Positions 1 to 52,783 of a DNA stretch of 52,783 bases are shown here, one piece after another; position 1 is the first letter of the stretch; each line of letters starts with the position of its first letter. Position numbers and translations under genes: made by a program. The notes under the pieces are model-generated. The model was not told the DNA's origin and did not search any database. It saw only the letters and a list, made by a program, of their open reading frames with translations. Source of the stretch: Actinomycetota bacterium (GTDB lineage Bacteria; Actinomycetota; Acidimicrobiia; Acidimicrobiales; JAJPHD01); NCBI GenBank assembly GCA_021325455.1, contig JAJPHD010000021.1, positions 1-52,783 of the forward strand, read 5' to 3'.

Positions 1-478
1 AGTTGGACTTGTTGGCCGTCACCATGTTCTGCCAGAACTGCACGTCCTGGGCGCTCACCGGGGTCCCGTTCGACCACATGTAGTGGTTGAGGTGGATGAC
101 CACCGACTTGCCCCCGTTGGTCCACACCGGGGGCTTGCCCACCGACTGCTTGAAGTTGATGACCGGCTTCTGGCCCACCCCGGGGAAGTAGAGGGGCCGG
201 TACATGAGGGTCTGGAAGTCGTTGCCGTTGTAGACGCTGAAGTTCGCCAGCGTCATGAGCGGGAAGATGTAGTTGGGCACCCCGCCGGGAGCCTCGGCGT
301 AGTTGACCGTCCCGCCCTTGACCCGCTGGCTGGCCGGGACGGTGCTCGACGGCGCGGCCGCTGCGGAACTGGAGGAGGTCGTGCTCTTGGTGGTGCTGGT
401 GCCACCGCAGGCCGCCAGTATCAAGGCCCCGGTGGCCAGCAGCGCTGCCCCCGTGGCCGCTCTCTTGGCTATCCCCAT
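1..478 (-). CDS. ABC transporter substrate-binding lipoprotein SBP-A (partial, N-terminal part)
   Basis: Only the first 159 codons lie in the window; the gene runs off the left edge. The product starts with a short basic n-region, a hydrophobic stretch and a lipobox ending LILAAC, with the lipidated Cys at residue 24, then a Ser/Thr/Ala-rich linker. The mature part shows the opening of a family 5 (peptide/nickel type) solute-binding protein: VPNYIFPL, then TLMYRPLYF, and a segment ending in MWSNGTPVSAQDVQFW, which is the usual lobe I signature. It closely resembles five further lipoproteins in this window (SBP-B to SBP-F). The role is inferred as capture of peptides or similar solutes outside the membrane. 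The ATG is preceded by AAGGGGG about ten bases upstream and by a good promoter. Confidence 0.9.
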   Translation of the reverse strand, partial: MGIAKRAATGAALLATGALILAACGGTSTTKSTTSSSSAAAAPSSTVPASQRVKGGTVNYAEAPGGVPNYIFPLMTLANFSVYNGNDFQTLMYRPLYFPGVGQKPVINFKQSVGKPPVWTNGGKSVVIHLNHYMWSNGTPVSAQDVQFWQNMVTANKSN

Positions 479-523
479 CGCAGTACGACCCCCTTGTCTT
501 GCCCGATGCGAATGTTCGGGTGT

Positions 524-552
524 TGTATAGCAACTCCGGGAGGCCCCGCCAA
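524..552 (-). promoter_or_regulatory. Predicted sigma-70-type promoter of SBP-A
   Basis: Read on the minus strand there is TTGGCG (547-552), a 17-base spacer and TATACA (524-529). Both hexamers and the spacing fit a primary-sigma promoter. Transcription would start near position 517 and give a leader of roughly 40 bases before the ATG at 478. Confidence 0.6.
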
Positions 553-1047
553 GTCACCCCTGCCCCGGCAACGGGGATCGCCCCCAACTGGCCATCCAAT
601 TGCCCTGAAACTCCGGCTTCCACCAGCCTGTACGGGCTGTTGTTACAGCTTCGTTACAGATCCGCCCTGGGCCTGCCAGAGGGTGCTGGCCTGCTCCTTC
701 TGGCCCCCATCCGGAAGGTTTGGGTCTTCCATTGGGATGGATAGAGTCGGTTCAAGATGCACCGGGTAGTAAGCACGGTTTGGCCGGCCCGGGGACTAGT
801 CACTGGGCGACCCTACTGATGGCGGTGTCGGCGGGCTTGGCGCCGACATCCGGGACACGACGGCCTTGCGTCGCCACCGCCCGTTCTTCTGCCTGGGTCG
901 CGCCGGGAGAGCGGCCCAGAGGATGGATCCCCTTGCCCGGCGAGGTAGTCGCCCCTCGCCGGCGCAGGATTCCCCACCTGCCAAAGCCTTGTGGTAACCC
1001 CGGTGAACGACCGACCCCGTCGACCCCCTCCGAGGAGGTGAGGACCA
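553..1047. other. Long intergenic region between divergent SBP-A and permease genes
   Basis: No convincing gene is seen in these roughly 500 bases. The left part holds two copies of GTTACAG (642-648 and 653-659) in the same orientation, 11 bases apart, which is about one helical turn and could be a regulator site. The right part holds two strong hairpins, described separately, and ends in the ribosome binding site GGAGGTGA just before the permease start. Small reading frames here lack coding character and recognisable similarity. Confidence 0.5.
826..962 (+). promoter_or_regulatory. Structured leader upstream of the lone permease (two strong hairpins)
   Basis: Hairpin 1 pairs TGTCGGCG (826-833) with CGCCGACA (841-848) around a 7-base loop. 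Hairpin 2 pairs CCGGCGAGG (937-945) with CCTCGCCGG (954-962) around an 8-base loop. Both are perfect and lie 86 to 220 bases before the permease GTG. I could not match them to glycine, guanidine, c-di-AMP or cobalamin riboswitch consensus. In GC-rich DNA such arms can occur by chance, so function as an attenuator or structured RNA is only a possibility. Confidence 0.3.
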
Positions 1048-1980
1048 GTGGCAGTAGCCTCAGGTGAGGCCGAGTTCCAACCCCCGTCACTCCTGCCCGA
1101 ACCCACACCCGAAGGGGGCGAGGTCACCACCGTAGGCGGGCTCGGGAAGCTGATCCTGGGCGTGTTTGTCCAGAACCGGCTGGCCGTGATGGCCGTGGGC
1201 ATCATCGTGTTCATGGTCCTGTTCTGCTGGGTGGGTCCCCTCATCTACCACACCAACCAGGTCAACACGAACCTGGGCCGGGTGACCCTCCACCCCACCC
1301 TCAGGCACCCCTTGGGCACCGACGACGTCGGTTACGACGTGCTCGGCCGGCTCATGCTCGGGGGCCAGTCCTCGATCGAGGTGGGGGTGGCCGCCGCCTT
1401 CCTGGCCTCCATGTGGGGGACCGCCTGGGGTGCGGTCTCCGGGTACGTGGGAGGCTGGTTGGACGGGATCATGATGAGGATCGTCGACTCCATCCTCGCC
1501 ATCCCTCCCCTCCTGCTGATCCTGCTGCTCGCCTCGGTCTTCGGGTCCAGCCTCGGCATCCTCATCATCGTGGTCGCCCTGGTGTCCTGGCTGGCGACCG
1601 CCCGCCTGGTCCGGGGGGACTCCCTGTCCCTGCGGGTCCGGGACTACGTGCAGGCCGCCAAGGGGGTGGGGGGCAAGGGCTCGCGTATCATCGTGCGCCA
1701 CATAGTGCCCAACGTCATCGGGACCATCGTGGTGCAGACCACCTTCGAGGTGGCCAACGCCATCCTGCTGGTGGCCTACCTGAGCTACCTGGGCCTCGGG
1801 CCCCCACCACCGGCGGCTAACTGGGGCGGCATGCTCAGCAACGGCCTCAACTACCTGTACGACGGGTACTGGTGGCTCATCTACCCCGCAGGCATCGCCA
1901 TCGTGCTCACCGTCATGGCCTTCAACTTCATCGGCGACGCCCTGCGGGACGCCTTGGAGGTCCGCCTCCAGGAGCGCTGA
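1048..1980 (+). CDS. ABC transporter permease, DppC/OppC type
   Basis: A 310-residue inner-membrane permease of the peptide/nickel ABC family. It has a cytoplasmic N-terminal tail, a first membrane segment around residues 45-68, the HPLGTDDVGYDVLGRL motif around 87-102 typical of DppC-like proteins, and the EAA loop around 199-221 (RDYVQAAKGVGGKGSR followed by HIVPN), which docks on the ATPase. Further helices fill the C-terminal third. The GTG start is chosen because GGAGGTGA lies eight bases upstream. DppC normally works as a heterodimer with DppB and two ATPases; none is present here, and the next gene is an unrelated lipase. It may pair with partners encoded elsewhere or left of the window, and could serve the many binding proteins of this region. 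Confidence 0.93.
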   Translation: MAVASGEAEFQPPSLLPEPTPEGGEVTTVGGLGKLILGVFVQNRLAVMAVGIIVFMVLFCWVGPLIYHTNQVNTNLGRVTLHPTLRHPLGTDDVGYDVLGRLMLGGQSSIEVGVAAAFLASMWGTAWGAVSGYVGGWLDGIMMRIVDSILAIPPLLLILLLASVFGSSLGILIIVVALVSWLATARLVRGDSLSLRVRDYVQAAKGVGGKGSRIIVRHIVPNVIGTIVVQTTFEVANAILLVAYLSYLGLGPPPPAANWGGMLSNGLNYLYDGYWWLIYPAGIAIVLTVMAFNFIGDALRDALEVRLQER

Positions 1981-1984
1981 GCCC

Positions 1985-2905
1985 GTGAGCGCCACTCCAG
2001 ACGCACGCCCCTCACCCCTGGCCGGCCTCCCCCGCCCGGTGGCCTACGTCCTGTCGGGCGGGGGTTCGCTGGGGGCCATGCAGGTGGGGATGGTGAGGGG
2101 GATGGCCCCCTACGGGCTGGACCCCGACCTGATCGTGGGGGCCTCGGTGGGTGCCATCAACGGGGCGCTCATCGCCCTGGACCCGCCCACCGCCCCTGCC
2201 CGCCTGAGCGAGATCTGGGGAGGGGTCGGCCCCGAGTCGGTCTTCCCCGGCAGCCGCCTCAGCCACCTGGTGACCCTGGCTCGTCACCGCACCCACCTGT
2301 GCGACCCGGGTGCCCTGCGTGCTCTCATCGCCACCCATGCCGAGGGCCGCAGCTTCGCCGACCTGGCTGTCCCCCTCGCCGTGACGGCGGTCGACGCCTC
2401 CAGCGGGGAGGTGGTCACCCTGGACCAGGGCCCGCTGGCCCCCGCCCTTCTCGCCAGCTCGGCCATACCGGGCATCTTCCCGCCCGTGGCCCTGGACGGG
2501 AAGCTCCTCTACGACGGCGGTATCGCCGGCAACGTCCCTCTTCGCACCGCCCTGGCGGCCGGGGCCCGCTCGCTCGTGGTCCTCGACTGCCGCTTGGTGC
2601 AGCTGCCCAACCACGTCCCCCGCAACGCCCTTCAAGCCTTCGGGTTCAGCCTGGCGGTGATGGCCGGGCGGCCGCTCTGGGACCAGCTGGCTGACCTGTC
2701 CTCGCAGGTCCCGATCGTGTACCTGCCCGGCCCGTCGGGCACCGACCGCTCCCCCTTCCGCTTCGACCACACGGCCGAGCTGGTCGAAACCTGCGAGCAG
2801 GCCACCGACCGCTTCCTGGCCCAGCTGAAGGTGGATGGGCCCGGGCTCTACGGCCAGCCGCAGGCCACGGTGCCCCTGCCCCGGCGCCGCCGCTGGCGGC
2901 GTTGA
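1985..2905 (+). CDS. Patatin-like phospholipase family protein
   Basis: A 306-residue protein of the bacterial patatin/RssA-like acyl hydrolase family. The glycine-rich oxyanion loop is SGGGSLGAMQVG at about 24-35, the nucleophile is Ser54 in GASVG, and the catalytic Asp177 is in YDGGIAGN, so the Ser-Asp dyad is intact. No signal peptide is seen; it probably acts on lipids or acyl esters in the cytoplasm or at the inner membrane face. The GTG start lies four bases after the permease stop, so the two genes are probably co-transcribed, although no functional link is obvious. Substrate cannot be read from the sequence. Confidence 0.9.
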   Translation: MSATPDARPSPLAGLPRPVAYVLSGGGSLGAMQVGMVRGMAPYGLDPDLIVGASVGAINGALIALDPPTAPARLSEIWGGVGPESVFPGSRLSHLVTLARHRTHLCDPGALRALIATHAEGRSFADLAVPLAVTAVDASSGEVVTLDQGPLAPALLASSAIPGIFPPVALDGKLLYDGGIAGNVPLRTALAAGARSLVVLDCRLVQLPNHVPRNALQAFGFSLAVMAGRPLWDQLADLSSQVPIVYLPGPSGTDRSPFRFDHTAELVETCEQATDRFLAQLKVDGPGLYGQPQATVPLPRRRRWRR

Positions 2906-2914
2906 GAGCCGAGG

Positions 2915-2934
2915 GGCCCCAGAAGAGGGGGGCC
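2915..2934. terminator. Hairpin between convergent genes (possible bidirectional terminator)
   Basis: GGCCCC (2915-2920) pairs with GGGGCC (2929-2934) around an 8-base loop, in the 33-base gap between the convergent lipase and SBP-B genes. There is no T-tract, so termination is only suggested by position and structure. Confidence 0.35.
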
Positions 2935-2938
2935 AGGT

Positions 2939-4813
2939 TCAGGACTTGGAGAAGTACCAGGCCTCGGGGGTGAGGGCACCGAGAGGGTTCTGCGGGGTCA
3001 CGCCGTGGAGGTTCTTGGCGACCTCGGTGATCTGGGAGACGGCGTTGGGCCACCACAGGTCGGGCACGTCCCGGGCCAGGTAGTCCTCGTAGGCCTTGAG
3101 GGCCGACACCGAGCTGTCGGTGTGGGTGCGCTGGATGAGGGCGTCGGTCCTGGGGTCGCTGTAGCTGCCCGGGTTGGAGCCGGCGCCGGTGGCCCACAGC
3201 TCGCCCCCCGTCGGGTAGTAGTCCGGGGCGTACAGCCAGTTGAACTCCGAGATCTGCCAGCTGCAGTCGGCCTGGGTGGGCTTGCAGCGGACCTCCCGGC
3301 TGAATACCGCCTGGGCCGGACCGGAGGTGACGTTGAGGACGATGCCAGCCTCGCTGGCGGCCGACTTGAGGGCCTCCACGCCCTGCTGGACCCAGGGGAT
3401 CCCGCTCCAGTAGGCCAGGTTGAAGTCGAGCTTCGCCCCCGCCTTGATGCCGGCCCCGCACTGGTGGGCCCCCGACCCGGGGCGCACGCAGGTGTCGGTG
3501 CCGCCCGGCACGACCCTCCAGCCGTGCTCCTGGAGCAGGCGCTTGGCCGCCGCGATGCTGTAGGGGTACGGGTTGTGACGCTCCACCGGGGTCACGTAGG
3601 GGTTGGCCGGCTCGGTGGGCACGGGTCCGTAGGTCGGGTAGCCGTAGCCCTTGAGGGAGCTGCGGATCATGGTGGGCTGGTCCACCAGGTGCTGCAGCGC
3701 CTGGCGGAAGTACAGCTGGTGGACCACCGGCCCGAAGCTGGCGTTCTCGTAGTTGTACTGGAAGTACTCGATGGTCCAGCCGATCCAGGGGGCCATGACG
3801 TAGTTGGCCGCCACCGGGTTCGGCCCGGGTTGGCTGGGCTTGAGACCAGCAGGCTTGGTGGGGACGTCGGCGGTGGGGATGTAGCCCACCGAGATCGTGC
3901 TCCCGCTGCGCAGCACGTTGTACTCGGCCGGCTGGCTGGTGAAGGGCAAGAGCTCGAACCTGGACAGGTGGGGCTTGACGGGGCCCGAGTAGCGCGGGTT
4001 GGGGACGAAGGTCGACTGGCCGTCAGTCTGGAACTGGGTCAGGTGCCAGGGCCCGTCCACCACCTGCCAGAGCGGGTTGGTGGCATAGGCCTTGAGGTCC
4101 TTGGCCTGGTTGGAGAGGAATCGGTACACGGCCGCGCACTTGGCCCTGTCGGTGGCGCACCCTCCCGACCCCGCCTTGGCCCCCGTCGAGGTCTTGTCCC
4201 AGGCGGGGGGCAGGGGTGTGATCTGAGAGAGCTCGTTGTAGGTGAACCAGCGCGAGGAATAGGCCCGGTTGAGCCTGAAGATGATCTCCTTGGGGTTGAC
4301 GACACGGAACGAGACCACGTTGTCCGGGTAGTTGCCCGGCGAGTAGGCGGCCCAGTTCTGCTTCTCGGCGGTGACCATGTTCTGCCAGAAGGCCACATCG
4401 GTTGCCGTCACCGGGGTCCCGTCAGACCAGCGGTAGCTCTTGAGCTTGATCGTGACCTGACGGCCACCGTCGGTGAACTGGGGGGGATAGGCCAAGCTCA
4501 GCTGGGTGTTGAGGACCGGCTCCTGGCCTCTCCCGAACCAGTACAGGGGCCGGTACATGAGGTACATGAAGTCGTCGAAGTTGGAGATGGTGAAGTACTG
4601 GAGGGGGGTGAGCGGGAAGATGTAGTTGGGAGCGGCCCCGGGCTGGAGGGCGAAGGTGGCCGTACCCCCCTTCCGGGCGGCGGCCGGAGCGCTCGAGGCC
4701 GTCGACGAGGCGGACGAGGTGGCGGGCTTGGACCCCCCTCCGCAGGCCGCTGCCGCCAGGGCCACCATGGCCAGGCCGAGCGCCGTCCACCTGACCCCCC
4801 ACCGCCGCCGCAT
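2939..4813 (-). CDS. ABC transporter substrate-binding lipoprotein SBP-B
   Basis: A 624-residue family 5 extracellular binding protein. MRRRWGVRW plus a hydrophobic stretch leads to the lipobox AAAC with Cys24, followed by a Ser/Ala-rich linker. The mature protein has PNYIFPL, YLMYRPLYWFG, the RWSDGTPVTATDVAFWQ segment and a C-terminal LHGVTPQNPLGALTPEAWYF block that recurs in its paralogues here. Two close Cys pairs (DTCVRPGSGAHQCGAGI and CKPTQADCSWQ) suggest disulfides outside the cell. The ATG at 4813 gives the most typical signal peptide; an upstream in-frame GTG at 4837 is an alternative. It is the last gene of a probable unit with the oxidase and the cyclodeaminase-family gene, so its ligand may be a substrate of those enzymes. 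No transporter subunits adjoin it. Confidence 0.93.
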   Translation of the reverse strand: MRRRWGVRWTALGLAMVALAAAACGGGSKPATSSASSTASSAPAAARKGGTATFALQPGAAPNYIFPLTPLQYFTISNFDDFMYLMYRPLYWFGRGQEPVLNTQLSLAYPPQFTDGGRQVTIKLKSYRWSDGTPVTATDVAFWQNMVTAEKQNWAAYSPGNYPDNVVSFRVVNPKEIIFRLNRAYSSRWFTYNELSQITPLPPAWDKTSTGAKAGSGGCATDRAKCAAVYRFLSNQAKDLKAYATNPLWQVVDGPWHLTQFQTDGQSTFVPNPRYSGPVKPHLSRFELLPFTSQPAEYNVLRSGSTISVGYIPTADVPTKPAGLKPSQPGPNPVAANYVMAPWIGWTIEYFQYNYENASFGPVVHQLYFRQALQHLVDQPTMIRSSLKGYGYPTYGPVPTEPANPYVTPVERHNPYPYSIAAAKRLLQEHGWRVVPGGTDTCVRPGSGAHQCGAGIKAGAKLDFNLAYWSGIPWVQQGVEALKSAASEAGIVLNVTSGPAQAVFSREVRCKPTQADCSWQISEFNWLYAPDYYPTGGELWATGAGSNPGSYSDPRTDALIQRTHTDSSVSALKAYEDYLARDVPDLWWPNAVSQITEVAKNLHGVTPQNPLGALTPEAWYFSKS

Positions 4814-4876
4814 GCTCTGTCCCGCGAGGCTGATCACGGCCCCAGGACGGTACCAGCCCCCATGCCGCGAGGGAAG

Positions 4877-5845
4877 TCAATCCCCGGTCGCCGGCTCACG
4901 GCCGTGGCTCGAGGCAGCCACCGCATCGAGCACCAGGCGGGCGGCGGCGGCGTCCTCCACGGCCACTCCCACGGACTTGTACAAGGTGACCTGCCGCTCG
5001 TTCTGGCGGCCCTGGGCCCGGCCGGAGACGATGTCGCCCAGCTCGACCGGCTCCAGGCTGATCCCCCTCTCCTGGGCGGTCCTCAGCTCCACCGAGCCGG
5101 CGGGCGGAGGCGCCAGGGCTGCCCGCCGCGACTCCACCACCAGGCGGGCCGAGGCCACCGTGGCCGCGTCCAGCTCCCCCTCCCCCGTGGTGTTGTATCC
5201 GACCGAGTTGACATGGGTACCGGGCTTGAGCCAGTCCCGGCGGATCACGGGCCGCTCGGCGTGGGTGGTGAGGCAGACCACGTCCGCCACCCGGACGGCG
5301 TCCTCTATAGACCCCGCGGCCCGGGCCGCCAGCCCCGACCCGGCCAGCTCGGCGGCCAACGCCTCCGCCTTGCGGGGGTCCCGGCCCGCCACCACCAGGC
5401 TCCCTCGGTCCCGCAGGGCCAGGGCATGGGAGCGGGCCTGGGCCCCCGTGCCCACGATGACCACCACCTGGGCATCCGGGCGCGCCAGCCAGCGTGTGGC
5501 CAGTGCGGAAGCGGCCGCCGTGCGAGCAGCGGTGAGGTAGGACCCGTCCATGACCGCCAACGGGCTCCCCGTGGCGGGCTCGAAGCAGCACACCAGGGCC
5601 TGGTGGGTGGGCCGGTCCGAGTTGGCCGGGAAGATGGTCACCAGCTTGGCCACAAGCGTCTCGGGCGACGGCAAGTAGGCGGGCATGGCGGCGAGAAGCC
5701 CGGACAGGCTGGGGACCCCGACAGCCACACGCTCGGGCGCCTGGGCCCGCCCGTCGCTCAGCCCGGCCAGTGCCTCTCCCACGGCATCCGGGAGCCGGTC
5801 CAGGTTCAGGTGGGCCCGCACGTCCTCATGGGACAGCACCAGCAC
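4877..5845 (-). CDS. Ornithine cyclodeaminase / mu-crystallin family protein
   Basis: A 322-residue NAD(P)-dependent enzyme of the OCD/mu-crystallin family. Visible features are Lys67 in the AKLVT segment, Arg108 in SYLTAARTAAASALAT, and the dinucleotide-binding GTGAQARSHAL at 132-142. Family members include ornithine cyclodeaminase (ornithine to proline), alanine dehydrogenase-like enzymes, ketimine reductases and delta-1-pyrroline-2-carboxylate reductase of trans-3-hydroxyproline breakdown. The last is attractive here because a hydroxyproline operon lies 15 kb away, but the sequence alone does not decide. The GTG start has no earlier in-frame start nearby. It lies between an MSOX-like oxidase (87-base gap) and SBP-B (63-base gap), all on the minus strand. 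Confidence 0.88.
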   Translation of the reverse strand: MLVLSHEDVRAHLNLDRLPDAVGEALAGLSDGRAQAPERVAVGVPSLSGLLAAMPAYLPSPETLVAKLVTIFPANSDRPTHQALVCCFEPATGSPLAVMDGSYLTAARTAAASALATRWLARPDAQVVVIVGTGAQARSHALALRDRGSLVVAGRDPRKAEALAAELAGSGLAARAAGSIEDAVRVADVVCLTTHAERPVIRRDWLKPGTHVNSVGYNTTGEGELDAATVASARLVVESRRAALAPPPAGSVELRTAQERGISLEPVELGDIVSGRAQGRQNERQVTLYKSVGVAVEDAAAARLVLDAVAASSHGREPATGD

Positions 5846-5932
5846 CGGATCAGGCCCCCCGGGTGGCCCGGGCCAGGAGCGCCCGGGCGAGCGGCTCCGA
5901 CCCCGTCGTCATGGTGCCTCGACCTGTCCGGC

Positions 5933-7084
5933 TCACGCCTGGCGGGCGGCGGCCCGGGGACGGGCCGGGTCGAAGAGGGACACGGGGTGGCGGGTCCCTC
6001 CGGACGTGGCCAGGTCGGCCAGGATCTCGCCCACCACGGGGGCGAACTTGAAGCCATGCCCGGAGAACCCACAAGCCACCACCGCCCCGGGGTGCTCCGG
6101 GTGCACCCCGATGACGAAGTGCTGGTCAGGAGAGTTGGTGTACATGCAGGTGACGCTGCGCACCGCCTCTGCGGCCATGCCCGGGGCCAGGGCGTTCACG
6201 GCCTCGCTGATCCGGGCCACCTCCTCCTCCCCCACCCGGCGGTCAATGGTCGCAGGAGAGCAGGTCCTTCCTCCCCGGAAGAACGCCACCTTAAGGGTCC
6301 GTCCGTCCAGAGTGGGAAACCCGTACACCTGGGTCCCGGCAGCGTCGATCTCCCAGACCCACACAGGCAGGGCGCCGACCCGGTAGCGGGCCACATCCCC
6401 CGCGGGACGGAACCAGTGCAGGACCTGGCGCTCAACCGTGAGAGGGATGCCCGGAAGGGGCTCAGCCCAGGCCCCCGGACAGATCACGAGGCGCTCCGCT
6501 TGCCACCGGCCCCCCTCCGACCGCACCTCCACCCCCGTCCCCGAGGGCAGGGGCTCCCAGCCCGTGACCCGCTCGTCGAAACGGAGGTCGGCCCCCTCCC
6601 GGGCCGCCCACGCCAGATGGGCCCTGACCGCCTCCTCCACCCGCAGGAAGCCGGCGTTGGGCTCGTAGAGGCCTACCATGCCTTCCCCGGGGTTGAAGAC
6701 CGGGAACCGCCGGCGGAGCTCGGCGGGGCCCATCATCTCGTGGGGCAAGCCCCAGGTCTCGGCGCTCCGCCGGCTGCCCGCCACCGTGGAGCACGTCTCG
6801 GGACCGGCCATCAGCCCACCGGTCACCGTGAGCAGGCTGGCACCGGTCCTCTCCTCGAGGTCTCTCCACAGCTCGTAGGAGCGAAGGACCAGGGGGACGT
6901 ACGCCGGGTCCTCGAAGTAGGCCTGGCGGATCATGCGTGACTCCCCATGGCTGGACCCATGGTCATGGGCGGGGGAGAACTGCTCCAGGCCCAGCACCCG
7001 CCGGCCCCGGGACGCCAGGTGAGCGGCGGCAGCGCTGCCCATCGCCCCCAGCCCGATCACGATGACGTCGTAGCTCCCGGCCAT
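5933..7084 (-). CDS. Monomeric sarcosine oxidase / N-methyltryptophan oxidase family flavoenzyme
   Basis: A 383-residue FAD-dependent amine oxidase of the MSOX/SolA family. The N-terminal FAD-binding motif VIGLGAMGSAAAAHLASRG occupies about 9-27, followed by LEQF and the HGSSHGESRMIRQAYFED segment characteristic of this family. Cys313 in VTCMYTNSPDQHF is at the position that carries the covalent flavin in MSOX, so a covalent FAD is expected. Known substrates of the family are sarcosine, N-methyl amino acids, pipecolate and proline-like imino acids. It is the first gene of the minus-strand set with the OCD-family enzyme and SBP-B, consistent with oxidation of an imported N-methyl or cyclic amino acid. 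Substrate is not determined. Confidence 0.9.
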   Translation of the reverse strand: MAGSYDVIVIGLGAMGSAAAAHLASRGRRVLGLEQFSPAHDHGSSHGESRMIRQAYFEDPAYVPLVLRSYELWRDLEERTGASLLTVTGGLMAGPETCSTVAGSRRSAETWGLPHEMMGPAELRRRFPVFNPGEGMVGLYEPNAGFLRVEEAVRAHLAWAAREGADLRFDERVTGWEPLPSGTGVEVRSEGGRWQAERLVICPGAWAEPLPGIPLTVERQVLHWFRPAGDVARYRVGALPVWVWEIDAAGTQVYGFPTLDGRTLKVAFFRGGRTCSPATIDRRVGEEEVARISEAVNALAPGMAAEAVRSVTCMYTNSPDQHFVIGVHPEHPGAVVACGFSGHGFKFAPVVGEILADLATSGGTRHPVSLFDPARPRAAARQA

Positions 7085-7198
7085 CTACCATCCGCACCTG
7101 CTCCTAGCTCCTGGGACGGCCACCGTAGGGCAGGAGGCGGCCCCGGACCAATCAAGGGATGGGCGCCCACCGGGCATCCCGCCCACCCGCTTCTCCCC

Positions 7199-7204
7199 TA
7201 GCGT
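7199..7204 (+). promoter_or_regulatory. Probable -10 element directly before the S9 peptidase start (leaderless)
   Basis: TAGCGT at 7199-7204 fits the actinobacterial TANNNT pattern and ends seven bases before the ATG, so the transcript would start at or beside the start codon. No clear -35 element and no Shine-Dalgarno sequence are seen, which agrees with a leaderless message. Confidence 0.35.
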
Positions 7205-7211
7205 GGGGCCC

Positions 7212-9032
7212 ATGCCGACCCTGGAAACGCTGCTCCGCCTGCCCTCCACCCTGCTCGTCGACAGGGACAGCCATGACAGGCTCCTGCTCAGGCGCAACGT
7301 CACCGGCACCTTCCAGCTGTGGGAGCTCGAAGGAGCTGAGCTGCGCCAGCTCACCGACCTCCCCGAGCCCACCGCCGGGCGGTACCTGCCCGGGTCCCGC
7401 CGGGTGGTGGTGGCGGTGGACGAGGGGGGGAACGAGCGTCACCAGCTCTTCCTGCTGGACCCCGGCTCCGGGGAGCTCGAGCCCCTAGTGCGGGACCCGA
7501 GGTTCCTGCACCGCCTGGCGGGCATCTCCAGGGACGGTCGCCAGGTCGCCTACCTCACCAACCGGCGCAACGGCATAGACATGGACCTCTACGTGCGGGA
7601 CCTCGCCTCGGGCGAGGAGCGCCTCGTCTACGGGGAGGGTGGCTACTGCCAACCCCAGGGGTTCTCCCCCGACGGACGCTTCCTCACCCTGGGCCGCCCT
7701 GGGGCCGGCCCCATGGACACGGAGCTGGTGCTCGTTGACGCGGGCGGGGGCGGCCACCGGGTCCTCACCCCCCACACCGAGCCGGCCGACACCACCGACC
7801 CGGCCTGGCTGGCGGACAGCTCGGGCTTCTACTTCAGCACCAACGAGGGCAGCGACCGGCTCCGACTGGCCCGCTACCACCTCGGCTCGCAGGGATGGGA
7901 CTGGGCCGCCCCCGAAGGGGCCTGGGACGTGCGCTGCCTCGTGTGCGAGGACGGCTCGACCCTGCTGGTGGAGGCCAACGAGGACGGCTGGAGCCGGCTC
8001 TTCCTCCACCGGGCCGCTGACATGGCCCCCATCTGCGAGGTGCCCCTGGCCCGCCCGGGGGTGGCCTGGCAGGACGACCGGGTCCCGGCCCCTGTGATGG
8101 CCCCCGACGGCTCCTCGGTCTCGTACACGCTCTCGGGACCGGACCAGCCCCCCGCCGCCTACCGCTTCGACCGGGCCAGCGGTGAGACGGCGCTGCTGGC
8201 GGGCGAGGAGCCCGATCCCTCGCTGGTGAGCCCGGAGAGAGCTCGGGTCGGCTCCTTCGACGGAGAGCAGGTACCGGTCCACCTCTACCGTCCCCGGTCT
8301 TCGAGCGGGGGGACCCCGGTCGTGGTCAGCGTCCACGGCGGGCCCGAGAGCCAGGCCCGCCCGGTGTTCGACCCCATCGTCCAGGGGCTGGTGTCCCGGG
8401 GGTATGCGGTGGTCGCTCCCAATGTCCGAGGTTCCACCGGCTACGGCAAGAGGTGGTACTCGCTGGACGACACGGTCCGCCGCCTGGACAGCGTGGCCGA
8501 CCTGGCCGCCGTCCACGACTGGCTGGGAGAGGCCGGGCTGGACCCCGGTCGCGCCGCCGTATGGGGTGCTTCCTACGGGGGTTACATGGTGCTGGCGGCG
8601 GTGTCCACCCAGCCCGAGCGCTGGGCCGCCGGGGTGGACATCGTCGGCATCTCGGACCTGGTGACCTTCCTCGAGAGGACCTCCGGCTACCGGCGGTCAT
8701 TCCGGGAGCGTGAGTACGGGTCGCTGGAGAGGGACCGGGAGTTCCTCCACGCTGCCTCCCCACTCACCCATGTGGCCAGCATCCGGGCTCCCCTCTTCAT
8801 AATCCACGGAGCCAACGACCCGAGGGTCCCGGTCTCGGAGGCCGAGCAGATAGCTGCCAGCCTCGAGAGCAGGGGCATCCCCCACGAGCTCCTCGTCTAC
8901 CCCGACGAGGGCCACGGCCTGGCCCGGCTGGCCAATCGCCTGGACGCCTACCCCCGGGCCTTCGACTTCCTCGACCGGGTGCTGATGGGGCAGGTGGCGA
9001 CGCCTGCCGGCGGCAGCGGGGGCGGTGGGTGA
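7212..9032 (+). CDS. S9 family peptidase (prolyl oligopeptidase / acylaminoacyl-peptidase type)
   Basis: A 606-residue serine peptidase. The N-terminal two thirds have beta-propeller-like repeats (AGISRDGRQVAYLT, QGFSPDGRFLTLG, TDPAWLADSSGFYFSTN), and the C-terminal alpha/beta-hydrolase domain carries the triad Ser454 in GASYGGYM, Asp536 in HGANDPRVPV and His568 in YPDEGHGL. S9 enzymes trim short peptides, often after proline or from acylated N-termini, and the propeller excludes large proteins. No signal peptide is present, so it acts inside the cell. The ATG at 7212 is preferred over an in-frame GTG nine bases earlier because a -10-like TAGCGT sits just before it. It is divergent from the oxidase operon and fits the peptide-use theme of the window. 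Confidence 0.93.
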   Translation: MPTLETLLRLPSTLLVDRDSHDRLLLRRNVTGTFQLWELEGAELRQLTDLPEPTAGRYLPGSRRVVVAVDEGGNERHQLFLLDPGSGELEPLVRDPRFLHRLAGISRDGRQVAYLTNRRNGIDMDLYVRDLASGEERLVYGEGGYCQPQGFSPDGRFLTLGRPGAGPMDTELVLVDAGGGGHRVLTPHTEPADTTDPAWLADSSGFYFSTNEGSDRLRLARYHLGSQGWDWAAPEGAWDVRCLVCEDGSTLLVEANEDGWSRLFLHRAADMAPICEVPLARPGVAWQDDRVPAPVMAPDGSSVSYTLSGPDQPPAAYRFDRASGETALLAGEEPDPSLVSPERARVGSFDGEQVPVHLYRPRSSSGGTPVVVSVHGGPESQARPVFDPIVQGLVSRGYAVVAPNVRGSTGYGKRWYSLDDTVRRLDSVADLAAVHDWLGEAGLDPGRAAVWGASYGGYMVLAAVSTQPERWAAGVDIVGISDLVTFLERTSGYRRSFREREYGSLERDREFLHAASPLTHVASIRAPLFIIHGANDPRVPVSEAEQIAASLESRGIPHELLVYPDEGHGLARLANRLDAYPRAFDFLDRVLMGQVATPAGGSGGGG

Positions 9033-9050
9033 GGCCGATGGCGGTCAGTC

Positions 9051-9076
9051 GACCAGACCCCTATCAGGGGGTGGTC
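9051..9076. terminator. Hairpin between convergent S9 peptidase and NCS1 genes
   Basis: GACCA (9051-9055) pairs with TGGTC (9072-9076), and inside it CCCCT pairs with AGGGG around ATC. The structure fills the 42-base gap between two convergent genes and reaches the last codon of the permease. No T-run follows on either strand, so it is a candidate bidirectional terminator only. Confidence 0.4.
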
Positions 9077-10490
9077 AGGCCGAGTCGCCGAGGGGACGGG
9101 CGGCGGCGGGGCCGGCCCGGCGGGCGCCGCTCGCCATGAGCGCCTTGGCCAGGGCCAGATAGGCGAGGATGGAGAAGGCCAGCCCCACCAGCCAGGCGAT
9201 GTCGCCTCCTCCGAGGGCGTGGGCCACGGGCCCTTCGTAGAAGGACGAGTCCATGAAGGGAACCTCGATGCCGATCGTCACGATGTAGAGGGCCACCACC
9301 CACCAGTTCACCCTCCCGTAAGCACCGTTCACCTTGAACAGCTCGTTGATGTCGTACCTGCCCCGGCGCACCAGGTAGTAGTCGGTCAGGTTGATGGCCG
9401 TCCAGGGGATCAGGAAGTACAGGATGAACAGGACGAAGTCGGTGAGGTTGGTGAAGAAGTTGGCGTTGGCAAGGATGGCGAGCACCGTCCCGATGACAGC
9501 CACCACCGAGGTGAAGGCGATGCGCAGCCTGGTCCCGGAGGCGAAGGTGCCGCTCGGGGAGATGCCGGTCAGCGAGGTCAGGAAGGCCCCGTAGAGGTTC
9601 TCCAGGTTGGCGGCCACGATGCCCAGGAATATGAGGAAGAAGAACAGAGGGCTCACCGTGGAGAAGAGGCCGGCCAGGTAGCCCGAGGTGTTGGTGGACA
9701 CCGCCTTCTCCGCCACTATGCCCGCCAGCGCACCCACCACCATCACCCAGGAGGCGCCCAGGGCCGAGCCGGCGTAGGTGAACCAGAAGACCCGGGCCGA
9801 GGGGGTCTCGGCCGGCAGGTACCGGGAGTAGTCCGAGACGTATGGCGCCCAGGTGATCTGCCAGGAGGCGAAGATAGAGATGGCGAGGAGGATGGTCCCG
9901 GCGCTCACGCCCGTGGCGTGGAAGTGGGCAGGCAGGGCGGTGGCGAGCTTCACCATGATGGCCAGGAACATCAGGCCCGAGAGGATCGACACCACGCGGT
10001 CGTAGGCGTGGAAGAGGTCGTACCCGACCCAGGTCACGAGCAGGATGACGGCGTCGCTGATGAGCACCCCGCCCGTGTAGGGGATGTGCAGGAGGCCGGC
10101 GATGGCCTGGCCGCCCAGCACGGCGCTGGTGATGAAGAAGCCGAGGTAGAGCAGGACCACTATCAGGAGGGGCAGCAGGGCGCCGAAGAACCCGAACTGG
10201 GCCCTGCTCTGGATCATCTGGGGGACCCCCAGGCGCGGCCCCTGGGCGGAGTGGTAGGCCATGAACAGGCCGCCGATCAGGTTGCCGATGAGGATGGTGG
10301 CAATGGCCCACTTGAGGTCCAGGCCCAAGGTGATGCTCAGCACGCCGGTGGCGAGGCCGGTCACCTGGACATTGCTGGCGAACCACAGGGTGAACAGCGT
10401 GTTGGGCCGGCCCCGGCGCTCGCTGGCCGGGATGTGGTCGATGGCCCGCTGCTCGAGGCGCACTCCTGGGGCGGACGGCGGAGTCTGCAT
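9075..10490 (-). CDS. NCS1 family purine/cytosine-type permease
   Basis: A 471-residue polytopic membrane protein of the nucleobase:cation symporter-1 family. The cytoplasmic start RRGRPNTLFTLWFASNVQV leads straight into the first helix, as in CodB and related carriers, and the protein shows about twelve hydrophobic segments with the HSAQGPRLGVPQMIQSRAQFG loop typical of the family. Members import cytosine, purines, allantoin, hydantoins or thiamine; the substrate cannot be decided here. It stands alone between a convergent peptidase and a HisC-like gene on the same strand, 44 bases downstream of it in map order but with its own promoter-like sequence. The function is unrelated in any obvious way to the peptide genes, unless it brings in hydantoins or other nitrogen sources. 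Confidence 0.9.
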   Translation of the reverse strand: MQTPPSAPGVRLEQRAIDHIPASERRGRPNTLFTLWFASNVQVTGLATGVLSITLGLDLKWAIATILIGNLIGGLFMAYHSAQGPRLGVPQMIQSRAQFGFFGALLPLLIVVLLYLGFFITSAVLGGQAIAGLLHIPYTGGVLISDAVILLVTWVGYDLFHAYDRVVSILSGLMFLAIMVKLATALPAHFHATGVSAGTILLAISIFASWQITWAPYVSDYSRYLPAETPSARVFWFTYAGSALGASWVMVVGALAGIVAEKAVSTNTSGYLAGLFSTVSPLFFFLIFLGIVAANLENLYGAFLTSLTGISPSGTFASGTRLRIAFTSVVAVIGTVLAILANANFFTNLTDFVLFILYFLIPWTAINLTDYYLVRRGRYDINELFKVNGAYGRVNWWVVALYIVTIGIEVPFMDSSFYEGPVAHALGGGDIAWLVGLAFSILAYLALAKALMASGARRAGPAAARPLGDSA

Positions 10491-10501
10491 AGGGTGGGCC
10501 G

Positions 10502-10507
10502 AATATA
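10502..10507 (-). promoter_or_regulatory. Possible -10 element of the NCS1 permease
   Basis: On the minus strand TATATT lies 11 bases before the ATG in an otherwise very GC-rich stretch. The leader would be only a few bases, and no Shine-Dalgarno is visible. No convincing -35 was found. Confidence 0.35.
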
Positions 10508-10533
10508 GACCGGCCGACGCGGCCGGGCGGTGA

Positions 10534-11607
10534 TCAGGAGGGGGGGCGGAGCTCGGCCACGGCCCGGCGGACGAGGTCCATGCCCTCCGGGGAGGGAACG
10601 CTCACCCGGATGGTGTTGGGGACCCCGAGGGAGCTCCCAGGGCGCACCGACACGCCGTAGCTGCTCAGGTGCTCCACCAGGGCTTCCTCCCGAGGCGCCA
10701 TGACCAGCACGAAGTTGGCCTCAGAGGGGACGCTCGCATAGCCCGCCTCCCTGAAGGCCGCCCTGAGCTGGGCCCGGGCGCGGGCCGTGTAGCACCGCAC
10801 CTTCTCCCGGTGTCCCTCGTCTTCCAGAACCGAGAGCGCCGCCTCCTGGGCTGCCGAGTTGACCGAGAACGGGAGGCGGATGCCCCGCAGCTCGGCCACC
10901 ACCGGCTCCGGCCCTACCAGGTAGCCAATGCGCAGGCCGGCCAGGCCGTAGACCTTGGAAAAGGTCCTCAGCACCACCACCCGCCCCGCCGCGGCCAAGG
11001 GCAGGCTGGTCACCTTCTCGGGCCGGTCGGCGAAGTCGACGTAGGCCTCGTCCACCACGACCAGGCCGGCCCGAGCACGCTCGACGAACCTGGCCACCCG
11101 GTCCACCCCCACTGCCGTCCCGGTGGGGTTGTGCGGGTTGCACACGAAGGCCAGGTCAGCCTGGACCTCTGCCATGGCCTCCAGGTCGTGGTGCCAGCCC
11201 GCCAGGGGCACGGCCCGGACCGCCGCCCCCAGCTGGGTAGCCACCAGCTCGTGCATCCGGTAGGCGGGTGAGGCCACCGCGACCGAGCCCCCCCAGGCGG
11301 CATAGGCGAGCACCAGGAGCTGGATCAGCTCGTCGGACCCGTTGCCGACCAGGATCTGGTCCGGGCTCACCGCCAGCCTGGCCGCCAGCCTGCGTCGCAG
11401 CCCGCCGGCCAAGGGGTCTGGGTAGCGGTGCGCCTCTCCGGCCACCCGGGCCAGGGCCCGGGCCACGCTGGGCGGCGGAGCCAAGGGCGCTTCGTTGGAG
11501 GCCAGGCTCCCGGCCGATGCTGGCGCCCGCTCCCCCGGCACGTAAGGGGCCACCTCCTGCAACCAGGGGCGCAGCTTCGGAGCAGCTCCGGCCTCATCCT
11601 CCGTCAC
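10534..11607 (-). CDS. hisC: Histidinol-phosphate aminotransferase-like class I/II aminotransferase
   Basis: A 357-residue PLP enzyme of fold type I. Seen are SLASNEAPLAPPPSV near the start, the RYPDPLAGGLRRRLAARL segment, CNPHNPTG with Asn157, VVVDEAYVDFAD with Asp186 and Tyr189, and the PLP lysine Lys218 in RTFSKVYGLAGLRIGY; the C-terminal Arg region follows FSVNSAAQEAAL. This set is typical of HisC, which converts imidazole-acetol phosphate and glutamate to histidinol phosphate; close relatives act on aromatic amino acids. No other his genes are nearby, so a side role in amino-acid catabolism is possible. GTG at 11607 is chosen because the reading frame further upstream overlaps the neighbouring gene and has no homologous sequence. 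Confidence 0.88.
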   Translation of the reverse strand: MTEDEAGAAPKLRPWLQEVAPYVPGERAPASAGSLASNEAPLAPPPSVARALARVAGEAHRYPDPLAGGLRRRLAARLAVSPDQILVGNGSDELIQLLVLAYAAWGGSVAVASPAYRMHELVATQLGAAVRAVPLAGWHHDLEAMAEVQADLAFVCNPHNPTGTAVGVDRVARFVERARAGLVVVDEAYVDFADRPEKVTSLPLAAAGRVVVLRTFSKVYGLAGLRIGYLVGPEPVVAELRGIRLPFSVNSAAQEAALSVLEDEGHREKVRCYTARARAQLRAAFREAGYASVPSEANFVLVMAPREEALVEHLSSYGVSVRPGSSLGVPNTIRVSVPSPEGMDLVRRAVAELRPPS

Positions 11608-11681
11608 GGCCCGGACGCTATCGGCCCGGCCGGCGCAGAGGCCCGGTAGCGGGAGGCCGGGGGGGGGGAGGCCGGGCCGGC

Positions 11682-13061
11682 CTACAGGACCTTGCCCGGG
11701 TTGAGGATGCCCAAGGGGTCGAGGGCCTCCTTGATGGCCCGGTGCACATCCATGGACACCTCCCCCAGCTCCTCGTGGAGCCAGCGGCGCTTGAGAGCGC
11801 CCACCCCGTGCTCGCCGGTGAGGGTCCCGCCCAGGGAGAGCGCCGTCCGGAAGACCTCGTCGGCCGCGGCCCACACCTCCGGAGGAGCCCCCTCCTCCCG
11901 GCGGTCGAAGACGAAGACCGGGTGCAGGTTGCCGTCGCCGGCGTGAGCGACGGTGGCGATGAGCACCCCATGGCGTTCGCCTATGGCCTCGATGGCCATC
12001 AGCATGTCCACCAACCGGGTGCGCGGTACGGCCACATCCTCGACCAGGGTGGCGCCCAGCCGCTCCGTGGCGGGATAGGCCAGGCGCCGGAGCTCCAGCA
12101 GCTGGGCGGCCTCCTCGGCACCCGTGCCGTACTGGGCGAAATAGGCGCCTGCGCCCTGGAAGGCCTCGACCACGGCCTCCGCCGGCCCGACCGGGTGGGC
12201 TTCGTCCACCTGGGCGATGACCGCGGCCCTGGTCCCCGGGTCCAGCCCCGTCCGCTTCCATCCGTCGATGGCCTTGAGGGTGGCCTCATCCATGAGCTCC
12301 AGCAGGCACACCGGTATCCGGGCCCGGGTCACGTCCAGCACGGCCTTTCCGGCCGCCGGGAGGTCGGGGAACAGGCCCAGGATGGTGGCTGGCGGCTGGG
12401 GTGGCCGGGGGCGCAGCCTCAGGGTGGCTGCCGTTATCACCCCCAAGATGCCCTCGGACCCCACGAACAGCCCCGTGAGATCCAGGCCTGCCACCCCCTT
12501 CACGGTCCGCCGACCCGTGTGAAGGACCCTGCCGTCGGCCAGCACCACCTCCAATCCCAGCACGGCGTCCCTGGTGACCCCGTACTTGACGCAGCGCAGC
12601 CCCCCGGCGTTGGTGGCCAGGTTGCCGCCGATGGTCGATATCTCCCAGCTCGAGGGATCGGGGGCGTACATGAGGCCCACCTCGGCGGCAGCCTGGTCGA
12701 GCCGGGCGTTCACCACGCCCGCCTCGGCCACGGCCAGCTGGTCGTCCGGGTCCAGCTCCCTGATGCGGTCGAGCCGGGCGGTGGACAGCACCACCCCGCC
12801 TGCCACGCCAGCCGCCCCGCCTGCCAAGCCCGTGCCAGCTCCCCGGGGGACGACAGGCACACCGTAGGTGCTGGCCCAGCTCATGACCTCGCTCACGTCG
12901 GCGGTGGACCTAACCACAGCGGCCGCCAGGGGAAGCCCTCCCGGAACGAGACGGGCCTCGTCCTGGCAGTAGGCCGCCAGGAGATCGGGGTCGGTCACCA
13001 AGGTCCCCGGAGACAGCGCAGCGGACAGGGCCCGGAGGGCGGACTCGGGGGCCTCAGCCAT
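11682..13061 (-). CDS. glcD: FAD-linked oxidase, glycolate oxidase subunit GlcD / D-lactate dehydrogenase type
   Basis: A 459-residue flavoenzyme of the VAO/PCMH family. The FAD-binding part carries VPRGAGTGLAGGAAGVAGGV and STIGGNLATNAGG with GLFVGSEGILGVIT; the C-terminal domain has VAHAGDGNLHPVF and LTGEHGVGALKRRWL, the signature of GlcD, D-lactate and D-2-hydroxyglutarate dehydrogenases. It oxidises a D-2-hydroxy acid or glycolate and passes electrons on; GlcE and GlcF partners are absent, so it may act as a single-subunit enzyme. The ATG at 13061 is used because a longer version would run into the neighbouring phosphatase gene. It follows that gene by 34 bases on the same strand. Confidence 0.92.
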   Translation of the reverse strand: MAEAPESALRALSAALSPGTLVTDPDLLAAYCQDEARLVPGGLPLAAAVVRSTADVSEVMSWASTYGVPVVPRGAGTGLAGGAAGVAGGVVLSTARLDRIRELDPDDQLAVAEAGVVNARLDQAAAEVGLMYAPDPSSWEISTIGGNLATNAGGLRCVKYGVTRDAVLGLEVVLADGRVLHTGRRTVKGVAGLDLTGLFVGSEGILGVITAATLRLRPRPPQPPATILGLFPDLPAAGKAVLDVTRARIPVCLLELMDEATLKAIDGWKRTGLDPGTRAAVIAQVDEAHPVGPAEAVVEAFQGAGAYFAQYGTGAEEAAQLLELRRLAYPATERLGATLVEDVAVPRTRLVDMLMAIEAIGERHGVLIATVAHAGDGNLHPVFVFDRREEGAPPEVWAAADEVFRTALSLGGTLTGEHGVGALKRRWLHEELGEVSMDVHRAIKEALDPLGILNPGKVL

Positions 13062-13095
13062 GCCGACTGACACTCTATGGGCGCCCGCCCGCTGC

Positions 13096-15324
13096 CTACT
13101 GCTCGACCCCGGGCTCCCGCTCGTCACCCTCTCGCCGCCATGAGGGGGCCGGGCCTCGGCCCCCCTTGCTGGGGCCGGTCGGCCGAAGGGCTTGGAGAAC
13201 CAGGACGGCCAGGTCGTCAGCAGGTTCCCCGGAGAAGTCGACCACCGCCCGCCTTATGGCCTCGGCGAAGCTGTGGGCGCTGGAGGAGGCCAGCTCGGAC
13301 ACCAGGGCCCGCAGCCGCCCCAGCCCGAACGTCTCCCTCCCCCTCCGTGCCTCACTGACGCCGTCGCTGTAGAAGACCACGGCGTCCCCTTCCCCCAAGG
13401 CCACCGACTGCTGGCTCCCCTCCCATCTCGGGAAGGGGCCGACCAGCATGCCGTTGGTGTCCATGACCGCCACCCCACCATCGGCACGGACCAGGAGCGG
13501 GGGAGGGTGGCCGCCAGAGGCCAGGGTCAGGCGAAGGCGCTCTCCGCTCGTCCGCAGGCGGGCGTAGGCCAGGGTACAGAACCGCTCGGGGTTCTGGCGG
13601 TGCACGGCCTCGTTGAGCATCCGCAGCACGGTGACGGGGCGCCTGGCCCGCATGGCCGCGGCCCTGATCGTGTAGCGGACCAGGGCGGTGAGGGCAGCCG
13701 CCTCCGTGCCCTTGCCCATCACGTCCCCGAGGACCAGGGCCCAGTCGTCACCCGCCACCTCGAACACGTCGTAGAAGTCCCCTCCCGGCTCCTCACCCGG
13801 TCCGGCCGGCCGGTAGGCGCAGGCCAGCCCTGTGCGGGGGACAGCCGGGAGCACGGGTGCCAGCAGGCTCTCCTGGAGGGTCCGGGCGACGTGGGCCAGG
13901 CGCTCCCGTGATGCCGCCGCCTCGGCCTCGGCCCGGCGGCGGTCCGTTATGTCCCGGAGGTGCCCGGTGAAGAGAGGTGGCCCCGGTCGGCCCACCATGG
14001 TCACGGCCAGCTCGACCGGTAGCTCGCTGCCGTCCTTGCGCTGCGCCCAGGTCTCCACCCGCCGGTCGAGCATGGGCCCCTCGCCGGTACGCATGTGGCG
14101 AGCCAGGCCCGCCCGGTGGGCCGCCCTCAGCCTCGGAGGGACGATCAGCTCGGCCACCTCCCGGCCGAGGGCCTCCTCGCGCCGGTAACCAAAGGTGCTC
14201 TCCGCCGCCCGGTTGAACTCCACCACCCGGCCCGAGGCCTCGATGGTGATGATGGCGTCCAGGGCGGCGTCCAGGATGGCCGCCTTGCGGGCCACCTCGG
14301 CGTCGAGGGCCTGACGGGAGCGGGTCAGGTCCTCGGCCTTCCTCCCCGCCTCGGCCGCCACCCGCTCGAGGCGCAGGGCCTGGTCGACAACCGCCTCCTG
14401 GCGAACCTGCAGCAGCTGCACCAGGGTCTCGGACCGGGCCCTCTCCAGGGTCAGCCTCCGCGAGGGCCCGAGATGAGGGACGGGATCGGACGCGAGCAGG
14501 GGGCCCCAGGTGAAAGGCAGGACAGCCAGCTTCGTCCCCAGGGCGATGGCCGAGAAGCTGTCGGCCGTACCAGGGGGAACGGGGGTGCGGCTGAAGAGGA
14601 CCACGGCGAAGCGCGAGCCGTCGGGCAGGCCGGAGCCGAACCCCAGGACAGAGGAGATCCGATGGGGGATGACGAAGCTGTCCTGGTCGGGCACGTACGG
14701 GCTGCCCAGAGCTTCGGGCACATGGAAGACCCCGAAGCGGTCCTTCTCCAGCCGGCGGAAGAGCCGGGGGCCGCCGTCCCCCCCCTGGTCGGGGTCGATC
14801 CCCAGGTCCGCCACGAGCTGGGAAACAATGGGGTACTGGCCCGCGAGGTCCTGGCCGGCCAGCGGGATGGCCCGGTGCCTGCGAGAGGAACGCCGGTCAC
14901 ACCATCCCGGCAGGTCTCCGACGCTGGCGACCAGGACGAGGCAGGTGATCCCTCTGAGGTCCTGGCCTCGGCGCGCAGCGGCCAGATCCTCGACGACCTC
15001 CTGCAGCTCGGGCTCCAGCTCCTCGAAGGGCTGCGTCCTGTAGAAGCGGGCCAATGCGACCGACCGCTCCCCCTCCTCCCCGCCCCCCAGGTTGGCGCGC
15101 AGATAGGTGACGACCGAGGTGGCCGCCTCCTCCATGGACCGTGCTCCTTCACCCTTGCCGCCCAGTGCCGTGCTGCAGGAGAGCATGTCGGCAATGCTGA
15201 AGGAGCTCAGGTCGAACACGGCAGGTTGGGCTACAGGAGCTTCGGAGCCGCCCCTCGCGGCCTTCCGGGACCCCCAGAGGCGGTCATGGTAGCACCCCCT
15301 GTGTCGGGGGAGCGGAGGGCCCAC
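13096..15324 (-). CDS. PP2C-type SpoIIE/RsbU phosphatase with N-terminal sensor and PAS domain
   Basis: Up to 742 residues. An N-terminal region (about 40-300) begins with FSIADMLSCSTALGG and contains ERSVALARFYRTQPFEELEPELQ, IPLAGQDLA, VFHVPEALGSPYVP and a long run resembling a sensor region I recall in front of PAS or kinase domains. A coiled linker leads to a PAS domain (about 345-465) with NRAAESTFGYRREEALGREV and the PAC-like DITDRRRAE. The C-terminal SpoIIE domain has the metal-binding acidic residues in GGDFYDVF, LGDVMGKG, FYSDGVSEARRG and DDLAVLVL, so it should be active on anti-sigma-factor antagonists. The GTG at 15324 has a poor ribosome site; a GTG at 15219, just before the conserved domain, is a good alternative. 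No partner switching genes adjoin it. Confidence 0.9.
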   Translation of the reverse strand: MGPPLPRHRGCYHDRLWGSRKAARGGSEAPVAQPAVFDLSSFSIADMLSCSTALGGKGEGARSMEEAATSVVTYLRANLGGGEEGERSVALARFYRTQPFEELEPELQEVVEDLAAARRGQDLRGITCLVLVASVGDLPGWCDRRSSRRHRAIPLAGQDLAGQYPIVSQLVADLGIDPDQGGDGGPRLFRRLEKDRFGVFHVPEALGSPYVPDQDSFVIPHRISSVLGFGSGLPDGSRFAVVLFSRTPVPPGTADSFSAIALGTKLAVLPFTWGPLLASDPVPHLGPSRRLTLERARSETLVQLLQVRQEAVVDQALRLERVAAEAGRKAEDLTRSRQALDAEVARKAAILDAALDAIITIEASGRVVEFNRAAESTFGYRREEALGREVAELIVPPRLRAAHRAGLARHMRTGEGPMLDRRVETWAQRKDGSELPVELAVTMVGRPGPPLFTGHLRDITDRRRAEAEAAASRERLAHVARTLQESLLAPVLPAVPRTGLACAYRPAGPGEEPGGDFYDVFEVAGDDWALVLGDVMGKGTEAAALTALVRYTIRAAAMRARRPVTVLRMLNEAVHRQNPERFCTLAYARLRTSGERLRLTLASGGHPPPLLVRADGGVAVMDTNGMLVGPFPRWEGSQQSVALGEGDAVVFYSDGVSEARRGRETFGLGRLRALVSELASSSAHSFAEAIRRAVVDFSGEPADDLAVLVLQALRPTGPSKGGRGPAPSWRREGDEREPGVEQ

Positions 15325-15330
15325 CCTTCA

Positions 15331-17115
15331 TCAAGGGTCCACCCACGGTCTGCCCAGGCGGGCGGCGGCCTCGAGGAGCAGGGCGTGCACGAAGGCCTGG
15401 GGCAGGTTTCCCCGTAGCTGCCTCTCCCCCACGTCGAACTCCTCGGTCAGCAGCCCCGGGGACCCGCACGACGCCCTGGTGCGCTCGAACAGGGCGATGG
15501 CCTCGGTGGGCCGGCCCTGCTGATGGGCAGCGAGGGCCATGTGGAACCCGGACAGCAAGAAGGCCCCCTCGGCCTTCCCCAGAGGACGGTTGTCGTGGCG
15601 GAAACGGTAGACGTAGCCGTCCTCCACGAGCTCGGACTTCACCGCCTCCAACGTGGCGAGCGAGCGCGGGTCGTCAGCCGGTAGCGCCCCTCTGAGAGCC
15701 GGCAGGAGCAGGGACGCGTCCACCCGCTCGTCATCGGGCGCCCGCTGCCACCGCCCGCTCGGGTGTATGCAGTCCGACGAGGCATCGGCCAGGATGGTGT
15801 CCGCCAGCGAGCTCCACTCGGCAGCCTGCGGCGCCGAAGCATGGGCGCCGATGGCCCGGAGACCAGCCACGCACATGAGACGGGAATGAGCCCACCGGCG
15901 GTTGTCGAGCTCCCAGATGCCGGCATCGGCATCGCGCCAGCGCGCCTCCACCGCCTTGACGGCGGCCTCGACCGCCTGCCAATGCTCGGACTCGAGATGG
16001 TCATGACGGGCAGCAGCGGCAAAGACGAGCAAGGCCTCCCCGAACGCGTCGAGCTGGAACTGCTTGTTCACCCAGTTGCCTATCTTGTCTGCCCCTCCTG
16101 GGTAGCCCGAGAGATGGGTGAGGCGCGACTCGGAGGGCACAGGCCCGCCGTCCACCCGGTAGGCGGGACGCAGCTCGGGCCCGTCGGCCAGGATCCGCTC
16201 GGCAATGAAGGACACGGCCTCGTCGAGGAGGGGATGGGGCCTGGTCACCGCCACCGCTTGGCCGACGAAGGCCTGGTCCCTGATCCAGGCGTAGCGGTAA
16301 TCGAAGTTGGACCCCGTCCGGGCCCGCTCGGGGAGCGACGTGGTGGCCGCCGCCACCATTCCCCCGCCCGCGCTGGTGAGGCCCCGGAGAACCGTGTAGG
16401 CCTGCCTGGCATCCCTCCGCCCCAGGGTCTCCCCCAGGTCCGGGACCGACGACTCCCACGCTGCCTCGGTGGCTTCCCACGTCTCGGCCGCGGTCGGGGG
16501 CGGCCCGGCCAGGGGGCGGTCGGAGACCTCCAGGACCAGGTCGTGATGAGACCCGGCCTCGAGCTCGAAGTCCACGACCAGGGCGCCACCTCGCTGATGC
16601 CTGGCCCCGGGGGCACCCTTGACGCCCGACCAGCGCAGGTGGAGCGACCCGCTCCTACCGCTCCAGGTGGTGCCCTCGTGCTCCAGATGGGTCATCTTCT
16701 GCTGGCCGAACCCCGCCTGCACGTCCAGCACCGCCCGCACCGCTGCCGGGGCGTCGAGGGCCATTATCCGGCGCAGCACGACAGCCGTATGAGGGTCACC
16801 CGGGAAGGCCAGCGCCTCGCGGCACTCCAGGATGCCGTTCGAGGTCACCCACCGGTCACGCCAGATCAGGGATCCCTCCTCGTAATAACCGCCCCAGACG
16901 TAGCGAGTTCCGAGCGGGCTGATCGCGTATAGGCCCCCGCCACCTATGAGCGTCGAGAAGACCGCTTCCGAGTGCCATTGGGGGACGCACATCCAGGCCA
17001 CGTCCCCACGTGGCCCCACGAGGGCGCCCCGCTCGCCGTCGGCTAAGAAGGCATATTCCCTCAGGACGTTCGGCGGGAACGAGGAGTCGAGGTCGAGGGG
17101 GGTGGTGTCGGGCAA
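15331..17115 (-). CDS. Glycoside hydrolase family 15 protein (glucoamylase/trehalase-like)
   Basis: A 594-residue enzyme matching bacterial GH15. An N-terminal beta-sandwich part with GLVGPRGDVAWMCVPQW-like sequence (here ALVGPRGDVAWMCVPQW) precedes the (alpha/alpha)6 barrel. Barrel signatures are TGSNFDYRYAWIRDQAF, DKIGNWVNKQFQLDAFGE, GIWELDNRRWAHSRLMC and the late LLTEEFD acidic segment. Family members release glucose from alpha-glucans or trehalose. No signal peptide is seen, so it acts in the cytoplasm on storage glucan or trehalose. The start is a TTG with AAGGAG six bases upstream, which decides it over other codons. It lies just upstream of the SpoIIE phosphatase gene on the same strand with a 6-base gap. 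Confidence 0.92.
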   Translation of the reverse strand: MPDTTPLDLDSSFPPNVLREYAFLADGERGALVGPRGDVAWMCVPQWHSEAVFSTLIGGGGLYAISPLGTRYVWGGYYEEGSLIWRDRWVTSNGILECREALAFPGDPHTAVVLRRIMALDAPAAVRAVLDVQAGFGQQKMTHLEHEGTTWSGRSGSLHLRWSGVKGAPGARHQRGGALVVDFELEAGSHHDLVLEVSDRPLAGPPPTAAETWEATEAAWESSVPDLGETLGRRDARQAYTVLRGLTSAGGGMVAAATTSLPERARTGSNFDYRYAWIRDQAFVGQAVAVTRPHPLLDEAVSFIAERILADGPELRPAYRVDGGPVPSESRLTHLSGYPGGADKIGNWVNKQFQLDAFGEALLVFAAAARHDHLESEHWQAVEAAVKAVEARWRDADAGIWELDNRRWAHSRLMCVAGLRAIGAHASAPQAAEWSSLADTILADASSDCIHPSGRWQRAPDDERVDASLLLPALRGALPADDPRSLATLEAVKSELVEDGYVYRFRHDNRPLGKAEGAFLLSGFHMALAAHQQGRPTEAIALFERTRASCGSPGLLTEEFDVGERQLRGNLPQAFVHALLLEAAARLGRPWVDP

Positions 17116-17139
17116 TCGAGGCTCCTTGCAGCGAGAAGG

Positions 17140-17172
17140 GGGAGGTCGACAAGAGGTCTAGCAGGACCTCCC
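17140..17172. terminator. Inverted repeat between the secreted-protein gene and the GH15 gene
   Basis: GGGAGGTC (17140-17147) and GACCTCCC (17165-17172) form an 8-base perfect inverted repeat with a 17-base loop, in the 93-base gap after the secreted-protein gene and before the GH15 TTG start. It could end transcription of the former or act as an operator for the latter. No T-tract follows. Confidence 0.35.
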
Positions 17173-17208
17173 GGCCTCCCCCACCGCTGGCAACCGCCGC
17201 CTCGGGGG

Positions 17209-19371
17209 TTACGGCACGGCGTAATTGACCGATGTCCCCCAGTTGGCGAACCCGTCCCGGGTCCCGTTGCAGGTGCCGACCACGAGCTTGAACTGCGGGG
17301 GCACGCACGTCCGGTACGGGATGTACTCGTTGGCGAAGTAGATCCTCCCGCCCGACCAGGGCACGAAGGTGGCAGCCCCGTAGTCGCCCCAGCGGGGTCG
17401 GGTCGGGCCGGGGTAGCCCAGGTACTCCGTGAAGCCGTCCTGGGGGGACTGGCCCAGGTCGACGATATGCACCACGGACCCCAGGAGCCGGCCCGAGGTG
17501 GCAGTCAGGGTGCCGTAGGCGGTGCTCGGGTAGAACCCGCCATTGTCGGCTGCGCCCGGCCCACCGTTGCCCGACAGCGTGAAGGCCATGAGAGCGTGCC
17601 CGTTCCCGCCGTCGGCGCGGCCTCCCTCGGCCGCCATGACCGGGAACTCCAGCTCCTCGTGAGCCGCCGTCACGTACCCCTGGCTGGCCAGGCTGAAGCG
17701 GCCGGACCGGTCGAAGCTGCGGGTACCCACCACCCAGTACGCCACCCCCTGGTGAACCTCAGGGCTCGACGGCGAAGAGGCGTACGTCTGGTCTATCTCG
17801 GTGCTGACGCCTCCCCAGAGGTCGCCCTGGGCCTGCGACACCTCGGTGAAGTTGTCCCCGTTGGTGGCCAGGCCCCCCTCGGGGCAGTGGGCCACCGGGG
17901 GCTTGCCGGTGCTCAGCCCGGCCTTGCCGCACTCATTGCCGAGGGGGATGGGGCCCGCCTTCTGGGCGGCCAGGAAGCCCTCCCCGTAGTAGCGCTCCAC
18001 CCCGGAGAACAGCTGGCCGGAGAAACGGATGGCCCGGCACGCCGAGCAGCCGTCGCTGTCCAAGGCCTTGAGCCCCGTCCAGTCCCACACCGCGAGCCGG
18101 TTGTCTCCGAGCCCGTAGTAGTCCAGGGTGCCCAGCATGAAGGCCGACCCACCCCGGCTGTTGTCGTACTGGGTGGGGTCGGGTGCCTGGGCGGGGATCA
18201 CCGAGTACCAGCAGGTGACCCCCGGCTCGTGGTACTTGTCGTCGCGGAAGCAGGTCCCATCGGGGGTGGGGAGGAGCCCCATGTTCTCCCTGGCCACGGT
18301 GAACTGGGGGTTCGGCCGGCCAGCGCGGGTCACCGCCAGCCCCCTCTCCATGGCGGTCTTGTTGAACGCCATCTCCTGGGCCCCGTTGAAGAAGCCACCG
18401 CCAAGGCCGGGAGCCTTCGAGCTGAGCGGGAACTCGTCGTAGAACAGGAGAAAGGCGTCGCGGCTGGTGCCGATCTTGGCAAAGTCATTGAGCAGGTAGG
18501 GGTAACCGGGCTCCGCGGGGTTGTAGTTGGCGTTGAGGAAGTACACGTGGTACGGCCCGAAGGGGCTCTTCCCGGTGGTGACGGCGATGCCCTCGTAGCA
18601 GCTGTCGGCCTTGGCCGCGAAGCAGCCGGCGAAGGGGCCACCCTTCGCCTCGGGGGTGGAGGAGACGATCTCGGTGAAGAACCAGTGCCCCCCGTTCGAG
18701 TAGTCGAAGAGGCAGGACGGGTCTCCGCCACTGCTCCAGCCCCGCTTGGTGAGCCCCATCACGGTGTCGAGGGGTATCACGGCTGACCGCCGCTGCAGGG
18801 CCTTGTTGAAGACCAGGATCTCCCCGATGTTGTTGGTCTCCACGACGTACCCGTCACCCACGCAAAGGCCCTGGTCCGGAGGCTCGACGTCGGTGTGGAG
18901 CACGTTGGTCCTCATCTCGGCGCTGTCCACCGCGTCCAGTCCCTTCACTCCAGTGGCCCGGCCCGCCGACATGCTGATGGAGTCGCAGCCAGCGCTCATC
19001 GGCTGGCAGCTGACGGTGGGGATGACAGGGCGGGAGGAGCCGCGCCTGAGGGCGCGCATGAGCGGCACGGCCCGCGGCATCTGCCCGGAGGGAAGGGTCC
19101 GGGACGGGGCGGCACTGCCAGCCATGGTGGAGGAGGTGGCAGTAGAGGGGGAGAAGAACGGGCCGCTGAGCAGGTGGCAGCGAGAAGCGCACCCGGTGGC
19201 TGCCGGGCCGGCGAAGGTGGCCGGATGGGAGCCGAGGCTCGAGGAGCGCACCGGTGAGGCCGACGCACCGGGACGCGGTCCGGCAACGGCGGCGTTGCTC
19301 GACAGGGCGAGCAGGAGCACCATGAGCGGCAGCAGCAACAGGACCAGAGCGCGGCTGCGTAGAAGCTTCAT
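17209..19371 (-). CDS. Large secreted protein of unknown function, probable beta-propeller
   Basis: A 720-residue protein with a clear signal peptide: MKLLRSR, a long leucine-rich core and a cut after about AAVAG. The body has VEPPDQGLCVGDGYVVETNN, FNKALQRR, FGPYHVYFLNANYN, several Cys pairs, and near the end RPRWGDYGAATFVPWSGG. The combination of PPD.G..VG..YVVE and RWGDY is a pattern I associate with secreted repeat or propeller proteins, but no catalytic motif is recognised, so no function is given. The ATG at 19371 is supported by GGAGGT eight bases upstream and by the signal peptide. The gene is divergent from the SBP-C operon, with a 357-base gap between them. Confidence 0.8.
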   Translation of the reverse strand: MKLLRSRALVLLLLPLMVLLLALSSNAAVAGPRPGASASPVRSSSLGSHPATFAGPAATGCASRCHLLSGPFFSPSTATSSTMAGSAAPSRTLPSGQMPRAVPLMRALRRGSSRPVIPTVSCQPMSAGCDSISMSAGRATGVKGLDAVDSAEMRTNVLHTDVEPPDQGLCVGDGYVVETNNIGEILVFNKALQRRSAVIPLDTVMGLTKRGWSSGGDPSCLFDYSNGGHWFFTEIVSSTPEAKGGPFAGCFAAKADSCYEGIAVTTGKSPFGPYHVYFLNANYNPAEPGYPYLLNDFAKIGTSRDAFLLFYDEFPLSSKAPGLGGGFFNGAQEMAFNKTAMERGLAVTRAGRPNPQFTVARENMGLLPTPDGTCFRDDKYHEPGVTCWYSVIPAQAPDPTQYDNSRGGSAFMLGTLDYYGLGDNRLAVWDWTGLKALDSDGCSACRAIRFSGQLFSGVERYYGEGFLAAQKAGPIPLGNECGKAGLSTGKPPVAHCPEGGLATNGDNFTEVSQAQGDLWGGVSTEIDQTYASSPSSPEVHQGVAYWVVGTRSFDRSGRFSLASQGYVTAAHEELEFPVMAAEGGRADGGNGHALMAFTLSGNGGPGAADNGGFYPSTAYGTLTATSGRLLGSVVHIVDLGQSPQDGFTEYLGYPGPTRPRWGDYGAATFVPWSGGRIYFANEYIPYRTCVPPQFKLVVGTCNGTRDGFANWGTSVNYAVP

Positions 19372-19728
19372 CCCCACTACCTCCCCGGTGATCGAACCTG
19401 CGGGCTCGGATGCCTCCCCTGCTCTCAAGCCATGCCGGGTGCAGGGTAACCATTCCTGGGGGTGCTCACTAGAGCGATTGTCCCTAGGGGTGAGGTCCCG
19501 AGCGGGCCCCCTGACCTCACCGGCCGGTCCTGGCTGCCGATCAGGACGGCATCCCTCCCCCGGCCCCGGTCCCGCCCCTGGAGAGCGGGGAGCGGCGGCG
19601 GCGCCTTTCAGGTCTCTACACCTGTAGCCGAGGGGCCTTCCAATCCTCGTCGTCTGTCTAGTGCCCACTAGCTGTGGCATCGGTAGGTTGGCGGCCCGCC
19701 AAGGCAGGTCGATGACCAGGGAGGCGCC
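19372..19728. other. Divergent regulatory region between the secreted-protein gene and the SBP-C operon
   Basis: No gene is seen in these 357 bases. The right half holds three inverted repeats: CAGGT (19609-19613) with ACCTG (19620-19624), a 14-base palindrome at 19658-19671 and a 15-base palindrome at 19688-19702. The ribosome site GGGAGGC ends a few bases before the SBP-C ATG. The left half next to the secreted-protein gene shows only its ribosome site. Confidence 0.5.
19658..19702. promoter_or_regulatory. Twin palindromes before the SBP-C/hydroxyproline operon (candidate operators)
   Basis: CTAGTGCCCACTAG (19658-19671) is a 14-base perfect palindrome, and TTGGCGGCCCGCCAA (19688-19702) has 7-base arms around one central base. 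Their centres are about 30 bases apart, close to three helical turns, and the second ends 26 bases before the ATG. This placement suits a repressor or activator that controls the operon. The regulator is not known; the PucR-type protein at 29359 is a candidate. Confidence 0.4.
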
Positions 19729-21627
19729 ATGAGTGACCGATCGATGGGGGACGGAGCAACCAGGCCTGCCGGCACCCCGGCCCTGGGACGGGCGCTGTTG
19801 GCGGTGCTGGCCGGGGCCTTGCTCCTGTCGGCCTGCAGCTCGGGCGGGGCCAAGCGGGCCACCGCCTCATCGTCGCCTTCGGTCTCAGCTCCCTCGAGCT
19901 CCTCCGCCGCCCCCTCCGGTCCGCCCAAGGGCACGGTCACCTTCGCCGAGTTCCCGGCCTCCGTCCCCAACTACATCTTCCCGCTGCCCGACCCGGCCCA
20001 CGCCGGGAGCCCCAACACCGAGCAGTTCTCCTACCTCATGTGGCGCCCTCTCTACTGGACAGGGACGGGCAGTGGGCCGCAGGTGGACATGGCCATCAGC
20101 CTGGCTTACCCGCCCCAGTTCCTCGACGGCGGCAGGGTGGTGCAGGTCCACCTCAGGCACTACGTCTGGTCCGACGGCAAGCCGGTCACCTCGAGGGACG
20201 TCCAGTTCGCCTGGAACCTGATCAAGGCCAACAAGGACGACTGGGCCTCGTACGTGAAAGGTGAGATCCCCGACAACGTGACGTCTTTCAAGATCGTCAA
20301 CGCCACCACCTTCCGCATGACCCTCAACCAGGCCTACTCCCACCAGTGGTTCACCGACAACGAACTGTCCCTGATCGTGCCCCTCCCCCAGCAGGCCTGG
20401 GACAGGGAGTCAGCGAAGGGAGCTGTCGGCAACTACGACATGTCCACCAGCGGGGCCAAGAAGGTCTGGAGCTTCCTCTCCAACCAGGCCAAGAGCTCCT
20501 CCACCTATGCCACCAACCCCCTGTGGCAGGTGGTGGACGGCCCGTGGAAGCTGACCGGCTTCACCAGCAACGGCCGCATCGCCTTCACCGCCAACCCCCG
20601 CTACTCAGGTCCGGTCAAGCCTCACATCAAGAACTTCGTCGAGCTCCCCTTCACCACGGACTCCGCCGAGTTCAACACCCTTCTCGGGGGCTCCATCGAC
20701 TACGGCTACATCCCCTTCAACGACCTCAAGGCCCAGCAGGCCAGGATGGACAGCATGGGCTACCACCTCTCCGACTGGAACCTCTGGACCATCAACTACA
20801 TAGCCATCAACTACAACAACCCGAAGGCCGGTCCCATCTTCCACCAGCTCTACTTCCGCCAGGCGCTCGAATCGCTGGTCGACCAGAAGCAGATCATCAA
20901 GACCATCTTCTATGGCCAGGGAGTCCCCACCTTCGGGCCCATCCCGGTCTCGCCCCCCAACCCCTACGTGTCGGTGAAGACCAACCCCAACCCCTACAAC
21001 CCGAAGCGGGCCTTGGCCCTCCTCCGGGCCCATGGCTGGGCCGTCAGGCCCGGCGGGGTCACGACCTGCGTGCGGCCGGGCACCGGCTCCCACCAGTGCG
21101 GTGCAGGCATCCCGAGGGGCACTCCCCTTTCCTTCACGGCCATCGTCAACAACGGCAACCGCCCGGTGGACCTGGAGATGGAGAGCTTCAAGTCCAGCTG
21201 GTCCCAGATAGCCGGCATACAGCTCAACGTCAGGCTGGAGCTGTTCACGACCGTCATCTCGCAGGCCTTCGGGACGTGCACCTCACCTTCCCAGTCCAGC
21301 TGCTCGTGGCAGATGGCGAACTGGGGGGGTGGCTCCAACGACCCCCCCTACCCCACTCCAGAGGCCACCTTCTCCAGTGGCGGGGCGGAGAACGCCGGGC
21401 ACTACTCGAACCCCAGGGCCGACGCCCTCATCAACGCGTCCCACTTGGGCGGCCTGGCGTCACTGCATGCCGTGGAGAGGTACCTGGCCGGCCAGGTACC
21501 GGTCATCTGGGTCCCCAACCTCTCCTACCAGCTGTCCGAGATACGCAACAACCTGAAAGGAGCCGACCAGCAGAACCCCTACATAGGGTTGACCCCGGAG
21601 AACTGGTACTTCACGGGGAAGGGCTAG
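19729..21627 (+). CDS. ABC transporter substrate-binding lipoprotein SBP-C, head of the hydroxyproline operon
   Basis: A 632-residue family 5 binding lipoprotein with lipobox LLLSAC (Cys36) and a Ser/Pro-rich linker. Conserved blocks shared with its paralogues are VPNYIFPL, YLMWRPLYWTG, VWSDGKPVTSRDVQFAW, YATNPLWQVVDGPW, YFRQALESLVDQ and the C-terminal LKGADQQNPYIGLTPENWYF. Two Cys pairs (TTCVRPGTGSHQCGAGI and CTSPSQSSCSWQ) are kept. It is the first gene of a tight run that continues into two peptidases and the hydroxyproline enzymes, with only four bases to the next gene. That arrangement suggests it captures proline- or hydroxyproline-containing peptides; this is inference. No permease or ATPase is in the operon. 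Confidence 0.94.
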   Translation: MSDRSMGDGATRPAGTPALGRALLAVLAGALLLSACSSGGAKRATASSSPSVSAPSSSSAAPSGPPKGTVTFAEFPASVPNYIFPLPDPAHAGSPNTEQFSYLMWRPLYWTGTGSGPQVDMAISLAYPPQFLDGGRVVQVHLRHYVWSDGKPVTSRDVQFAWNLIKANKDDWASYVKGEIPDNVTSFKIVNATTFRMTLNQAYSHQWFTDNELSLIVPLPQQAWDRESAKGAVGNYDMSTSGAKKVWSFLSNQAKSSSTYATNPLWQVVDGPWKLTGFTSNGRIAFTANPRYSGPVKPHIKNFVELPFTTDSAEFNTLLGGSIDYGYIPFNDLKAQQARMDSMGYHLSDWNLWTINYIAINYNNPKAGPIFHQLYFRQALESLVDQKQIIKTIFYGQGVPTFGPIPVSPPNPYVSVKTNPNPYNPKRALALLRAHGWAVRPGGVTTCVRPGTGSHQCGAGIPRGTPLSFTAIVNNGNRPVDLEMESFKSSWSQIAGIQLNVRLELFTTVISQAFGTCTSPSQSSCSWQMANWGGGSNDPPYPTPEATFSSGGAENAGHYSNPRADALINASHLGGLASLHAVERYLAGQVPVIWVPNLSYQLSEIRNNLKGADQQNPYIGLTPENWYFTGKG

Positions 21628-21631
21628 GGTC

Positions 21632-23353
21632 GTGTCGCCAACCATGGACCCGAGGAGCCAGATCGACGACGTCGCCCAGCAGCTCTTCCTGGACCAGCTG
21701 GAAGCCAGGCCGTTGCAGGCTGCCCAGCTCGGCTACAGGGAATACCTGGGCCAGCTACCCGACCTGACCCCTGAGGGCCGGGACCGGCGGCGCCAGCGGC
21801 TGGTGGGACTGGGCGCCCGAGCGGAGGCAGTCGCTCCCGCCGCCCTGGACGAGGAGCGGCGGATAACCCGGGTCCTGGCCATCCAGCGGGTGGCCGACGA
21901 GGTGGGCGCCCTGGAGGCCAGCCCCGAGAGGTACACGGTCACCCCCATCCCCCAGACCGGCCTGGCCGCCCGGCTGCTCGTCTCCCTCCCCAAGGCCCTG
22001 CTGCGCGATGCCGGGGACGTGGACGCCTACTGCCGAGCCTGCGCCCGAGCACCGGCATGGCTGGAGCAGGCCGAGGAGCTGCTGGCCTCCGGCGCCGCGG
22101 CCGGGCTGGCTCCCGTGCGGCGCCTCGTTGCCAACGCCGCCACCCAGATCGACGCCTATCTGGAGCTTCCCCTCGATGAGGACCCCTTGGTCTCCATCGC
22201 CCTGCCCCCCGCCGGCGAGGGAAAGCGGGGGGAGCTGGCCGCTCTCGTGCGGGACCGGGTGAGGCCGGCCCTGGAGGCCTACCGGGACTACCTCCGCCAG
22301 GAGGTCCTGCCCGGTGCCCGCCCGGACGCCGAGGCCGGCCTGTGCCACCTGACCGGGGGCGAGCAGGAGTACCAGCGGCTGGTGGCCCAGCACACCACCA
22401 CCCAGCTGACCGCCGAGGAGGTCCACCGCCTGGGCCTCGACCTGGTGGGGGAGCTCACCGAGGAGTTCTCCCAGCTGGGCGAGAAGGCCCTGGGCAGCCA
22501 CGACTTCGAGGAGCTGACCAGGCGGCTGCGATCCGACCCGGACCTCTTCTTCACCTCCGGGGAGGAGATACTGGAGGCCGCTTCCCGGTCCATGGCTCGG
22601 GCCCAGGACGCTCTGCCCGGTTACCTGGGACGCCTGCCCCGTACCAGCTGTCAGGTGCTTCCCGTCCCAGCGCTCGAGACCGAGAACGGCGACCTCGGCC
22701 ATTACCAGCGTCCCAGCCATGACGGGACACGCCCAGGCACCTACTGGGTGAACACCGCCAACCCGAGGACCCGCCCCCGGTTCGAGTCCGAGGCCCTGGC
22801 CTTCCACGAGTCCGTGCCGGGGCACCACACCCAGCTGGCCCTGGCCCAGCAGCTGGAGGGGCAGAGCCAGTTCCGCCGCCACACCAGCGTCACTGCCTTC
22901 CAGGAAGGCTGGGCGCTCTACGTGGAGCGCCTGGCAGACGAGATGGGCCTCTACAGCGGGGACCTCTACCGGCTGGGGATGCTGTCCTTCGACTTCTGGC
23001 GTGCCTGCCGCCTGGTGGTGGACACCGGGATGCACGCCATGGGCTGGGGGCGCGACCAGGCGGTGCGCTACATGCTGGACCACAGCGCCCTCACGCCGAA
23101 GAACGTGGAGAACGAGGTCGACCGCTACATAGGCTGGCCCGGGCAGGCCCTGGGCTACATGGTGGGCCGCCTGGAGATCCGCCGCCTGCGGGAGCGCTCG
23201 GAGCAGGAGTTGGGCGACGGCTTCGACCTGCGGGGGTTCCACGACGAGCTCCTCGGCCACGGGGCCCTGCCCCTGACCATCCTGGATGGGGTGATCTCCC
23301 GGTGGGCTGAGCGCCGGCCGGCCTCCCGGGCAGGCGGACAATCACATGGTTGA
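21632..23353 (+). CDS. DUF885 family metallopeptidase-like protein
   Basis: A 573-residue protein of the DUF885 family, which is related to gluzincin metallopeptidases. The zinc-binding segment FHESVPGHHTQ (His392, Glu393, His398 or His399) is intact, followed by FQEGWALYVERLADEMG and, later, YIGWPGQALGYMVGRLEIRRLR, all family hallmarks. No signal peptide is present, so it acts in the cytoplasm, probably as a di- or oligopeptidase. The GTG at 21632 is preferred because GGAAGGG lies about nine bases before it; an ATG four codons later is possible. It sits between SBP-C and the M24 peptidase with gaps of 4 and 10 bases, so it should process peptides brought in by the same system. Confidence 0.9.
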   Translation: MSPTMDPRSQIDDVAQQLFLDQLEARPLQAAQLGYREYLGQLPDLTPEGRDRRRQRLVGLGARAEAVAPAALDEERRITRVLAIQRVADEVGALEASPERYTVTPIPQTGLAARLLVSLPKALLRDAGDVDAYCRACARAPAWLEQAEELLASGAAAGLAPVRRLVANAATQIDAYLELPLDEDPLVSIALPPAGEGKRGELAALVRDRVRPALEAYRDYLRQEVLPGARPDAEAGLCHLTGGEQEYQRLVAQHTTTQLTAEEVHRLGLDLVGELTEEFSQLGEKALGSHDFEELTRRLRSDPDLFFTSGEEILEAASRSMARAQDALPGYLGRLPRTSCQVLPVPALETENGDLGHYQRPSHDGTRPGTYWVNTANPRTRPRFESEALAFHESVPGHHTQLALAQQLEGQSQFRRHTSVTAFQEGWALYVERLADEMGLYSGDLYRLGMLSFDFWRACRLVVDTGMHAMGWGRDQAVRYMLDHSALTPKNVENEVDRYIGWPGQALGYMVGRLEIRRLRERSEQELGDGFDLRGFHDELLGHGALPLTILDGVISRWAERRPASRAGGQSHG

Positions 23354-23363
23354 GGTGAGGTGA

Positions 23364-24590
23364 GTGTCACAGCAGTCACAGCAACTGTCCATCTCCGAGA
23401 CCGAGCTGGCCGACCGCAGGAGCCGCCTGCTGGCCGGCCACGGCGGCACTGCCGACGCCGCGGTCCTCTTCGGGGCGGCCAGCATCTTCTACCTGAGTGG
23501 CTTCTCCTTCATCCCCACCGAGCGACCCATCGCCTTGATATGCGCCGACGGGCAGGCCCTGGCCTTCGTCCCCGCCCTGGAGAGGGAGCACGCCGAGGCC
23601 TGGTCGTCGGTTGACCGGGTGGAGACCTACGAGGAGTACCCGGGGGAGGAGCCGCCCATGGCGGCCCTGGCCAGGGTCCTCAAGGGCCTGCTGGGCCGGG
23701 AACCCGCCACCCTGCTCGTCGACGGCGACGGGTACCCCAGCCGCTACGGCTACCACGGTCCGAAGCTGTCGGAGGTCGTGCCCGCTGCCACCCAGGTGAG
23801 CTGCTCGGAGCTGCTGGAGGAGCTGCGCAGGCACAAGTCGCCCCAGGAGCTTCACCTGCTGCAGGAGAGCTCCCGGTGGGCCGATGTGGCCCACGGCCAC
23901 CTGCAAAGGGCCTGCGGTGACGGTGCCAACGAGACGGAGGTGTCGGTGGCCGCCTCGCTGGCAGCCACCCAGGAGATGCTGGCCACCCTCGGAGACCGCT
24001 ATGACCCCCGGTCCTCGGAGATGCTCTCCGTCCATGCCGGGTTCAGGAGCCAGATAGGCCCCAACGCCGCCCTGCCCCACGCCATTCCGCGCCACCTGAC
24101 CATGCGCGAGGGTGACGTCCTGGTCACAGGGGCCAGCGCGGCCGTATGGGGGTACCGCTGCGAGCTGGAGCGGACGATGTTCATCGGCGAGCCGTCACCA
24201 GACCAGCGCCGCTTCTTCTCGCTCATGCTCGGCGCCCAGGAGACAGCCCGGAGCAACCTGCGTCCCGGCCGGACGTGCTCCGACGTGGACCGGGCCGTGC
24301 GCTCCTACTACGCCGAGCACGGCATAGACCAGTATTGGCGTCACCACACCGGCCACGGCCTCGGGATGGAGGTGCACGAGGGACCCTTCCTCGACGTCGG
24401 CGACACCACCCCCCTCGAGCCCGGGATGGTCTTCTCCCTGGAGCCCGGGATCTACGTGCCCGGCCTGGGCGGTTTCCGCCACTCCGACACCGCCGTGGTC
24501 ACCGAGGACGGCTGCGAGCTCATGACCGCCTACCCGAGGAGCCTCGAGGATTTGATATGTGAACCTTCCAGGCAAGGAGCACTCGAGTGA
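23364..24590 (+). CDS. M24 family Xaa-Pro peptidase-like protein with altered metal site
   Basis: A 408-residue pita-bread-fold protein with an N-terminal creatinase-like domain and a C-terminal M24 domain. Seen are HHTGHGLGMEVHE with the ligand-position His331 and LEPGMVFSLEPGIYVPG with Glu360. The other metal positions differ from classical aminopeptidase P and prolidase: by alignment of GDVLVTGASAAVWGYRCELERT the first Asp is Gly256 and the second is Glu267, and GFRHSDTAVVTEDG has Ser374 where Glu is usual. It may therefore be a metal-independent hydrolase like creatinase, or bind a single metal. Context between a peptidase and hydroxyproline genes favours a role on Xaa-Pro or Xaa-Hyp bonds. 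GTG start with GAGGTGA just upstream; its stop overlaps the next start by four bases. Confidence 0.88.
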   Translation: MSQQSQQLSISETELADRRSRLLAGHGGTADAAVLFGAASIFYLSGFSFIPTERPIALICADGQALAFVPALEREHAEAWSSVDRVETYEEYPGEEPPMAALARVLKGLLGREPATLLVDGDGYPSRYGYHGPKLSEVVPAATQVSCSELLEELRRHKSPQELHLLQESSRWADVAHGHLQRACGDGANETEVSVAASLAATQEMLATLGDRYDPRSSEMLSVHAGFRSQIGPNAALPHAIPRHLTMREGDVLVTGASAAVWGYRCELERTMFIGEPSPDQRRFFSLMLGAQETARSNLRPGRTCSDVDRAVRSYYAEHGIDQYWRHHTGHGLGMEVHEGPFLDVGDTTPLEPGMVFSLEPGIYVPGLGGFRHSDTAVVTEDGCELMTAYPRSLEDLICEPSRQGALE

Positions 24591-25480
24591 ACGATCATGG
24601 GAGCCGCTTCGCCGGCGTGTACGTGGCGACCACGGTCCCCTTCTCCCCTGGCGGGGACGTGGACCTCGACCGGTTCCAGGAGCACTGCTCCTGGCTGGTG
24701 GGCGAGGGCGTGCAGGGCATTGTGCCCAACGGGTCCCTGGGCGAGTACGAGGCCCTGACGGACCAGGAGCGAGCCGACGTCGTCCGGGCGGCCGTGGAGG
24801 CCGCGGAGGGCCGGGCTAGGGTGGTGCCCGGAGTGAGCGGCAAGGGCGCTGCCGAGGCCTGCCGGTGGGCGGAGCAGGCCGCCTCGGCCGGAGCCGATGC
24901 CGTCATGTGCCTGCCCCCCACGTCCCACAAGCCCACGGACGAGGAGGTGGAGGCCCACTTCGGCGAGGTGGCCAAGGTGGGCCTCGACATCGTGGCCTAC
25001 AACAACCCCTTCTCCACCCGGGTGGACCTGGTCCCCGAGCTCCTGGCCCGCCTGGCCGGCATCGAGCAGGTGAAGGCGGTGAAGGAGTTCTCCCAGGACA
25101 TACGCCGCATACCCCGGATCCGGGCCGCCGCCCCGGGCCTGGAGGTCATCTGCGGCTGCGACGACACCTTCGTGGAGTCCATGCTGCACGGGGCCGTGGG
25201 CTGGATCGCCGGGTTCGCCAACGCCTTCCCGGCCCAGTCCGTCCACCTGTACCGGCTGTGCCTGCAGCGCCGCTTCGACGAGGCCCTGCCCCTGTACCAG
25301 GCCATGCTGCCCATACTCCACTGGGACGCCGACCCGAGGTTCGTGCAGGCCATCAAGCTGGGCCAGGAGGAAGCGGGACGCTACGGGGGCCCGGTCCGTC
25401 TGCCCCGCCTGGCGCTCCCGCCCGACGAGGCGGACCAGGTGCGCCGGGCCGCCCGGGCCGCCCTGGCGGCGGGGTACTGA
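24587..25480 (+). CDS. lhpC: DapA-family protein, probable 1-pyrroline-4-hydroxy-2-carboxylate deaminase
   Basis: A 297-residue class I aldolase-fold protein of the dihydrodipicolinate synthase/N-acetylneuraminate lyase family. GIVPNGSLGEYEALT carries the GxxGE pyruvate-binding motif, YNNPF the conserved Tyr, and Lys166 in VKAVKEFSQDIRR is the Schiff-base lysine. Family activities vary, but with an epimerase and a three-part flavin dehydrogenase directly downstream the likely reaction is removal of ammonia and water from delta-1-pyrroline-4-hydroxy-2-carboxylate to give 2-oxoglutarate semialdehyde, the third step of trans-4-hydroxy-L-proline breakdown. GTG start in a GTGA overlap with the M24 gene, with AAGGAG seven bases upstream. 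The assignment to the pathway rests on context. Confidence 0.85.
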   Translation: MNDHGSRFAGVYVATTVPFSPGGDVDLDRFQEHCSWLVGEGVQGIVPNGSLGEYEALTDQERADVVRAAVEAAEGRARVVPGVSGKGAAEACRWAEQAASAGADAVMCLPPTSHKPTDEEVEAHFGEVAKVGLDIVAYNNPFSTRVDLVPELLARLAGIEQVKAVKEFSQDIRRIPRIRAAAPGLEVICGCDDTFVESMLHGAVGWIAGFANAFPAQSVHLYRLCLQRRFDEALPLYQAMLPILHWDADPRFVQAIKLGQEEAGRYGGPVRLPRLALPPDEADQVRRAARAALAAGY

Positions 25481-26488
25481 GTGAGGGCCAGGCGGGTCTT
25501 CACCGCTGTCGACACCCACACCGAGGGCATGCCCGCCAGGGTCATAACGTCGGGGGTGGGCGTGCTGCCGGGGGGGACCATGCTGGAGCGGGCCGGCTGG
25601 CTGGTGGCCAACCGGGACGACCTGCGCACCTTGCTCATGTGCGAGCCGAGGGGGCACTCGGCGATGTCCGGGAGCATCCTCCAACCCCCTGCCGACCCCC
25701 GGGCCGACATCGGCGTGGTCTTCATCGAGGTGTCGGGCTGCCTCCCCATGTGCGGCCACGGCGCCATCGGCACGGCGGTGGCCGTGCTGGAGACCGGCAT
25801 GGTGGAGATGGAGGAGCCGATCACCACCTTGAGGATGGACACCCCGGCCGGCCTGGTCGAGGCCCAGGCCCAGGTGCAAGGTGACCGGGTGAGCGCGGTG
25901 CGCCTCCGCAACGTCGCCTCCTTCCTCGCTCACCGGGACGCCAAGGTGCAGGTGGAGGGCATGGGCACCCTGGAGCTGGACGTGGCCTACGGGGGCAACT
26001 TCTACGCCATCCTCCCTGCCGCCCAGATAGGCCTGGAGGTGACGCCCGCCTCCTCCGGGGAGCTGATCTCGGCGGGGCTGCGCATCATGGCGGCCGTGAA
26101 CGAGCAACTGGAGCTGACGCACCCCCTCGAGCCGGCCATAGGCGGGTGCCGCCACGTCATGCTCACCGGGAGGAGCCCCAACCCCGGCGCCTCCAGGTCC
26201 ACGGTCGTGATCCACCCCGGGTGGCTGGACCGCTCCCCCTGCGGGACGGGAACGTCGGCCCGGATGGCGGCCCTGCACAGCCGGGGGCTCCTGGACCTCG
26301 GAACGCCATTCGTGCACGAGTCGATAATCGGGTCCCGCTTCGTGGGACGGTTGGAGGCCACCACCACAGTGGGGAGCCACGAGGCGGTGATCCCCACCAT
26401 CACCGGCCGGGCCTGGATAAGCGGGCTCAACCAGTACCTGCTCGACCCCACCGACCCCTTCCCCGCTGGCTTCCTCCTGGGCAGCTGA
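25481..26488 (+). CDS. lhpA: Proline racemase family protein, probable 4-hydroxyproline 2-epimerase
   Basis: A 335-residue enzyme of the proline racemase superfamily. Both catalytic cysteines are present: Cys91 in PMCGHGAIGTA and Cys254 in DRSPCGTGTSAR, with Asp250 beside the second. Two Cys argues for a racemase or epimerase and against trans-3-hydroxyproline dehydratase, which has Thr at the second position. In this operon the expected reaction is trans-4-hydroxy-L-proline to cis-4-hydroxy-D-proline, the first catabolic step; proline racemase cannot be excluded. The GTG follows the previous stop with no gap, so translation is likely coupled. The protein is cytoplasmic and needs no cofactor. 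Confidence 0.9.
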   Translation: MRARRVFTAVDTHTEGMPARVITSGVGVLPGGTMLERAGWLVANRDDLRTLLMCEPRGHSAMSGSILQPPADPRADIGVVFIEVSGCLPMCGHGAIGTAVAVLETGMVEMEEPITTLRMDTPAGLVEAQAQVQGDRVSAVRLRNVASFLAHRDAKVQVEGMGTLELDVAYGGNFYAILPAAQIGLEVTPASSGELISAGLRIMAAVNEQLELTHPLEPAIGGCRHVMLTGRSPNPGASRSTVVIHPGWLDRSPCGTGTSARMAALHSRGLLDLGTPFVHESIIGSRFVGRLEATTTVGSHEAVIPTITGRAWISGLNQYLLDPTDPFPAGFLLGS

Positions 26489-26500
26489 GCGAACGAGCCG

Positions 26501-27673
26501 ATGACAGGCCGCCACACCGCTGACGTGATCGTGATAGGCGCCGGCCTCGTCGGAGCCTGCTGCGCCCTGGCCCTCAGCGAGGCGGGGATGGAGGTGTGCG
26601 TGGTGGACCGCCGGGGGCCGGCCGGGGGCACCTCGGCGGCGGGCGAGGGCAACGTGTTGGTGTCCGACAAGCTGGCCGGCCCCGAGCTGGCCCTGGCCCT
26701 GCGCTCCCGCCGGCTGTGGGACGAGCTGGGCAGCCGGCTCCCTTTAGACTTCGAGCTGGAGGCCAAGGGGGGTCTCGTGGTGGGCCGCGACGAGGAGGAG
26801 ATGGCGGCCATAGGCGACCTGGCCGACCGCCAGGCGGCCATGGGCGTGGAGGTGGAGCGGCTGGGCCCCGGCGACCTGGCCCGGGCCGAGCCGCTCCTGG
26901 CCCCGGACCTGGCCGGGGCGGCCTATTACCCCCAGGACGCCTGCCTCCAGCCCATGCTGGCCACCGCCGGCCTGCTCGCCGCTGCGGACCGGGCCGGGGC
27001 CCGCCTCATGCTCGGGATCGAGGCCGCGGGGGGGACGGCCCGGTCCGGGGCAGGGATGACCATCTCGACCTCCGCAGGGGTGCTCGGTGCCGGGGCGGTG
27101 GTGAACGCCGCCGGCCCCTGGAGCGGGGAGGTGGCCCGCGGCCTCGGCTCCACCATTCCGGTGAAGCCCCGCCGCGGCTCGATCCTCGTCACCGAGCCCC
27201 TCCCGCTCGCCGTGCGCCACAAGGTCTACGAGGGGGACTACGTGGCCGCCGTGGTCGACGACGCCAGCTCGCTGGCCTGCTCGGCCGTGGTGGAGGCCAC
27301 CCGGTCCGGGACCCTCCTCATAGGCTCCAGCCGCCAGTTCGTGGGCTTCGACGCCACCCCCGACGTCGGCGTGCTCGGCGAGCTGGCCCGGCGAGCCTTG
27401 CGCCTGTTCCCCTTCCTGTCCCGGGTGAGGGCGCTGAGGACCTACTCCGGGTTCCGGCCCGCCTCCCCCGACCATCTCCCCATCATCGGGGCCGACCCGG
27501 CGGTGCCGGGCCTGTGGCACGCCACCGGCCACGAGGGGGCCGGGGTGGGCCTGGCGCCGGCCACAGCCGAGCTGATCGCCGCCCTGGTGACCGGCACCAC
27601 TCCTCCGGTCGACCCCGGGCCCTTCTCCCCGTCCCGCTTCGCCCCCGCGCCCGGAGCCCGCTGCAATGGCTGA
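26501..27673 (+). CDS. lhpB: FAD-dependent oxidoreductase, D-hydroxyproline dehydrogenase catalytic subunit
   Basis: A 390-residue DAO-family flavoprotein. The FAD motif VIVIGAGLVGACCALALSEAG is at about 9-29, with VVDRRGPAGGTSAAGEGN after it, and the C-terminal HATGHEGAGVGLAPATAELIA segment closes the flavin site. In known systems such a subunit oxidises cis-4-hydroxy-D-proline to delta-1-pyrroline-4-hydroxy-2-carboxylate together with a small 2Fe-2S subunit and an FAD/NAD-type alpha subunit; exactly those two follow here, with overlaps of eight and four bases. Comparable trimeric oxidases act on opines, sarcosine-like compounds or glycine (HcnABC), so the hydroxyproline call depends on the epimerase and deaminase in the same operon. 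Confidence 0.88.
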   Translation: MTGRHTADVIVIGAGLVGACCALALSEAGMEVCVVDRRGPAGGTSAAGEGNVLVSDKLAGPELALALRSRRLWDELGSRLPLDFELEAKGGLVVGRDEEEMAAIGDLADRQAAMGVEVERLGPGDLARAEPLLAPDLAGAAYYPQDACLQPMLATAGLLAAADRAGARLMLGIEAAGGTARSGAGMTISTSAGVLGAGAVVNAAGPWSGEVARGLGSTIPVKPRRGSILVTEPLPLAVRHKVYEGDYVAAVVDDASSLACSAVVEATRSGTLLIGSSRQFVGFDATPDVGVLGELARRALRLFPFLSRVRALRTYSGFRPASPDHLPIIGADPAVPGLWHATGHEGAGVGLAPATAELIAALVTGTTPPVDPGPFSPSRFAPAPGARCNG

Positions 27674-27944
27674 GGGACAGGCCCTGCGCTTCACGTTCTC
27701 GGACCGGGTGCTCGTGGGCCGGGCCGGAGACACCGTCGCCAGCGCGCTCATCGCCAACGGCATCCGCTCGTGGCGCCGCACGCGCCGGGGCGGGCGGCCC
27801 CGGGGCATCTACTGCGGGATCGGCACCTGCTTCGACTGCCTGGTGGACATAGGCGAGGAGGTCGCAGTGCGGGCCTGCCTGCGCCCCCTGCAGGAGGGCG
27901 ACCGCGTGGCCCCCTCGGGCTCGGTGGGGCCGGCCGGGCCATGA
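27666..27944 (+). CDS. lhpF: Small (2Fe-2S)-binding subunit of the D-hydroxyproline dehydrogenase
   Basis: A 92-residue ferredoxin-like protein. The cluster ligands are Cys50, Cys55, Cys58 and Cys71 in YCGIGTCFDCLVDI and VRACLRPLQEGD, the plant-type 2Fe-2S spacing also found in the gamma subunits of HcnA, SoxA N-terminal and LhpF proteins. It should carry electrons between the flavin subunits. The ATG overlaps the end of the preceding gene by eight bases and its TGA overlaps the next ATG, so the three subunits are translationally linked. The short length is normal for the family. Confidence 0.9.
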   Translation: MAEGQALRFTFSDRVLVGRAGDTVASALIANGIRSWRRTRRGGRPRGIYCGIGTCFDCLVDIGEEVAVRACLRPLQEGDRVAPSGSVGPAGP

Positions 27945-29347
27945 CGCCCCCCCTCTCCGTGGACGTGGCGGTGATAGGGGGAGGTCCGGCGGGGATGGCG
28001 GCGGCATCGGCCGCCACCGGCCTGGGCTGCCGGGTCGGCCTCGTGGACTCCTATCCGCTGCTGGGCGGCCAGGTGCACCGCCAGGCCTGGCGGCGCCTGG
28101 GCGCCGGCCAGGACCCCGTGGCCGGGCTGCCTCGCCGCTTCCGGGGGCTGGGGGCCGATCCCGGCGTCCGGCTCCACCTCGGGTCCAGCGTCTGGCATGC
28201 CAGGCAGGTGACTGGCGGCTTCGAGCTCCTCTTGACCACAGGGGAGTCGGTCCATGCCGGCGCCGTGGTGCTGGCCACCGGGGCCGTCGAGCTGGTGCTG
28301 CCTTTCCCCGGCTGGGACCTGCCCGGCGCCATGACCCCCGGGGCGGCCCAGGCCCTGCTCAAGGGGCAGGGCCGGCTGGCCGGCCGGCGGGTGGTGGTGG
28401 CCGGCTCCGGGCCCTTCCTCCTTCCCGTGGCGGCCGGCCTGGTGCGGGCGGGAGCGACCGTGGTGGCTGTCGCCGAGGCCAGCCGCCTGCGCCCCGGGGT
28501 GCTGGGCCGCCCGGGAGTGTGGAGGGGCCTGTCCAGCTCGCCGGCCAAGCTGGCCGAGGGGGCCGGGTACCTCTCGGCCCTCCTGCGCAGGCGCGTCCCG
28601 CTCCTGGCCGGCTGGGCCGTCACGGCGTGCCGCGGCCGCTCCCAGGTGGAGGAGGTCCGCCTGTCGAGGCTGGCTCCGGACTGGGCCGGCTGGGACCGGG
28701 AGCGCTGGGTCCGGGCCGACACCTGCTGCGTCGGCTACGGCTTCGTGCCCTCCATGGAGCTGGCCCGGGCCCTCGGGTGCGGGGAGCGGCCCCGCAGGGG
28801 CCTCCCCGGGAGCGCCGTCGTGGTCGGCCCGGACCAGTCGACCTCGACAGGGGGCGTGTTCGCTGCCGGCGAGGTCTGCGGCATCTCGGGTGCGGCTGCC
28901 GCAGAGTTGGAGGGCCTGCTGGCCGGGAGGGCGGCGGCCTGCTGGGTGGGCAAGCGGGGCGGGAGACCTGGCCCTCCCACCGCATCGGTACGGAGGCGCC
29001 TGGCCCGCCAGCGGTCCTTCGCCGTCGCCCTGGAGCAGCTGGGCAGGATCGGGGCGGGCTGGACGGCCTGGCTGGAGGACGAGACGCCCGTGTGCCGCTG
29101 CGAGGAGACGACGTGGGCCAAGGTGAGGCAGGCCGTGGGCGCCGGGGCCAGGGACCTGCGGGGCGTGAGAGGCCTCACCCGGGCCGGGATGGGCTATTGC
29201 CAGGGGCGGGTGTGCGGACCGGCGCTGGCCCTGGCCGTGGCCGGCCTGGCGGGCCGGGGCTTGGCCGAGGTGGGGGACCTGGCCACCCGGTCCATCGCCT
29301 GGCCCGTCCCCCTGGGCACCATCGCCCACAGCGCAGGGCCAGGGTGA
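27941..29347 (+). CDS. lhpE: FAD/NAD(P)-binding alpha subunit of the D-hydroxyproline dehydrogenase with C-terminal 2Fe-2S domain
   Basis: A 468-residue pyridine-nucleotide-disulfide-oxidoreductase-type flavoprotein. VAVIGGGPAGMAAASAATGL at about 9-28 binds FAD, LVDSYPLLGGQVHRQAW follows, VVVAGSGPFLLPVAAGL is the second dinucleotide motif, and GVFAAGEVCGISGAAAAELEG closes the FAD site. Near the C-terminus CRCEETTW and GYCQGRVCG supply four cysteines of a BFD-like 2Fe-2S domain. This is the architecture of HcnB/LhpE/opine oxidase alpha subunits. The ATG at 27941 lies in an ATGA overlap with the small subunit gene; a longer reading frame upstream is only out-of-frame overlap. It ends the operon, 11 bases before the convergent regulator gene. 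Confidence 0.9.
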   Translation: MTPPLSVDVAVIGGGPAGMAAASAATGLGCRVGLVDSYPLLGGQVHRQAWRRLGAGQDPVAGLPRRFRGLGADPGVRLHLGSSVWHARQVTGGFELLLTTGESVHAGAVVLATGAVELVLPFPGWDLPGAMTPGAAQALLKGQGRLAGRRVVVAGSGPFLLPVAAGLVRAGATVVAVAEASRLRPGVLGRPGVWRGLSSSPAKLAEGAGYLSALLRRRVPLLAGWAVTACRGRSQVEEVRLSRLAPDWAGWDRERWVRADTCCVGYGFVPSMELARALGCGERPRRGLPGSAVVVGPDQSTSTGGVFAAGEVCGISGAAAAELEGLLAGRAAACWVGKRGGRPGPPTASVRRRLARQRSFAVALEQLGRIGAGWTAWLEDETPVCRCEETTWAKVRQAVGAGARDLRGVRGLTRAGMGYCQGRVCGPALALAVAGLAGRGLAEVGDLATRSIAWPVPLGTIAHSAGPG

Positions 29348-29358
29348 CCGGGAGCCTC

Positions 29359-30597
29359 CTAGGCGGTGACGCCCGGCCGGGACGGCTCTCCGGTGGCGGC
29401 TTCAGGGGCAGGGTGGAGGCCGCACAGGCGGCTGAGCTTCAGCCCGAGGTGCATGGCCAGGCGGTCCTCCCCGTCCTTCAGGCTGATGCCGGTGAGACGC
29501 TCGACCTTGTTGAGCCGGTAGTAGAGGGTGGCCCGATGCAGGTAGAGCCGGTCAGCCGTGGCCTTGGCATCGCCGGCCAGGTCCAGGTACGTCTCCAGCG
29601 TCGTGATGGCCTCGAGGTCGCCACTGGAGAAGAGGGCGAGGAGGCGGGGGTCGAGGGAGGACTCCACGGCCTGGTCGGAGGGAATCTGAGCAAGGACCCG
29701 GTAGGCCCCCAGCCGGCGCCACCGGGGCAGGTCACCCAGGCCCGGCACGGCGGCGGCCACCCGGGCGGCGAGACGGGCCTGGCGGTAAGAGACGATGGCG
29801 TCGCAGAGGCGGCCCTGGGGATCGCCCAGGGCGGCGATGACCCGCCCGGGCCCCGGGGCCAGCCGGCGGGCGAGAGCCTCCCTGCCCCGCTCGGCACAGC
29901 TGGCTGCTCCCTCGTCATCGTCCAGGGACCCGGTCCGGACCAGCAGTATGCCGTGGTCGGTGCACGCCATATGCAGGATGTCCCCCGGGCCCACCTCCCG
30001 CCCCACGTCCCACAGGGCCTGGCAGAGCGGCTCCCTGGCATCGGGGCCGGGGATGCCCAGCGGCACCAGCACCACCACGACGAAGGGGGCGTCGGTCGGG
30101 AAGAGGTGCTGGTCAGCGATCTGGCTGATGGAGGCCTCCCGCAGCTCCTCGGAGGAGGAGAGCAGATGGGAGAGGATGCGGCTGGTGAGCCTCTGGTCCA
30201 GCTCTTCCTCGTACATGAGGAGGGCCAGCTGCTCCACCAGCCCCCGGGCCAGGGCCACCTCCTCATCACCGAGGGCCTCGTCATCGTCTATCAGCCAGAC
30301 GAAGCCCATGAGGCGGGAGCGGAACCGGACAGGCAGGCACAGCCTGGCGAGGATCCCCTGCTCCGGGTGGCGGGGGATGCGAAGGGGGGCGGTGGCCTGG
30401 AGGATGCCGAAGCTGCGGAACCACGCCATGACCTCCGGCTCCGTCTTGCGACGCAGGATGGACTGGCGGCGGACCTCGTCCACGGGGGAGCTCTGGGAGG
30501 AGTAGGCCACCACCCTTTCCTCCCGGTCCTCGAGCATGACCGGGACGCCCAGCCGGTCGGCCAGGTCCTCGACCAGCTCCTGGATCTCCCCTGCCAC
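29359..30597 (-). CDS. PucR/CdaR-type transcriptional regulator
   Basis: A 412-residue regulator. The N-terminal half (about 1-130) looks like a ligand-sensing domain with IQELVEDLADRLGVPVMLEDREERVVAYSS and the FVWLIDDDE segment. The C-terminal end has the PucR-type helix-turn-helix: LETYLDLAGDAKATADRLYLH followed by RATLYYRLNKVERLTG and LKDGEDRLAMHLGL. Such proteins often activate amino-acid, purine or proline catabolism; PutR-like members respond to proline. It stands between the hydroxyproline operon (convergent) and the semialdehyde dehydrogenase gene (divergent), the natural place for the pathway regulator. The GTG at 30597 is the best start seen, with GGAGG twelve bases upstream, which is rather far; start is uncertain by some tens of codons. 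Confidence 0.85.
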   Translation of the reverse strand: MAGEIQELVEDLADRLGVPVMLEDREERVVAYSSQSSPVDEVRRQSILRRKTEPEVMAWFRSFGILQATAPLRIPRHPEQGILARLCLPVRFRSRLMGFVWLIDDDEALGDEEVALARGLVEQLALLMYEEELDQRLTSRILSHLLSSSEELREASISQIADQHLFPTDAPFVVVVLVPLGIPGPDAREPLCQALWDVGREVGPGDILHMACTDHGILLVRTGSLDDDEGAASCAERGREALARRLAPGPGRVIAALGDPQGRLCDAIVSYRQARLAARVAAAVPGLGDLPRWRRLGAYRVLAQIPSDQAVESSLDPRLLALFSSGDLEAITTLETYLDLAGDAKATADRLYLHRATLYYRLNKVERLTGISLKDGEDRLAMHLGLKLSRLCGLHPAPEAATGEPSRPGVTA

Positions 30598-30641
30598 GGT
30601 GCCGCTCAGCCTCCGTTCCGGACCTCCACCAAGGCAGGTTA

Positions 30642-30651
30642 GCCACGTGGC
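30642..30651. promoter_or_regulatory. Palindrome in the divergent regulator/aldehyde dehydrogenase spacer
   Basis: GCCACGTGGC is a perfect 10-base palindrome in the 78-base spacer between the PucR-type regulator and the divergent dehydrogenase gene, 24 bases before the dehydrogenase ATG. It could be the site bound by the regulator. Its sequence differs from the two palindromes before SBP-C. Confidence 0.35.
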
Positions 30652-30675
30652 CGATGCTCGAAGGAGAGTGGGCAA

Positions 30676-32088
30676 ATGATCGAGAGCCGTTCCCCCCAGC
30701 GACCCGACGATGTGGTGGTGACCGCCCCGGATATGGGCCGTGACGAGGTGGCCGCCGCCGTGCGCACCGCCCGCCAGGCCGCCCTCGCCTGGACGAACGT
30801 GCCGGCACCGGCCCGGGCCCGGGCCCTCGAGGGGGTGGCAGGAGCCATCGAGGCAGCAGCGGCCGAGCTGTCGGACCTGATGGTGAGGGAGGTGGGAAAG
30901 CCCCTCGACGAGGCCCGGGCGGAGATGGTGAGGACGGTCGCCATCTGGCGGTACTACGCCCAGCAGGGCCTCGACCCCGACGGGGCGACCTACCCTTCTG
31001 CCGACGGTCGCTCGCTCCTCATGCACCGGCGCCGGCCTCACGGCGTCGCCGGCCTCATCACCCCCTGGAACTTCCCCGCCGCCATCCCCTCCTGGAAGTC
31101 GGCCCCCGCCCTGGCCTGCGGCAACGCCGCCGTCCTCAAGCCCGCACCCGAGGCCACCGCCATGGCGCTCAGGCTGGCGGGGTGCGCCGCCCCCCATCTG
31201 CCCGAGGGCCTCCTGCAGGTGGTCACAGGAGAGGCGGGCACGGGGCAGGCCCTCGTGGGCCTGGCCGATGTGGTGTCCTTCACCGGGTCGGTGGCCGCCG
31301 GCCGGGCGGTGGCCCGGGCCGCCACCGAGCAGGGGGTGCCGGTGCAGGCCGAGATGGGCGGCCAGAACGCCTCCATCGTCCTCCCCGACGCGGACCTGGA
31401 GCAGGCCGCAGCCGTCGTGGCCGGGGCGGCCATGGGCTACGCCGGGCAGAAGTGCACCGCCACCAGCCGGGCGGTGGTGGTCGGGGACCCCGCTCCCTTC
31501 ACCGAGGCCCTGGTGGCTGCGGTGGAGGCCCTGCCGGTGGGCGATCCTGCCGAGCCGGCCAACGTCTCGGGCCCGGTGATCACGGCTGAGGCCCGGTCGG
31601 TGGTCCTGGGCGCCGTCCAGGAGGCCCGCAGCCGGGGAGGGAGGGTGCTGGCCGGCGGGGCCCCGGCCGAGCCGGGGTGGACCGTCCTGCCCACCCTGGT
31701 CGACGGGCTCGACCCCGGGGACCGGCTGGCCCAGGAGGAGGTCTTCGGCCCCCTGTGCGTGGTCCTGCCCGCCCAGGACGCCGACGGGGCCGTGTCCATC
31801 GCCAACGGCGTCCGCTACGGCCTGGTGACCTCGATCTTCACCTCCGATCTCGACCGGGCCCTCGAGCTCATGGGCCGGGTGGACACCGGCATGGTGAAGG
31901 TGAACGCCCCCACCTCGGGCGTGGACTTCTATGCCCCCTTCGGGGGCGAGAAGGCGTCATCCCTGGGACCCCGCGAGCAGGGGAAGGCCGCCCGCCACTT
32001 CTACACCTGGACCCAGACCATCACCCTGGCGCCGTCGGGGCGCGGAGACCGCCCCCCTAGCGCTGGAGGTACCAGTCCTCGGGGTTGA
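30676..32088 (+). CDS. Aldehyde dehydrogenase, probable 2-oxoglutarate semialdehyde dehydrogenase
   Basis: A 470-residue NAD(P)-dependent aldehyde dehydrogenase. Asn132 in ITPWNFPAA, Glu226 in VQAEMGGQNAS and the catalytic Cys260 in GYAGQKCTATSR are all present, and EEVFGPLCVVLPA is the usual late motif. The MGGQNAS and KCTATSR variants occur in ketoglutarate semialdehyde dehydrogenases. Placed next to hydroxyproline genes it would make 2-oxoglutarate from 2-oxoglutarate semialdehyde, the last step of the pathway; other short-chain semialdehydes are possible. AAGGAG lies about ten bases before the ATG. Its last 32 bases overlap the end of the convergent SBP-D gene. Confidence 0.88.
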   Translation: MIESRSPQRPDDVVVTAPDMGRDEVAAAVRTARQAALAWTNVPAPARARALEGVAGAIEAAAAELSDLMVREVGKPLDEARAEMVRTVAIWRYYAQQGLDPDGATYPSADGRSLLMHRRRPHGVAGLITPWNFPAAIPSWKSAPALACGNAAVLKPAPEATAMALRLAGCAAPHLPEGLLQVVTGEAGTGQALVGLADVVSFTGSVAAGRAVARAATEQGVPVQAEMGGQNASIVLPDADLEQAAAVVAGAAMGYAGQKCTATSRAVVVGDPAPFTEALVAAVEALPVGDPAEPANVSGPVITAEARSVVLGAVQEARSRGGRVLAGGAPAEPGWTVLPTLVDGLDPGDRLAQEEVFGPLCVVLPAQDADGAVSIANGVRYGLVTSIFTSDLDRALELMGRVDTGMVKVNAPTSGVDFYAPFGGEKASSLGPREQGKAARHFYTWTQTITLAPSGRGDRPPSAGGTSPRG

Positions 32089-33871
32089 TGTTGAGGATGG
32101 GGCTCTGGGGGAGGGCCCCTCCGAGGGAGGTCTTGATGGCCGAGACCTGCTGAGGAGCCACCGGCTGCCACAGCACGGGCAGGTTGCGGGCCATGAAGTC
32201 CTCGTAGGCGTACAGGGGCTTGGTGCCGCTGCTGGTGTGGGTGGACTGGATGAGGGCGTCGAGCTGGGAGCTCGAGTAGCTGCCGGCGTTGAAGGCCGCC
32301 CCGGTCTTGAACAGCTGGCCGCCGGTCGGGTACGAGTCGTTGCCGTAGAACCACGACAGGGAGCCGTAGTCCCCGATCTGCCACTTGCAGGCGGTCTGGC
32401 TGGGCTTGCAGGCCTGCACGGCCGAGAGGACGTCGGGGGTGGCGCTCACTTCCAGGGTGATGCCCGCCTTGGCGAAGTCCGACTTCATGAACTGGATCTC
32501 GGTGTTCTCCTCGGGCTGGCCGCTCGGGTAGAGGAAGCTGAACCGGAGGGGAGTGCCCGCCTTGACCCCGGCTCCGCAGTCGGAGGGCCCCGTACCCGGC
32601 CTCACGCAGGTGTCGGTGCCGCCTGCGACCACCTTCCAGCCATGGGCGGCCAGGATCTTCCTGGCCGTCGACACGCTGAAGGGATAGGGGTCGCGCCGCT
32701 CGTAGGGGCTGGCCAGCCCGGTAAGGGGCTTGATGGGCACGGGCCCGTACTCGGGTGTGGCGTCACCGTGGAAGGCCGCCGATATGTACCCCTTCTGGTC
32801 GATGAGGCGCTGCATGGCCTGGCGGATGTAGAGCTGGGAGAAGACCGGGCCGGCCGTGGGGTTGTGGTAGTTCAAGAACAGCACCGCTATGGCCCAGGCC
32901 CTCCAGGAAGCGACCCGGTAGCCGGGCAGGGGACGGCCGATGTCGGTGAAGGGCACGTAGCCGTAGGTCAGGCTGCCCGAGCGGAGGGAGTTGTACTCGG
33001 AGGAGGCTGAGGTGAACGGCTCCTCGACCAGCTTGGACAGGTGGGGCTTCACCGGCCCGGAGTAGCGCCGGTTGGGCACGAAGGTGGCCTCCCCGCTCGG
33101 ATCGAAGGCCGAGAGCTGGAAGGGCCCGTCCACCACCTTCCACAGGGGGTTGGAGGCGTAGGAGGACAGGTCCTTGGACTGGGAGGCGAGGAACTTGTAG
33201 ACGGCCTTCGCCCCCGTGCTCGACATGTCGTAGTTGCCCACCTTGCCCCCTGCCGAGGTCTTGTCCCAGGCGTGCTGGGGAAGGGGGGTTATCTGGCTCA
33301 GCTGGTTGTGCGTGAACCACTTCGGGTTGAAGCTGCGAGTGAGGTGGAGGGTGATGGTCCTGGTTCCCGAGAGCTTCACCGAGGAGATGTCATCGGGGAA
33401 GGCCCCGGGCACGTAGGCGAACCAGGCCGAGCGGTTGGCCTTCACCAGGTTGATCCAGAACTGCACGTCCCGGTTGGTCAAGGGCTTGCCGTCGGACCAC
33501 CTGTAGGGCTTGAGGGTGATCGTGACGGTGGTGTCGTGGTGGGTGTAGACGGGGGTGTCGGCCAGGCTGAGGGAGGTGTTGAGGACGGGCTGGGTGCCCT
33601 TGCCGAACCAGTACAGCGGCCGGTACAGGAGGAACTGGAAGTCGGAGATGTTGGTGTTGTTGGCGTACTGAGGCGGCATCAAGGGCAGGATGTAGTTGAT
33701 GGGGGATGCGGGGGGCTCGGCGAAGGTGGCCGTGCCGCCGGCTACGGCCTTGTGCTGCTTGGACCCCGACGAGCTGGCGGCGCCTCCGCAGGCCGCCAGG
33801 GCCAAGGCGGCCGCGGTCAGGGTGGAGGCCAGGGCCAGCCGGCTGCGATGGCGGGCTCGGCACAGGGGCAT
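32057..33871 (-). CDS. ABC transporter substrate-binding lipoprotein SBP-D
   Basis: A 604-residue family 5 lipoprotein with lipobox LALAAC (Cys28). It shares with the other paralogues INYILPLMPP, FLLYRPLYWFG, RWSDGKPLTNRDVQFW, YASNPLWKVVDGPF, LYIRQAMQRLIDQ, the Cys pairs DTCVRPGTGPSDCGAG and CKPSQTACKWQ, and a C-terminal LGGALPQSPILNINPEDWYL block. The ATG at 33871 is preferred over an earlier in-frame start because it gives a compact signal peptide and has AGGAGG eleven bases upstream. The gene is convergent with, and slightly overlaps, the semialdehyde dehydrogenase gene, and lies downstream of SBP-G on the same strand. It is probably another peptide-binding component for the same nutritional programme; the ligand is unknown. 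Confidence 0.93.
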   Translation of the reverse strand: MPLCRARHRSRLALASTLTAAALALAACGGAASSSGSKQHKAVAGGTATFAEPPASPINYILPLMPPQYANNTNISDFQFLLYRPLYWFGKGTQPVLNTSLSLADTPVYTHHDTTVTITLKPYRWSDGKPLTNRDVQFWINLVKANRSAWFAYVPGAFPDDISSVKLSGTRTITLHLTRSFNPKWFTHNQLSQITPLPQHAWDKTSAGGKVGNYDMSSTGAKAVYKFLASQSKDLSSYASNPLWKVVDGPFQLSAFDPSGEATFVPNRRYSGPVKPHLSKLVEEPFTSASSEYNSLRSGSLTYGYVPFTDIGRPLPGYRVASWRAWAIAVLFLNYHNPTAGPVFSQLYIRQAMQRLIDQKGYISAAFHGDATPEYGPVPIKPLTGLASPYERRDPYPFSVSTARKILAAHGWKVVAGGTDTCVRPGTGPSDCGAGVKAGTPLRFSFLYPSGQPEENTEIQFMKSDFAKAGITLEVSATPDVLSAVQACKPSQTACKWQIGDYGSLSWFYGNDSYPTGGQLFKTGAAFNAGSYSSSQLDALIQSTHTSSGTKPLYAYEDFMARNLPVLWQPVAPQQVSAIKTSLGGALPQSPILNINPEDWYLQR

Positions 33872-33982
33872 GGGGGTGGAACCTCCTCGTGCTGGGCGGG
33901 ATCCGACTTCAGTGGGTCGTGCTCGGCAACCTAGCCACGGCGACACCCGTATGCCAAGGCGCCTCCCCGAGGCTGCACTACC

Positions 33983-35698
33983 TCAGGCCTTGGCCGCGTT
34001 CCACAAGAAGAGCTCGCCGATGGCGGTGGGGTACACGCCCGTGACGTTCTTCTGGGTGGCACTCAGGAAGTCGTAGAAGTACGGGTAGATGATGGGCGTC
34101 TCGTCCAGGAGGAGCAGCTCGATCTTCTTGGCCAACCGCCTCTGGGTGGACAGGTCGGGGGAGGACACGAACTCCTTGGAGAGCTTGTCGTAGGTGGGGT
34201 TGTCGAACCGGGCCGCGTTCCACGAGCCCTGGCCCGTCTTGGGGTTGATGGTCTGCAGGGGCGCCTCGAGGAACAGGTTGGGCACGGCCCGGGCGGCGTA
34301 GTCCACCAGGCTCATCTCGCCGTCGAGCCAGTCCGACTTCCCGAAGACGGCCTGCCCGTAGTACTTCGTGGTGCTCTCGATGGTGAGCTTGATGTCCACG
34401 CCTATCTGGGCCGCCGACTCCTTGATGATCTCGGCCAGGTGGGGGATCTCCTCGTCGTTCTCGGTCAGGAGGGAGGCCGAGAAACCTCTGGGCACCCCCC
34501 CTCTGGCCAGCAGCTCCTTGGCCAGCTTCAGGTCCTTCCTGCGCTGGGTCACAGGGACGTAGGACTTGAAGACGGGCGCGAAAGGATTGTCGTTCCCCAC
34601 CTCGGCATATCCCTTCCACAGGGCCTTGACGATGGCCGGGCGGTCCAGGGTGTAGGCGATGGCCTGGCGAACATACTTGTTCGTGAAGGGATGCATGTCG
34701 TTGCGCATGGAGCACTCGCGATGCGAGCTTCCCTTGACGGCGATCACCTTGTAGTTCCCGTTCAGGAGCTGTGGGCTCACGGCCACGGTGAACTGGTCGA
34801 GGGCGTCGATGGTGCCCGCCTCCAGGGCCGAGGTGGCAGCCGGGTCCTCTGCGAAGAACGTGAAGCGGGTCTCGGCGGGGAGGGCGGGCTTTCCCCAGTA
34901 GTGGGGATTGCGGACGAAGGTCGCCCCCACGTTGGGCGTGTAGCTGGTCTTCTTGAACTTCCCCGTCCCGATGAAGGACTTCTGGTAGTCGGCGAAGTCG
35001 TACCCGGCCGGGACGATGATCATGTTGTAGTTGTCTTCCGAGACGGCATCGGGGAAGCTGGCGTCGGGGCTCTCCAGGTGGAACTCGACCGTCTCCTCGT
35101 CCCTCTTCACCACGCCCTCGGGGGACAGCATGCCCGCGAATATGGACAGGGCGTTGGAGGAGCTCTTGGGATTGGACTGGGCCTTGAAGGAGTAGACCAC
35201 GTCATCGACCGTCATGGGCCGTCCGTCGTTGAACTTCACGCCCTGGCGGATCTTGAAGGTCCACACGGTGGCATCGGCGTTGGGCTTCCAGCTGGTGGCC
35301 AGCCAGGGGTGGTAGTTGTAGTGCTGGTCGCTGAACACCAGCCACTCCCCCACCTGGCCCAGCATCTGCAGGCCGCCCTCGTCGGAGATGGTGATCGGGT
35401 TGATGGCTGCCGCCGGGGTGCTGGTGCCCACCTTGATGGTGGCCCCCGCCCTTCCGCGTGCCGCCGCGCTGGTGGCCGGCCTGGAAGGGCCCGGGGCCGA
35501 GCTGCCGCAGGCGGCCAGGATGCCCCCCAGGACCGGCACCGACAGGCCGAGGAGCGTCCCGCGCTGCAGGAACTCCCGGCGGGACACCCGGCCCGCCGCG
35601 AACTCGTCGATCAGGTGCTCGGGGATGGGCCCTCGGCCCCGGCGGAGGGGGTCCAGCCGGCCATGGTCGATGCTGCGGACCTCGTCTTCGCCGTCCAT
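33983..35698 (-). CDS. ABC transporter substrate-binding protein SBP-G, Tat-type lipoprotein
   Basis: A 571-residue family 5 binding protein that is not one of the SBP-A to SBP-F set. An unusually long n-region ends in the twin-arginine motif SRREFLQ (Arg40-Arg41), then a hydrophobic stretch and lipobox GGILAAC (Cys64), so it should be exported folded through Tat and lipidated. The mature part has the standard DppA-like signatures HPWLATSWKPNADATVW, FKIRQGVKFNDGRPMTVDDV and YVRQAIAYTLDRPAIVK. It lacks the Cys pairs and the YIFPL block of its neighbours. TAGGGT lies nine bases before the ATG on the minus strand and may be a -10 element of a nearly leaderless transcript. Ligand unknown; peptides or sugars-oligomers are typical of the family. 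Confidence 0.92.
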   Translation of the reverse strand: MDGEDEVRSIDHGRLDPLRRGRGPIPEHLIDEFAAGRVSRREFLQRGTLLGLSVPVLGGILAACGSSAPGPSRPATSAAARGRAGATIKVGTSTPAAAINPITISDEGGLQMLGQVGEWLVFSDQHYNYHPWLATSWKPNADATVWTFKIRQGVKFNDGRPMTVDDVVYSFKAQSNPKSSSNALSIFAGMLSPEGVVKRDEETVEFHLESPDASFPDAVSEDNYNMIIVPAGYDFADYQKSFIGTGKFKKTSYTPNVGATFVRNPHYWGKPALPAETRFTFFAEDPAATSALEAGTIDALDQFTVAVSPQLLNGNYKVIAVKGSSHRECSMRNDMHPFTNKYVRQAIAYTLDRPAIVKALWKGYAEVGNDNPFAPVFKSYVPVTQRRKDLKLAKELLARGGVPRGFSASLLTENDEEIPHLAEIIKESAAQIGVDIKLTIESTTKYYGQAVFGKSDWLDGEMSLVDYAARAVPNLFLEAPLQTINPKTGQGSWNAARFDNPTYDKLSKEFVSSPDLSTQRRLAKKIELLLLDETPIIYPYFYDFLSATQKNVTGVYPTAIGELFLWNAAKA

Positions 35699-35851
35699 GG
35701 CATGGCGACCCTATCAGGAGTGCCGGGTCCAGCGGGGGTCGGTACCAGCCTCGGGGGGCCCGGTCCCCGGTCGGCGTGGTTTGGGCGGCTGAGGGCAGGG
35801 GAAGGTGGCGAGCGAGGCATGGGGCCTCCGAGCTCAGAGAAGAGGTGGACG

Positions 35852-38800
35852 ATGGGACTGACGGGGCGCAGGCAGGGATGGCCGGTGCTGGCCCAGGTGC
35901 GGGGACCGGACCGCCTGGGACGAGGAGCCGCCGCCCGCTCGGCCCGCACGGCGAGGCTCCAGCCCAGGACGGCCAGTGCCGACCGGGTAGTCAAGTCGGT
36001 GTGCCCCTACTGTGCCGTGGGCTGCGGCCAGGAGGTCTACGTGCGGGACGGCAGGGTGGTGCAGATAGAGGGCGACCCTGACAGCCCGCTGTCGAGGGGC
36101 CGGCTCTGCCCCAAGGGCTCTGCCAGCTTGCAGCTCACCACCGGTTCGGCCCGGGAGCACCGTGTGCGCTACCGCCCTCCCCATGGGAGCGACTGGGAGG
36201 ACCTGGACCTGGACCGGGCCCTGGACATGATCGCCGACCGCGTCATCGAGACGAGGCGCCGTACCTGGCAGGAGCACAAGCAGGACGGCACGCGGCTCCG
36301 GCGGACCATGGGCATTGCCAGCCTCGGTGGGGCCACCCTCGACAACGAGGAGAACTACCTCATGAAGAAGCTCTACACGGCCTTGGGGGTCGTGCAGGTC
36401 GAGAACCAGGCCCGCATCTGACACTCCTCCACCGTCCCCAGTTTGGGGACCTCGTTCGGGAGGGGCGGGGCCACCACCTTCCCCGCTGACCTGCAGGGCT
36501 CGGACTGCATCGTGATCCAGGGATCGAACATGGCGGAGTGCCATCCGGTGGCCTTCCAGTGGGTGATGGAGGCCAAGGCCCGGGGAGCCAAGGTCATACA
36601 CGTCGATCCCCGCTTCACGCGCACCAGTGCCGTGGCCGACCTGCATGTCCCGCTGCGTGCCGGCTCGGACATCGCCTTCCTCGGGGGGCTCATCCACCAT
36701 GTGCTCACCCAGGGTGCCGACTTCCGCGAGTACCTCGTCGCCTACACCAATGCCCCCACGATCCTGCGAGAGGACTTCGCCGACACTGAGGACCTGGACG
36801 GGCTGTTCTCCGGCTTCGACCCTGCCACCCGCCACTACGACCCGGTGACCTGGCAGTACGAGGGCATGAAGGTGGCGGCGGCGGCGGGCCAGAGGGACGA
36901 GGAGCACGACGACTGGGTCAGGCGGAGGGCCAGGGCCGGCCACGAGACCCAGCGGGCCGACGCCATGGGGAGCCATGGCGCCGTCTTCGGTGGCCGGCCC
37001 GAGCGGGACGAGACCCTGCAGCACCCGCGCTGCGTCTACCAGGTCCTTCGCCGCCACTTCTCCCGTTACACGCCCGAGCTGGTGGAGGAGCTGTGCGGGG
37101 TCCCCCGGGAGCTCTTCTTGGAGGTGGCCGAGGCCATCTGCTCAAACTCCGGCCGCGAGCGCACGACGGCCTTCGTCTATGCCGTGGGCTGGACCCACCA
37201 CACGGTCGGCGTCCAGTACATCCGCACCGCTGCCATCCTCCAGCTCCTGCTCGGGAACATCGGCAGGCCGGGCGGGGGGATCATGGCGCTGCGAGGGCAC
37301 GCCAGCATCCAGGGGTCCACCGACATCCCCACCCTCTTCAACATCCTCCCCGGCTACATCCCCATGCCCCATGCCCACCACGACCAGGACCTGGCAGCCT
37401 TCATCGCCGGCGACGCCGGCGACACCGGGTACTGGGGCAACATGGGCGCCTACACCGTGAGCCTGCTCAAGGCCTGGTGGGGGGACAAGGCCCAGCCGGA
37501 GAACGACTTCTGCTTCGACTACCTCCCCCGCCTGGACGGCCCGGCGGGGACATACCAGACGGTGGCGGGACAGATCGACGGAACGGTCAAGGGGTACTTC
37601 CTGGTGGGAGAGAACCCCGCCGTGGGCTCGGCCAACGCCAAGATGCAGCGCCTCGGCCTCGCCAACCTGGACTGGCTGGTGGTGCGGGACTTCTCCCTCA
37701 TCGAGTCGGCCACCTTCTGGAAGGACGGCCCCGAGATCGAGACCGGGGAGCTGAGGCCCGAGGAGATCGGCACCGAGGTCTTCTTCCTCCCCGCTGCCGC
37801 CCACACCGAGAAGGACGGCAGCTTCACCAACACCCAGCGCCTCCTCCAGTGGCACCACAAGGCCGTGGAGCCCGAAGGAGACGACCGCAGCGACCTGTGG
37901 TTCTACTACCACCTGGGCAGGCGCATCAGGGACAAGCTGGCTGGCTCCGCCGACGAGATGGACCGGCCCATCCTGGACCTGACCTGGGAATACCCGACCG
38001 AGGGACCGCTCGCCGAGCCTTCCGCCGAGGCCGTCCTCAGAGAGGTGAACGGCTGGGGGCCCGACGGGAGGGCTCTCGGCTCGTACACCGAGCTGGCTGC
38101 TGACGGGTCCACCGCCTGCGGGTGCTGGATCTATTGCGGTTGCTTCGCCGGAGAGGTGAACCAGACGGCCAGGCGCCGGCCGGCCTCGGAGCAGTCCTGG
38201 GTGGCACCGGAGTGGGGGTGGGCCTGGCCGGCCAACCGTCGCATCCTCTACAACCGGGCCTCCGCCGACCCGGGGGGCAGGCCCTGGAGCGAGCGCAAGG
38301 CCTACGTGTGGTGGGACGAGGACCAGGGCCGCTGGACCGGCCACGACGTGCCCGATTTCGAGCCCACCAAGCACCCCGGCTACGTGCCACCCGAAGGCGC
38401 CCGGGCCGAGGAAGCCATAGGGGGGGCGGATCCCTTCATCATGCAGGCCGACGGCAAGGGTTGGCTGTACGTACCGTCGGGCCTCGTGGACGGCCCCTTG
38501 CCCACCCATTACGAGCCCGTCGAGTCCCCGGTCCCCAACCCCTTGTACGCCTGCCAGCACAACCCGGTGAGGGAGGGCATGGCCCGCCCGGAGAACCCCT
38601 ATAACCCCTCCGGAGGCGCTCCGGGCTCGGAGGCCTTTCCCTTCGTCTTCACCACCTACCGGCTCACGGAGCACCACACGGCCGGCGGGATGAGCCGGTG
38701 GCAACCGTACCTGTCCGAGCTCCAGCCCGAGATGTTCTGCGAGGTGTCCCCCGCCCTCGCCGCTGAGCGGGGCCTCGAGCCCCTCGGATGGGCCACGATC

Positions 38801-39106
38801 GTCACGGCCCGCACTGCCATCGAGGCGCGGGTGCTCGTCACCGACCGCATGGCCCCTCTCAAGGTGGGGGGCCGCACCATCCACCAGGTGGGCCTCCCCT
38901 ACCACTGGGGGCCCAACGGGCTGGTGAGGGGGGATGCAGCCAATGAGCTCCTGGCCGTGGTCATGGACCCCAACGTCCACATCCAGGAGGCGAAGTGCGC
39001 CACCTGTGACGTGATCCCCGGCCGCCGCCCCCGGGGCCCGGCCCTCCTCGCGCTGGTGGAGCGCTACCGCCGTCAGGCCCAGTCACCCCCCGGAGGTGGC
39101 CGGTGA
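35852..39106 (+). CDS. fdhA: Formate dehydrogenase alpha subunit, selenocysteine-containing
   Basis: A 1084-residue molybdopterin enzyme when the in-frame TGA at 36419-36421 is read as selenocysteine (Sec190). Both sides of the TGA belong to one protein: upstream VENQARI, downstream HSSTVPSLGTSFGRGG, exactly the context of FDH active sites with His191 after Sec. The N-terminal 4Fe-4S ligands are Cys51, Cys54, Cys58 and Cys86; later parts carry GMALRGHASIQGSTD-like and STACGCWIYCGC segments of the FdnG/FdhG group and a dinucleotide-binding C-terminal domain. Formate is oxidised to CO2 and electrons pass to FdhB. Length is slightly above that of E. coli FdnG. No hydrophobic Tat signal follows the early GRRQGW. 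ATG start with GAGGTG five bases upstream; the next gene overlaps by four bases. Confidence 0.95.
36419..36421 (+). other. UGA codon read as selenocysteine (Sec190 of FdhA)
   Basis: The TGA interrupts an otherwise open frame from 35852 to 39106, at the position where formate dehydrogenases have Sec or Cys, followed directly by the conserved His. A hairpin with SECIS character starts within the next ten bases. The selenium insertion genes selA, selB, selC and selD are not in the window and must be elsewhere. Confidence 0.93.
36426..36463 (+). promoter_or_regulatory. Bacterial SECIS-like hairpin in fdhA
   Basis: Upper stem GTCCCC (36434-36439) pairs with GGGGAC (36445-36450) around the loop AGTTT, which contains the GU step typical of SelB-binding loops. 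A lower stem CCTCC (36426-36430) pairs with GGAGG (36459-36463). The apical stem begins 12 bases after the TGA, in the range known for bacterial SECIS elements. Confidence 0.75.
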
Positions 39107-39951
39107 GCGTCTCAGTGACCACCGGGACCAACCGCCTGGCCGGGCCCCTTGCCGACCCCGCCGGCGAGGCCGGCTGGGAAGGTGCCCCGCCCCGGGTGGG
39201 GTTCTTCACCGACACCTCGGTCTGCATCGGCTGCAAGGCCTGCGAGGTGGCCTGCAAGGAGTGGAACCGGGTCCCCGACGACGGGTTCCGCTTCCTCGGC
39301 CACTCCTATGACAACACCGGCGGGCTGTCCGCCTCCACCTGGCGCCACGTCGCCTTCGTGGAAAAGCCCCTTCCCGACGGCAAGGGCCTGGCCTGGCTCA
39401 TGTCCTCGGACGTGTGCAAGCACTGCACCCACGCTGCCTGCCTCGACGTGTGCCCGACCGGTGCCCTCCTGCGGACCGAGTTCGGCACGGTCGTGGTCCA
39501 GGAGGACGTGTGCAACGGATGCGGGTACTGCGTGCCGGCCTGCCCTTACGGGGTGATCGACCAGAGGCCGGGTGACGGCCGGGCCTGGAAGTGCACGCTC
39601 TGCTACGACCGTCTGGGCCAGGGGCTGGAGCCGGCCTGTGCCAAGGCCTGCCCCACCAAGTCGATCCAGTTCGGCCCCTTGGACGAGCTGCGCCAGCGAG
39701 CCCGGTCCCGGCTGGCGGAGGTCAGGGCCAGCGGGGCGGCGTCGGCCCGCCTCTACGGGGAGGACCCCGGGGACGGCGTGGGGGGGGCCGGCGCCTTCTT
39801 CCTGCTCCTCGACGAGCCCGAGGTCTACGGGCTGCCCCCTGACCCCGTGGTGACCACCAGGGACCTGCCCTCCATGTGGCGGCGGGCCGCCGTGGCCGCG
39901 GGCGCCCTCCTGGCCGGGGCGGCGGCGGCCTTCCTGGGGGCGGCCCAATGA
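39103..39951 (+). CDS. fdhB: Formate dehydrogenase beta subunit, 4x(4Fe-4S) ferredoxin protein
   Basis: A 282-residue iron-sulfur protein with four cysteine groups: CIGCKACEVACKEWN, CKHCTHAACLDVCPTG, CNGCGYCVPACPYG and CTLCYDRLG plus ACAKACPTKS, the layout of FdnH/HybA-type subunits that wire formate oxidation to a membrane partner. The C-terminus ends in one hydrophobic segment (WRRAAVAAGALLAGAAAAFL) that should anchor the complex. The GTG start overlaps the fdhA stop (GTGA), and its own stop overlaps the next start (ATGA), so the three subunits are coupled. No signal peptide is present. Confidence 0.94.
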   Translation: MSVSVTTGTNRLAGPLADPAGEAGWEGAPPRVGFFTDTSVCIGCKACEVACKEWNRVPDDGFRFLGHSYDNTGGLSASTWRHVAFVEKPLPDGKGLAWLMSSDVCKHCTHAACLDVCPTGALLRTEFGTVVVQEDVCNGCGYCVPACPYGVIDQRPGDGRAWKCTLCYDRLGQGLEPACAKACPTKSIQFGPLDELRQRARSRLAEVRASGAASARLYGEDPGDGVGGAGAFFLLLDEPEVYGLPPDPVVTTRDLPSMWRRAAVAAGALLAGAAAAFLGAAQ

Positions 39952-40961
39952 GCCGCCGGCGCCAGCACCAGATGGTCCCCGAGGCCGAGGTGTCCAGCTA
40001 CGACTCCTATTATGGCCGGCCCGTCCTCAAGCGGCCCACCTGGTCCGCCCGATACATAGCGAGCTACCTCTTCCTGGGGGGCCTGGCCGGAGCTTCGGCG
40101 TTGCTCGGGGCGGGGGCGGACCTCACCGGGCGCCCCGCCCTGCGCAGGTCCGGGCGCCTGGTTGCGGCCGCTGCCATCGCCGCCTCGGCGGTGGCCCTCG
40201 TCGAGGACCTGGGGCGGCCCGAGCGGTTCCTCAACATGCTGAGGATGGCCAAGCCCACCTCGCCCATGAGCGTCGGGTCCTGGGTGCTCGCCGGGTTCGG
40301 GCCCTCCGCCGGCCTGGCCGCCGCCTCGGAGGTGGGCAGGGCGCTGCCGGGCGGCCTGGGGCGCCTCGCCACCAGGGCGGGAAGGGGCGCCGGCCTGGGC
40401 TCTGCCCTCCTGGGCCCCGCGGTGGCCACCTACACGGCGGTCCTCCTCTCCGATACGGCCGTGCCCACCTGGCACGGCGCCTACCCCGAGCTCCCCTTCC
40501 TCTTCGCGGCGTCCTCTGCTGCCGCGGCCGGGGGGGTGGCGGCCGTGCTGACCCCCCCGGGCCAGGCTGGCCCGGCCCGCCGCCTGGGCGTTGCCGGCGC
40601 AGCCGTCGAGCTTGGTGCCGGCGAGCTGATGTCCCGCAGGCTGGGAATGGCGGCCGAGACGTTGCGCCACGGACGGGCGGGGAGGCTCAACCTGGCCGCC
40701 AGGGCCCTCACGGGCGCAGGCGGGGTGCTGACCTTGGCGGCCGGGCGCCGGAGCAGGGCGGCGGCCGCGACAGGAGGCGCCCTGCTGGCCGCCGGCTCGG
40801 CCTGCACCCGCTTCGCCCTGTTCGAGGCCGGGGTGGCCTCCACCGAGGACCCCAGGTACACCGTGGTCCCTCAACGCTCCCGGCTCCGAGCCAGGGAACC
40901 GGGAGGCGGAATAGCCAGAGCGAGGGAGGCCGGCCCGGAGCCGACCGGCTCCCACGCCTGA
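39948..40961 (+). CDS. NrfD/PsrC-type membrane subunit of the formate dehydrogenase
   Basis: A 337-residue polytopic membrane protein. After a polar N-terminus with YYGRPVLKRPTWSARYIASYLFLGGLAG-type sequence (starting near residue 21) it shows about eight hydrophobic segments, and VALVEDLGRPERFLNMLRM and SPMSVGSWVL, which are hallmarks of NrfD-like quinone-linked subunits. It replaces the cytochrome b subunit of E. coli Fdn and likely passes electrons to menaquinone. The ATG lies in an ATGA overlap with fdhB. The C-terminal 40 residues are rich in Arg and polar and probably cytoplasmic. Confidence 0.92.
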   Translation: MSRRRQHQMVPEAEVSSYDSYYGRPVLKRPTWSARYIASYLFLGGLAGASALLGAGADLTGRPALRRSGRLVAAAAIAASAVALVEDLGRPERFLNMLRMAKPTSPMSVGSWVLAGFGPSAGLAAASEVGRALPGGLGRLATRAGRGAGLGSALLGPAVATYTAVLLSDTAVPTWHGAYPELPFLFAASSAAAAGGVAAVLTPPGQAGPARRLGVAGAAVELGAGELMSRRLGMAAETLRHGRAGRLNLAARALTGAGGVLTLAAGRRSRAAAATGGALLAAGSACTRFALFEAGVASTEDPRYTVVPQRSRLRAREPGGGIARAREAGPEPTGSHA

Positions 40962-40964
40962 AGC

Positions 40965-41020
40965 GCTCCCCTGTCGAGGCCGACCAAGGGCCTGGGGACC
41001 GGGCCCCCTGGGGAGCTTTT
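40965..41020 (+). terminator. Terminator-like hairpin after the formate dehydrogenase operon
   Basis: GCTCCCC (40965-40971) is the exact complement of GGGGAGC (41010-41016), which is followed by TTTT (41017-41020). The 38-base loop contains a further GC-rich inner pairing. The element lies between the convergent nrfD-like and Lrp genes, four bases after the former. It fits a rho-independent terminator for the fdh operon. Confidence 0.55.
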
Positions 41021-41023
41021 CGG

Positions 41024-42055
41024 TCAGCGGCGCCGGCTGGGCCGCCCCGGGCCGGGGGGGCGAGCGTCCAGGGAGTCCAGACGAGGCTGGGGCGGCGGCC
41101 GGAACCCCCTCTTCAGGGTCTGCAGCTCGAGGTCCGTCTCGACGTTCTCCACCCCGGGGAGCGAGCCCAAAGAGGCGGTTATGAAGCTGTAGAAGGCCTC
41201 GGTGTCGCGCAGCACCACTTCGCAGGCCAGGTCGCTGTAGCCGGTGGTGGCCGCTATGTAGCGCACGGCAGGCTGACCGGCCAGCATGGCGGCCACGGTC
41301 TCCAGGCGCGATGGCTCGACCCGCATCCGGACGAAGATCTCGATCTCGTAGCCCAGGAGACCCGGGTCCACCAATGTGGCCAGGCACAAGCAGCCGTCGG
41401 CAATGAGCGCTCGCATCCTGCGGGCCACCGATGTCTCGCTCAGCCCCAGCTCGGCGGACAGGTCGGCGTAGCTCCGCCGCCCGTCCGTGCCGAGGGCAGA
41501 GATGAGCCTCAGGTCCACCTCGTCCGGCCTCTGCCCGGGCCCCGCCGGTCCGCCGTCCTCCAGCCTGGCCTCCAGGGCCGCCACCTCCTCGCCCAGCAGC
41601 TCCCGGCTCCAGTCGTAGCTGGTCTTGAAGGTGCGCAGCACGGTCTCGGTCGTTGTCTCCACCACCCCGCCCAGGACCTGGATCTCGTCCAGCAGCACGG
41701 AGGTGAGGTACTGGCGGTCGGGGGCGATGAGCTCGCAGATGACGTCGTTGCGCCCGGTGATGAGGGCCACGAAGCGGGCATCGTCCCTCTTCACCAGCTG
41801 GGAGCCCACCTGCCGGGCCGAGCCCGGGGTGGTTCGCAGCTGCACCAGGACCGGCCGGCCCGACCCGCACCGGAGGGGATCGGGCAGGCCCACGATGACC
41901 AGGCACCCGGCCCGGAGGAGGCGCTGAGCCCGCCGGGCGACCGTTGTCTGGGAGGTGCCGAGGACGCTGGCCAGCTGCTCCCAGCTGGCCCGGGGGCTGA
42001 TCTGGAGGGCGGCCATGATGCGCCGGTCCATGCTGTCCAGGCGGTCGCGGGCCAT
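41024..42055 (-). CDS. Lrp/AsnC family regulator with two tandem HTH-ligand modules
   Basis: A 343-residue protein containing two copies of the Lrp/AsnC arrangement. Module 1 has the helix-turn-helix SMDRRIMAALQ with ASWEQLASVLGTSQTTVARR (about 8-42) and a ligand-sensing part with ALITGRNDVICELIAPDRQYL. Module 2 repeats this with DEVDLRLISALGTDGRRSYADL and LGLSETSVARRMRAL (about 178-217), then RYIAATTGYSDLACEVVLRD. Single-module Lrp proteins are about 150 residues, so this is a natural tandem form known in actinobacteria. Such regulators sense amino acids, which suits the amino-acid and peptide genes around it; its targets are not known. It converges with the fdh operon and is downstream of the propeller/dipeptidase set. 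Confidence 0.9.
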   Translation of the reverse strand: MARDRLDSMDRRIMAALQISPRASWEQLASVLGTSQTTVARRAQRLLRAGCLVIVGLPDPLRCGSGRPVLVQLRTTPGSARQVGSQLVKRDDARFVALITGRNDVICELIAPDRQYLTSVLLDEIQVLGGVVETTTETVLRTFKTSYDWSRELLGEEVAALEARLEDGGPAGPGQRPDEVDLRLISALGTDGRRSYADLSAELGLSETSVARRMRALIADGCLCLATLVDPGLLGYEIEIFVRMRVEPSRLETVAAMLAGQPAVRYIAATTGYSDLACEVVLRDTEAFYSFITASLGSLPGVENVETDLELQTLKRGFRPPPQPRLDSLDARPPGPGRPSRRR

Positions 42056-42109
42056 GGCGGGCCGTCACCGAGCGGGGAGCACGGCTTGCTCAGCCGGGCA
42101 AGGCACCGG

Positions 42110-45100
42110 TCACGCCCCTGCCACCTCCGGCACGCTGACCAGGGGGACGTGGTGCTCGGCCAGCTTGGCGGCAAAGGCCCTGGTCTCGCCGGCCAGCTCG
42201 TCGAGGCGCGCCAGGTGCTCCTCCATGGAGGCGGTGAGGGAGGCGAACAGCTCCCTCGTCTGACGGGTCGGGGCGGCGTCTGCCGAGGCCGCCACGGCGA
42301 ACACGTGCGCCAGCTGGGCGTTGAGGCCGGGGGGAAAGGCCACCTCGTCCTGGGGGGCCTTGACGGCCACCTGGGTCAGCTCCGCCTCCACCGCCCCCAG
42401 GCGCTCCAGCAACTGGCGGCCCGCGGCCTGGACCTCCTCGCCATCCTTGGCCCGCTCGACCATCCCCTCGACGTCCTGGCGGGTCTGGCGGATGGCGTTG
42501 ACGGCAGAGTGGACGCGTGACACGGCGTCCCTCACCTCGACCAGGAACGAGAACTGCTCCTGGAGCTCACCGTCGCTCACCGCCACCCGCGGATCGGCCC
42601 GGACGGAGAAGCGGGCGGAGGCGGAGCGGTCCTTCACCTGCAGCACGACCCGGTACTCGCCGGGAGGCGCCCCCGGAGCGCAGCTGAGCTCGCCCACCAT
42701 GTCCTTCAGCTTCACGGCGTCGGGGTAGCGCAGGTCCCACACGAACCGGTTGGCTCCCCGCCTGGCGGGGACCTTCGGCTGGTCCTCCTCCTCGCCCTCC
42801 TTGCCTTCACTGGAGAAGGACCTGATCTCCTGGCCGTTGGCGTCCTGGAAGGCCAGGGTCACCGGGCCGTCGGGCTCCTCGTCGAGGACGTAATGGACCA
42901 CCACCCCCGAGGGGGGGTTGTGACCGGCATCGAGGACCTGAGCTGCCTCCCCGGGGTCGGGCTTGGCCTTCAGGTAGTGGGTGGTGCCGGCGGGGAGCTC
43001 CACGACCGCCACGGGCCGATCGAACTCCTCCTCCTTTGGAAGCAGCAACTTGGCGTCGCTGCGGACCCGAGTGGTGGTTGCCGGTTCGAAGAGGCGCAGG
43101 GAACCGACCTGAGGGTCCTTCCTCAGCTGCCTCAGAGGCGCCACGCCGTCCAGGATCCAAAAGCCCCTCCCGTGGGTGGCTGCCACCAGGTCGTCGCCGT
43201 GGACGACGAGGTCGTGCACGGCGACCACCGGCAGGTTCAGCCGGAGCGGCTCCCAGCTCTCCCCGTCGTCGAACGAGACATAGACCCCGGTCTCGGTCCC
43301 GCAGTAGAGGAGGCCGGGAGCCTTCGGATCCTCCCTTATCACCCGTACGTAGTCGTGGGCGGGGATACCGGCAACTATGGCCTGCCAGGACTTCCCAGCG
43401 TCCGTCGTCTTGAAGAGGTAGGGGGTGGTGTCATCCAGCTTGTAACGGGTGGCGGCCAGGTAAGCGCGCTCGGGATCGAAGGGCGAGGGCTCGATGATCG
43501 ACACGAGGGACCACTCGGGCAGACCAGGGGGCGTCACCTCCTCCCACTTCTGCCCACCGTCCCGGGAGACGTGGACCAGACCGTCGTCGGTTCCCACCCA
43601 CAGCATTCCCGGGGCCACCGGGGACTCAGCCAGTGCGAAGATCGTGCAGTAGACCTCGACCCCGGTGTGGTCCCTCGTGATGGGCCCGCCCGACGGGCCC
43701 AGCCGGCTCTGGTCGTTGCGGGTCAGGTCCGGGCTGACCTGCTCCCAGCTGGCCCCCTCGTCCCGGGAGCGAAAGAGGTGGTTCCCAGCCGAGTAGAGCG
43801 TCCCCGGGTCGTGCGGTGAGAGCAGGAGGGGGGAGGTCCACTGGAAGCGGAACCGGTAGCTCTCCGCTGCCATGCCCCGGGTGCGCTCGGGCCACACCGA
43901 CACGTCCCGCCGCTGCCCCGTGCGCCGGTCGTAGCGGGTGATGCGGCCCCCTTCTCCCCCTCCCGAGCTGCCGGCGAAGACGATGTTGGGGTCGTCGGGG
44001 CGGACGGCTATGTAGCCGCTCTCCGCTCCGCCCACCGTGTACCACTCCCGCTCGGTGATGGCGCCGTCGTCAGATCGGCTGGGCAGCGAGATGGTGGTGT
44101 TGTCCTGCTGGGCCCCATAGACCCGGTAGGGGAATCCGGGGCTGGTGGTCACATGGTAGAGCTCAGCGGTGGGCTGGTTGTAGATGCTGGTCCAGGTCGT
44201 GCCCCCGTCGAAGGAGACGCATGCCCCGCCGTCGTTGCCCTCCACCATCCTCAGGGGGTTGGCTGGGTCGATCCACAGGTCGTGGTTGTCGGGATGGGGG
44301 GTCCCGATCGGCACGTAGCTGGCGCCGCCGTCGGTCGACCTCCACATGAAGTTGTTGAGCACGTAGACGGTGCCGGGCGCCACCGGGTCCGCCACCACGT
44401 GCATGTAGTACCAGGGCCGTGAGCGCAGGGCGCGCTTGTCCGACACCAGCTTCCAGGATCGGCCCCCGTCGTCCGAGCGGAGCATCCCGCCGCCTTCCGC
44501 CGCCTCCACCAGGGCGTACACCCGCCCCGGGCAACCTCCGCTGGCAGCCACCCCTATCCGTCCCAGGACGCCCTTGGGGAAGCCCTCCCCGTCTGAAATC
44601 CTCTCCCAGCTGTCGCCCCCGTCGGCCGTGCGGTAGAGGCCGCTCCCGGGACCGCCGCTGCAGAGGTTGTGGGGCGAGCGCCTTACCTGCCACATCGCCG
44701 CGTACATGACACGGGGGTTGGCGGGGTCCATGCAGAGGTCGATGGCCCCCGTGTCCTGGTCCACGAAGAGGACGCGCTCGAAGGACCTGCCCCCGTCACA
44801 GGTCCGGTACACGCCCCGCTCGTCGTTGGGCCCGAAGGCGTGACCCAGGGCGGCGACGTAGAAGACGTCCTCGTCCCGGGGGTGGATCCGCACCCGGCCT
44901 ATGTGACGGGTGTCGGCCAGGCCCAGGCGCCGCCAGGTCCGGCCCCCGTCGGTGGACCGGTACACCCCGTCCCCGTAGGAGACGTTGCCCCGGATGTTGG
45001 CTTCCCCCGTGCCGGCCACCACGACATTGGGGTCGCTGGGCGCCACGGCCAGAGCCCCGACCGAGGCGGTGCCGAAGAACCCGTCGGAGACGTTCTCCCA

Positions 45101-45271
45101 GAGGGTCCCGCCGCTGCGAGTCCGCCACACCCCGCCCCCGCCGCAGCCGAAGTAGAAGGTGAGGGGATCGACCGGGTCACCCGCCACGGCGCTGACGCGC
45201 CCTCCCCGGTAGGGGCCGATGCCCCGCCACCGGAGTGACCCATAGGCCTCGGAGAGGGGAACACCCGTCAT
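42110..45271 (-). CDS. Large Asp-box beta-propeller protein (sortilin/VPS10-like, BNR repeats)
   Basis: A 1053-residue protein. The first 700 residues carry about ten Asp-box repeats such as STDGGRTWRRL, TADGGDSWERI, SDDGGRSWKLV, STDGGASYVPI, SRDGGQKWEEV, TTDAGKSWQAI and SFDDGESWEPL, the pattern of BNR/sortilin-type propellers. The remaining part is a beta-rich then helical tail with FVWDLRYPDAVK and a C-terminal coiled-coil-like stretch. There is no signal peptide, so despite the glycosidase-like repeats it should be cytoplasmic. Ligand or activity cannot be stated. The ATG at 45271 has GGAGGT seven bases upstream and follows the M19 dipeptidase by 28 bases, so the two probably form one unit and the propeller may handle peptides. 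Confidence 0.88.
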   Translation of the reverse strand: MTGVPLSEAYGSLRWRGIGPYRGGRVSAVAGDPVDPLTFYFGCGGGGVWRTRSGGTLWENVSDGFFGTASVGALAVAPSDPNVVVAGTGEANIRGNVSYGDGVYRSTDGGRTWRRLGLADTRHIGRVRIHPRDEDVFYVAALGHAFGPNDERGVYRTCDGGRSFERVLFVDQDTGAIDLCMDPANPRVMYAAMWQVRRSPHNLCSGGPGSGLYRTADGGDSWERISDGEGFPKGVLGRIGVAASGGCPGRVYALVEAAEGGGMLRSDDGGRSWKLVSDKRALRSRPWYYMHVVADPVAPGTVYVLNNFMWRSTDGGASYVPIGTPHPDNHDLWIDPANPLRMVEGNDGGACVSFDGGTTWTSIYNQPTAELYHVTTSPGFPYRVYGAQQDNTTISLPSRSDDGAITEREWYTVGGAESGYIAVRPDDPNIVFAGSSGGGEGGRITRYDRRTGQRRDVSVWPERTRGMAAESYRFRFQWTSPLLLSPHDPGTLYSAGNHLFRSRDEGASWEQVSPDLTRNDQSRLGPSGGPITRDHTGVEVYCTIFALAESPVAPGMLWVGTDDGLVHVSRDGGQKWEEVTPPGLPEWSLVSIIEPSPFDPERAYLAATRYKLDDTTPYLFKTTDAGKSWQAIVAGIPAHDYVRVIREDPKAPGLLYCGTETGVYVSFDDGESWEPLRLNLPVVAVHDLVVHGDDLVAATHGRGFWILDGVAPLRQLRKDPQVGSLRLFEPATTTRVRSDAKLLLPKEEEFDRPVAVVELPAGTTHYLKAKPDPGEAAQVLDAGHNPPSGVVVHYVLDEEPDGPVTLAFQDANGQEIRSFSSEGKEGEEEDQPKVPARRGANRFVWDLRYPDAVKLKDMVGELSCAPGAPPGEYRVVLQVKDRSASARFSVRADPRVAVSDGELQEQFSFLVEVRDAVSRVHSAVNAIRQTRQDVEGMVERAKDGEEVQAAGRQLLERLGAVEAELTQVAVKAPQDEVAFPPGLNAQLAHVFAVAASADAAPTRQTRELFASLTASMEEHLARLDELAGETRAFAAKLAEHHVPLVSVPEVAGA

Positions 45272-45299
45272 CTGCAGAACCTCCAATCCTCGTCGGGCC

Positions 45300-46526
45300 T
45301 CATGACCACCAGACCTGCCTCAGGACACGCATGGCATTGCCTCCTATGACGGCACGGATCTCGTCGTCGCTGTAGCCGTTCACGACCAGCCAGGTCACGA
45401 TGTTCAAGAAGTTCTCCGCCGGGCTCTCCAGTCCGGCCACGTGACCCACCTTCTCGAACGAGACGCCCCCGTGCACATCCTCGATCCCCAGGGTCGAGGC
45501 GAACGCCTCGTGCAGGCCCACATGGTCCCCGAAGAGGGTGTCGGGCCCGAAGCCCACGTGCTCGATGCCGACCAGGTCCACGCAGTACCGGAAGTGGTCC
45601 ATGACCGAGTCGAGGCAGTGGCGGGGATGCTCGGCGGACAGGGTGGTGTGGGGGGCGGCCTCCAGTCCAATGATCCCGCCCCCTTCGGCGCACGCCACGA
45701 GCACCTCGTCCGGCTTCATGCGGGGGGTGGGCCACACGGCCCGGGCCCCGGCGTGAGTTATGAGGACAGGGGCGGAGCTGGCCTCGATGACGTCCAAGCA
45801 GGTCCGGTCGCCGGAGTGGGAGATGTCGATGGCCATCCCCAACTGGTTCATGCGCCGGACGGCCCGGCGCCCGAAGCTGGTGAGCCCCCCGTCCCGCCGC
45901 TCGCGCAGGCCCGAGCCCAGGCCGTTGGCCTCGCTGTAGGCGATCCCCATCTGGCGGACGCCCAGCCCGTAGAGGACGTCGATGCGGTCCACCTCGTTCT
46001 CTATGGGGGTGGCTGCCTCCAGCCCCAGCACCAGGGCCAGCCGGCCACTGTCGTGGGCCTGCATGATGTCGGCGGTGCTCCTGCCCACCATCACGTAGTC
46101 CTGGTGGGCCAGGTCGCACAGGCGCATCCCGATGTCGTGGACCACATCAGCCCACTTCCAGCCGCTGGCACTGGTCACGCAGCCCATCCCGTCCATCAGG
46201 TTGTCGATCACGGCCGTCATCCCGGAGCGGGCCAGCCCGGCAAAGCCGGTGCGCTGGCGGCCGGCGCGGTTGTAGGCCCTCACCTGGCTCATGTCACGGG
46301 GGAACACGACCGGATGGTCGTGGAGGCTCACCACCACCGATTCCTCGACCAGGCGCCGGGCCCGGGACCGCTGGGGGTCGTCGGCCGGTATGTGGTACGG
46401 GGGGACCCTCCCCACCTCGTCGTCGAGGTCGAAGGCCTCGTAGTCCTCGCCCTCCCTCAGGTAGGAGTAGGACCGGTAGCCGTCCTCCTTGGCGCTCGGG
46501 ACTCGATGATGTGTTCCGGCTTCCAC
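45300..46526 (-). CDS. Membrane dipeptidase (peptidase family M19)
   Basis: A 408-residue metal-dependent dipeptidase of the renal dipeptidase family. SLHDHPV supplies the first metal pair, VLGLEAATPIENEVDRI the bridging Glu, and DISHSGDRT and ITHAGARAVW the later His ligands; GIEHVGFGPDTLFGDHVG is the usual Asp-containing loop, here GPDTLFG rather than the common GSDFDG. Family members cleave dipeptides, including ones with D-residues. No signal peptide is seen. GTG at 46526 is chosen because a -10-like GATACT lies six bases before it and no Shine-Dalgarno is visible, so the message is probably leaderless. It precedes the propeller gene in the same unit and adds to the four peptidases of the window. 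Confidence 0.9.
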   Translation of the reverse strand: MEAGTHHRVPSAKEDGYRSYSYLREGEDYEAFDLDDEVGRVPPYHIPADDPQRSRARRLVEESVVVSLHDHPVVFPRDMSQVRAYNRAGRQRTGFAGLARSGMTAVIDNLMDGMGCVTSASGWKWADVVHDIGMRLCDLAHQDYVMVGRSTADIMQAHDSGRLALVLGLEAATPIENEVDRIDVLYGLGVRQMGIAYSEANGLGSGLRERRDGGLTSFGRRAVRRMNQLGMAIDISHSGDRTCLDVIEASSAPVLITHAGARAVWPTPRMKPDEVLVACAEGGGIIGLEAAPHTTLSAEHPRHCLDSVMDHFRYCVDLVGIEHVGFGPDTLFGDHVGLHEAFASTLGIEDVHGGVSFEKVGHVAGLESPAENFLNIVTWLVVNGYSDDEIRAVIGGNAMRVLRQVWWS

Positions 46527-46530
46527 GAGG

Positions 46531-46560
46531 GCAGTATCACATGTAACCTGCGTCTGGACA
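46531..46560 (-). promoter_or_regulatory. Promoter of the M19 dipeptidase (probably leaderless)
   Basis: Read on the minus strand, TTGTCC (about 46557-46562) is followed after a near-normal spacer by GATACT (46533-46538), which ends six bases before the GTG. A TTACATGT stretch lies in the spacer. Transcription would begin at or next to the start codon. Confidence 0.45.
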
Positions 46561-46581
46561 AGCTGCAATGCCGATATGCGC

Positions 46582-47505
46582 CTAACTGGCCCTACTCTCT
46601 GCTGGCCCACCGTCCTGGGAGCGGACGTAGCGGGCCACCTGGGCGTGAGTGGCGAACCAGACGCCAGGCCGGGAGCGCATGTGGGCGATCAGCTCCTCCA
46701 GCACCACCAGGCGGGACCGGTGGCCGATCACGTGGGGATGGCAGGTGAGCTGGAAGAGGCCACCGGACGCATAGGCGGCGTCGAACTCGTCCTTCCACAC
46801 GCCGAGCACCTGGCGGGGAGCCTCCTGGAGCCGCCCGGAGGCCAGGTAGGGGTAGTCGTCGCGGATCCATTCCACGGGGATCTCCACCACCCCGGTGGGC
46901 GCGCCGTCCTCGAGTATCTCGTAGGGCTCGTCGTCGGCCATGAGTGACGAGTCGTACTCGAGGCCCAGCTCCCGGATCAGGCCCAGGGTGGAGGCCGTGA
47001 AGTCCCACGACGGGGTGCGCAGGCCGACCGGGCGGGTGCCACAGAGCCGCTCCAGCGCATCGGCGCTGCGGTGAGCCAGCTCCCTCTCCTCAGCCGGGCT
47101 CAGCTGGTCCAGCCGCTCGTGGATCCACCCGTGGAGGGCCACCTCGTGGCCGCCGCTGACATAGGACCTCACCTCGTCAGGGTGAAGGAGGGCTGACACC
47201 GCGGGCATGAAGAAGGTGGCAGGGATGGCCGAGGACTCGAGGAGGCGGAGTATGCGCGGGGCGCCCACGCGTGACCCGTACTCGCCGGCCGCCAGGGCCC
47301 CCACACCCGTGTCCCCGTCCCGCAGGGCCACCGTCTCGTGGTCAGGGTCGAACGAGAGGGCCACCGCCACCCGGGCACCTCCGGGCCATGCCGGCGGAGA
47401 CAGGCTGGGGCCGGCCCGGACCCGGCCCACTGCTTGGCTGACCTCCTCCACCTCCCATTCCCACGGCCGCCGACCGGCCCCGCCGCCGTCGGTGAGTCCG
47501 CTCAT
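46582..47505 (-). CDS. Polysaccharide deacetylase family protein (NodB-type, PuuE-like)
   Basis: A 307-residue carbohydrate-esterase 4 fold protein. VAVALSFDPDHET replaces the usual TFDDG motif and is typical of the subgroup that includes allantoinase PuuE and related hydrolases; HGWIHERLDQLS gives the H-x3-H zinc motif, and RTPSWDFTASTLGLI and LTCHPHVIGHRSRL the later motifs. No signal peptide is present, which also favours a small-molecule amidase or peptidoglycan-fragment enzyme in the cytoplasm over cell-wall deacetylation. It lies between SBP-E and the dipeptidase on the minus strand, with 61 and 55 bases on either side, so it may act on a compound imported by SBP-E. Confidence 0.87.
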   Translation of the reverse strand: MSGLTDGGGAGRRPWEWEVEEVSQAVGRVRAGPSLSPPAWPGGARVAVALSFDPDHETVALRDGDTGVGALAAGEYGSRVGAPRILRLLESSAIPATFFMPAVSALLHPDEVRSYVSGGHEVALHGWIHERLDQLSPAEERELAHRSADALERLCGTRPVGLRTPSWDFTASTLGLIRELGLEYDSSLMADDEPYEILEDGAPTGVVEIPVEWIRDDYPYLASGRLQEAPRQVLGVWKDEFDAAYASGGLFQLTCHPHVIGHRSRLVVLEELIAHMRSRPGVWFATHAQVARYVRSQDGGPAESRAS

Positions 47506-47566
47506 GGGCCGCCACGGCCGGGCGTGCCAGGGCCACCACCGGGGCCGGCTGGACGGCCCCCCTCGG

Positions 47567-49471
47567 CTAGTGGGTGAAGTACCAATCCTGGGGAGCGATG
47601 TAGATGAAGGGATTTTGCGGAGTGACCCCGTGCAGGTTCGTCTTGACCAGCGTGAGCTGGAGGGGCGTGTCCGGCACCCAGATCCAGGGTGCCTGGCGGA
47701 TCACGGTGTCCTCGTAGCGGTAGAAGACCGCCAGGCTCGAGCTGTGCAGGCTGGCTCGGATGTCCCGGGTCACCGCCGGGTTGTCGTACCCCCCGGCATT
47801 GGCCGCCGCCCCGGGGATGAACAGGGGGTCTCCGGTGGGAACGCCGGAGAACGACCAACCGCCGTACTCCCCCAGCTCCCAGGCGCAGGACGAGGAGCCC
47901 GAGCAGGGGCGCACATCGGCCACCACCGAGTTGAACGGCTCCGACCGCAGGTTGATGGTCACGCCTGCCTCCGAGGCGTCCGACTTGTAGATCTCAGCCT
48001 GGGACTGCATCGTGGATATCCCCGCCGAGAAGAGCAGGTTCAGGCTGAGCGGCTCCCCCCGGTGGATGCCGGCCCCGCAGTCCCCCGGGCCCGTACCGGG
48101 TCGCTCGCAGGTGTCGGTCCCGTTGGGGACCACCTTCCAGCCGTGGCTGGACAAGAGGTGCTTGGCGGCGGCCACGCTGAAGGGATAGGGAGGCTTGTGC
48201 GCCAGCGGCGAGAGGTAGCGGCTGGCGGGGGTGGTGGGGACCGGGCCGTACTCGGGCGTGGCAAAGCCGTGGTAGACGCTCTTGATGATGCCCTGCTCGT
48301 CGACCAGGTGCTGGAGGGCCTGGCGCACGTACAGCTGCTTCAGGATGCCCGCCACGGCCGGGTTGGTGAGGTTCAGCTCGATGTAGTTGATGCCGAACAC
48401 CTGGAGCGGGGCCAGGCGGAAGCCCTGGGCCTCCACCGCCCGACGCTGGGCCAGGTCGGCCGTCGGGAGGTAGCCCACGTCGATGGACCCCGACCGCAGC
48501 ACGTTGAACTCCGCCGTGTCGCTGGTGAAGGGCAGCTCGACGAACTTGTTTATCTTCGCCTTGTCCGTCCCCGAGTAGTGGGAGTTGGGGACGAACACGA
48601 CCCTGCCGCTGGTGGTGAAGGACTCCATCCTCCAGGCCCCGTCCACCACCTTCCACAGCGGGTTGGTGGTGTAGGTCCTCGTGTCCTTGGCCTGGGCCAC
48701 CAGGTACTGGTAGACCTTCTTCGCCCCGGCCCGGGTCTGGTCGTAGTTGCCCACCTTGCCCGAGGAGGAGACCCGGTCCCACACATGCTGGGGTATGGGG
48801 GTGATCTGGGACAGTTCGTCCTCGGTGAACCAGGTCCGGTTGTACGCCGCGTTGAGGTGGAGGACGAAGGTCTTGGGCCCCTTTGGCCCGTAGCTGACCA
48901 CGTTGTCGGGGAACTCGCCCGGGCTGTAGAAGATGTACTGCTGCTTGGTCGGCTCCAGCAGGTTCATGAAGAACTCGAGGTCCCGGCTGCTCACCGGCTG
49001 CCCGTCCGACCAGTTCCAGTTCTTGAGCCTGATCGTCACCGTCCGGCCACCGTCGGAGTAGGTCACGGACCTGGCCACGCTGTCGGCCCAGTCGATGCCC
49101 ACCCCCCCGTTCTTGCCGAGCCATATGAGAGGGGGGTAGAGGAGGTTCTCGAACTCCCCTATGTTGAACGCCGAGGCCTCGGCGCTCGGGACCATGGGGA
49201 AGATGAAGGTGGGCTGCTGGCCCGGGCCCTCGGCGAAGGTGACGGTGCCGCCCTTCCGGGCTGCCGACGGCGAGGCCGAGGGGCTGGAGCTGGGGCTGGA
49301 GGAGCCGGTGGACGAAGAAGAGGTCTTGGGCTTGGCCGAGCTGGACCCCCCGCAGGCGGCCAGCAGCAGGGCGGCCACGGCCAGGGCCGACAGCGCCGTC
49401 AGCGCCCGGACCGGCCGCCCCCGGCCCCAGGGGCCACTTCGGCGGGATGGGCGGGATGAACCCCCAAGCAT
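47567..49471 (-). CDS. ABC transporter substrate-binding lipoprotein SBP-E
   Basis: A 634-residue family 5 lipoprotein with lipobox LLLAAC (Cys40) and a Ser-rich linker. Shared blocks with its paralogues are PTFIFPMVPS, NLLYPPLIWLG, NWSDGQPVSSRDLEFF, YTTNPLWKVVDGAW, LYVRQALQHLVDEQ, the Cys pairs DTCERPGTGPGDCGAGI and RPCSGSSSCAWELG, and the end LHGVTPQNPFIYIAPQDWYF. It is the most divergent member in lobe I. The ATG at 49471 is used; an in-frame TTG nine codons earlier is possible. The gene is divergent from SBP-F with 92 bases between them and leads into the deacetylase gene on the same strand, with no transporter components nearby. Ligand unknown, peptide-like by family. Confidence 0.93.
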   Translation of the reverse strand: MLGGSSRPSRRSGPWGRGRPVRALTALSALAVAALLLAACGGSSSAKPKTSSSSTGSSSPSSSPSASPSAARKGGTVTFAEGPGQQPTFIFPMVPSAEASAFNIGEFENLLYPPLIWLGKNGGVGIDWADSVARSVTYSDGGRTVTIRLKNWNWSDGQPVSSRDLEFFMNLLEPTKQQYIFYSPGEFPDNVVSYGPKGPKTFVLHLNAAYNRTWFTEDELSQITPIPQHVWDRVSSSGKVGNYDQTRAGAKKVYQYLVAQAKDTRTYTTNPLWKVVDGAWRMESFTTSGRVVFVPNSHYSGTDKAKINKFVELPFTSDTAEFNVLRSGSIDVGYLPTADLAQRRAVEAQGFRLAPLQVFGINYIELNLTNPAVAGILKQLYVRQALQHLVDEQGIIKSVYHGFATPEYGPVPTTPASRYLSPLAHKPPYPFSVAAAKHLLSSHGWKVVPNGTDTCERPGTGPGDCGAGIHRGEPLSLNLLFSAGISTMQSQAEIYKSDASEAGVTINLRSEPFNSVVADVRPCSGSSSCAWELGEYGGWSFSGVPTGDPLFIPGAAANAGGYDNPAVTRDIRASLHSSSLAVFYRYEDTVIRQAPWIWVPDTPLQLTLVKTNLHGVTPQNPFIYIAPQDWYFTH

Positions 49472-49499
49472 GGCCGGAGTCTCGCAGAGAACCTGCAAG

Positions 49500-49511
49500 T
49501 GGTCAAGACCA
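49500..49511. promoter_or_regulatory. Palindrome in the SBP-E/SBP-F divergent spacer
   Basis: TGGTCAAGACCA is a perfect 12-base palindrome located in the 92-base region between the divergent SBP-E and SBP-F genes. It could allow one regulator to control both. It does not match the palindromes before SBP-C or the aldehyde dehydrogenase gene. Confidence 0.3.
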
Positions 49512-49550
49512 GGTGGGCGATCCCGCTAGTACGTCCCTCCTGGGCCAGGC

Positions 49551-49556
49551 TATGTT
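49551..49556 (+). promoter_or_regulatory. Probable -10 element directly before the SBP-F start (leaderless)
   Basis: TATGTT lies seven bases before the ATG at 49564. No usable Shine-Dalgarno is present, so the message may begin at the start codon. A clear -35 was not found. Confidence 0.4.
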
Positions 49557-49563
49557 GAGGCCC

Positions 49564-51429
49564 ATGACGCCCACTGGGATCGGACGGGGCCGGGGCGCGG
49601 GCCCCCATCTGGCACGCACGGCGGCGGTGGCGGCGGGCATCTCGCTGCTGCTGGCGGCCTGCTCGGGCGGCAAGGGCCACACCGGCTCCTCGCAGGGGAG
49701 CGCCACCCCCTCGAGCGCCGCCCGCACGGTACGGGGAGGCACGGTGACCTTCGCCGAGGGAGCGGGGGCCACGCCCGACTGGATCTTCCCCATAGTGGCT
49801 CCCGCCTACTTCAGCACGGCCAACATCGAGCAGTTCGGCCGCTTGATGTGGAGGTCCCTCTACTGGATCGGCAGGCACGGGGAGCCCGTGATCAACCCCT
49901 CGGAGAGCATGGCCTACCCGCCTACCTACTCCGACGGCGACCGCAAGGTCACCGTGAAGCTCAAGCCCTGGAGGTGGTCGGACGGCAAGCCGGTCACGGC
50001 CAGGGACGTCCAGTTCTGGTTCAACCTGGTGAAGGCGAACAAGCTCCAGGACGCCGCCTACACCCCGGGTGAGTTCCCCGACAACGTCAGCCGCCTGGTG
50101 GTGGACAGCCCCTCCACCTTCACCCTCTACCTGACCCAGCCCTACTCTCCCAACTGGTACACCTACAACGAGCTGTCGCAGGTGACGCCCCTGCCCCAGC
50201 ACGCCTGGGACAAGACCTCGGCGTCGGGCAAGGTGGCCAACTTCGACCTCACCACCGCCGGAGCCAAGAAGGTCTTCACCTTCCTCACGAGCCAGTCCAA
50301 GCACGGGACGACCTATGCCACCAACCCTCTCTGGCAGGTGGTCGACGGCCCGTGGAAGCTCTCCTCCTACACGGTGGAGGGATACGCCAAGTTCGTGCCC
50401 AACCCCAGGTACTCGGGTCCGGGCCATGCCACCATCTCTGCTTTCGTGGAGGAGCCGTTCTCCTCCACCCAGTCCGAGTTCAACCTGGTGAAAACGGGGA
50501 AGATCGACTACGGCTACATCCCCTTCCCCGACGTGCCCTCGGCGCCGGAGGTGACCTCTCGCGGCTACCGGATCGACCCGTGGCTGCTCTGGGGCATCAA
50601 TTACTTCCCTCTCAACTTCAACAACCCGAAGCTCGGGGCCGTGTTCAAGCAGCTGTACTTCCGCCAGGCCCTGCAGTCGCTGGTCAACCAGCAGGGCTAC
50701 ATCCACGCCTTCCTGCACGGCTACGGGATCCCCGACTACGGCCCGGTGCCCCTCAAGCCCAAGAGCCCCTTCCTGAGCCCGTCCGAGAAGACGAACCACT
50801 ACCCCTACGACCCGGCCCGGGCCAAGTCGTTGCTGACGAGCCACGGCTGGACCCTGCGGAGAGGGGTGGACGTGTGCACCAGGCCGGGAAGTGGGCCGGG
50901 GGACTGCGGGGCAGGGGTGGCCGCCAACACGGCCCTCAACCTGAGCATGCTCTACGCATCCGGTGACCCTTCCGTGGCCCAGGAGATGAGCGCCTTCAAG
51001 TCGGACCTGGGCAAGGTGGGGGTGCGCCTCAACCTCCACTCCGAGCCCTTCAACTCGGTCATAGCCAACGCCGTGGCCTGCAAGCCGACCCAGGCAGCCT
51101 GCTCGTGGCAGCTGGCCTACTGGGGCGGAGGGTGGGCCTACGGGGTGGATCCCTTCCCGAGCGGCGAGGAGCTCTTCCTCACCGGGGCCACGTCGAACTT
51201 CGGCAGCTACTCGAGCCAGACCGCCAACCGGCTCATCGAGGCCACCCTGCACACGGGGGGGAAGAAGGCTGAGTACGCCTACGAGGACTACCTGGCCCGC
51301 CAGCTCCCCGTCATCTGGATGCCACGTCCCGATGTCCAGATATCAGCCATAACCCGCTCACTCACGGGGGTCCTCCCCCAGAGCCCCATAACCAGCCTGA
51401 CACCAGAGCTCTGGGCTCTCACCAAGTGA
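49564..51429 (+). CDS. ABC transporter substrate-binding lipoprotein SBP-F
   Basis: A 621-residue family 5 lipoprotein with lipobox LLLAAC (Cys33). It has ATPDWIFPIVAP, RLMWRSLYWIG, RWSDGKPVTARDVQFWF, YATNPLWQVVDGPW, YFRQALQSLVNQQ, the Cys pairs DVCTRPGSGPGDCGAG and CKPTQAACSWQ, and the end LTGVLPQSPITSLTPELWAL. A 50-base stretch at 50311-50360 is 47/50 identical to the matching part of SBP-C. The ATG at 49564 fits a leaderless start; an ATG four codons earlier overlaps the -10 element and is less likely. Its stop overlaps the DUF2891 start by four bases, so the two are translated together. Confidence 0.93.
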   Translation: MTPTGIGRGRGAGPHLARTAAVAAGISLLLAACSGGKGHTGSSQGSATPSSAARTVRGGTVTFAEGAGATPDWIFPIVAPAYFSTANIEQFGRLMWRSLYWIGRHGEPVINPSESMAYPPTYSDGDRKVTVKLKPWRWSDGKPVTARDVQFWFNLVKANKLQDAAYTPGEFPDNVSRLVVDSPSTFTLYLTQPYSPNWYTYNELSQVTPLPQHAWDKTSASGKVANFDLTTAGAKKVFTFLTSQSKHGTTYATNPLWQVVDGPWKLSSYTVEGYAKFVPNPRYSGPGHATISAFVEEPFSSTQSEFNLVKTGKIDYGYIPFPDVPSAPEVTSRGYRIDPWLLWGINYFPLNFNNPKLGAVFKQLYFRQALQSLVNQQGYIHAFLHGYGIPDYGPVPLKPKSPFLSPSEKTNHYPYDPARAKSLLTSHGWTLRRGVDVCTRPGSGPGDCGAGVAANTALNLSMLYASGDPSVAQEMSAFKSDLGKVGVRLNLHSEPFNSVIANAVACKPTQAACSWQLAYWGGGWAYGVDPFPSGEELFLTGATSNFGSYSSQTANRLIEATLHTGGKKAEYAYEDYLARQLPVIWMPRPDVQISAITRSLTGVLPQSPITSLTPELWALTK

Positions 51430-52592
51430 GCCTCGAGGGCGGGGAGGGGCCGGGCCCGGGGCGGGGGCGGCACCTGGCCCAGGGGCCCGCCCCCGAGCCC
51501 GCCGGCAGAGGCCCATGGCCCACCCTCGCCGAGTGGGCGGGACGCCTGGCCGAGGCCGCCCTCTCCAGCATCGACCGGGAGTACCCGGTGGCGCTGGCCC
51601 ACGTCATGAGCGGGCCGGAGGGGGACCTGAGCCAGGCCCGCCTCCACCCGTCCTTCTACGGCAGCTTCGACTGGCACTCGGCCGTGGAGATGCACTGGGT
51701 GCTGGTACGTCTCCTCCGGCTATGCCCCGATGCCATACCGGCGGAGGAGGCCCGCCAGGTGCTAGACCGCCACCTGGCGCCCGAGGCGGTGGCTGGCGAG
51801 GCCGCCTACCTGGACACCCACCCCAGCTTCGAGCGGCCCTACGGGTGGGGATGGGCCCTCATGCTGGCCCAGGAGGCAGCTCTCCTGGCAGATAGCACCG
51901 GGGAGGCGGTGGGGGGGCGAGCGGTGACGCCCTCGGGGGATCGGTCGGCGAGGACATGGGCCTCGGCCCTGGCGCCTCTGGCCGACGTCGTTGCTCGCCA
52001 CCTGGCGGACTGGTTGGCCCGGGCCAAGCTGCCCGTCCGCCACGGGGTGCACTCCAACTCGGCGTTCGGCCTGCGCCTGGCTCTCCCGTTCGCCGAGGCC
52101 AGCAGGAAGCCCGACAGCCCCCGTTCAGGCCTGGCCGGGGCCATCGCCGGCGCCGCCCTGGCCTGGTACGGCCGAGACGCCGCCTACCCGGCGGCCTGGG
52201 AACCGAGCGCCAGCGACTTCCTCTCCCCCGCCCTGGTGGAGGCCGAGCTCATGGCGAACCTCCTGCCCGCAGGCGAGTATCCCCGGTGGCTGGCCGGGTT
52301 CCTGCCGGAGCTGGAGAAGGGCGAGCCCCCCGGGCTCTTCGAACCGGTCCCGGTCTTCGATCCCGAGGACGGCCACCACGCCCACCTGGCCGGCCTCAAC
52401 CTCTGCCGGGCCTGGGCGTGGCGCCGCCTGGCCGGCGCCCTCCCGGCGGGCGACCCCCGGGTGGCACCGGCCACCGATGCCGCCCACCGCCACCTCCTCG
52501 CTTCGCTGCCGCTCGTCACGGGGTCCGGGTACATGATCGAGCACTGGCTGGCGGCCTACGCCCTGCTGGCGCTCAGCGACGGATTCGGGTGA
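51426..52592 (+). CDS. DUF2891 family protein
   Basis: A 388-residue protein matching the DUF2891 family. Characteristic blocks are HPSFYGSFDWHSAVEMHW, THPSFERPYGWGWAL, HGVHSNSAFGLRLA, EPSASDFLSPALVEAELM and HHAHLAGLNLCRAWAW, with a helical-repeat look (possible alpha/alpha barrel). No biochemical function is known to me; the His- and Trp-rich blocks suggest an enzyme acting on a sugar or polar ligand. The GTG overlaps the SBP-F stop (GTGA), so the protein probably handles what SBP-F binds. No signal peptide; the Gly/Pro-rich first 30 residues may be disordered, or the true start may lie further in. Confidence 0.9.
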   Translation: MSLEGGEGPGPGRGRHLAQGPAPEPAGRGPWPTLAEWAGRLAEAALSSIDREYPVALAHVMSGPEGDLSQARLHPSFYGSFDWHSAVEMHWVLVRLLRLCPDAIPAEEARQVLDRHLAPEAVAGEAAYLDTHPSFERPYGWGWALMLAQEAALLADSTGEAVGGRAVTPSGDRSARTWASALAPLADVVARHLADWLARAKLPVRHGVHSNSAFGLRLALPFAEASRKPDSPRSGLAGAIAGAALAWYGRDAAYPAAWEPSASDFLSPALVEAELMANLLPAGEYPRWLAGFLPELEKGEPPGLFEPVPVFDPEDGHHAHLAGLNLCRAWAWRRLAGALPAGDPRVAPATDAAHRHLLASLPLVTGSGYMIEHWLAAYALLALSDGFG

Positions 52593-52783
52593 CCGGCGGT
52601 CGCCCTGGAGCCCGGCCCGGAGCCGGCCCCCGACCCGGCTGATGGCCTCCCCGTCCTCGTCCCGCCGCATTCTCCGCCTAGTGCCCCAGCAGCAACGTTT
52701 GAGGGCGCGTCCACCACCTGAACGTCGAGGTCGCGCACACTGGTCCTGTCGTGTCGGATCGGCGGGGAGGCGGTGTGCGAGAA
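52593..52783. other. Right-edge non-coding stretch
   Basis: No gene is supported in these last 191 bases. A GTG at 52751 opens a frame to the window edge but gives only eleven codons, too little to judge. Confidence 0.4.

Follow-up and report, generated by a model that had tools for sequence, protein, structure and literature searches.

An in-frame UGA codon very probably read as selenocysteine in a formate dehydrogenase gene of an Acidimicrobiales bacterium

Results

The window, by which we mean the whole 52,783-nucleotide stretch of DNA that was analysed, contains a gene coding for the alpha subunit of formate dehydrogenase (fdhA) that is directly followed by genes for two partner subunits. 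The features of this locus, with the basis of each assignment in brackets, are:

35852–39106, forward strand: fdhA, formate dehydrogenase alpha subunit, 1084 amino acids with U190 (NF041513, domains, homologue alignments)
35984–36136, forward strand: 4Fe-4S (Molybdop_Fe4S4) domain, residues 45–95, upstream of the UGA (Pfam)
36419–36421, forward strand: UGA codon, very probably selenocysteine, residue 190, at the Mo/W ligand position (homologue codons; alignment with 1h0h chain A)
36434–36450, forward strand: apical bacterial SECIS hairpin, 7-bp stem, conserved loop opening with G-U (folding, covariation, covariance model)
39103–39951, forward strand: fdhB, iron-sulfur (beta) subunit with several 4Fe-4S domains, its start overlapping the fdhA stop (ORF list, NCBIfam/Pfam)
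39948–40961, forward strand: fdhC-like membrane (gamma) subunit of the NrfD family, overlapping fdhB (PF03916, 9.8e-13)

The fdhA gene forms a single frame whose sole internal stop is the TGA at codon 190, directly followed by a CAC (His) codon, and whose terminal stop is a second TGA at 39104–39106. We infer that translation starts at the ATG at 35852, as homologues align from residue 1–10. The read-through product matches the NCBIfam model for actinobacterial formate dehydrogenase (NF041513) over residues 8–1074 with 1998.7 bits, relative to a curated cut-off of 1400 bits, and its match to the FDH-N alpha model TIGR01553 likewise exceeds the cut-off. Pfam places a molybdopterin domain at residues 152–616, spanning the selenocysteine, and a dinucleotide-binding domain at residues 931–1047, and identity to the proteins of many Actinomycetes is about 70–75%. 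In a phmmer alignment with 1h0h chain A, residue 190 falls opposite a non-standard residue (X) in the motif QARI-X-HS. The frame check and this alignment together bear out the original prediction of a frame broken only by a TGA at the active-site position in front of a His codon, and the predicted mass of 119.4 kDa fits the anticipated protein of about 120 kDa.

The starts and stops of fdhA, fdhB and the fdhC-like gene overlap, and the three genes are therefore likely to form one operon. Downstream of the fdhC-like gene, on the opposite strand, lies a gene (41024–42055, reverse strand) for a protein containing a tandem pair of Lrp/AsnC regulator units, which could act as a regulator of nearby genes. 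Just upstream of fdhA are two adjacent genes for peptide-type solute-binding proteins, both on the reverse strand, with the one at 33983–35698 matching SBP_bac_5 and the one at 32057–33946 assigned by eye.

We read the codon at the selenocysteine site from alignments of 110 matched stretches. These include the window's own and come from the same order or from named Actinomycetes, and 109 of them cover the site. The codon is TGA in 97 of the 109, TAG in six and a Cys codon in the remaining six (TGC in four, TGT in two). The TAG copies all belong to Blastococcus or Geodermatophilus (L080, L083, L085, L115, L116 and L124) and retain the SECIS hairpin, which agrees with the published UAG-selenocysteine recoding by a tRNA-Sec with a CUA anticodon in the Geodermatophilaceae (PMC5330540). 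By contrast, the hairpin is gone from the Cys copies (L032, L109, L118, L121, L123 and L128).

The hairpin begins 12 bases past the TGA, where 36434–36440 pairs with 36444–36450 around a loop that reads GUU, or AGUUU with the A-U pair opened. Its folding energy is unremarkable in this GC-rich DNA (z of -1.3 to -1.7 for 45- and 51-base stretches) and an Rfam scan of the window gave no match at the gathering score. Since the energy of the single sequence is not significant, the case for the hairpin rests on a comparison of relatives. Among 73 distinct stop-codon sequences, every pair of the upper stem is a standard pair in all 73 and the loop starts with G-U in every one. Particularly informative is pair 18-30, which joins the third codon positions of a Val and a Gly codon and covaries while the protein stays unchanged (GTC/GGG in 40 sequences, GTT/GGA in 17, GTT/GGG in 11, GTG/GGC in four and GTG/GGT in one). 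This pair is Watson-Crick in 61 sequences, whereas 10,000 shuffles gave 34.7 on average and never more than 47, and a second covariation count on 14 sequences agrees, with none of 500 shuffles reaching its score; these shuffle statistics are inflated by relatedness among the sequences. The count on 73 sequences is the fairer of the two because the 14 were chosen for diversity and include the second formate dehydrogenase of this genome. In the Cys copies the stem is disrupted, at pair 19-29 in six of six and at pairs 18-30 and 21-27 in five of six. Synonymous covariation together with loss of the stem in Cys copies would be hard to explain other than by a selected hairpin.

The original prediction had described a two-part hairpin with a GU loop 12 bases past the TGA. 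The upper stem and loop of that description hold, but relatives do not share the lower helix of the window's own fold, several of whose pairs are present in just 11–28 of the 73 sequences. Judged from this alignment, the conserved SECIS element is the upper stem and GU loop only. When the hairpins were used to build a covariance model and the genome was searched with it, the two formate dehydrogenase sites were recovered (E values of 1.4e-10 and 6.5e-7), with no other match below an E value of 1; both sites are among the training sequences of the model, so this search speaks for its specificity and not for discovery.

The genome also contains the selenium insertion machinery that had been predicted for the host, with selA, selB, tRNA-Sec and selD all scoring above curated cut-offs. 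The selB (256.7 bits) and selA (413.6 bits) genes adjoin at C14:25093-28031 and lie within 18 kb of tRNA-Sec (C14:10034-10125, 67.2 bits), to which ARAGORN assigns a UCA anticodon. The selD gene is on another contig (C17:383263, 353.3 bits). Across the order, selA is present in 22 of the 23 tested genomes that carry a TGA copy of fdhA, the exception being an assembly of about 290 contigs (G018) in which no selA was found. No selA was found in G080, the one same-order genome seen to carry a Cys copy, nor in 10 of 12 tested same-order genomes that lack a close fdhA.

Two further genes of this genome have in-frame TGA codons. The selD gene has one (G000:C17:383293, L133) in the motif SHGAG-U-ACK, which we take to be the usual selenocysteine/cysteine site of SelD, followed by a strong hairpin, and SelD is thus probably itself a selenoprotein. 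A second formate dehydrogenase alpha subunit gene (G000:C18:107364, L132), judged to be of the cytoplasmic NAD-linked type, has a TGA as well, within the motif NRT-U-H, and its hairpin is similar, with the loop GGUCU. A comparable TGA-containing match occurs in many genomes of the order, also where these lack the first formate dehydrogenase.

Discussion

These results leave very little doubt that fdhA codes for a bacterial selenoprotein of the standard kind, the UGA at codon 190 being read as selenocysteine. Sequencing errors and pseudogene mutations can in general leave a lone stop within an intact frame, yet the same codon is kept in the great majority of homologues from many genera, which indicates that it is neither a read error nor a private mutation. 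The hairpin is moreover selected at synonymous sites and the remainder of the 1084-codon frame is intact, making a defective or misread gene extremely improbable. A changed genetic code in which TGA is a general sense codon would likewise account for the TGA codons inside the otherwise open frames of fdhA, the second formate dehydrogenase gene and selD. However, all three of these codons sit at known selenocysteine positions, the tRNA-Sec has a UCA anticodon, and fdhA itself terminates at a TGA near the end of homologue similarity. TGA is thus an ordinary stop at the end of the same gene, which indicates local recoding, and the likelihood of a changed code is vanishingly small.

The mechanical ORF list shows fdhA as two ORFs, as would be expected if an N-terminal protein really ended at the TGA and the rest were made from a start of its own, the TTG at 36443. 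This arrangement is very unlikely, since the TAG and Cys variants at codon 190 indicate that an amino acid is required there, and since a split would leave the 4Fe-4S and Mo domains on different proteins and lose the metal ligand. The original prediction was right that the 4Fe-4S site, which precedes the TGA, would be lost by such a split; its expectation that automatic annotation makes this split is true of the mechanical list but overlooks the dedicated full-length model held by NCBI (NF041513). The selenocysteine reading implies that fdhA is an intact gene and is due for annotation as one 1084-residue selenoprotein.

In the mechanism that we propose, a ribosome would arrive at the UGA, the hairpin that closely follows would bind SelB with its Sec-tRNA-Sec, and selenocysteine would be inserted so that translation continues past the UGA. 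The selenium-containing residue is predicted to ligate the metal (Mo or W) of the bis-MGD cofactor, and the FeS and NrfD-type membrane subunits encoded directly downstream would complete the enzyme, with electrons presumably flowing to quinone. The predicted formate oxidation in this lineage is probably selenium-dependent.

By sequence, FdhA belongs to the same family as E. coli formate dehydrogenase-N (1kqf) and the Desulfovibrio gigas W-formate dehydrogenase (1h0h), with the selenocysteine aligned in the latter. The E. coli enzyme has a Tat-type N-terminal signal and a cytochrome b gamma subunit, whereas FdhA appears to have no such signal, by inspection of its translated start, and its gamma subunit is NrfD-type. 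The hairpin resembles the E. coli fdhF and fdnG SECIS elements in lying just past the UGA and in having G-U in its apical loop, which is GGUCU in most of the relatives here. In the E. coli elements the upper stem also contains a bulged U and is joined to a lower helix, whereas, as far as compared, the hairpin described here lacks the bulged U and does not conserve a lower helix. One tentative and rather doubtful explanation is that actinobacterial SelB recognises a reduced SECIS with a perfect 7-bp stem and a G-U loop, lacking both the bulged U and a fixed lower helix. If true, its recognition rules would differ from those of E. coli SelB.

The original prediction of a selenocysteine-containing formate dehydrogenase is correct, and the finding is an ordinary one of a kind already known. 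The alpha subunit of formate dehydrogenase is, together with SelD, the most widespread bacterial selenoprotein, with 822 organisms listed for its family (PMC5029168). Our literature search for Acidimicrobiia selenoproteins found nothing; among other actinobacteria, the selenocysteine-containing FDH1 and FDH2 of Actinomycetospora chiangmaiensis are physiologically selenium-dependent (PMC7176365) and a selenocysteine-containing FDH-O with selABCD has been reported for Streptomyces incarnatus (PMC4498112). The enzyme described here is like these in its full-length match to the actinobacterial model, its active-site selenocysteine and its FeS and gamma partners. The selA and selB genes of A. chiangmaiensis lie within its FDH1 cluster, whereas here they are off the contig of the fdh operon, and beyond this placement nothing of substance distinguishes the two systems.
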